Source: an uncultured Granulosicoccaceae bacterium
Lineage (GTDB): Bacteria > Pseudomonadota > Gammaproteobacteria > Granulosicoccales > Granulosicoccaceae
DNA length: 36,566 bases
Assembly (NCBI GenBank): GCA_937928685.1
Contig: CALGJU010000053.1
Coordinates: 1 to 36,566 of the forward strand
Direction of reading: 5' to 3'
Shown here one piece after another: positions 1 through 36,566 of the stretch. Made by a program: the position numbers and the translations under genes. The notes beneath the pieces are model-generated. The model was not told the DNA's origin. It searched no databases and was given only the letters and a program-made list of their open reading frames with translations. Each line of letters begins with the position of its first letter. Positions within the stretch are counted from its first letter, which is position 1.

Positions 1-15
1 AGCGTTAATTGTCAT
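1..15 (-). CDS. atpF: ATP synthase F0 subunit b, N-terminal five codons only (cut by window edge)
   Basis: Reading the minus strand downstream of atpE, an ATG at position 15 opens a frame coding MTINA before the window ends. A GGAG ribosome-binding site lies about eight bases before it. Subunit b proteins of gammaproteobacteria commonly begin M-x-(I/L)-N-A, and atpF normally follows atpE, so the position and the first residues agree. Subunit b forms the peripheral stalk that joins F0 to F1. Nothing beyond five residues can be seen. Confidence 0.75.
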
Positions 16-54
16 TTGCTTATCTCCGGGTCAATCTGTGGTTAAAGATATTGC

Positions 55-333
<279 letters not shown>

Positions 334-357
334 TTAAACGTGGTTGGTTAGAAGAAA

Positions 358-1221
<864 letters not shown>

Positions 1222-1227
1222 CTAATT

Positions 1228-1629
1228 TCAAATGCTAGAATTTGGTTTTCGGTTCGACAGCAGCGGCGTTAGCCAAACTGACAATTGAACCACTATAAAA
1301 CCGCTGAATAAAGCTCCGTGATTCAGCGTTTTCTGATATTTAAAAAGCACTATAAAAATAAGTGCCATCAAAGCTAACTTGCCTACTTCTCCTGCAAACA
1401 TCGACCGCGCTATTGCGTTTACCGCTCTGGCGCCGCTGTACTGAAAAGTCCGGTAAGCGAAATATACGTTCGGAACAAAACTCGCTAATCCGCCCGCCAA
1501 CGCCGACCATGCAGCGTTCATTCCAAACGGCAGAAACGCGAGAGGAAAAAAAATTGATATCGCCAACTGCGTTAGCAGAAGTCGACGCACAATAATAATG
1601 TGTGGTGATCGCACAGCCATGGAGCGCAT
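1228..1629 (-). CDS. atpI: ATP synthase accessory protein I
   Basis: A small membrane protein of about 133 residues with four hydrophobic segments (roughly 18-37, 42-60, 75-97 and 103-122), placed directly before atpB where atpI belongs. AtpI proteins are thought to assist c-ring assembly or Mg2+ supply. They are poorly conserved, so the call rests mostly on context, size and topology. The frame stays open to a TTG at 1635. I chose the first ATG (1629), with a second ATG at 1620 also possible. No strong ribosome-binding site is visible for any of them. Confidence 0.85.
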   Translation of the reverse strand: MRSMAVRSPHIIIVRRLLLTQLAISIFFPLAFLPFGMNAAWSALAGGLASFVPNVYFAYRTFQYSGARAVNAIARSMFAGEVGKLALMALIFIVLFKYQKTLNHGALFSGFIVVQLSVWLTPLLSNRKPNSSI

Positions 1630-1697
1630 ATCCAATTATTTATAGGCTACAAATGGCATTCCGTCGAGCGCAAAAACAAGACTGTTTGACGCGGCGA

Positions 1698-1727
1698 AGT
1701 ATACGGGCGGAAGTGTCCAAGGGTCAA
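1698..1727 (-). promoter_or_regulatory. sigma70-type promoter of the atp operon
   Basis: On the minus strand a -35 box TTGACC (1722-1727) and a -10 box TATACT (1698-1703) are separated by 18 bases. Both hexamers are five-of-six matches to consensus. They lie about 70 bases upstream of the atpI start, inside the roughly 200-base gap that separates parB from atpI. This suggests that atpIBEF has its own transcription start and does not rely only on read-through from parAB. Confidence 0.6.
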
Positions 1728-1832
1728 GGATCAGAATCAGATTCTCTATACGGTATTAATCAGACCAGACCATAGGCCTCAGTGCATGGTCGACCCCGCA
1801 AACAATGATTCTGGTACTTGTTTACAGGCACC

Positions 1833-2807
1833 TTAGTTGATGTGCGACAAAATGCCGTCGAGTTCATCAAGCGAACTATAGCTTATGGTAATGCTGCCCT
1901 TACCACCGCTTGAATGTTCGATAGTCACACCGGCGCCAAGTTTCTCTGAAAGCTGCAGCTCAAGTGCTTTTATATGTCCGTCCTGGGGCTTCCTGGTGGC
2001 TTTGCCACTTTTCTGTTTTTTCGGCGCCGCGCCGCCTCGAGCCAACGCCTCCGTGGCTCGAACACTCAGCCCTTCTGCATACACCTTCATCGCGATCGCA
2101 TGCTGCTCATCAGCCGCTAGCGTCAAAAGCGCTCTGGCGTGCCCCATTTCTATCTTACCGGTGGCGAGCATATCGGAGACCCGCTCATCAAGATCGAGCA
2201 AACGGATAAGGTTAGATACCGCGGCTCGCGAGCGACCGACAGCCTCCGCGACAGAAAGATCTGTCATGCTGAATTCATTTTTTAAACGATACAGCGCGCG
2301 CGCTTCTTCCAACGGATTGAGGTCTTCACGTTGAATATTTTCGATCAGTGTCACCGCCGCCACAGCGGTATCATCCATTTCTCGAACAATCGCCGGAATC
2401 GTTTTCAAACCCGCAAGCTGCGCTGCACGCCAGCGTCTTTCCCCGGCGATCAACTCAAATCCACCACCACGTCGACGCAGTAGTATGGGTTGAATCAGGC
2501 CCTGTGCGGTGATTGAGTCAGCCAATTCCTGCAGCGCCTCAGGGTCAAAGTGAACGCGCGGCTGGTAGGTGCCCCGGGTGATTGCTTCAACCGGGATATC
2601 GCTTACTGACCCTTCGGCAATTTCCGTCCCGTCTGCTTTAGTAAGATCACTGGGTGCTCTGCGCGCCTGCGGCGCGGCGGTTTTAGCCCTATCCCTTGCA
2701 GGCTCAGCAGCTTCATCGTCACCCGGTCTCACCGGTGCGGCGACATCTATGCCTTGAAGCAATGCTCCGAGACCTCGACCTAAACCGCTTTTTTTTGCTG
2801 TCGACAC
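1833..2807 (-). CDS. parB: Chromosome partitioning protein ParB (Spo0J family CTPase)
   Basis: A 324-residue centromere-binding protein that loads on parS sites and works with ParA. Visible landmarks are the N-terminal GLGRGLGALL box that contacts ParA, a variable acidic/Ala-rich linker (about 20-65), the ParB N domain with TYQPR and the CTP-binding motif GERRWRAAQ, then NIQREDLNPLEEA, a helix-turn-helix (about 180-205, with the SVAEAVGRSRAAVSNLIRLL helices), and a C-terminal dimerisation domain after a Lys-rich linker. The start codon is GTG. It follows parA by 44 bases. No perfect parS was found in the window. Confidence 0.97.
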   Translation of the reverse strand: MSTAKKSGLGRGLGALLQGIDVAAPVRPGDDEAAEPARDRAKTAAPQARRAPSDLTKADGTEIAEGSVSDIPVEAITRGTYQPRVHFDPEALQELADSITAQGLIQPILLRRRGGGFELIAGERRWRAAQLAGLKTIPAIVREMDDTAVAAVTLIENIQREDLNPLEEARALYRLKNEFSMTDLSVAEAVGRSRAAVSNLIRLLDLDERVSDMLATGKIEMGHARALLTLAADEQHAIAMKVYAEGLSVRATEALARGGAAPKKQKSGKATRKPQDGHIKALELQLSEKLGAGVTIEHSSGGKGSITISYSSLDELDGILSHIN

Positions 2808-2851
2808 TTGTCTATCTACCCTGCGCTTAACCGTACAAAATTCAAAAAAAA

Positions 2852-3817
2852 CTACGACACCGTTGGCGCTTCTTGTGATGATGATTCTACCGGCTTGTCA
2901 CCACGACCGACAGTATCTGATGGCAACGGCTCCACAGGTGCTTTGCCATCAGTAGATGCTTCCACGCCGTCAGATTCGCCATCTGGCCGGGGAACCTCAC
3001 CCGGAGGTGATGATTCTGTTTGCGTCTGCGCCGCATTCCTGGCCGATGCTGTTGCCATTTCACGGCGGATAATTTCACCTGCCAGCGCCAGGTAGGCAAT
3101 CGACCCACGGGATGATTTATCGTAATACACAATCGGCTGACCAAAACTCGGCGCTTCCGCAAGTCTGATATTTCGCGGGATAATTGTACGGTAGACGCGT
3201 GACTCAAAATGTTCAATTAACTGGTTTGATACCTCGTGCCCGAGCTTATTTCGACCGTCAAACATGGTGCGCAAAATACCTTCGATAGCCAATCGCGGAT
3301 TCACTGACCCCTGCACCTGTTTAATGGTTTGAAGTAACGACGAAAGCCCTTCAAGTGCGTAGTACTCGCACTGCATCGGAATTAACACCCCGTTGGCGGC
3401 AACAAACGCATTGAGCGTCAGCACATTCAATGCGGGCGGGCAATCGATGTAGATATAGTCGTAATCAGCTTCCACCTGCTTCAGCGCTTCGGCCAATCGA
3501 CGCTCGCGTCCGTCGATGCTCATCAGATGCACTTCGGCTGCGGTTAGGTCAGCGTTGCTCGGCATGACATCAAATTTGACGTGCTCCGGGCTAACAATGG
3601 CCTCTTTCGTCTGGCAGCTAGAAAGCAACACATCACAGGTGGTTAATTCGTGCGCGTTTTTGTCTACACCGGCACCGGTGGTGGCGTTGCCCTGCGGATC
3701 GAGATCGATAAGCAGCACCCGCCGTTGCGTCTCGCCCAACGCCGCACACAGATTGATCGCTGTGGTGGTTTTCCCCACACCGCCCTTCTGGTTCGCTATT
3801 GCAATGATCTTGGCCAT
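2852..3817 (-). CDS. parA: Chromosome partitioning ATPase ParA (Soj)
   Basis: A deviant Walker-A ATPase of about 321 residues that moves ParB-parS complexes over the nucleoid. The motif KGGVGKTTTAINL lies about ten residues from the start. Walker A' (LLIDLDPQGNAT) and the Walker B-like DYIYIDCPPAL follow. The ATG at 3817 is preferred over the longer open frame because GGGAG sits just upstream and the protein then begins MAKIIAIANQKGG like its relatives. The family is usually 255-265 residues. Here about 60 extra residues rich in Ser, Pro, Glu and Gly follow the core and look disordered. Confidence 0.97.
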   Translation of the reverse strand: MAKIIAIANQKGGVGKTTTAINLCAALGETQRRVLLIDLDPQGNATTGAGVDKNAHELTTCDVLLSSCQTKEAIVSPEHVKFDVMPSNADLTAAEVHLMSIDGRERRLAEALKQVEADYDYIYIDCPPALNVLTLNAFVAANGVLIPMQCEYYALEGLSSLLQTIKQVQGSVNPRLAIEGILRTMFDGRNKLGHEVSNQLIEHFESRVYRTIIPRNIRLAEAPSFGQPIVYYDKSSRGSIAYLALAGEIIRREMATASARNAAQTQTESSPPGEVPRPDGESDGVEASTDGKAPVEPLPSDTVGRGDKPVESSSQEAPTVS

Positions 3818-3886
3818 GGAGCTCCCGAGTTCTGCGATCCACATTACCTGACGCTTACTTCAGCAAAAACTTACTGTTAAGACGCC

Positions 3887-4555
3887 TTAGGTAAAGTCGC
3901 GCTCTAATATTACTATGTTGCGCTCAGCGGTTTCATCGGGAATCGTTAATTTGGCCGTTTTTACCAACGAAAAGCCGGCTATTTTTTCAATCTGTTCACT
4001 GGCTGGCAGTTGCCCAACCATCGCAAGCAGCTTACCGCCCGCTGGCAGCAGATGACCGGTCAGCAATGCGAGTTTGTCAATAGACGCAAAGGCCCGCGCC
4101 ACCACCAGCTCACTCTGCAAGCTGACTTGCTCCACCCTTTGATGTACCGCAGTGATATTGGCGTGCCGTAACTCGGCGGCGACCTGCTGCATAAAGCGGG
4201 TTTTTTTGGCCACACTGTCAATAAGGGTTACATTCACGTGAGGTTTAGCGATCGCCAGCGGTATACCCGGCAAGCCGGCACCGGCACCGACATCAATCAG
4301 CGTATCCGCATCAATATATTCAATAATAGACAGGGAATCCAACAAGTGCCTGCGGACCATTTGCAGCGGATCACGGACCGCAGTCAAATTCACTACTTTG
4401 TTCCATTTGACCAGCAACTGCACGTAGCCCAGCAAAGACGCAATTTGCGGATCGCTGAGCTCAATTTGCATACGCTGCAACCCGTCTAGCAGTGCCAGAC
4501 GTGGAGTGGTTGTACCGTAGGGGTTTGAATCAGGCAATTTTTCCAACACGCTCAA
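3887..4555 (-). CDS. rsmG: 16S rRNA (guanine527-N7)-methyltransferase RsmG (GidB)
   Basis: A Rossmann-fold methyltransferase of up to 222 residues that modifies G527 in the 530 loop of 16S rRNA; loss is known to give low-level streptomycin resistance. The SAM-binding motif [14 protein letters not shown] and the following acidic strand end (VTLIDS) are clear, as is [16 protein letters not shown] upstream. The frame overlaps the 3' end of mnmG by 26 bases if the TTG at 4555 is used. GTG at 4549 and TTG at 4546 or 4537 are alternatives, so the exact N terminus is open. The order mnmG-rsmG-parA-parB is conserved in gammaproteobacteria. Confidence 0.96.
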
Positions 4556-6428
4556 GCAAGTGCTGCTTTTTCAAACTCACCAGCAACAAGGAAATGGCCG
4601 CCGGAGTCACCCCGGGAATACGCGAAGCTTGCCCCACTGTGTCTGGTCGCTGCTCAGAAAGCTTTTGCTGCACTTCCGAAGACAGGCCGGACACTTCGGC
4701 ATAATCAAATGATGCAGGCAGCGCGGTTTGGGCAAAGCGCGACTGTTTAGTGATCTCATCCTGCTGGCGATCGATATAACCTTGATAGCGAATTTGAGTT
4801 TCCAACTGCTGCAGCACCACTGGATCGCTGACAGGAAAGCGCTCCGGAAACAGCTTTTGCAAGCCACCGCAATTGACTTCCGGGCGACGCAATAAATCTA
4901 ATGCCGACTGGTCTTTTTGCACCTTCACATCAAACGCTGTTTCAATCTGGCGTGCATCATCCGAGCTTGCATGCACAAACCACTGACCGACAGCATCACG
5001 ACTTTGTTCTACCGCCTCGCGCTTGGTATTAAACCGCTGCCAACGATCATCACAGACCAAACCAAGTTCACGACCCTTCTCTGTGAGTCTCAGATCAGCA
5101 TTGTCTTCACGTAACAGCAAACGGTATTCCGCCCGACTGGTAAACATTCGATAGGGCTCAAGTGTGCCTCGCGTAATGAGATCATCAACCATTACACCGA
5201 TATAAGCCTCATCACGACGCGGACACCAGGTGTCTTTCCCCGCCACTGCCCGCGCAGCATTGACCCCTGCTATCAAACCCTGAGCTGCCGCTTCTTCATA
5301 CCCTGTAGTGCCGTTAATTTGCCCGGCAAAATATAGACCCTGGATAAATTTAGTTTCGAGCGATGCATGTAAGTCACGCGGGTCAAAAAAATCGTACTCA
5401 ATCGCATACCCGGCACGTGTGATATGTGCGTTTTCAAAACCCTTAATACTGTGCACGTAATCAAGCTGTACTTCAAAAGGCAAACTGGTAGATATACCAT
5501 TCGGGTACACCTCATGGGTATTTAAGCCTTCCGGTTCTATAAAGATCTGGTGCGATAATTTATCTGCAAATCGCACGACTTTATCTTCTATCGACGGACA
5601 GTAGCGCGGACCGACCCCTTCAATATTCCCTGAATACATCGCCGACCGGTCAAGGTTCGAACGAATAATTTCATGCGTCGCTTCATTGGTGTGGGTAATG
5701 TGACAGTGCACTTGTTGTGGATGATCTTCTTCACTACCCAGATAAGAAAACACCGGCCGTGGTGTATCACCGGGCTGGGCTTCAAGCTGAGAGTAATCTA
5801 TCGAGCGGCCATCAATTCTTGGTGGCGTTCCGGTTTTTAGACGCGCCACTCTAAAGGGCAAGTCACGCAAACGAAGCGCCAGCGCGTTAGAAGGCATATC
5901 ACCGGCTCTACCACCTGCCTCTTGAACGTCGCCAATGTGAATTTTGCCACCCAGAAAAGTGCCGACAGTAAGCACCACCCGCTGAGCCTCAAATCGCAAA
6001 CCTGTTTGCGTCACTACCCCCACACATCGATCAGCATCGACGATCAAATCATCTACAGATTGCTGAAAAATATGCAGATTGGACTGATTCTCAACCACAC
6101 TTCTGACAAACGCCTTGTATAAAGCACGATCGGACTGCGCACGGGTGGCCTGCACAGCCGGTCCCTTGCGCGCATTCAACGTGCGAATATGAATTCCTGC
6201 GTGATCCGCTGCCTGCGCCATCACACCGCCCAGCGCATCAATCTCTTTAACCAGATGACCCTTGCCAATCCCGCCAATGGCAGGGTTACAGCTCATCTGG
6301 CCAATCGTTTCGATATTGTGCGTTAGCAATAAGGTTCGCGCACCAGCACGGCTGGCAGCCAATGCAGCCTCCGTCCCGGCATGTCCACCGCCAACCACGA
6401 TGACATCGAAATTAAATTGATTATTCAT
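4530..6428 (-). CDS. mnmG: tRNA uridine-5-carboxymethylaminomethyl(34) synthesis enzyme MnmG (GidA)
   Basis: A 632-residue FAD-dependent enzyme that, with MnmE, installs the cmnm5 group on wobble uridine 34 of certain tRNAs. The FAD-binding motif [19 protein letters not shown] is at about residues 11-29. The MnmG signature [17 protein letters not shown] is near 50-70, and a second conserved segment [16 protein letters not shown] is near 370-385. Length is that of the family (about 630). MnmE (trmE), often the neighbour upstream in Pseudomonas, is not adjacent; a 423-base gap lies upstream instead. Confidence 0.98.
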
Positions 6429-6500
6429 GATAAGGATTAAGCCGAAAATCTATTACATTGCAGTTGCTATCGCTTAGAAGGACTGATTTCTAGCTTAGCA

Positions 6501-6527
6501 ATTATAGTTACAAGTTGCGTACGACAA
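6501..6527 (-). promoter_or_regulatory. Possible promoter of mnmG
   Basis: On the minus strand a perfect -10 hexamer TATAAT (6501-6506) lies about 70 bases upstream of mnmG. A TTGTCG (6522-6527) is the only -35-like sequence near it, at a short spacing of 15 bases. The -10 box is convincing and the -35 is weak. Confidence 0.35.
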
Positions 6528-6560
6528 CGTGCATCGATTACCACTAAAGACAAACAACCA

Positions 6561-6655
6561 CTATAAACTTCGCCAGCCAGCCTACACCACCTGCTGGCAC
6601 TTATAGCTTGCGCAGGGCACTGAGCAGGGCTGGCAAAGGCAACCTTGCCGCCAGC
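6561..6655. other. Structured non-coding segment with two inverted repeats upstream of mnmG
   Basis: Within the gene-free stretch 6429-6851, two potential hairpins stand next to each other. The first pairs CTATAA...CCAGC (6561-6577) with GCTGG...TTATAG (6593-6606). The second pairs GCTGGC with GCCAGC around an inner GGCAA/TTGCC stem (about 6629-6655). The shared GCTGGC/GCCAGC words make it possible that the two halves also pair with each other. No open frame covers it. It may be an extragenic palindrome, a processed leader structure or a small RNA; I do not recognise a family. No DnaA box (TTATNCACA) was seen in this gap. Confidence 0.4.
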
Positions 6656-6763
6656 GGGTATAGTACACCCAACTCACAGCACAACTTGCACTAAGCCTTC
6701 ATCTGCCTGAAATTACCTCTTTCGGTATTAAAGCTTACAACCACTTTTAGCTTTTGCCGAGCA

Positions 6764-6800
6764 ACAAAAAAGGGGCGCTAACAGCGCCCCTTTTATTTTT
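6764..6800. terminator. Strong bidirectional rho-independent terminator
   Basis: A perfect 10-base-pair stem AAGGGGCGCT / AGCGCCCCTT (6770-6779 with 6783-6792) with a three-base loop. It is preceded by an A run and followed by TTTTATTTTT. On the minus strand it closes the transcript of the small membrane protein at 6852-7118. In the other direction it would also stop plus-strand transcripts. Confidence 0.9.
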
Positions 6801-6851
6801 ACAGCAAATAACTTTTACTTATTAAACTGAGATGTGACCATCACTCAGGCT

Positions 6852-7118
6852 TCAGGTCCGGCCTTTCTGAATCAACCCCAGAACAAATAACAACACACAC
6901 GCGCCAATCACCGCCGTCACTATTGACGCAATCGAAAGACCACCAGTGGCCGATGAAATGCCGAGCGTACTGGCAAGCCAACCACCCAGAAATGCCCCGA
7001 CAATACCAACTATTATGTTGGCGACCACATTTCCGCTACCTGTCTTCATGATCATGCCTGCCAACCAACCGGCAACTGCACCAAGTACCAACCAAATAAT
7101 AATCCCTACCGGATCCAT
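6852..7118 (-). CDS. GlsB/YeaQ/YmgE family small membrane stress protein
   Basis: An 88-residue, very hydrophobic protein with three Gly-rich membrane helices. The family pattern is visible: an opening I-I-W-L-V-L-G-A-x-A-G-W-L-A-G segment, then GNVVANIIVGIVGAFLGGWL and a last helix ending in a short basic tail. Members (often called transglycosylase-associated proteins) are small inner-membrane proteins frequently induced by general stress; their biochemical role is not established. An AAGGGG ribosome-binding site lies before the ATG. The gene is monocistronic, with a terminator just behind it and 120-plus non-coding bases on each side. Confidence 0.88.
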   Translation of the reverse strand: MDPVGIIIWLVLGAVAGWLAGMIMKTGSGNVVANIIVGIVGAFLGGWLASTLGISSATGGLSIASIVTAVIGACVLLFVLGLIQKGRT

Positions 7119-7376
7119 AATATTCCCCTTTGATAATTAGTTTACTTAACCATTTGCAGTGCTAAATAGAACCGTTTCAGCACCGACAATAGTACGTCAA
7201 TTTTGGCTATATCTATGATTTAGTTGCAGTTATTTACGAAACCAGCGATCGACATAGAACGGAGTGATTAGATTACCTGTACTTTAGATCACACCGTAGT
7301 TTCACGGGGCGCTACCTTTTATCTGTTCGACAAAAGTGATTCCTGAATGAGCAAGCTCAGACACCACAACAGAGAA

Positions 7377-8270
<894 letters not shown>

Positions 8271-8290
8271 CTATCACTTAGGGGTGGGTT

Positions 8291-9667
8291 CTAAAATGGC
8301 AATTCAAGTTTCGGATCAACACTTAGCATCGCCGTGCGAAAGTCAGACTGAATCTGATCCAGTGCCGATTGTGAATCAGCTTCGAAGCGAATTACAAGAG
8401 ATGGTGTCGTGTTGGAAGCCCGGACCAGACCCCAACCGCTTTCAAAATCTGCACGCAAACCATCAATGGTGGTCAGCTTGGCATCGCCAAAGTCCGCCCC
8501 TTCAACAAAAGCCTGCATGAATTTGTGATGCTCACCTTCGGCAAATTTTATTCCCAGCTCCGGTGTATTCACGCTGTCTGGAATTTCACCAAATATTTCA
8601 CTCACAGAGCGATCATCACGGGACACTATTTCAAGTAATCTGGCAGCTGAATAGAGAGCGTCATCAAAGCCATACCAGCGCTCTTTGAAAAAGATATGGC
8701 CACTCATTTCACCACCCAGCGCAGCGCCGGTTTCCTTGATTCTCGCTTTAACAAATGAGTGTCCTGTCTTCCACATCTCAGGCTCGCCACCTGCCTCTGT
8801 AATCGCAGCTGGCAACAATCTGGAACACTTAACGTCATAGATAATCTTAGCTCCCGGGTTACGATCAAGAATGTCTCGCGAATAGAGAATCATCTGGCGA
8901 TCAGGCCATATGATCTGACCTTTGTCGTCTATTACACCAACGCGATCACCGTCACCATCGAATGCCAGTCCTATTTCGAGCTTTTCTTTTTCAACCAATG
9001 CAGTGATATCTTGCAGGTTTTCAACTTTCGCAGGATCAGGATGATGATTAGGGAAGTTGCCATCTACGTCAGAAAAAAGATCGTGAACTTCACAGCCAAG
9101 CTTCTTAAACAATTCAACTGCACAAACACCGGCAACACCGTTACCGCAATCAGTGGCAATACGCATGGGTCGTGAAATTTTTATATCACCGATGATGCGT
9201 TCAAGATAATCATCCAATACATCCGCTTCGGAGTACTTGCCCTCGCCACTGGTAAGATCATCGTTGACCAACCTTTGATAGAGTTGTTGGATACCATCGC
9301 CAAATAGCGTGTCACCACCAATCATCATTTTCAGCCCGTTATACTCAGGCGGATTGTGACTGCCAGTCACCATGATGCCGGTACCGGTGTCGAGATGATA
9401 AGTAGAAAAATATAATACTGGTGTGGGTACCATACCGATATTAATCACATCGCACCCGGTACTTTGTATTCCTCGTGCCAACGCGGCAATAAGATCAGGC
9501 CCTGAGAGCCTTCCATCACGGGCCAGATTGACCACCTGCTGACCGCGAGCCAATGCCTCTGAGCCAAAGGCACGACCGATCTGCTCGCACGCGTCTGGTG
9601 TCAATGCGTCAGCCACAACACCACGGATGTCATAAGCACGAAAAATGGAGGCATCGATATTCATCAT
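8291..9667 (-). CDS. algC: Phosphomannomutase/phosphoglucomutase
   Basis: A 458-residue alpha-D-phosphohexomutase interconverting the 1- and 6-phosphates of glucose or mannose for surface polysaccharide and nucleotide-sugar supply. All four domain signatures are present: FRAYDIRGVV at the N terminus, the phosphoserine loop TGSHNPPEYNG, the Mg2+ loop DGDGDRVGV, and the sugar-specificity loop GEMSGHIFF, with the C-terminal phosphate-binding RASNTTPSLVIRFE. The dual Man/Glc specificity is inferred from similarity to AlgC of Pseudomonas and the matching neighbourhood coaBC-dut-algC-argB. Two adjacent ATGs (9667 and 9664) are possible starts. Confidence 0.95.
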   Translation of the reverse strand: MMNIDASIFRAYDIRGVVADALTPDACEQIGRAFGSEALARGQQVVNLARDGRLSGPDLIAALARGIQSTGCDVINIGMVPTPVLYFSTYHLDTGTGIMVTGSHNPPEYNGLKMMIGGDTLFGDGIQQLYQRLVNDDLTSGEGKYSEADVLDDYLERIIGDIKISRPMRIATDCGNGVAGVCAVELFKKLGCEVHDLFSDVDGNFPNHHPDPAKVENLQDITALVEKEKLEIGLAFDGDGDRVGVIDDKGQIIWPDRQMILYSRDILDRNPGAKIIYDVKCSRLLPAAITEAGGEPEMWKTGHSFVKARIKETGAALGGEMSGHIFFKERWYGFDDALYSAARLLEIVSRDDRSVSEIFGEIPDSVNTPELGIKFAEGEHHKFMQAFVEGADFGDAKLTTIDGLRADFESGWGLVRASNTTPSLVIRFEADSQSALDQIQSDFRTAMLSVDPKLELPF

Positions 9668-9835
9668 ACAATCTCAAATAGTGGGAATAGATTTCGGTAT
9701 TCAGCGATTCCGCCGCCAATTCCGCAGTGAATGTAAAAACCAGCAGACTTAAATGCAGGAAACCCGCCAGTCAGCACCCGAACGTAGAAAGCACAAACCT
9801 ACCCCTCTGCCTCGGGCAAAGCAGAAAAACCACAA

Positions 9836-10342
9836 TTAACTGCGGCCGGACGATCCGAACCCACCGCTACCACGGTCAGTGCGGCTAAATTCATCGACCA
9901 CTTCGAACGTCGCCTGTATCACTGGCACAATCACCATCTGGGCCAGGCGGTCACCGGCTTCAATCTCATAATCTGTTGACGATCGATTCCAGCACGAGAC
10001 GTACAACTGACCCTGATAGTCGGAGTCGATCAGACCGACCAGATTGCCAAGCACAATGCCGTATTTATGACCGAGCCCAGATCGCGGAAGCAATAGACCT
10101 GCTAAGCCGGGATCAGCAATATAGACCGCTAAGCCGGTGGCAATCAGCTCCACTGCACCCGCCTTAAGCAGCAGCTTCGACTCAACACATGCGCGCAAAT
10201 CGAGCCCAGCAGAACCGTCTGTAGCATAACCCGGCAGTGGAAATTCGGTGCCAATACGCGCATCAAGAATCTTTACCTGCACACTCTGGTTGTTACCGGT
10301 CACTGAGCTTTGTACCTTTCGAGTTATGCTTGATATGGTCAA
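9836..10342 (-). CDS. dut: Deoxyuridine 5'-triphosphate nucleotidohydrolase (dUTPase)
   Basis: Trimeric dUTPase that hydrolyses dUTP to dUMP and pyrophosphate, keeping uracil out of DNA. The five family motifs are visible: [44 protein letters not shown] and the C-terminal flexible arm [10 protein letters not shown]. The open frame gives 168 residues from a TTG. The family usually starts shortly before VQVKILD, so GTG codons at 10303 or 10282 may be the real start; none has a clear ribosome-binding site. It lies 19 bases behind coaBC and is probably co-transcribed. Confidence 0.96.
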
Positions 10343-10361
10343 CGATCATGTTCAAAACCCG

Positions 10362-11621
10362 TTAGCTTTGCTGTTCACGATAGCGATCAGATATTAATTC
10401 GATCAGGCTATCTGCAAGCGTACGTTTTGATTGCAGTGCAAATGACTTCGAACCACCATCACGCCAATACACTTCGACTGCATTGTCATCTTTACCAAAC
10501 GTTCGCCCATCACTGACAAGATTGGCAACAATCATATCGAGATTTTTGTTTTTTAATTTACCCCGAGCATACTGCTCGAGCTTCTGTGTTTCGGCTGCAA
10601 AGCCAACACAAAACGGCCGGTCTTCAGATTGTGCGACGGTAGCCAGGATGTCAGGGTTTCGTTCAAGCTTCAATGTCATTTCATCATCGGACTTTTTAAT
10701 TTTTTCATCGCTCTGTTCAGCGACGCGATAGTCTGCCACCGCGGCAACCGAAATAAAGATTGTCTCTTTTGATAGTCGCGACATCACCTCACGCTGCATA
10801 TCCAGCGCGCTCGATACATCTATCCTTGCGACGCCCGCAGGAGTAGAAAGGTTTACCGGGCCACTGATCAACGTCACGCGTGCACCGGCTGCTGTTGCCG
10901 CCTCGGCAAGCGCGAATCCCATTTTCCCACTACTGTGATTGCTTAAAAATCGAACCGGATCAATGCGCTCTCTGGTAGGTCCCGCAGTGATCAGCACTTC
11001 AACATCGCCAAGCGTCTTGTGAGCTTTTACAGCAGACGACTGATGATTCATCACGACGTGTTTCGAAACACCTTCAGGCCATGGAGTGCTCTTCAGAGCT
11101 TCAATAATCTCATTCGCCTCCCACATGCGTCCGGCACCGGTTTCACCACACGCCTGAGAACCCACACCCGGACCAAGCACCATCACTTCACGGCCTTGCA
11201 ATGTCGCAAGATTTGCACGGGTTGCCGGATGCTCCCACATGACCGAGTTCATCGCAGGTGCTACCGCTATCGGTGCTGTGGTAGCGAGGCACAAGGTACT
11301 CAAAAGATCATCCGCCAACCCTGCAGTCAGCCTTGCCAGGGTATTGGCCGTCGCGGGCGCTATCAAAATGATATCTGCCCACCGGGCAAGTTCAATATGA
11401 CCCATCCCTGCCTCAGCCTGTTCATCGAGTAAGTCGACATGCACTGCGTTACCCGATACCGCCTGAAATACCAGTGGCCGAACAAACTCACAAGCACCTG
11501 CCGTCATGACCACCTGGACTTCAGCGCCCTGATCAATCAAGCGCCGCACTACCTCCGGGGCCTTGTAGGCCGCGATACCTCCGGTAACGCCTAAAATCAC
11601 CTTCTTTGAAAGCATACTCAT
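10362..11621 (-). CDS. coaBC: Bifunctional phosphopantothenoylcysteine decarboxylase / phosphopantothenate-cysteine ligase
   Basis: A 419-residue fusion enzyme for two successive steps of coenzyme A synthesis. The N-terminal FMN-dependent CoaC half shows ILGVTGGIAAYK and PAMNSVMWEHPATRANL, followed by the substrate-binding flap ACGETGAGRMWE. The CoaB half begins near residue 205 with LITAGPTRERIDPVRFLSNHSSG and contains NKNLDMIVANLVSD. It is divergently transcribed from radC with 140 bases between, an arrangement seen also in Pseudomonas. Length is slightly above the typical 400-405. Confidence 0.97.
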   Translation of the reverse strand: MSMLSKKVILGVTGGIAAYKAPEVVRRLIDQGAEVQVVMTAGACEFVRPLVFQAVSGNAVHVDLLDEQAEAGMGHIELARWADIILIAPATANTLARLTAGLADDLLSTLCLATTAPIAVAPAMNSVMWEHPATRANLATLQGREVMVLGPGVGSQACGETGAGRMWEANEIIEALKSTPWPEGVSKHVVMNHQSSAVKAHKTLGDVEVLITAGPTRERIDPVRFLSNHSSGKMGFALAEAATAAGARVTLISGPVNLSTPAGVARIDVSSALDMQREVMSRLSKETIFISVAAVADYRVAEQSDEKIKKSDDEMTLKLERNPDILATVAQSEDRPFCVGFAAETQKLEQYARGKLKNKNLDMIVANLVSDGRTFGKDDNAVEVYWRDGGSKSFALQSKRTLADSLIELISDRYREQQS

Positions 11622-11761
11622 CGCTCTATTGTATCAGTCTGGTTCCCAAGCTGATGGGTTAACAATAATGAACAAACGCGGCGCCACAGAATCACCTTAC
11701 CATTTGTTAAAATTTGATCTGATCGATAGCCCAAGGTTCGAAAAAAACAAAAACTCCGTTT

Positions 11762-12436
11762 ATGGCTATGACAGATGTACCGGTCAGTGAGCGCCCGCGA
11801 GAGAAATTATTATCACGTGGTGCTGAAATCCTGACTGACGCCGAACTATTGGCAATTTTTGTGCGCACCGGAGTACCGGGACGCAACGCAGTGGAAGTCG
11901 CTCACGATATTATCGCAGAGCACGGCGGCCTGGTTGAGCTCTTACAGGCCAGTCAAAAAGACTTTTGCAGCACCAGAGGTCTTGGTCCGGCAAAGTATGC
12001 GCAGTTGTCGGCAGTACTTGAAATGGCCAAACGCTACCAGTTCAGTAAAGCTGAAAAAGGCGCATTTCTGGAATCACCAGAGGCAGTAAAAAGCCTGGTC
12101 GCACTTCAAATGCGAAATCTGGAACACGAAGTTTTTGCCTGTTTGTTTCTAGATAACCGCCACCGGCTGATCTCCTATGAACCGTTATTCAGAGGCACAA
12201 TTGACAGTGCTTCTGTCTATCCACGTGAGGTTGTCAAAGCAGCACTCACCTGCAATGCGGCGGCCGTGGTACTGGCCCACAATCATCCTTCCGGCGTAGC
12301 GGAACCGAGTCGCGCCGATATCGATATCACAGCCAAGCTAAAAAAAGCACTAACGCTAATCGATGTGAGGGTACTGGATCATATTATCGTCGGTGATAAC
12401 TATCAGGTGTCCCTGGCAGAACGCGGGGAGATGTAA
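11762..12436 (+). CDS. radC: RadC family JAB1/MPN-type protein
   Basis: A 224-residue protein with an N-terminal helix-hairpin-helix-like region ([12 protein letters not shown]...[10 protein letters not shown]) and a C-terminal MPN/JAB domain. The metal-binding motif is complete: H173-x-H175 in LAHNHPSG and D186 in RADIDIT. RadC was once thought to act in DNA repair; its molecular function remains unclear. An in-frame second ATG lies two codons downstream. It ends at a bidirectional terminator shared with the convergent OmpA-domain lipoprotein gene. Confidence 0.95.
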
Positions 12437-12467
12437 GGTATTTCAATTAGAAACCAACGGGCAAAAA

Positions 12468-12493
12468 AAAGGCGGCCCCGAAGGACCGCCTTT
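12468..12493. terminator. Bidirectional terminator between radC and the OmpA lipoprotein gene
   Basis: AAAGGCGG (12468-12475) pairs with CCGCCTTT (12486-12493), with additional CC/GG pairs toward the loop. An A run lies on the left and a T-rich tail on the right, so it can end both convergent transcripts. Confidence 0.88.
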
Positions 12494-12516
12494 CTTAACT
12501 TCTTCATCAGAAAATC

Positions 12517-13212
12517 TTAGTTGATTGCTTCAACCCTGATTTCTACCCGACGATTCAAACGACGACCTTCTGCCGTATCGTTGCTTGCTATTGGTGCAGT
12601 CTCACCCAAACCGGATGCAGTCATAGGCACCTGTGGGAAAGAGCCTTGCAGAGTAGCTTTCACTGTTTCTGCGCGACGCTCTGATAAGCCCTGGTTATAT
12701 TCAGTAGCACCACGACTATCTGCGTGACCTACTACATCAACCAATTCGATATCAGAATATGACTTCAGCTTCTCAATAAGCGTTGTCATTTCACGGTTGC
12801 CCTGGCCAGTCAGCTGAGCTGAATCGTAAGGGAACAACGCGCGACCACTTAAGACTACCTTCTCAACTTCAGCTTCTTCTTCAGCAGCTGGAGCTGGCAT
12901 TTCAGGCTTCGGTGGTGGCGGCGGCGGTGGAGGAGGAGCTGCAGCCACCTCTTCTTTAGGTGCCTCCATTTCCTTTTCTGCCATTGCTGCCTCTTTACCT
13001 TCACAAGAGCCAATCATGGTGTCGTCGTCAAAGTTAGATGTACGCAAACATCCGTCACCTGAAAGTCCGACTACACTACCAGCTGAGGATGCGACGTAAC
13101 TCTTTGTCGCCTTCATCATCGCTTCTTCACTTGAAGCACCACCGCCCGCTAGTGTGCCGCAACCTGTAAGGATCGCTGCTGCCATAGCGACGGACAGGAG
13201 TTTTATATGCAT
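12517..13212 (-). CDS. OmpA-domain outer-membrane lipoprotein with polyproline linker
   Basis: A 231-residue protein. The start at 13212 is chosen because GGAG lies about seven bases upstream and the product then begins with a lipoprotein signal ending in the lipobox LTGC (Cys 18). A short domain with two Cys (DGC...GSC) follows. Then comes an Ala/Glu-rich and nine-Pro linker, and a C-terminal OmpA domain (about 110-231) with the peptidoglycan-binding pattern HADSRGATEYNQGLSERRAETV and RRVEIRVE. It probably anchors the outer membrane to peptidoglycan. It is not Pal (wrong size, no tol neighbours). An ATTTTGCAAAAT palindrome (13225-13236) lies just upstream of the ribosome-binding site. Confidence 0.9.
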   Translation of the reverse strand: MHIKLLSVAMAAAILTGCGTLAGGGASSEEAMMKATKSYVASSAGSVVGLSGDGCLRTSNFDDDTMIGSCEGKEAAMAEKEMEAPKEEVAAAPPPPPPPPPKPEMPAPAAEEEAEVEKVVLSGRALFPYDSAQLTGQGNREMTTLIEKLKSYSDIELVDVVGHADSRGATEYNQGLSERRAETVKATLQGSFPQVPMTASGLGETAPIASNDTAEGRRLNRRVEIRVEAIN

Positions 13213-13526
13213 GGAATCACTCCGATTTTGCAAAATACACTAATTAAATTTCTTAAGAGCAGAATCCGTAAGTTCCTACTCACCCACAGGTGCACTACAT
13301 CGTGCTTGTTTTTGTTTTGCCGCAACAGGGAAGCCTTGGTTAATTATCGACCCAACCACTGCATGCTACCCGACACTTATCAATCAACTCTGTCACGAAT
13401 TTCATAATACGTACACGGTTAACTCGAATCCTAACACAACTTTATCTCACGTGAGAAACAATTGCTTACCTTGTTTCTTTGATAAAGTGACCGCTAGCCA
13501 GCATCGAGCGCAGCCTGACTAGTGTA
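13213..13526. other. Divergent intergenic region between the OmpA lipoprotein gene and comF
   Basis: About 314 bases without a gene. It contains two perfect 12-base palindromes, ATTTTGCAAAAT at 13225-13236 next to the lipoprotein ribosome-binding site, and TCTCACGTGAGA at 13445-13456 about 70 bases before comF. Promoters for both divergent genes must lie here; I could not pick convincing hexamer pairs (TTGCTT/TAAAGT near 13463-13489 is the best for comF). Confidence 0.4.
13445..13456. promoter_or_regulatory. Palindrome TCTCACGTGAGA, operator-like
   Basis: A perfect 12-base palindrome centred on CACGTG in the non-coding region upstream of comF. Centred 16-base comparison with the canonical parS site (TGTTTCACGTGAAACA) gives 12 matches, so it is not a good parS. 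It could be the operator of an unidentified regulator. Confidence 0.3.
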
Positions 13527-14246
13527 ATGCATTGGTGTGTCAATAATTTAATGTTGCATAAACTTTACAAAAAAATAATGCCGGATGTTTGCTGCCTCTG
13601 CGACGCCTCCGGTATGCCCGGGATCGATTTGTGTGAAAACTGCCACAACGATCTTCCGCACAACCACCGGTGCTGCAGCGAGTGTGCGATACCGCTGGCC
13701 CTGGCAAACGTCCACTGCGGCCGTTGCCTCAAACATCCCAGCGGAATCGATCACGCGATTATCCCTTATCTATACAGACCACCAGTCGACCATATGATCA
13801 AGAGATTAAAATTCTCTGCAGATACCAAGTACAGCCGCGTCGCCGGAGAACTGTTGGCTGATGCAGTACTAGCAAGGAAAAAGGACTTCCCCTTGCCCAC
13901 CGTCATTGCCCCGGTGCCAATCCATCCGGAGCGACTGCTCGAACGCGGCTTCAATCAGGCTGAAATGATCGCGCGCACATCAGCTAAACGCCTCCGGATT
14001 CGCCTGGATAGCAGCCTGGTGAAACGCTCAAGCCTTAAGGTGCCGCAATCCGGCTTAAGCGCAAAAGATCGTGAGGCGAATATTCGCCGGGCATTTTCAG
14101 TTGATGATCAGCATAGACAAATTCCACACGTGGCAGTGGTGGATGATGTCTACACCACCGGTGCCACCGCTCGCGCAATTGCGCGGCACCTGAAAAAGGC
14201 AGGCGTTGCAAAAATCAGCATCTGGGCAGTAGCACGCACACCATAG
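13527..14246 (+). CDS. comF: ComF family phosphoribosyltransferase-like protein
   Basis: A 239-residue protein of the ComF family, linked to DNA uptake in naturally competent bacteria. The N-terminal zinc finger shows several CxxC pairs (CCLCDASG, CENCHN, CCSECAIP, HCGRC). The C-terminal type I phosphoribosyltransferase domain carries the PRPP-binding loop VAVVDDVYTTGATA. The ATG at 13527 is used; an in-frame ATG at 13551 would remove eight residues, and neither has a clear ribosome-binding site. In many gammaproteobacteria comF sits beside bioB; here it is convergent with a GTPase gene, 12 bases apart. Confidence 0.9.
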   Translation: MHWCVNNLMLHKLYKKIMPDVCCLCDASGMPGIDLCENCHNDLPHNHRCCSECAIPLALANVHCGRCLKHPSGIDHAIIPYLYRPPVDHMIKRLKFSADTKYSRVAGELLADAVLARKKDFPLPTVIAPVPIHPERLLERGFNQAEMIARTSAKRLRIRLDSSLVKRSSLKVPQSGLSAKDREANIRRAFSVDDQHRQIPHVAVVDDVYTTGATARAIARHLKKAGVAKISIWAVARTP

Positions 14247-14258
14247 CGTGCCACTTAA

Positions 14259-15911
14259 CTACAGGGGATCAGGTGCAGACATCAATACCCGACCGAGTGT
14301 CGGGTCGGCTTGATCTGTACTGGCAATGAATTGTTCGATTTTCTGATCAATTTTGGTGCATTTCGCCGTATGCTCAAGACGCACTTTATTGATTTCTGCC
14401 AATTGCAGCTGCGCGTGCTGCGCTACTTCCGCTAACCCGTTACGCAACCCGTGGTGTAACTCGCGATAGATGGCATCTGGCAGCGACGGGACTAATAATT
14501 TCCCAATCATCATTGGTATCAACCAGCCCAATCCGGCAAGTAATAATCCATTGACCAGAAAATCCAAGCCGACGTAGTCTGCACGATCTGCCGCACCGGC
14601 AATAAAACCATTAATGACGCGCCAGCTTACCCAGGCAAGCGCAACTAAAGGTAACGCGATCTTTAGTATTCCTGCCGCTTTTGACAATAGCCGTTGCCAT
14701 TGAGTACCGGGGGATGCAATGGTCGATTCAACAGCTTGTTTGAGATGTTGCGTAATAAGACCACGTGCATCAATAGAGCTCATATCATTTTTTTTCATCA
14801 TCACAGTCGCGGGCACACCATGCTCGCTATCAGCAAGATTAAATTGCTGAATGGAATCTTTCATTCGAATTGAAAGCCAGTCATCCCACAATTCACTGGC
14901 ATCAGACCTGATAGCAATATTGCCAGCGACTTCGGTTCCAGTTTCCTTACTTCCTAATGATTTTAAAACAGTGTTGACCACATTGGTTTTTTCATCGCTG
15001 AACAAAGCGCTGTAGGTCTTGAATGGCGCATCAAGGTGTGCCACTGCCGCGCTTTCAAATTCCTGCCATCGATGTGCGAAGCTTTCATCAAGTTTTTTTA
15101 AACCATCCATAGCAAGGTGTTCGGATTCCACCTTTAACTTAGACTGCACGGCGCCGAGCCTGTGTATCCAGCCACGTTCCTGTAAATGCTCAATCACATT
15201 GCGCTTAGCCAGTGAGGCAATTACTTCCACCAAATCGCCGAATTGGTCCTCGGAATGCGCGCTGTTACACACCGTGCGAAAAACCTCAGGCGCTTGAAAT
15301 CCGGCAGACTCTAGCATACGGGTAAAGTCCTGATACTGAACCGATTCTGCCTTATCCCACTGATTAATCACAAACAGCCAGGCATGCTGGTAACCGTTCT
15401 CCTGCATCATGCGCCAACCTTCTGCATCTTTATAGCGCTCAGGTGTGACGACATATATCAGTAGGTCAATATGCGGCAACCACTGAAGTACCTGATCTTT
15501 GTTTTGCGTTTCATCACTATCAAAATCCGGCATATCGACCCACATCACATCAGACAGGTGGGCGTTACTGTGTCTGTTGTCAGAGAATCGATCAGCGACA
15601 AAATGATCAGGCAATGCATCCAGTTGAACGTCCTGATGAAGATAAGCGGTAATTTCCATCGACGTGGGGCGAACCACGCCTGTGCGCGCAATCTCAGCAC
15701 CGGCAAGACGGTTCAACAGAGAGCTTTTACCGACTCCCGTGCCACCGAACAAGCCCACAACCAGGGGACGCTCCTCCGTTGAAAATAAATCGACCGGGCT
15801 CTTGCTGCTAATCATCGGCGTACTTTGATCAGCACTCCAACCGGTTTCTTTAAGCTCCGCAGTAAATCGCTGCGCTTCAGAAAATAACTGTCGTGCCAGT
15901 TTTTCAGACAT
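14259..15911 (-). CDS. Dynamin-like membrane GTPase, second gene of the pair
   Basis: A 550-residue protein of unrecognised subfamily. The GTPase domain has P-loop GGTGVGKS (56-63), a switch I segment RPTSMEIT (81-88), the G3-type DMPDFDS (126-132) and the specificity motif NQWD (183-186). A long, mainly helical region follows. Then two hydrophobic helices (about 413-435 and 449-473) could form a membrane hairpin, with a helical tail behind. This order resembles bacterial dynamin-like or mitofusin-type proteins, which reshape or fuse membranes; the assignment is by architecture only. Its ATG overlaps the end of the preceding GTPase gene by eight bases, implying translational coupling. Confidence 0.7.
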   Translation of the reverse strand: MSEKLARQLFSEAQRFTAELKETGWSADQSTPMISSKSPVDLFSTEERPLVVGLFGGTGVGKSSLLNRLAGAEIARTGVVRPTSMEITAYLHQDVQLDALPDHFVADRFSDNRHSNAHLSDVMWVDMPDFDSDETQNKDQVLQWLPHIDLLIYVVTPERYKDAEGWRMMQENGYQHAWLFVINQWDKAESVQYQDFTRMLESAGFQAPEVFRTVCNSAHSEDQFGDLVEVIASLAKRNVIEHLQERGWIHRLGAVQSKLKVESEHLAMDGLKKLDESFAHRWQEFESAAVAHLDAPFKTYSALFSDEKTNVVNTVLKSLGSKETGTEVAGNIAIRSDASELWDDWLSIRMKDSIQQFNLADSEHGVPATVMMKKNDMSSIDARGLITQHLKQAVESTIASPGTQWQRLLSKAAGILKIALPLVALAWVSWRVINGFIAGAADRADYVGLDFLVNGLLLAGLGWLIPMMIGKLLVPSLPDAIYRELHHGLRNGLAEVAQHAQLQLAEINKVRLEHTAKCTKIDQKIEQFIASTDQADPTLGRVLMSAPDPL

Positions 15912-17658
15912 TTCCAGACTCCAGCATATGCGTTACCCGTTGCAATTCGTCTGGTGATACGGTGGTTTGTTTGTCCAGCATTTGTTGTTCAATCGCAAGC
16001 AGCGGTTTACGGATTTTTCTGTTAACAATCGACCGCACTTCTTTTTCCTGATAAGCATTCAGCTTTTTTTGAATGCGTTGCATGTACTGCCCTAACGCAC
16101 CTTCGGTTAACAGTGTGGTGAGCGATAACATAGCCGGAGCAACAATTAAATCTACCGCCCCGAGGCCACCAGACTTCACCGCCAACACTACCGCCGCAGC
16201 ATCAGCGGTGACTCTTGCCGCACGCAATCCATTCAGTGTGGCGGGTTGCTCTTGCAGGTTTTGATACAGCGACTGCGCAGCACGATCAATTTCAACATTC
16301 AGCAGCGCCTGATAATTATCCAGGCTTTGATGGTACTTTGTATCAATCTCGCGATCGGCTTGTTCAAGCTGAGTGCGAATCTTTCTCCACCAGGGTCCAT
16401 CAGCACTGGATTCTCGCGCTGCCACTGATGCACTCAGAGACGCCAGCGTATGCTTTCCCAGCTCATCCAGCAGACGGCGTTCTTCGTTTCTTCCATCCTT
16501 CGCAACCGTTGAGGGTTCATTTGCGCGTGAAATTAAGGTGCGCACAGGCCAGGTGACAACACTTCGTATTTTACTCAACGGACCGGCCATTCCCGGAACT
16601 TCAAGCAAAACTAACAGTTCAGACAGCGCAAGCTGAATTACTTCCCGGTGTCGGTCACTCTCAAGATATTCAGTTTTGTATCGCTGCAGGCTGCTATCAA
16701 CAACAAGATCGACCATCACATGATATTCATGCTGCATCCGATGTTCTGCACTAACTGCTGAAGTCCAATTCGGCCAGTGCAACCGCAGATACTCAAGCGT
16801 ATCGGCTTTAAGTTGCTCAGGTTGGCGGCGTCTCAGCTGTTGCTGCACTATCTGGCGCAACGCTTCAAGCTCAGTACTTGAAGCTGCACTCATTAGATCA
16901 TCGGGATATTCATCAATAAATGTGATTGGTGGAACGCTACTCGCAGGCATCGATGCCTGATACTTTTTCTCTAGCGAAGCTCTTAACTCATCCCTTGGCT
17001 CAGGCGGGGTTTTATTCATCGCCAACACGGATGGTATGGCACGATCGGCGACTAACTCAAGCATTTGCCATACGGTTTTATCAGCATATTTTTCCTTACT
17101 GACCACAAACACCACAAGATCTGCCAACGCGATCGCCTTCAACAGCGGAGCACGATAATCAAACGAATTTACCGAATCAAAATCCGGTGTATCCCAGAAG
17201 ACAGTATCTTTGAATTTCGAATTTGGAATGACCACTTCCTGCAGTGAGTATTCACCCAGCACCTGCCTGTCCAGCGCACTCTGCTGAGAGATACTCAGCT
17301 CACCAAAGTATCGAGCGGCCCAATGATCAGATCGGGTATAAATATTGTGCACTTCGTCTACCACATGAAAGCCCTGGCAATGCACGGTGAAGCCCGCCTG
17401 TGCACTGGATTCAGCCAGCTGTTGCTGTAATAACAGATTCACTACGGCGCTCTTTCCGACTTGTGTCGGGCCAATTACCACTACCTGTAACGGGTAGCCG
17501 GTATCTTCTCTGCCCAGTGATAACTTGTTCAAAGAAGTTTGTGCAATAGCGAGCGTTGTCAGTGAATATTCGAGTTGCGCTGCTTCATCCGAGTGAGTAA
17601 CGCCCGCATCAAGCTTTGCCTTGTTGCGCTGTATTAATTGATTTATAAAATCTTGCAC
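15904..17658 (-). CDS. Dynamin-like GTPase, first gene of the pair
   Basis: A 584-residue protein with a GTPase domain: P-loop GPTQVGKS (63-70), G3-type WDTPDFDS (155-162), and NKTP (215-218) where NKxD is expected, so the guanine-specificity Asp is missing. The remainder is helical. A weakly hydrophobic Ala/Val/Leu-rich stretch (about 480-525) may touch the membrane, and a charged helical C terminus follows. The WDTPDFDS motif closely matches the DMPDFDS of the downstream partner, suggesting a duplicated, diverged pair that may heterodimerise. It starts with GTG only six bases after ubiA, so the three genes probably form one transcript. No specific function is recognised. Confidence 0.68.
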   Translation of the reverse strand: MQDFINQLIQRNKAKLDAGVTHSDEAAQLEYSLTTLAIAQTSLNKLSLGREDTGYPLQVVVIGPTQVGKSAVVNLLLQQQLAESSAQAGFTVHCQGFHVVDEVHNIYTRSDHWAARYFGELSISQQSALDRQVLGEYSLQEVVIPNSKFKDTVFWDTPDFDSVNSFDYRAPLLKAIALADLVVFVVSKEKYADKTVWQMLELVADRAIPSVLAMNKTPPEPRDELRASLEKKYQASMPASSVPPITFIDEYPDDLMSAASSTELEALRQIVQQQLRRRQPEQLKADTLEYLRLHWPNWTSAVSAEHRMQHEYHVMVDLVVDSSLQRYKTEYLESDRHREVIQLALSELLVLLEVPGMAGPLSKIRSVVTWPVRTLISRANEPSTVAKDGRNEERRLLDELGKHTLASLSASVAARESSADGPWWRKIRTQLEQADREIDTKYHQSLDNYQALLNVEIDRAAQSLYQNLQEQPATLNGLRAARVTADAAAVVLAVKSGGLGAVDLIVAPAMLSLTTLLTEGALGQYMQRIQKKLNAYQEKEVRSIVNRKIRKPLLAIEQQMLDKQTTVSPDELQRVTHMLESGNV

Positions 17659-17664
17659 TGATTG

Positions 17665-18561
17665 TTAACTCATCATCCGGCGTGTGAAGAAATCGAAAAA
17701 TATACCCAGAAAAATAAATCCGCCCATAGGATTGTTCAGCATAAACGCTCTGAAACACTTCGCAGGCTCACGCGTTTTGATCAACTGCCACTGCTTCAGC
17801 AAGACGGCACCAGCGACTATCAGACCGATAAGAAAGAACCAACGTAAGCCACTGGCGAAACCAATCATCGCAACCCCGGCAAGCACTATGCATTGCAACC
17901 CCATAACGATAGAAACATCGTGCTCCGCAAAAAGTATTGCCGTGGATTTCACACCAAGTTTGATATCGTCTGAGCGATCAACCATGGCGTAAATAGTGTC
18001 ATAGGCAAGAGCCCAGACAATAGCCAGGAAATAAAACAGCCAAGCAACCCGGTTGATCTCGCCAGTCTCAGCCGCACTCACCATCGGCACTGCCCAACCA
18101 AAGGCGAGACCAAGAAACAGTTGCGGCCAATGGGTAACACGCTTGGTAAACGGATACAGAAAAGCCAAGCCGACGCCAACAAATGAAAGCGCAATAGTGA
18201 ATCGATTCATTGTCAAAACCAACAGAAACGACACAATAGACAGCCCGATGGCCACCATCACCGCCTCGCGAGGTGACACAGCGCCTGTCACAATCGGTCT
18301 GTTTCGAGACCGCTCAACCGCACCGTCGATGTGTCGATCAGCAAAATCATTTATTGCACAACCTGCTGAGCGCATTAGAAAAGTGCCAAAAACAAACACT
18401 GTGAGCACAGCCCAGCTCGGCTTACCCTCAGATACGATCCACAGCGTCCACAACATCGGCCACAGCAACAAGGCAGCGCCTATGGGTTTGTCGGCCCGGA
18501 CCAAACGAACATACTGGAGCAGACGATCAGATAACACGGAGGAAGTATCGCTCAACGACAT
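17665..18561 (-). CDS. ubiA: 4-hydroxybenzoate octaprenyltransferase
   Basis: A polytopic prenyltransferase of 298 residues that attaches the polyprenyl tail to 4-hydroxybenzoate in ubiquinone synthesis at the inner membrane. Both Asp-rich motifs are present: NDFADRHIDGAVERSRNRP for prenyl diphosphate/Mg2+ and YDTIYAMVDRSDDIKLG. The open frame runs upstream to a TTG at 18633. I prefer the ATG at 18561 because the length then matches the family (about 290) and a TATAAT box (18602-18607) lies inside the would-be extension. The chorismate lyase gene ubiC, a frequent partner, is absent here; two GTPase genes follow instead. Confidence 0.96.
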   Translation of the reverse strand: MSLSDTSSVLSDRLLQYVRLVRADKPIGAALLLWPMLWTLWIVSEGKPSWAVLTVFVFGTFLMRSAGCAINDFADRHIDGAVERSRNRPIVTGAVSPREAVMVAIGLSIVSFLLVLTMNRFTIALSFVGVGLAFLYPFTKRVTHWPQLFLGLAFGWAVPMVSAAETGEINRVAWLFYFLAIVWALAYDTIYAMVDRSDDIKLGVKSTAILFAEHDVSIVMGLQCIVLAGVAMIGFASGLRWFFLIGLIVAGAVLLKQWQLIKTREPAKCFRAFMLNNPMGGFIFLGIFFDFFTRRMMS

Positions 18562-18601
18562 TGTTGTTATACTTTTATTGAAAGTGGCAGTAAGAGCCAC
18601 G

Positions 18602-18628
18602 ATTATAAACGCCTGCCCATGAGCGCAA
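18602..18628 (-). promoter_or_regulatory. Possible ubiA-GTPase operon promoter
   Basis: On the minus strand a perfect -10 box TATAAT (18602-18607) precedes the preferred ubiA ATG by about 40 bases. -35 candidates are TTGCGC at a 15-base spacing (18623-18628) or TTGTCT at 20 bases (18628-18633); both spacings are poor. The -10 supports the shorter ubiA start. Confidence 0.4.
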
Positions 18629-18700
18629 GACAATTATTCCGCTCGTAACAATTATTAAGACTGCTACCGCACCGTTGATTGGTGGCACTAAGGAGCTTCC

Positions 18701-20047
18701 GTGAGTTATCAATACGATCTAATTGCCATAGGTGGCGGAAGTGGCGGCGTCGCAGCAGCCAGGCGCGCTGCGAAGCACGGTGCTAAATGTGCTGTGGTGG
18801 AATTTGACCGATTGGGGGGAACCTGTGTGAACCGTGGTTGCGTACCCAAAAAAGTCATGTGGAACGCCGCCCACATAGCGCACACGCTCAGTGATGTGGC
18901 AGGTTACGGATTTGATGTTGAACAAAAAAACTTTGACTGGGGCAAGCTGGTTGCAGATCGTGAGAAGTATATTGCCCGGCTCAATGGCATTTACGAAACA
19001 AATCTCAACAAAGAAAATGTTGAGCACCTGCAAGGTTTCGGCTCTCTACTCGATGCACACACCGTAAAGGTCGGAGACAAATCCTATACAGCAAAACGCA
19101 TTCTGCTTGCACCGGGCGGCACGCCCACTGTGCCTGACATACCGGGTGCCGACCTGGGCATCACCTCAGACGGGTTCTTTGAACTAACGGAAATGCCAAA
19201 GAAAGTGGCCGTGGTCGGCGCAGGATATATTGCAGTTGAGCTCGCAGGCATGCTGCACTCACTGGGTGCCGACGTCAGTCTGGTCATCCGACGCGAACAC
19301 TTTTTAAGAGAGTTTGACGATCTGCTATCGAGCACGCTCACAGAGACCATGCACGCTGAAGGTTTAAAAATCATCAACAACACCGAACTGGCAGAACTCA
19401 CTCCAAGCGGATCAAATATAAACGCTACAACCAAAGAAGGTCGCGATCTCGGTAACTTCGACCAGGTGATTTGGGCAATTGGCAGACGTCCGTTATCAGC
19501 CGAGCTCAATCCACAAAATGCCGGTGTGGAAGTAGATAGCAAAGGCTATATTCCCACAGATAAATGGCAGGCGACCAACGTTGACAATATTTTTGCCATC
19601 GGTGATGTAACGGGGCGCGAGCAATTAACACCTGTCGCCATCGCTGCCGGCCGCCGCCTGGCCGAACGTTTGTATGCTGGAATGACAGATCGTCACCTGA
19701 ACTACGACAACATCGCGTCAGTCGTGTTTAGCCACCCGCCTATAGGTGCTATAGGATTAACTGAAGCCAAAGCACGGGAAAAATTCGGCGCTGACGTTAA
19801 ATGCTACCAGGCAAAGTTTACACCGATGTATCACGCGTTTACCGAACACCCTCAAAAGACGGCGATGAAACTTGTCGTCACAGGGGCTGATGAAAAAATC
19901 GTCGGCATACACATGATCGGTGCCGGTGTCGACGAGATGCTACAGGGTTTTGCCGTTGCTGTGAAAATGGGGGCAACGAAGAAGGACTTCGATGACACCG
20001 TGGCTATTCACCCAACCAGTTCAGAGGAACTGGTTACGTTGGTATAA
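18701..20047 (+). CDS. gor: Glutathione-disulfide reductase
   Basis: A 448-residue flavoprotein disulfide reductase, most like glutathione reductase, which uses NADPH to reduce GSSG in the cytosol. The FAD motif [14 protein letters not shown] is near the N terminus. The redox-active pair sits in [16 protein letters not shown], the NADPH-binding [13 protein letters not shown] lies near 173-185, and [11 protein letters not shown] has the arginines expected for NADPH. The catalytic His-Glu lies in [11 protein letters not shown] at the C terminus. The start is GTG with AAGGAG seven bases upstream. It is divergent from ubiA. Confidence 0.94.
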
Positions 20048-20062
20048 AGTTGCCCGCTGCCG

Positions 20063-20326
20063 CTAACTGCCAGCCGCCAACATTATTTTTAAAGCAATAT
20101 AAGGCACAATATTCAACGCTGTTATGATCACCTTATAAGTACCGAGAAATCCAAAGTGCTCTGAACGGACTTGCGTTTCAGACAGATCAAATAATCTTGC
20201 ATGAATACGTGGTATCCATCGGCGGCCCAGTATCATCACTAACGTAAACAGCGCAAGCATTGCGCTGTTTATCACCGCACACCAACCCAACAGTGACGTA
20301 ACTTGTTCCAATGTCATTTCCACCAT
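20063..20326 (-). CDS. Small two-helix membrane protein (DUF6868-like)
   Basis: An 87-residue protein with two hydrophobic segments (about 10-34 and 62-84) flanking an amphipathic middle with RRWIPRIHARLFDLSE. The pattern LLGWCAVIN, IHARLFDLSE, FLGTYKVIITALNIVPYIAL matches small gammaproteobacterial membrane proteins I know as DUF6868. The function of the family is unknown. It is convergent with gor, 15 bases apart, and precedes no gene on its own strand closely. An alternative ATG three codons downstream (20317) follows GGTGGAA. Confidence 0.75.
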   Translation of the reverse strand: MVEMTLEQVTSLLGWCAVINSAMLALFTLVMILGRRWIPRIHARLFDLSETQVRSEHFGFLGTYKVIITALNIVPYIALKIMLAAGS

Positions 20327-20352
20327 GCCCCATCAACCACTATTGATTCGCG

Positions 20353-21063
20353 TTAGCGTCGCTTGTTCCTCACCAACTCAAGGGCCGCTTGATAATTGCT
20401 TTGCATAAAACCCGCTAGATCTTCAAATTGGCTATCAGTGAGCTGCGCAAGCGTTTCATCATCAGAAAAGATAGCACTCAGTGTCTGGCGTCGCTTGTCT
20501 CGCTGCTGGTCTGGCTGCTTGTCTACCGGGCCCTGTGTTCGAATAGCAACCTGCTCATCGGCCGTTGCTGCAACGGGTTCGTATAAGCCTCTTAAGCGAT
20601 CAAAGAATTCAAGCGGATCCCGGTGTCTTAACACCTCGACCGCTTGATCAAACCATTCATCCGGAAACACTTCGCGCCCGGCTTCAGCTGCTTCAACAGT
20701 AGTGCGCGCATCTTGTCGATTCATCGCTCTGGCAAAACCATCAATGGTGTAACCTGCAGCCTCGCGAAGTTCGCGCAAATAATCTCCTGCTTCTTTCCAG
20801 GCTTCATCGGATTGATATCGATGATCACTTTTTTCGTAGTCTGCCTGGCGCCCGGATTCGTCTCTGGTGTTTTTATCAAAAGGTTTGCGACTTGAATGAC
20901 GCTGTCGTGATTCACTATTGCCCGAGGCAACAGTATCGAAGCCACCATCAAGCCTCTTTGAAAACTCATTGGCGAAAGACATGAATTCGCCAATAACGCG
21001 TGCCGCCTGTTCGCCCGCCTCTGTGAAACGCTGTTTGTCGCTTGAAGTGTGACGTGAGTCCAT
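20353..21063 (-). CDS. Unrecognised protein with an XRE-like helix-turn-helix segment
   Basis: A 236-residue hydrophilic protein with no signal peptide or membrane helix. The first third is charged and low-complexity (Ser, Arg, Lys, Asp). A segment at about 95-150 (EAGDYLRELREAAGYTIDGFARAMN...VEAAEAGREVFPDEWF) follows the spacing of a Cro/C1 helix-turn-helix: LRELREAAGYTIDGFARAM would be helices 1 and 2. The end (about 200-236) is helical and acidic, then basic. It could be a DNA-binding regulator. AGAGG lies about ten bases before the ATG. The DUF6868-type gene follows after 26 bases and may share the transcript. Confidence 0.6.
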   Translation of the reverse strand: MDSRHTSSDKQRFTEAGEQAARVIGEFMSFANEFSKRLDGGFDTVASGNSESRQRHSSRKPFDKNTRDESGRQADYEKSDHRYQSDEAWKEAGDYLRELREAAGYTIDGFARAMNRQDARTTVEAAEAGREVFPDEWFDQAVEVLRHRDPLEFFDRLRGLYEPVAATADEQVAIRTQGPVDKQPDQQRDKRRQTLSAIFSDDETLAQLTDSQFEDLAGFMQSNYQAALELVRNKRR

Positions 21064-21154
21064 AGTTCAGTACCTCTATTTTCGCTGATCTTAAGAATCT
21101 AAGGGCATTTTCAAGATTTTCCAGTACGCTGCCAACGACCTTGTATTCAGTCCG

Positions 21155-22126
21155 CTAACCCAACCATTGATTTATCAGCAGACGCGCAATGGAATCTACC
21201 CGTGGCAGCTTCGGACCTTCTGCCTGATCAGCCCATTCACCGAACTGACGCACCTCACTGGCCGAAAACCAATGTGCCTCTGCCAGCTCTTTGTCATCAA
21301 GGATAATTTCAGTGGAGACCGCTGTCGCCATAAAACCCAACATCATTGACTGCGGAAACGGCCAGGGCTGCGATGCGATATACCTTGGATTTACCACCTT
21401 GACGCCAGTCTCTTCCAATACCTCTCGAATAACCGCATTTTCGAGCGACTCTCCCGTTTCTACAAAACCCGCCAACGTAGATAAGCATCCTTCTGGCCAT
21501 GCCGGACTACGACCCAGCAAACACTTTTTGATACCTTGTTCATCGGTGTGTTCTACCATCATGATCACCGCAGGATCCGTACGCGGAAAACACTCTCCGG
21601 AACACTGAGTACATTGCATCGTGTGACCACCCGCCACCAATTCATTTAGGCCACCGCACTTAGCACAATATACATTTTTACTTTGCCAGTACGTCAGGCC
21701 ACGGGCATAGGCGAGCAGTGATGCCACTTCATTGCCGATGGCAGGTCCTGCGGTTCTAAGATCGATGAAGTCGGAGCCCGGGTAATATTTACACCACTGA
21801 TTCGCTTCATCATCGTTACAACACACGGCAAAATAGGGAGTCTCACTATCAAACCCCAGAAATGATCCCATACCAGGCTGCATTCCATGAGCACTGAGTT
21901 CAGCCTGAGTGGCGAGTACCGGGACAAAGCTATTGTTGAGCAGATTTTTATTTTCGTGTAGGGCCACCACGCGGCAATTCGGATCAGTCCAGTGCTCAGC
22001 CAATAGATCAGGGGATCGACGCATATCGTCAGCACGATGTAAATTCATCTGGGTGTATTGCAAAGCACTGGTCACAAAGAATTCCGGGAATTTAAAACCG
22101 GCAATCAGTCTAACACCGCACTTCAA
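21155..22126 (-). CDS. nudC: NAD(+)/NADH pyrophosphatase NudC
   Basis: A Nudix hydrolase that cleaves NAD(H) to NMN(H) and AMP and, in E. coli, removes NAD caps from RNA. An N-terminal domain is followed by a four-Cys zinc ribbon (CAKCGG...CTQCSG) and by the Nudix domain with GFVETGESLENAVIREVLEETGV (Nudix box) and the family-specific SQPWPFPQSMMLGF. Length is up to 323. The frame begins at TTG 22126. The first ATG (22048) would cut into the FFVTSALQ segment that aligns with the conserved start of the family, so an upstream non-ATG start is likelier. Confidence 0.95.
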   Translation of the reverse strand: MKCGVRLIAGFKFPEFFVTSALQYTQMNLHRADDMRRSPDLLAEHWTDPNCRVVALHENKNLLNNSFVPVLATQAELSAHGMQPGMGSFLGFDSETPYFAVCCNDDEANQWCKYYPGSDFIDLRTAGPAIGNEVASLLAYARGLTYWQSKNVYCAKCGGLNELVAGGHTMQCTQCSGECFPRTDPAVIMMVEHTDEQGIKKCLLGRSPAWPEGCLSTLAGFVETGESLENAVIREVLEETGVKVVNPRYIASQPWPFPQSMMLGFMATAVSTEIILDDKELAEAHWFSASEVRQFGEWADQAEGPKLPRVDSIARLLINQWLG

Positions 22127-22178
22127 AGAACTGCTATTCGATGACTACCCCAAAAGCCATCGAACTAGTACAACACGC

Positions 22179-22880
22179 CTACCAGGCAAAACCGATAAAA
22201 GCCGATACCGATTTTCCATCTACCAGTCCGTCATCTGTAGATGACACCGGATTAAGCTGTGAGCGATATTCAATATCTGTAAAGCGTACTCCCAGTCGCG
22301 CACCACGCATTGGATTCAAGCGACGATCGTAAGATCCTCCAAAATCCACACCAGCTGTAGTGAGTGCATACTCTACGGTGTATCCAATCGCAGAATCAAA
22401 CTCAACATCTCCGGCGCAAATAGAATTGATGTCGCAGCGATACCCGACTCCTGTGTGTGCTGTGATCCCCACGCCAAGATCATTAGCACCAAACTTGCGC
22501 AACAACATCAGATCAAATCTAAGGCGATCAAAAGTAGAGTGGCCGTTCAGCCGACTGATATTATCTATTTCATAGCCGCCGGTCAGGCGTAGGTTTGTGG
22601 CCTGATCAAGCGCCATTAACAATCCGCCCTCAAACAGAAACCCACCGCCACTTCGAACTTTCTCAACATCACCATAGCTATCAGAAAAACGACCAATAAC
22701 ATCACCACCAGAGCCTATACCAATGGCCAGGTACGGTGTCAGGTAGGGGCCACGATATTGAAACTCAGATTCAGGCAGCGCAGTATTTGGTGTAACAATT
22801 ATTTCATGATCGGCTCGGGCCACACCGCACGCGAGTAACAATCCGCTAAGAAATGCCGAATTAATCAATTTGCTTATCAT
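22179..22880 (-). CDS. Predicted outer-membrane beta-barrel protein, family not recognised
   Basis: A 233-residue protein with a cleavable signal peptide (about 1-23, ending GVARA before DHEI). Alternating hydrophobic/polar strands and frequent Gly and aromatic residues follow, and the C terminus ends in Phe-Ala-Trp, all typical of a small eight-stranded barrel. Two Cys in the YRCDINSICAGD loop could form a disulphide. The ribosome-binding site AGGGAA precedes the ATG well. The segment ARLGVRFTDIEYRSQ near the end resembles the strand pattern of OmpW/OmpA-like barrels, but I cannot assign a family. NudC follows after 52 bases on the same strand. Confidence 0.6.
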   Translation of the reverse strand: MISKLINSAFLSGLLLACGVARADHEIIVTPNTALPESEFQYRGPYLTPYLAIGIGSGGDVIGRFSDSYGDVEKVRSGGGFLFEGGLLMALDQATNLRLTGGYEIDNISRLNGHSTFDRLRFDLMLLRKFGANDLGVGITAHTGVGYRCDINSICAGDVEFDSAIGYTVEYALTTAGVDFGGSYDRRLNPMRGARLGVRFTDIEYRSQLNPVSSTDDGLVDGKSVSAFIGFAW

Positions 22881-23081
22881 CTATATTCCCTGGTACTTAT
22901 ATTCTTCACGACGCCAAGTAGCGATTCAAGCGCTGTACCACTATCAAGAGTTTGATTCTCATCGATTGATGCTGAACCGAGACTGTCTTGCTGCTAACAC
23001 TAACGACTTAGCCCTCAGGTTGTGCAGTAAGTACTCAAAAAACGATACACTGCAACCATCGTAAAAACACGGAACCAATGT

Positions 23082-23774
23082 ATGTGCGGTCGAATGAACA
23101 TTTCTGATCATGAAGGCGTTCAATGGTTACTTGAGCACCTGGGATTGGTATTGCCTGAAGAGCAATTCACGCCCAAATATAACGTATCGCCCACCGCCGC
23201 TATCTGGGGCGTTCTGGTGTCACGAACAGCCACCACCTTGGAACCCATGCAGTGGGGATTTGTGCCACCGTGGGCAAAGGAAGGTCAGTTTAAAAGACCA
23301 CTATTTAATGCACGCTCTGAGACCATCTGGGAAAAGCCTTCATTTAAGAACCTGATCCGTCGCTACCGTGGGATTGTTCCGGTGAACGGATTTTACGAAT
23401 GGCAGAAAAAAGGCAACTCACGACTCGCCAACTACATCACCTTAAAAGATGCACCCGCTATGGGTCTGGGTGCAATAATCCAAAATCACTCTGATGGCTA
23501 CAGCCAATGCTGTTTAATTACTACCGATGCTAATTCGCAAATGCAGGATGTCCACAATCGACAACCTGTCATTATCAATGCGGACAAAATAGATGCATGG
23601 CTGAATAGTGAAAAAGAAGATCACATAAACCAGTGCATGCAGCCATTACCAGCGGGCGCTTTTGACATTCGGGAAATAAGCGATTACGTCAACAACGCGC
23701 GCAACGACGGGCCTGACTGCCTGAACGATCGGTCAAGCGATCTGCTCGATACTAAACCATCTGAAGACAGTTAA
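23082..23774 (+). CDS. yedK: SOS response-associated peptidase family protein (SRAP/YedK, HMCES-like)
   Basis: A 230-residue SRAP protein. Relatives form a stable thiazolidine DNA-protein crosslink with abasic sites in single-stranded DNA. Catalytic residues are in place: Cys2 (exposed by removal of Met, MCGRMN), Asn77 (FNARSET), Glu106 (NGFYEW) and His158 (DVHNRQPV). PMQWGFVPPWAK is the family core. About 20-30 C-terminal residues beyond the fold are polar. There is no visible LexA box upstream, so SOS control is not supported by the sequence. Confidence 0.93.
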   Translation: MCGRMNISDHEGVQWLLEHLGLVLPEEQFTPKYNVSPTAAIWGVLVSRTATTLEPMQWGFVPPWAKEGQFKRPLFNARSETIWEKPSFKNLIRRYRGIVPVNGFYEWQKKGNSRLANYITLKDAPAMGLGAIIQNHSDGYSQCCLITTDANSQMQDVHNRQPVIINADKIDAWLNSEKEDHINQCMQPLPAGAFDIREISDYVNNARNDGPDCLNDRSSDLLDTKPSEDS

Positions 23775-23888
23775 AGTAAAACCACATGCTTTACATAATT
23801 CAAGAAAATCAATCAAAAGCCGCTATCATGGCATCGAGCTATCCGGGAACGATGCTTTAACCAACCACAACAAGTGGCGATTCACGGC

Positions 23889-24854
23889 ATGAGCAAAAAA
23901 AACACCAGCAAAAAGAATATAAGTGTTCATGCATTGGTGCTGATCAATGCAGCCTGCGGAATTACTCTGGCAATACTTGCATTCCGTGATGCACAGGGGC
24001 CGATACAATATCTGCTGTGGCTTTTGCTTTTAGCGTTACTAACATCACAGGCACTGCTGTACAAATCCCTCCAGAAACAACAACGGCGAACCGCAAGATA
24101 TCATCAGCTGGGTCGAAAACTGGTTCATATCCAGACAAAGAAGCGGCGCGATGAAAATCGTGCTCTAAAAATACTTAATCACATCAATTCAGTTGTCGAC
24201 CAATCGCCGACCCACGCCAGCATCTGGCAAAAACCATTACGGGGCTTTTCGGGCGATCTTGCAATGGCGTGCGAAAGCCACTGCGGGAAAAAATATACTT
24301 TGCTCGCCGATTTGACCGGCCATGGAATTTCTGCCGCAATGGGAGCGGCACCGGTGGCGTCCATTTTTCAGGCAACCGCCAAACGCGGGCTATCTGTTGA
24401 AGAAATCATCACCGAACTCAATAACCGGTTAGAACAACTCCTACCTTCAGGATTCTTTTGCAGCACTGCTGTAATTATGAACCATAAAGGTCAAACTACA
24501 GTGTGCAATGCTGGCCTGCCCGATATACTGATCTCTGATCAAAACGGTGTGTTAATAGATACTATCGCCAGCGAGCAACTACCATTGGGCATTCAAACAG
24601 TCTCAATGCACGATGTGCAGCTTTTCACAAAAACATACCAATCACCACATCAACTGTACGCACTAACCGATGGCATGATTGAATCAGTGAGTGCTAATGA
24701 TGAACTGTTTGACATGCACATGCTCACATCGCTGATAGCGACAACGAACACAGACACAGGGCGGATCGCCGCCATCGCCGATCATTTTGAATCGTTCACT
24801 AAAGGTTCTGCATTGAACGACGACATATCTATTGTCGAAGTAATGATCTGTTGA
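23889..24854 (+). CDS. Membrane-anchored PP2C (SpoIIE-type) serine/threonine phosphatase
   Basis: About 321 residues from the ATG at 23889 (a GTG at 23874 is possible). Two closely spaced membrane helices (about 13-35 and 40-62) are followed by a basic coiled-coil linker of about 50 residues and a SpoIIE-type PP2C domain. Metal and signature residues are visible: GFSGDLAMA, LADLTGHGISAAMGA, VCNAGLPDILI, YALTDGMIES and NDDISIVEV. Such phosphatases usually release a sigma factor by dephosphorylating a STAS anti-anti-sigma partner or control a similar switch. No STAS, anti-sigma or sensor domain occurs nearby, so the target is unknown. Confidence 0.88.
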   Translation: MSKKNTSKKNISVHALVLINAACGITLAILAFRDAQGPIQYLLWLLLLALLTSQALLYKSLQKQQRRTARYHQLGRKLVHIQTKKRRDENRALKILNHINSVVDQSPTHASIWQKPLRGFSGDLAMACESHCGKKYTLLADLTGHGISAAMGAAPVASIFQATAKRGLSVEEIITELNNRLEQLLPSGFFCSTAVIMNHKGQTTVCNAGLPDILISDQNGVLIDTIASEQLPLGIQTVSMHDVQLFTKTYQSPHQLYALTDGMIESVSANDELFDMHMLTSLIATTNTDTGRIAAIADHFESFTKGSALNDDISIVEVMIC

Positions 24855-24961
24855 CGGAGTGAGATCAAAGTTATCTGCTGGCCCGGATAGCGGGAAATCG
24901 ATCCCTGAAGAAAATTACTTTGGCTAATGAGACTTACTTTCTCATAAAAAGGCGGTAAATT

Positions 24962-24994
24962 GGTGGGGGGCGCTTCGGCAGAACCCACCCTTTT
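24962..24994 (+). terminator. Candidate terminator downstream of the PP2C phosphatase gene
   Basis: GGTGGG (24962-24967) can pair with CCCACC (24984-24989), with a GCGCTTCGGCAG loop region that can fold further, and TTTT follows at 24991-24994. The stem is short and the T run modest. The rest of the 371-base gap 24855-25225 shows no gene. Confidence 0.45.
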
Positions 24995-25186
24995 ACCTTC
25001 ATTCGCAGTGATTGCGCTACTGCCAGCAACTTCTTTCTACGCTGCCACTCCAGCACCTTTACAACCTACGACTTAACAACGCGACGTTACAATTACCGTA
25101 TCGCTACCGCGACAGGCCACCCTGCTTACTGCTTATGTTGTTCTCCTGCCGACAGGAATCACAATGACAATAATGACTCCAGCATA

Positions 25187-25219
25187 GCCCCATGGTAGAG
25201 CTGTGCTCCACCATAGGGC
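25187..25219. terminator. Strong stem-loop just downstream of dodecin
   Basis: GCCC-CATGGTAGAG (25187-25200) pairs with CTCCACCATAGGGC (25206-25219) over 14 positions with two mismatches and a five-base loop. It begins seven bases after the dodecin stop codon. There is no T run behind it on the minus strand, so it may protect the 3' end of the mRNA or act as an atypical terminator. Confidence 0.5.
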
Positions 25220-25225
25220 CGGCAT

Positions 25226-25429
25226 TTAGTCTTTTAGTATAAAAGTAACTTTCATGACGACGCGGTACTCTTTAATTTTTCCACTTTCAACGTGCACGCT
25301 CTGATCTTTTACCCAGGCAGAAGTGATGTTTTTAAGCGTCTTGTCTGCACGCTCAACGCCGTTGGCGACAGCGTCGTCAAAACTCTTTGTTGATGATGCG
25401 ATGATTTCGGTAACTTTTGCTACTGACAT
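25226..25429 (-). CDS. Dodecin flavin-binding protein
   Basis: A 67-residue protein. The start at 25429 follows AAGGGAA and gives MSVAKVTEIIASSTKSFDDA, the characteristic dodecin N terminus. The family's beta-alpha-beta-beta fold assembles into hollow dodecamers that store or buffer flavins (FMN, riboflavin or lumichrome). The Trp expected in the flavin-stacking strand is present in ITSAWVKDQSVHVE, and the Gln after it is also conserved. The C-terminal strand YRVVMKVTFILKD is typical. An ATG five codons upstream has no ribosome-binding site. Confidence 0.93.
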   Translation of the reverse strand: MSVAKVTEIIASSTKSFDDAVANGVERADKTLKNITSAWVKDQSVHVESGKIKEYRVVMKVTFILKD

Positions 25430-25544
25430 ATCTATTCCCTTCATTTATTAAATAAGATTTATTAACAGGCGATCATGCACTAAGATCGACAATTAATAAT
25501 AGCCCAGGTTCAACAATCAGTTGGATCAGAATGAAGACAATTGA

Positions 25545-26714
25545 ATGAAGAATTCACCTTTTGATACCTTTATAGATCGAAGTCAATCAGCGTCAATCAA
25601 ATGGCAAAAATTTCACCGGAACGTCATCCCGATGTGGGTTGCCGATATGGAATTTGCCACCCCGAAGGTAATCACAGACGCATTAAAAGAAAGGATTGAA
25701 CATCCAATATTCGGTTACACCGCGGCACCACTGACGCTTGTCAGCGCTGTTACGGATTATTGCGCTAACCGTCATAACTGGACGATAGATGCCAATTGCC
25801 TTTATTGGGTGCCCGGCGTACTACCCGCCCTCACTGCCGCTTGCCAGGTAGTGGCAAAAAAAGGCACCCGTGCCGAAGAAAATGAGATCATTGTTTTCCC
25901 ACCTGTGTATCACCCTTTGCTGGAGATACCCGAAAAGCTTGGCCAGACCCGGGTCGATGTTCCAATGATCTACTCAAATGGACAATGGAGTCTTAACTTT
26001 GAATTACTTGAGGCATCGATCACCAATAAAACAGTAGCCATTCTACTATCAAGTCCACACAACCCGATGGGCGTGATGTTCACTGCCGAAGAGCTGTATC
26101 AGTTAGCGAGTTTATGTACAGAGCGGAAAATAGTACTTATCTCAGACGAGATTCACTGCGATCTTATTTTGCATGATGATAAAAAACATATTCCAACCGC
26201 GCTTGCTGCAGCAGAGCATCATCACTCAGTAATCACCATCATGTCGCCAAGTAAAACTTTTAACGTCGCCGGCGCTAATTGTTCTTTCGCACATATTACT
26301 GACCCGTGCTTACTTAAGAAATTTCAGCACGAATGCCACTATACCGTACCGCTTGTGCCGACACTTTCCTATACGGTGGCGGAGGCCGCCTATGCAAACG
26401 GGTGGCAATGGCATAGCGAGCTTATCGACTATTTGCGGGCCAATCACGATTACCTGCATGCTGCTATTAATGATATTGACGGTTTGTCGATGGACCGTAT
26501 CGATGCCACCTATCTGGCCTGGATCGATACCAGACATTTGACGAAAAACTTAAAGCTGGACGACACCAATGCGTTTTTCACACATGCAGGCGTTGGACTG
26601 TCACCCGGCAGCCAATTTGGCGACAGCAACTATCAAAGGTTAAATTTCGCCTGCAGTCGCAAACAGCTTGAAGAAGGTGTTGACCGTATACGGCAGGCCA
26701 TAGCAAAGCGCTGA
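25545..26714 (+). CDS. PatB/MalY family PLP-dependent cystathionine beta-lyase-like aminotransferase
   Basis: A 389-residue fold-type I PLP enzyme. Signatures are the N-terminal VIPMWVADMEFATP, SSPHNPMGV for substrate/PLP binding, SDEIHCDLIL for the PLP ring Asp, MSPSKTFNVAGANCSF with the Schiff-base Lys, and the C-terminal RLNFACSR with the carboxylate-binding Arg. Members cleave cystathionine or cysteine-S-conjugates (C-S lyase), and MalY also has a regulatory role in E. coli. The exact substrate cannot be read from sequence. It is divergent from dodecin with about 115 bases between. Confidence 0.9.
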   Translation: MKNSPFDTFIDRSQSASIKWQKFHRNVIPMWVADMEFATPKVITDALKERIEHPIFGYTAAPLTLVSAVTDYCANRHNWTIDANCLYWVPGVLPALTAACQVVAKKGTRAEENEIIVFPPVYHPLLEIPEKLGQTRVDVPMIYSNGQWSLNFELLEASITNKTVAILLSSPHNPMGVMFTAEELYQLASLCTERKIVLISDEIHCDLILHDDKKHIPTALAAAEHHHSVITIMSPSKTFNVAGANCSFAHITDPCLLKKFQHECHYTVPLVPTLSYTVAEAAYANGWQWHSELIDYLRANHDYLHAAINDIDGLSMDRIDATYLAWIDTRHLTKNLKLDDTNAFFTHAGVGLSPGSQFGDSNYQRLNFACSRKQLEEGVDRIRQAIAKR

Positions 26715-26741
26715 AAACAACGGTTTCAGTGAGCAGGGCGC

Positions 26742-27404
26742 TCACTGATCCAACAATAGCTCATCGCTGTGTAACGCCTTTAACAATGAAATGGTCATCC
26801 GGGCTGATGCTCCCCACAATAACTCACCATCATACTTATCGTAGTACACCACTTTTAACGTGGCTGTAACCGCATCGTTTGTCACGTCCCGATCGCGAAC
26901 TTCTACGTTAGACTGATTAGCGAGCCAGTTAAGCGGTATGGAAAATATCCGACTGACCTCGTCCGGCTGTGGCCGATAAGGGTACGGCCATGGCACGATA
27001 CCTACTACCGGTGTGACAATGAAATTACTACTGGTGCGGTACTCTGGCAACACCTGTAGAACCTCTACTTCATGTTGATGCAGCCCGATTTCCTCAAAGG
27101 CTTCACGCAGCGCCACCGAAGTGGCATCAGTGTCAATCGGATCACGCCTGCCGCCGGGAAACGCAACCTGGCCGCTGTGTCGGTCACGTTGATTCGTAAC
27201 GCGCCGAATATATAGCACATGCCATTCTTCCCCGTGCCAAAAAAGCGGAATCAGCACCGACGCTTCAGTTGCATTTTCTGAGCTCTGTAGCAATTCTTCA
27301 GGCAAATCAGCCCGCTGCAGGTATCCACTGGCCTGCAACACCCATTCAAGTGAAGAATCAGACACAGCTAAAAACAAAAGTTGGCACGAATTACGCGACT
27401 CCAC
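26742..27404 (-). CDS. CoA pyrophosphatase-type Nudix hydrolase (NudL-like)
   Basis: A 220-residue Nudix protein. The sequence PGGRRDPIDTDATSVALREAFEEIGL combines the Nudix box with the family-specific GGRxDPxD that marks putative CoA pyrophosphatases, as does HSGQVAFPGG just before it. It would hydrolyse CoA or its derivatives to phosphopantetheine and 3',5'-ADP. The frame starts with GTG at 27404. A further in-frame GTG at 27365 would shorten it by 13 residues; neither has an obvious ribosome-binding site. It is divergent from the following regulator with 51 bases between. Confidence 0.88.
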   Translation of the reverse strand: MESRNSCQLLFLAVSDSSLEWVLQASGYLQRADLPEELLQSSENATEASVLIPLFWHGEEWHVLYIRRVTNQRDRHSGQVAFPGGRRDPIDTDATSVALREAFEEIGLHQHEVEVLQVLPEYRTSSNFIVTPVVGIVPWPYPYRPQPDEVSRIFSIPLNWLANQSNVEVRDRDVTNDAVTATLKVVYYDKYDGELLWGASARMTISLLKALHSDELLLDQ

Positions 27405-27455
27405 TGGGCTATATACAGCAATCTACCATAGCCCAAAACAGCGCGACAGCCACTC

Positions 27456-28787
27456 ATGAGCCAACTCAAAAAAGCGTCACACCCGGCAAAGTCACATCCG
27501 GGTAATGATTTCGGCAACCACTTACGGGTATTGATTGCCGAGCAGGAACAAGCGGTTCGGGATGCGCTTGTGGACCGCGTAGAGAAAACGCTGGGCGTAA
27601 CCGCTGATGCGGTCAACACCGCCACGGCGGTGCGAAAACTAGTCGAGCAGCACGCTGGCGAGTACGTGCTGGCAGTGGTTGACACGCGCCTGCCAGATGC
27701 GCCAAATGGCGAAGTGCTCGACACACTGACTCAACATTCTATCCCAACAATTGCCATCTCTTCGAAAGTCACAGAGGAGATCGCCGATCGTCTGCTGGAC
27801 AAACACATTATCGAGTGCGTATTAAAGCGAAGCGATGACGACATCGAACTAATCGCAGATACCGTACAGCAAACTTTGTGTAATCCTCAACGCAAGATCC
27901 TGTACTTCAGCACGAATGACTTTGACCGAAAGAAAATCCGCAGTCTGCTGGATATCCATCGCTATACAATCATCGACGTTCGCAACAAAGCCGATATTAG
28001 AAGACAACTTAACGACAATCGAGATATCTCACTGATATTAATGGATCAAAGCACACTGCAGTCTAACGCGATTGATACGGTGAGTGAATTGCGAGAACAC
28101 TATCGTCGCGAAGATCTGGCGATCGCTGCAGTATGTGGCCAGGACGATCAACAGCTGGGTGCAAAACTACTGCGCGCTGGCGCGAATGATGTCATCCGTG
28201 AACCCATGGCAGCTGATGAATTTTACTATCGCATCAAACATTGCGTTGAATCAGTGGAACGGGTTCGTGAAATAAAATACTCAGCCACCAGAGATGTTCT
28301 GACAGGTGCATACAATCGTGATTATCTGTTCGATATGGGTGAAAAACTATACGCCAGTGCAAAACGTGGTGATATCAAACTTACCATGGCTATGATCGAG
28401 ATCGATAATTTCGAACAAATCACCACACGCCACGGCTCTGAAACCAGTAACGCTGTGCTTGAAACACTTGCCCCACTGCTCAACGATGAACTGCGCAAGA
28501 ACGACATTCTAGCCCGTTATGACTCTGCCAAGTTTATCTGCCTTGCCAATAATGTCGGTAACCACAACGCCATTATGGTGTTTGAACGTATCAGACAGTT
28601 AGTTAACAAAAGCCAGATAGCATATCCATCGGGAACCCTATCGGTCAGTTGCAGCATTGGCGCTACCACCAGTCTCGACAAATCCTTCCTGGATATGATC
28701 AGCAATGCCCAGCAATCACTGCTGTCGGCCAAAGAGGCCGGTAAAAATAACGTTGTGGTTTCAAACGCTACAACAAGCGGTTCTTGA
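27456..28787 (+). CDS. REC-REC-GGDEF protein with degenerate catalytic signature
   Basis: A 443-residue PleD-like protein. REC1 (about 23-140) has the phospho-acceptor Asp76 (VVDTRLPD) and Lys in VLKRSDD, with EQ in place of the usual acidic pair. REC2 (about 147-265) keeps Asp197 (LILMDQS) but has lost the acidic pair and the Lys (IREP), so it is probably a non-phosphorylated adaptor. The GGDEF domain (about 276-436) starts TRDVLTGAYNRDYLF normally, but the signature is DSAKF (356-360) instead of GGDEF, which removes the catalytic acid. RKND (347-350) matches the c-di-GMP inhibitory-site RxxD with correct spacing. It is likely a c-di-GMP receptor or scaffold rather than a synthase. Confidence 0.85.
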   Translation: MSQLKKASHPAKSHPGNDFGNHLRVLIAEQEQAVRDALVDRVEKTLGVTADAVNTATAVRKLVEQHAGEYVLAVVDTRLPDAPNGEVLDTLTQHSIPTIAISSKVTEEIADRLLDKHIIECVLKRSDDDIELIADTVQQTLCNPQRKILYFSTNDFDRKKIRSLLDIHRYTIIDVRNKADIRRQLNDNRDISLILMDQSTLQSNAIDTVSELREHYRREDLAIAAVCGQDDQQLGAKLLRAGANDVIREPMAADEFYYRIKHCVESVERVREIKYSATRDVLTGAYNRDYLFDMGEKLYASAKRGDIKLTMAMIEIDNFEQITTRHGSETSNAVLETLAPLLNDELRKNDILARYDSAKFICLANNVGNHNAIMVFERIRQLVNKSQIAYPSGTLSVSCSIGATTSLDKSFLDMISNAQQSLLSAKEAGKNNVVVSNATTSGS

Positions 28788-28947
28788 GCGCGCCGCAGCG
28801 CTCACAACAATAGACGGTAACGAGCTTGCCGCTTTTAACATCAAATTTCTTATTGGTTTGTACCTTCCACTTATGATGGTTGTTGGCACACAACGTCTTA
28901 CCTTTCGAGGTAGCTTTCTTTTTTTTAAATTCCAGAATTTTTGCCAT
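28768..28947 (-). CDS. Small zinc-ribbon-like protein
   Basis: A basic protein of about 59 residues, MAKILEFKKKK at the N terminus, a single Cys and two His in KTLCANNHHKW, and CCERCGALK near the C terminus. Together these give a C..HH..CxxC arrangement suited to one zinc. The residue pattern is strict and Lys/Arg-rich, which suggests a real gene that may bind nucleic acid. It is convergent with the REC-REC-GGDEF gene and overlaps its 3' end by 20 bases. The ATG at 28947 is preferred to the TTG just upstream. No function is recognised. Confidence 0.65.
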   Translation of the reverse strand: MAKILEFKKKKATSKGKTLCANNHHKWKVQTNKKFDVKSGKLVTVYCCERCGALKNRLL

Positions 28948-29146
28948 CAATCTGCAACAATGCCCCGCCGTTAGTCGCCGCTCAACAAAAAAAACACGAT
29001 CGCGGATGAATATATAAGCCTCAGCGCCTAACTTCCGCCACTACCATTGCCCCGGTACTTAACCGCAAGATATTGCAGAATTGACAATATCAAGTTACCT
29101 TGATGGCCGTAGAAGGAACGGCAAAAAGGTAATTTCGGGAGTCCAT

Positions 29147-29575
29147 ATGAAAACTGTCACGCAGTTAATCGCCGGGAAAAGTCCAATTGTCTGGACCATT
29201 GAGGCTGATCAGCCGGTGCTCGATGCCATCAGGCTAATGGCTGAAAAAGAAATCGGCGCTCTGCTGGTCACCGAAAACACAAAATTAATCGGCATTATCT
29301 CTGAACGGGATTATGCCCGAAAAGTGATACTTCGCAATAAATCATCGCGCGAAACACCTGTTTCAGAAATCATGTCGGTCAATGTGGTAAGCGTCGGCCC
29401 CGATGACACCATCAATAAATGCATGGAATTAATGACTGAACACAAAATCCGTCATTTGCCGGTGATTGAGAAAGACCGAATTACCGGGGTCTTGTCAATT
29501 GGAGATCTTGTCAAAGCCATCATTGCTGATCAGCAGAAAACCATCCAGCATCTAGAAGGTTACATTATGAGCTAA
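29147..29575 (+). CDS. Two-CBS-domain protein
   Basis: A 142-residue protein consisting only of a CBS pair (Bateman module): CBS1 about residues 8-65 with GALLVTENTKLIGIISERDYARKV, CBS2 about 76-130 with IRHLPVIEKDRITGVLSIGDLVK. Such modules bind adenosine nucleotides or NAD(H) and regulate partner proteins. The start at 29147 is chosen because GGGAG is six to seven bases upstream; the longer frame starts at TTG 29081 and would turn the upstream region into protein. ATCAAG-TTAC-CTTGAT, an inverted repeat, lies about 45-60 bases before the start. Confidence 0.88.
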   Translation: MKTVTQLIAGKSPIVWTIEADQPVLDAIRLMAEKEIGALLVTENTKLIGIISERDYARKVILRNKSSRETPVSEIMSVNVVSVGPDDTINKCMELMTEHKIRHLPVIEKDRITGVLSIGDLVKAIIADQQKTIQHLEGYIMS

Positions 29576-29710
29576 GACTCCGCTTTCAAGTGCTTGTAGG
29601 GGCTTTTTTCCGGGCCTATCATTTGTCCAATTGGAACATACTCCGCGTTCAGGCGTTATAATTGACTGTGCATATGCACCTTAGTCGTTTTTGTTCTACT
29701 GGATATATCC

Positions 29711-31489
29711 ATGAGTCAGCCGCAGATCATTATCACCGGCATTTTGTTTATCACTTTAATTCTGTTTGCCTGGGGCAAATACCGGCACGATATCGTTGCT
29801 ATATTTTGCCTTGTCATGGGCGTTGTGGCCGGTGTGATTCCTTCAGAAGATGCATTCAGCGGCTTCGGCCACGCCGCCGTTATTACTGTTGCCGCCGTGC
29901 TTATCATCAGCCACGCTCTGAAAAACGCGGGCGTGGTTAACGTCATTGCGTCCTACCTGACACCCTATACGGGCAACATATATATTCACATTGCCTCGCT
30001 GACGCTGGTGGTCACCGTGGCTTCTGCGTTTATGAACAATGTTGGCGCACTTGCACTCATGTTGCCGGTGGCTATTGCGACTGCCAATCAAGCCAATCGA
30101 TCACCCGCATTGGTACTGATGCCGTTGGCATTCGGAAGCATACTGGGTGGCATGACAACACTGATAGGCACGCCACCCAATATCATCATTGCAAGCTATC
30201 GTGCTGAAGTCAGTGGCCAGCCTTTTTCGATGTTTGATTTCAGCCCGGTAGGTTTCTTTGTCGCGGTAATCGGTCTGGCATTCATCACCCTCATTGGCTG
30301 GCGTCTCATTCCCACAGATCGCAGCAGCAAAGATGGTTCAAAAGCATTATTTGAGATTTCGCACTACTTAACCGAAATCGAAATCAAAGCTGACTCACCC
30401 CTGTTAGGTGAGCTGTTAAAAGACAATGAAATTTTTACCTCAGATCAAATCGATGTGGTCGGCATGGCGCAAAAAAACGGGTTTGCACGGCCGATTCCAC
30501 TGCAATATCGTTTTGCTGAAAATGACATTCTACTGGTGCAAAGTGACCCATCGCACTTGCAATCGATTGTCGAAGAAAATGGCCTGGCGCTACTTACCAC
30601 AGCATCTGGAAATTTTGCACAACCTCAGTCTGAAAACGAAATAATGTTGGAGGGCGTGGTCGGTCAAACATCACCCCTGGTCGATCGAAGCGTTGAATAC
30701 CTGCGAATTCAGACACAGAGAACACTGGCACTCGTCGGTATCGCCAGAAACGGTGATGCGATAAAAACGCGCCTAAAACGCCAACGCTTTAAAGCCGGTG
30801 ATGTGCTGTTGCTGTTCGGTGACGCAGACACTATTGATCAACGGTTTCACGAGCTCGGTTTATGGCCACTGGCAAAGCGACCTTTATCACTCAACAGGCA
30901 GCGCAAAGTCATTCCGGCACTACTGGTGTTCGCTGGCGCAATTGCTATGGGCGTCGCCGGATTAGTAACCCTTCCCATCGCCTTCTTAATCGCTATTGGC
31001 ATCTTTATATTGATGAAGATTATTTCAGTACGTGAAATTTACGATGAAATTGACTGGCCGGTGATTGTACTACTGGGCTCTATGATTCCCGTCGGTCGAG
31101 CCCTTGAAAGCACCGGTACAACCACATGGATGGCAAACGGGATATTACAGATCACTGACGGGCTACCGGCCGTTGCCCTGTTAACCATGATACTGGTGGT
31201 CACCATGTTCTTATCGGATATCATCAACAATGCAGCCACGGCACTGGTAATGGCACCTATCGGGGTGGCGATCGCAACTTCGCTGGGCGTCAGCAGCGAT
31301 GCATTTTTAATGGCCGTAGCAGTTGGCGCATCATGCGCGTTCCTGACACCTATCGGGCATCAGTCAAACACACTTGTGATGGGTCCCGGCGGATATCAGT
31401 TCGGCGACTATTGGCGCATGGGATTACCACTCGAGATCATGATCGTCGCAGTGTCAGTCCCGCTACTACTCATTGTGTGGCCGCTTTAG
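29711..31489 (+). CDS. SLC13-type permease with two internal RCK_C (TrkA-C) domains
   Basis: A 592-residue inner-membrane transporter of the divalent anion:Na+ symporter superfamily. The first membrane half ends near residue 200 and contains MNNVGALALMLP and IGTPPNIIIASYR. A cytosolic insert of about 200 residues holds two RCK_C-like domains (about 215-295 and 315-395). The second half carries DIINNAATALVMAP and PIGHQSNTLVMGPGGY, the paired Na+/substrate loops. Such insert-bearing members include sulfate and tellurite-associated transporters; the substrate here is undetermined. It lies about 135 bases behind the CBS gene and ends at a strong terminator. Confidence 0.88.
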   Translation: MSQPQIIITGILFITLILFAWGKYRHDIVAIFCLVMGVVAGVIPSEDAFSGFGHAAVITVAAVLIISHALKNAGVVNVIASYLTPYTGNIYIHIASLTLVVTVASAFMNNVGALALMLPVAIATANQANRSPALVLMPLAFGSILGGMTTLIGTPPNIIIASYRAEVSGQPFSMFDFSPVGFFVAVIGLAFITLIGWRLIPTDRSSKDGSKALFEISHYLTEIEIKADSPLLGELLKDNEIFTSDQIDVVGMAQKNGFARPIPLQYRFAENDILLVQSDPSHLQSIVEENGLALLTTASGNFAQPQSENEIMLEGVVGQTSPLVDRSVEYLRIQTQRTLALVGIARNGDAIKTRLKRQRFKAGDVLLLFGDADTIDQRFHELGLWPLAKRPLSLNRQRKVIPALLVFAGAIAMGVAGLVTLPIAFLIAIGIFILMKIISVREIYDEIDWPVIVLLGSMIPVGRALESTGTTTWMANGILQITDGLPAVALLTMILVVTMFLSDIINNAATALVMAPIGVAIATSLGVSSDAFLMAVAVGASCAFLTPIGHQSNTLVMGPGGYQFGDYWRMGLPLEIMIVAVSVPLLLIVWPL

Positions 31490-31497
31490 AAAACCAC

Positions 31498-31527
31498 AAA
31501 AAAGGCCAGCTTGCGCTGGCCTTTTTT
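31498..31527. terminator. Strong bidirectional terminator between the permease and OmpA lipoprotein genes
   Basis: A perfect 13-base-pair stem: AAAAAAGGCCAGC (31498-31510) pairs with GCTGGCCTTTTTT (31515-31527) around a TTGC loop. It serves both convergent genes. Confidence 0.95.
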
Positions 31528-31547
31528 CAGAGGTGTGGTTGCTTTCT

Positions 31548-32231
31548 TTATACCGGCGAATTAAACGCCGAAGACTCTCGACCTTCCACAATCGGTTTCA
31601 GAAATATCTCTACCCGACGATTTTGACTGCGGCCATCACTGGTGGCATTACTGGCAACAGGCATATTCTCTCCGCGCCCGTCAGTCCGGGTGCGAGGTTC
31701 GCTTACCCCTTGACGAGTCAGATAGCTTTTAACACTCGATGCGCGCTTCAGTGACAAGGTGTGATTGTACGCATCAGAACCTGTGCTATCTGTGTGGCCA
31801 ATGATATGCACGGCCGTCTGCGGATAATCCGCTAGTACGCTGGCAACTTTATTTAAGCTCTCATAAAAACCACGATTAATTCGCGCGCTATCAATATCAA
31901 ATGATACTTCACTGCTGAGATCTAGTTTCAGGGTATTGTCCGCCAGGCGTGAAATCTGAATTTCATCTGCTGCCTGTTCACGACTGAGCTGCGCTTCAAG
32001 TTCACGTTGTTGCTCATCCATATACTTTCCGACCGCACCGCCCGCTAAAGCTCCGGCCACAGCCCCCACAAAACGACCTTTATCATCATCGACCTGATGA
32101 CCGAGTATTGCGCCTGCGACCGCGCCAATCGCCGCCCCTGTCTGTGAGCGATTCACAGACCCACTGCTTGCACAAGCCGAAAGCCCTGCTGTAAGCAGTG
32201 TTACCAGTGCTATTTTTTTATATGAATTCAT
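31548..32231 (-). CDS. OmpA-family lipoprotein with glycine-zipper domain (YiaD-like)
   Basis: A 227-residue protein. The start at 32231 is favoured over two upstream options by the AGGTG ribosome-binding site spaced six bases away. A lipoprotein signal ends in the lipobox LSAC (Cys about 20). The glycine-zipper motif is visible as GAAIGAVAGAILGH and GRFVGAVAGALAGGAVGKYMD (residues about 32-72). The C-terminal OmpA domain carries HIIGHTDSTGSDAYNHTLSLKRA and RRVEIFL. Relatives such as YiaD are outer-membrane lipoproteins bound to peptidoglycan. It is convergent with the SLC13 permease. Confidence 0.92.
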   Translation of the reverse strand: MNSYKKIALVTLLTAGLSACASSGSVNRSQTGAAIGAVAGAILGHQVDDDKGRFVGAVAGALAGGAVGKYMDEQQRELEAQLSREQAADEIQISRLADNTLKLDLSSEVSFDIDSARINRGFYESLNKVASVLADYPQTAVHIIGHTDSTGSDAYNHTLSLKRASSVKSYLTRQGVSEPRTRTDGRGENMPVASNATSDGRSQNRRVEIFLKPIVEGRESSAFNSPV

Positions 32232-32585
32232 CATTATCACCTGTCATTCACTGCGAATTGCTTCGCGATACCACCAACCAAATAGATATTGCCGGGTTTG
32301 AATCAATTCAACCGCAACGTTTTTACTATAGCGGCAAAGTGTAGAAGGCGTTTACTGACCGTTGCTGAACAGAAATGAAAAAAATGAAGAATTACGCTAG
32401 TGGAAAGCTCTATCCAGGTGCAGAGCACAACGTTATAAGAAGTGAAATGTCCTGCCGGGGTGGCTCTGTGCCATTTTCCAGATTTAGTTGCTAACTTTGC
32501 AACGATTCAGGAAGTCCGACAAATTAACAGGTGGGATTAGAATCGGACATCCCGAATACAGTTTTCGGGATGTCCAAAAATACGC
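32232..32585. other. Intergenic region upstream of the glycine-zipper lipoprotein gene
   Basis: 354 bases without a convincing gene. It holds TTGAAT-CA-ATTCAA (32299-32312), an inverted repeat resembling an Fnr/Anr box with two mismatches, about 70-80 bases before the lipoprotein start. It also holds GTTGC...GCAAC (about 32488-32504 region) as a small hairpin, and the long perfect hairpin at 32545-32575. Other short inverted words (GCTCT...AGAGC near 32408-32428) suggest further secondary structure. I do not recognise a riboswitch or small RNA family. Confidence 0.4.
32545..32575. terminator. Perfect 12-bp hairpin downstream of the OmpA/TSP3 gene, no U tract
   Basis: GGACATCCCGAA (32545-32556) pairs perfectly with TTCGGGATGTCC (32564-32575) around a seven-base loop, ten bases after the stop codon of the OmpA/TSP3 barrel gene. 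On the minus strand no T run follows; the A run at 32576-32580 would give T's before the hairpin instead. It may terminate transcription atypically or stabilise the mRNA 3' end. Confidence 0.6.
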
Positions 32586-33761
32586 TTATTTGACAGTCTT
32601 AATCTCAACCCGACGGTTAGCCTTGCGGCCCTCCGGAGTTCGGTTACTCTTGCGTGGTCGGCTCTCACCAAACCCGATCGCTGACATCCGCCCCAGATCA
32701 ATATCCCCTACATCCACCAGATAACGAACCACAGTTTCCGCACGCTTACGAGATAAGTCCATATTATCTGCGGCCGGTCCACGATTGTCCGTATGCGCTT
32801 GTACCGAGACCTTAACCTTGGCGTTTTTCTTCAACTCTACAATGACCTTGTCGAGCGCTTTAGTGGCCTGCTGAGTTAAATCAGCCGATGCCGTAGTAAA
32901 GTTAACGCCTTCCAGCACCCCGGTGAAAGCACATCCACTGGCATCAACAGAAACTCCCTCTGCTGTTGAATCACAAAGATCATCTTTGTCATTCACGCCA
33001 TCATCGTCACTGTCTTTAGCTGCAACGCCGGGCTTTTTAGCAGACATCTTTTCAGCATCAACTCGTTCTGAATCTGCAGCTCCCTCAGCAACCGTAAAAG
33101 ATGCCTCCGGCTTTTCGTCCATAGACTCCATTAGAGGTATAGCTTTACTGCCTTTAAAACTAAATCGCTTAACAATGTTAAGTGTTACTACTCGAGCATC
33201 ACTATCGAAGTTGTGAAATTCAGCTCGCACACCCAAACCGTTCTTCAAATTGTATTCAGCTCCGAGGCCGCTGGACACATGCCAGTCATTAACCCGGTTA
33301 AATGGAATGCCGGAGCCTTCGTTGCTAAGCCTGCCAAAACCAACACGGGCATAGATATTAAATCCACGACGACTTGCCAGGGCATCTGCCCCGCCCGCTC
33401 CGATCAAATATAGAAGGCCACTGGCACCAATGGCGGAATAGTTAACTCTTCCACCATCGACACCATTGCTCAGTTGCGCCGCTCCCATATCGGAGAAATA
33501 GCCTTCAACAGACATACGCCGGCTGATATCGCGACCTAAAAACAACTGAATACCGCCATCACTGCTGTCGGTGACACTGTACCCCGACTCATTCACCACC
33601 GGCTCTATGCCAGAACTGCCAAAGCCGACCCCACCGTAGTAGTTACCGTTTACATCAAAATCCAGCGCGCTAGCAGTAGGTGCCCAGAAAGTAGCCGCAA
33701 TGGCTACTGTACCGGCGAGCGCGAGATTGGAAGAAAACGACTTTCTATTTCGCAGGGTCAT
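32586..33761 (-). CDS. OmpA-family outer-membrane protein: beta-barrel, TSP3-like repeat, OmpA C-terminal domain
   Basis: A 391-residue porin-like protein. A signal peptide (about 1-32, cleavage after SALA or TASA) precedes an eight-stranded barrel domain (about 35-205, with YYGGVGFGSSG, GLGAEYNLKNGLGVRAEFHNF and VTLNIVKRFSF). A charged linker and one TSP3-type calcium loop follow (KDSDDDGVNDKDDLCDST). The C-terminal OmpA domain has the peptidoglycan-binding region VQAHTDNRGPAADNMDLSRKRAE and RRVEIKT. This is the classical OmpA/OprF architecture. AAGGA lies seven bases before the ATG. It follows the TSP3-repeat gene by 25 bases on the same strand and is probably co-transcribed with it. Confidence 0.93.
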   Translation of the reverse strand: MTLRNRKSFSSNLALAGTVAIAATFWAPTASALDFDVNGNYYGGVGFGSSGIEPVVNESGYSVTDSSDGGIQLFLGRDISRRMSVEGYFSDMGAAQLSNGVDGGRVNYSAIGASGLLYLIGAGGADALASRRGFNIYARVGFGRLSNEGSGIPFNRVNDWHVSSGLGAEYNLKNGLGVRAEFHNFDSDARVVTLNIVKRFSFKGSKAIPLMESMDEKPEASFTVAEGAADSERVDAEKMSAKKPGVAAKDSDDDGVNDKDDLCDSTAEGVSVDASGCAFTGVLEGVNFTTASADLTQQATKALDKVIVELKKNAKVKVSVQAHTDNRGPAADNMDLSRKRAETVVRYLVDVGDIDLGRMSAIGFGESRPRKSNRTPEGRKANRRVEIKTVK

Positions 33762-33786
33762 TACTTGTCCTTGGAGCTATTCAATT

Positions 33787-34920
33787 CTACATTTTGCGAC
33801 GACGAAGTCCGGCAAATGCCAACAGACCAGACATCAGAAACAACGGATCAAAACCGCTACCACTTCCAAGCGTACAACCACCGCCGGAAACACCAGTTTC
33901 AACCATTGAGTTGATCGGTCCGGACTGCACCGTAACGACCTGCCCACCATTGTTTATCGTGTTCGGATCTCTTGAATCAGGCACCCCGTCACCATCGCTA
34001 TCGATCATGCCGTCACCCTCATCGATATCAGAAACTCCGTCTCCGTCATCATCTGTATCAACGTCATCAAAGATACCGTCTCCATCTGTATCGGTAGAAA
34101 CGTCGTCACCGTTAGGTTCTTGTGCATCCGGGATACCATCACTGTCTGTATCTGTGACAGAACCGTCTGAGTTTACAGGGATTCCGTCGAAATCCACTTC
34201 ACCATCGATCATACCGTCACCGTCAATATCAAGCTCACTGTTGCCACCTTCAGCAACATCCAACAGACCATCATTGTCAGAATCCAGATCCAGTGAATCC
34301 GGTATGCCGTCACCGTCTGTATCGAGCACACCGTTACCTTCATCGCTATCCAGGATGCCGTCGTTATCGTCATCAAGGTCAATATCATCGAAGATACCGT
34401 CGCCATCTGTATCTACCAGCAGGCGGATTTCAGGGTCGATCTCATCAGCGATACCATCAAGATCAACATCGGTGCAGGCTTCAGTAGTAATGGTCCACGA
34501 TTGAGGCTCAGAGGTATCTGACCCTCCCTGGCCTATACCGGAAGAATCTTTTAATACTGCGGTGATTGTTGAGAATGAACCACCCGGAGTGCCCGGCTTA
34601 AGCTTGTAGGACAGCGTTAATGACGGCCAGCTGACAAACGGCAGCCCATCATCACCATCAAAAATATCTGCGTTCGAAATACCCGTCATCAGGAAATCCA
34701 GACGCGAGGTCATGTTGTCACCATCTGTGACATTTTGAGCCCACCCGACATACTCCACTTTTCCGTCACAGGGCGTGTTTACCGGATTAAATCCAGGTGT
34801 ATAAGAAGGCGCATTATTCGGCGCTGCATGCGCTGCCGGTGTCATCACCGCGGCCACGATGCATACTGGAAGTATTGCCAGGCGCATGCCTGAAGTAAGA
34901 TCTACAATTTTTCTGTTCAA
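33787..34920 (-). CDS. Secreted thrombospondin type 3 repeat protein with C-terminal Cys sorting tail
   Basis: About 377 residues. The frame is open to 35052, but the TTG at 34920 has GAGG eight bases upstream and yields a good signal peptide (MRLAILPVCIVAAVMTPAAHA within it); the ATG at 34887 is the other candidate. A region of about 100 residues with no recognised fold is followed by about 170 residues of Asp-rich calcium-binding TSP3 repeats (DxDGDGIxDxxD). The tail is GGGCTLGSGSGFDP, a hydrophobic helix and RRRKM. It resembles JDVT-CTERM/GlyGly-CTERM sorting signals, in which Gly-Gly-Cys, a membrane helix and basic residues direct processing and surface anchoring. The role is probably structural or adhesive. 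Confidence 0.8.
   Translation of the reverse strand: MNRKIVDLTSGMRLAILPVCIVAAVMTPAAHAAPNNAPSYTPGFNPVNTPCDGKVEYVGWAQNVTDGDNMTSRLDFLMTGISNADIFDGDDGLPFVSWPSLTLSYKLKPGTPGGSFSTITAVLKDSSGIGQGGSDTSEPQSWTITTEACTDVDLDGIADEIDPEIRLLVDTDGDGIFDDIDLDDDNDGILDSDEGNGVLDTDGDGIPDSLDLDSDNDGLLDVAEGGNSELDIDGDGMIDGEVDFDGIPVNSDGSVTDTDSDGIPDAQEPNGDDVSTDTDGDGIFDDVDTDDDGDGVSDIDEGDGMIDSDGDGVPDSRDPNTINNGGQVVTVQSGPINSMVETGVSGGGCTLGSGSGFDPLFLMSGLLAFAGLRRRKM
33964..34470 (-). repeat. TSP3-type calcium-binding repeat array (coding)
   Basis: Codes for about 170 residues of repeating DTDGDGIPD / DDDNDGILD-type units inside the TSP3-repeat protein, at least eight recognisable Asp loops. The DNA itself repeats accordingly, with recurring words such as ATCTGTATC and ATACCGTC, and this creates long empty frames on the plus strand that are not genes. 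One unit (GEVDFDGIPVNSDGSVT) has diverged. Confidence 0.9.
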
Positions 34921-35178
34921 CGGTTTATCCTCGGAAATGGAAAGGCTGAAAATGTAACCGCCTATTATTCTCGCGCTCTCAGCGCACGTCGCAGAACTAT
35001 CCGAAACTTTACAACACTTGAAGATATCACCGAATACTGGCAATCCAGGCACAGATTGCCTATACGTTTAGGTAATAAAAATAAAGGGTTAAGTCATTTC
35101 GCAAGTACATCAAACCGTGAATTTTCTACATAGAAAATGTAATATTTGTGATACACGGCGATATTTGCATGGCCTCTG

Positions 35179-35222
35179 CTTCTGCCACTATTTCCACTTC
35201 CGCCATTAACTTCCGCCATTAG
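35179..35222. repeat. Tandem 13-base repeats in the gap between cysQ and the TSP3 gene
   Basis: CTTCCGCCATTAA and CTTCCGCCATTAG stand head to tail at 35197-35222. A looser copy CTTCTGCCACTAT is at 35179-35191. A similar word (CTTCCGCCACTACC) occurs at about 29034 in another non-coding region. The function is unknown; it may be replication slippage or binding sites. The 35053-35261 gap otherwise shows no gene. Confidence 0.6.
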
Positions 35223-35261
35223 AAGAGGTAAGGCGGTTATCCCACATGCCATTGAATATAT

Positions 35262-36089
35262 TTAACTCTCGGCGGGATCTTCGAGATAGTCAGACCAATT
35301 GTGGTCACCCGCGCCAAATACAAAAAAGTGCGGATTCAATAAGGAATCTTTGGTGTTGTAGCGAAGCTCACGCATATTAGTGTCAGTGATGTGCCCACCG
35401 GCCTCTTCAACAATGCACTGTGCAGCACCTGTGTCCCATTCACTCGTTGGGCCAAGGCGTGCATAGACATCCGCCCTGCCTTCAGCGACCAGACAAGACT
35501 TTAGGGCACTACCCATAGACACCACGTTGTATTCACCGAGTTTGTCTAAAAAGCGGTTTAACAATCCACCGGTCAATGGCGCACTGCTGCGTGCCACCGT
35601 AACGCACTGTTGCGGGGCAGTACGAACACTGATGCTTTGCGGATCCGCATCACCGGATTGCTTCCACGCACCACAACCTCGTCGAGCCCAGTAGGTGACA
35701 TCAAGCACCGGTGCGTGTACCACACCCAATACAGAAACACCTTTATCAATGAGGGCGATGTTGACACTGAATTCACCACTATGTTTAATGAACTCACGCG
35801 TACCATCAAGCGGATCGACCAACCAGTAGGTGTTCCACTCGTTTCGTTCGGCAAACGGGATGCCGCACGATTCCTCAGTTAAGATAGGGACTTCAGGAAA
35901 AAGGGATTGCAGCTGCTCTATAATAATTTGATTGGCAGCAAGGTCAGCGTCAGTCAGCGGTGTGTCATCTTCCTTCGAAGTAACAGTGACCTCTGATTCA
36001 TAGTGTTCAAGTATTTTTTTACCAGCGACTTTCGCTATAGCCACCACCCTATCCAGACGGTCGGCCATATCATCGGCTTTAACAGACAT
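35262..36089 (-). CDS. cysQ: 3'(2'),5'-bisphosphate nucleotidase CysQ
   Basis: A 275-residue inositol-monophosphatase-fold enzyme that removes the 3' phosphate of PAP or PAPS, preventing build-up during sulfate assimilation. Metal-site motifs are TPLTDADLAAN, ILTEES, WLVDPLDGTREFI (DPLDGT) and, at the C-terminal half, SEWDTGAAQCIVEEAGG. Length is slightly above E. coli CysQ (246) because of N- and C-terminal additions. An in-frame ATG seven codons downstream (36068) is possible. It is isolated on the minus strand, and no cys genes are adjacent. Confidence 0.95.
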   Translation of the reverse strand: MSVKADDMADRLDRVVAIAKVAGKKILEHYESEVTVTSKEDDTPLTDADLAANQIIIEQLQSLFPEVPILTEESCGIPFAERNEWNTYWLVDPLDGTREFIKHSGEFSVNIALIDKGVSVLGVVHAPVLDVTYWARRGCGAWKQSGDADPQSISVRTAPQQCVTVARSSAPLTGGLLNRFLDKLGEYNVVSMGSALKSCLVAEGRADVYARLGPTSEWDTGAAQCIVEEAGGHITDTNMRELRYNTKDSLLNPHFFVFGAGDHNWSDYLEDPAES

Positions 36090-36294
36090 GCAGAATTAAT
36101 CCGCCAAGTTCAGAGCGATGGTATGTGTAAACGAAGCTCATAGCCAGTGATTTGGTGCTGTAATTGTTACTTTTAGTCAACATCGTAGTGCGGTCTTCGC
36201 CAGGCGAACTTATTGAGACATTGTCGTAAAGCCAGACACATTGCAGGCCATATTTTCAGCAATGCCGCACATCATCTTCACACAGACCACATCG
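36090..36294. other. Gap between cysQ and the terminal MITE-like element
   Basis: About 205 bases with no reading frame that looks like a gene. It must hold the cysQ promoter, but no convincing hexamer pair was found. Confidence 0.4.
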
Positions 36295-36559
36295 CTAGTG
36301 TACTGGAACAAATAGAGTGTGCATTTGAGAGTTCGTCATTTGGTTTGCAACAAGGCGAAGCTCGCAGGCAATAGTTATTCTCTTTTCAAGAGCTTCAACG
36401 CAGTGGCAAGCCAAATGCCGAGCTACCGCAGGGGCGATTAATCAAAGTGCACACCACATTCGTTGCAGGCTCTATGACTTACTGTTGTCACGATTTATCT
36501 ATTAAAATTAGACACTTTGATTGACTCATATGGGCAATCTATTTGTTCCAGTACACTAG
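36295..36559. mobile_element. MITE-like element with perfect 21-bp terminal inverted repeats
   Basis: The segments 36295-36315 and 36539-36559 are exact reverse complements of each other over 21 bases (outermost CTAG, then TGTACTGGAACAAATAG). The outer CTAG on both sides could be a four-base target duplication; the element proper would then be 36299-36555, 257 bases. The interior has no gene but contains a near-perfect inner inverted repeat, CATTTGGTTTGC (36337-36348) with GCAAGCCAAATG (36406-36417). This is what a non-autonomous miniature transposable element looks like. YTAR duplications are known for the IS5 group; the parent family is not identified. Confidence 0.75.
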
Positions 36560-36566
36560 ATATAAC

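Follow-up and report, generated by a model that had tools for sequence, protein, structure and literature searches.

Layout and motifs of the GTPase genes

The window, a stretch of 36,566 nucleotides from an uncultured Granulosicoccaceae bacterium, belongs to a 77%-complete assembly of 332 contigs, the nearest named relatives of which are uncultured Granulosicoccaceae of the Gammaproteobacteria. On its minus strand lie two adjacent genes for large GTPases, here called A and B, which open reading frames, motifs and predicted folds mark as dynamin-like. GTPase A (15904..17658, minus strand) has a GTG start and comprises 584 amino acids, with a G domain at about residues 55-276, a helical neck or stalk and a conserved hydrophobic tip at about residues 461-526. 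GTPase B (14259..15911, minus strand) comprises 550 amino acids and is predicted to combine a mitofusin-like G domain and neck with a trunk that carries a two-helix membrane hairpin. A is the upstream gene and B the downstream one, and their reading frames share 8 bp (15904-15911). The upstream neighbour of A is ubiA, encoding a UbiA prenyltransferase (17665..18633, minus strand), and the gap from its end at 17665 to A is 6 bp. These coordinates agree with the eight-base overlap and six-base spacing given in an earlier, sequence-only reading of this DNA.

In A, the G1 motif or P-loop reads GPTQVGKS (residues 63-70; 17449..17472, minus strand), and the pattern GPTQxGKS is invariant among 28 relatives of A. 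The G3 motif is WDTPDFDS (residues 155-162; 17173..17196, minus strand). The G4 motif of A, NKTP (residues 215-218; 17005..17016, minus strand), is degenerate: the residues NK are invariant and the next two are variable, with the final specificity Asp found in 4 of the 28 relatives and missing in 24. For two loci, L063 and L079, the motif was read from the alignment as NKAN and NKAS, respectively. The corresponding motifs of B are GGTGVGKS for G1 (residues 56-63; 15723..15746, minus strand), VDMPDFDS for G3 (residues 125-132; 15516..15539, minus strand) and NQWD for G4 (residues 183-186; 15354..15365, minus strand), the last conserved as N[QH]WD in 25/25 relatives of B. Both proteins thus carry the motifs of large GTPases, with G1 and G3 in all members of A and B and a complete G4 in all members of B. 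The motifs had been described in the same way before: NKTP without the Asp in A, NQWD in B, and the G3 sequences WDTPDFDS and DMPDFDS. Because some members of A keep the G4 Asp, A may be an ordinary GTPase.

Both genes are under strong purifying selection, with dN/dS values against the nearest relative of 0.07 for A and 0.09 for B (0.12 for ubiA). In A, the dN/dS comparison shows constraint in the G domain as well as in the stalk, and with its low overall value A is therefore not a decaying gene. A profile comparison of A with B relates the two proteins in the G domain only (99.3% probability, columns 57-281 vs. 49-242) and found no sequence relation outside it. The description of A and B as a duplicated pair is consequently supported for the G domains only.

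Predicted folds and membrane segments

Pfam assigns MMR_HSR1 and a sub-threshold Dynamin_N match, and NCBIfam gives partial matches of the Era/Der type, all of them mainly in the G domain. No Pfam or NCBIfam model spans the whole of either protein, in keeping with the sequence-only reading, which had recognised no named family. AlphaFold2 models were built from the 28 A and 25 B relatives and have a mean pLDDT of 82 (A) and 81 (B). Foldseek ranks chain C of 5owv/5oxf, a subunit of the Campylobacter Cj-DLP pair, first for both models (A 9e-8, B 7e-10), and the next matches are BDLP, Drp1, IniA, Fzo1, mitofusin and EHD proteins. A superposition of B on yeast Fzo1 with VIA-align gives a Z of 22.0 and 3.1 Å over 287 residues spanning 1-537; since this alignment uses residues 1 to 537, the N- and C-terminal helices of B are predicted to join a dynamin neck. 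The corresponding superposition of A is looser (Z 19.4, 5.9 Å, 326 residues), and whole-chain TM-scores are modest at 0.38-0.40 at best.

Could A and B nevertheless be ordinary GTPases of the Era/EngA/YcjX type that carry unrelated helical tails? The sequence matches do go to Der, Era and MMR_HSR1, but they are confined to the G domain, whereas the structural matches to Fzo1 and mitofusin take in the neck helices at both ends, the alignments of A and B reaching residue 1 and the C-terminal helix. A plain Era/YcjX-type GTPase, which scores at about Z 15 over the G domain only, was rejected on the predicted structures, and we find this explanation hardly credible. The predicted folds, a G domain with a helical neck in each protein, support the assignment of both A and B as dynamin-like, as had been proposed from the letters alone.

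B contains two predicted transmembrane helices forming a hairpin (residues 408-426 and 456-474 by hydropathy; 14490..14690, minus strand), and two strong hydrophobic helices are found at 408-474 (window B numbering) in 25/25 B proteins. In A, a highly conserved block with a hydrophobic tip (residues 461-526; 16081..16278, minus strand) includes a stretch at residues 499-517 that is hydrophobic by hydropathy. Conservation in residues 461-520 of this block is 0.73-0.80 per column, vs. 0.76 for the P-loop region of A. The earlier statement that only the second GTPase keeps a membrane hairpin is therefore right about the hairpin in B, but not in implying that A has no membrane element: the hydrophobic tip lies within one of the most conserved regions of A, so that A is not devoid of a membrane-type segment. 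The most conserved part of B is its G domain. Since the tip of A equals the P-loop region in conservation and B is conserved most in the G domain, we infer a division of labour in which the strongest constraint falls on the tip of A and on the GTPase of B.

Co-inheritance and gene neighbourhood

Among 274 sampled genomes of the class (Gammaproteobacteria), 20 carry both A and B, and one further genome, 58% complete, carries B alone (Fisher p 2e-29). Within the family of the window, B was present in 40/40 sampled genomes and A likewise in 40/40, the count for A combining several searches. Homologues showing these motifs are scattered over roughly a dozen of its families. A and B are accordingly adjacent, co-inherited dynamin-like genes, and the neighbourhood survey bears out the expectation that they are conserved as a pair. 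Phylum-wide samples of 398 genomes gave no carrier besides the genome to which the window belongs; at most three candidates per genome were scored there and the sample is unlike that of the class, which makes this weak evidence of absence. Protein distances of A and B correlate with r 0.96, a value that shared vertical descent alone would also bring to a high level. Plasmid and phage collections yielded one weak partial match each, and carriage of the pair by mobile elements or phages was rejected.

Of the 25 intact A-B pairs, 24 have overlapping reading frames. Open-frame lengths in the class and family samples gave no sign of an A-B fusion such as B. subtilis DynA. One genus (g3) breaks up the operon: in its loci (L110-L128), two genes on the opposite strand that by eye resemble peroxiredoxin and CobT genes, and sometimes additional genes, separate A from B, and in five genomes A and B lie at least 10 kb apart or on separate contigs. 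Both are retained all the same, which speaks for a joint requirement and not just for joint carriage. In a single genome, low-complexity tandem repeats (translated as HLSSFIF / LTAHRSP) lie directly downstream of B (L078:10548-11058).

The proximity of ubiA had hinted at a role related to quinones or inner-membrane lipids; an explicit form of this idea would be a role of the pair in ubiquinone or inner-membrane lipid synthesis, with all three genes in one operon. The 6-bp gap in the window and the presence of ubiA upstream of the pair throughout Granulosicoccaceae are consistent with this proposal. Outside that family, however, ubiA precedes the pair only in the sampled genomes of two others (f52 and f61), and in nine pair-bearing families (f10, f37, f67, f76, f90, f127, f132, f137 and f168) the pair has other neighbours and no adjacent ubiA was found. 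On the A tree and on the B tree alike, the linkage requires two changes and is limited to one part; a single origin is possible. The conserved block of the ubiA-linked lineage consists of glutathione reductase, ubiA, A, B, comF, OmpA-like and radC; the non-quinone genes among these are carried along just as ubiA is, and outside the pair itself no neighbour is constant. Because ubiA stands upstream in one part of the trees only, and there within a fixed gene order, a quinone role is unsupported and in our view very improbable; ubiA is probably not part of the system, and its position most likely reflects shared gene order. Among the papers searched, none links Granulosicoccus to dynamin, and none brings dynamin-like proteins together with ubiA, a GTPase and an operon. 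Beside the block, a protein with a weak helix-turn-helix match (HTH_31) and no NCBIfam match is conserved in eight loci; in the window it lies at 20353-21063 (minus strand).

Known dynamin pairs and a possible cellular role

In bacteria, genes for dynamin-like proteins mostly occur as pairs within operons (PMC6104087; pairing is also described in PMC4159319). The sequence-only reading was thus correct in pointing to paired bacterial dynamin-like proteins, but its suggestion of an undescribed system does not stand: with paired dynamins so common in bacteria, A and B do not represent a new kind of system. The closest structural counterpart, Cj-DLP1/Cj-DLP2 of Campylobacter jejuni (PDB 5owv/5oxf), likewise consists of diverged dynamin-like proteins encoded side by side; it forms a 2:2 tetramer in which GTPase activity is raised and which tethers liposomes (PMC6104087). 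On the other hand, identity to the Cj-DLP pair is 12-13%, both proteins of the window are shorter, B carries a predicted two-helix hairpin, and the assembly domain of Cj-DLP1 has been described as Campylobacter-specific (PMC6104087). In Streptomyces, the membrane-anchored DynB has DynA as an interaction partner (PMC5827413). By description, this pair resembles the proposed A-B pair in having two dynamin-like partners, one anchored in the cytoplasmic membrane and the other interacting with it, and differs in acting in sporulation septa. B also superposes on the G domain and neck of mitofusin/Fzo1, and its predicted two-helix membrane segment in the trunk is a further likeness, although identity is 13%, A and B are bacterial, and no likeness to mitofusin was found at the sequence level.

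LeoA, described as a virulence factor, offers a further comparison, for which the PADLOC LeoA model served as yardstick. Together with LeoBC it constitutes another tandem, in which the E. coli order is the LeoBC genes followed by leoA (PMC4159319). LeoA is the best named dynamin match for both proteins (B 6e-11, A 1e-9), and LeoBC matches the stalk and tip of A; the LeoA model matches 25/25 B and 25/28 A proteins, the LeoBC model 22/28 A and 20/25 B. These are the only whole-DLP models that match A and B, and here, too, the gene order begins with the protein that LeoBC matches more strongly. The matches are, however, weak and partial: in B the best LeoA stretch covers profile positions 16-194 of 559, and in A LeoA covers 102-231 of 559 and LeoBC 348-534 of 601, so that neither protein matches at full length. 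Moreover, LeoB and LeoC are split, with the membrane anchor in LeoC, whereas A and B are whole and the hairpin lies in the trunk of B.

Sequence, motifs, predicted folds, co-occurrence and purifying selection are best explained, with a probability of roughly three in four, if A and B belong to an unnamed paired dynamin-like family, as its two subunits, and form a heteromer at the inner membrane that tethers, fuses or repairs membrane. The formation of a heteromer, its topology in the membrane, the use of GTP and the role in the cell are inferred as follows. Anchoring in the inner membrane would be the part of B, a GTPase of mitofusin-like shape in which an N-terminal helix, the G domain and a helical neck are combined with the trunk hairpin. 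Its partner A would have a G domain that is perhaps less guanine-selective in most species, and a hydrophobic tip that contacts the bilayer. The heteromer would sit on the cytoplasmic face of the inner membrane, the tip of A providing a second membrane contact, and contact between the G domains of A and B together with stalk assembly could harness the turnover of GTP for tethering, fusing or repairing that membrane. A more specific version, which we put forward only tentatively, makes the pair asymmetric: B would be the mitofusin-shaped, hairpin-anchored inner-membrane GTPase, and A would have lost guanine selectivity in most lineages and act mainly through its conserved tip, as a membrane-active protein that is nucleotide-promiscuous or nucleotide-independent.

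The pair might instead serve at the septum as a partner of the FtsZ ring, as Streptomyces DynA/DynB do, since the same split between one membrane-anchored protein and one partner is seen there (PMC5827413). Near the pair, however, we recognised no division gene, and most of the class divides without the pair, which makes this role rather unlikely. Similarly, A and B could guard the membrane against phage or lysis in the manner of B. subtilis DynA, which delays phage lysis (PMC8844932); the weak matches to the PADLOC LeoA and LeoBC models point in the same direction. Against such a function, the pair occurs in 40/40 genomes of one family, where it has a fixed housekeeping synteny, is essentially absent from plasmids and phages, and in other loci has no defence genes beside it as judged by eye, and we regard it as distinctly unlikely. 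An association with sulfur oxidation was also considered and rejected: dsrA is above the cut-off in 5/20 pair-carrying and 12/40 other genomes.

A and B add to the bacterial dynamins an unnamed, strongly diverged pair that is present in every sampled genome of one family and that no Pfam or NCBIfam family model describes. B joins a mitofusin-like predicted shape to a trunk hairpin, and A sets a loose nucleotide motif against a rigidly conserved tip. How two unequal dynamins split nucleotide and membrane work could thus be tested in a small bacterial system.

The weak matches from the plasmid and phage collections are two stretches resembling B. Phage MT837334.1, a faecal phage contig, has an unannotated stretch at 1683-2231 (minus strand) that resembles the G domain of B (27% identity over 30% of the query) and possibly encodes a phage-borne dynamin-like GTPase. 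A weak, unannotated B-like stretch lies at 11769866-11770561 of the Nonomuraea record NZ_LT559118.1, which at 11.85 Mb is chromosome-sized, though filed among plasmids.
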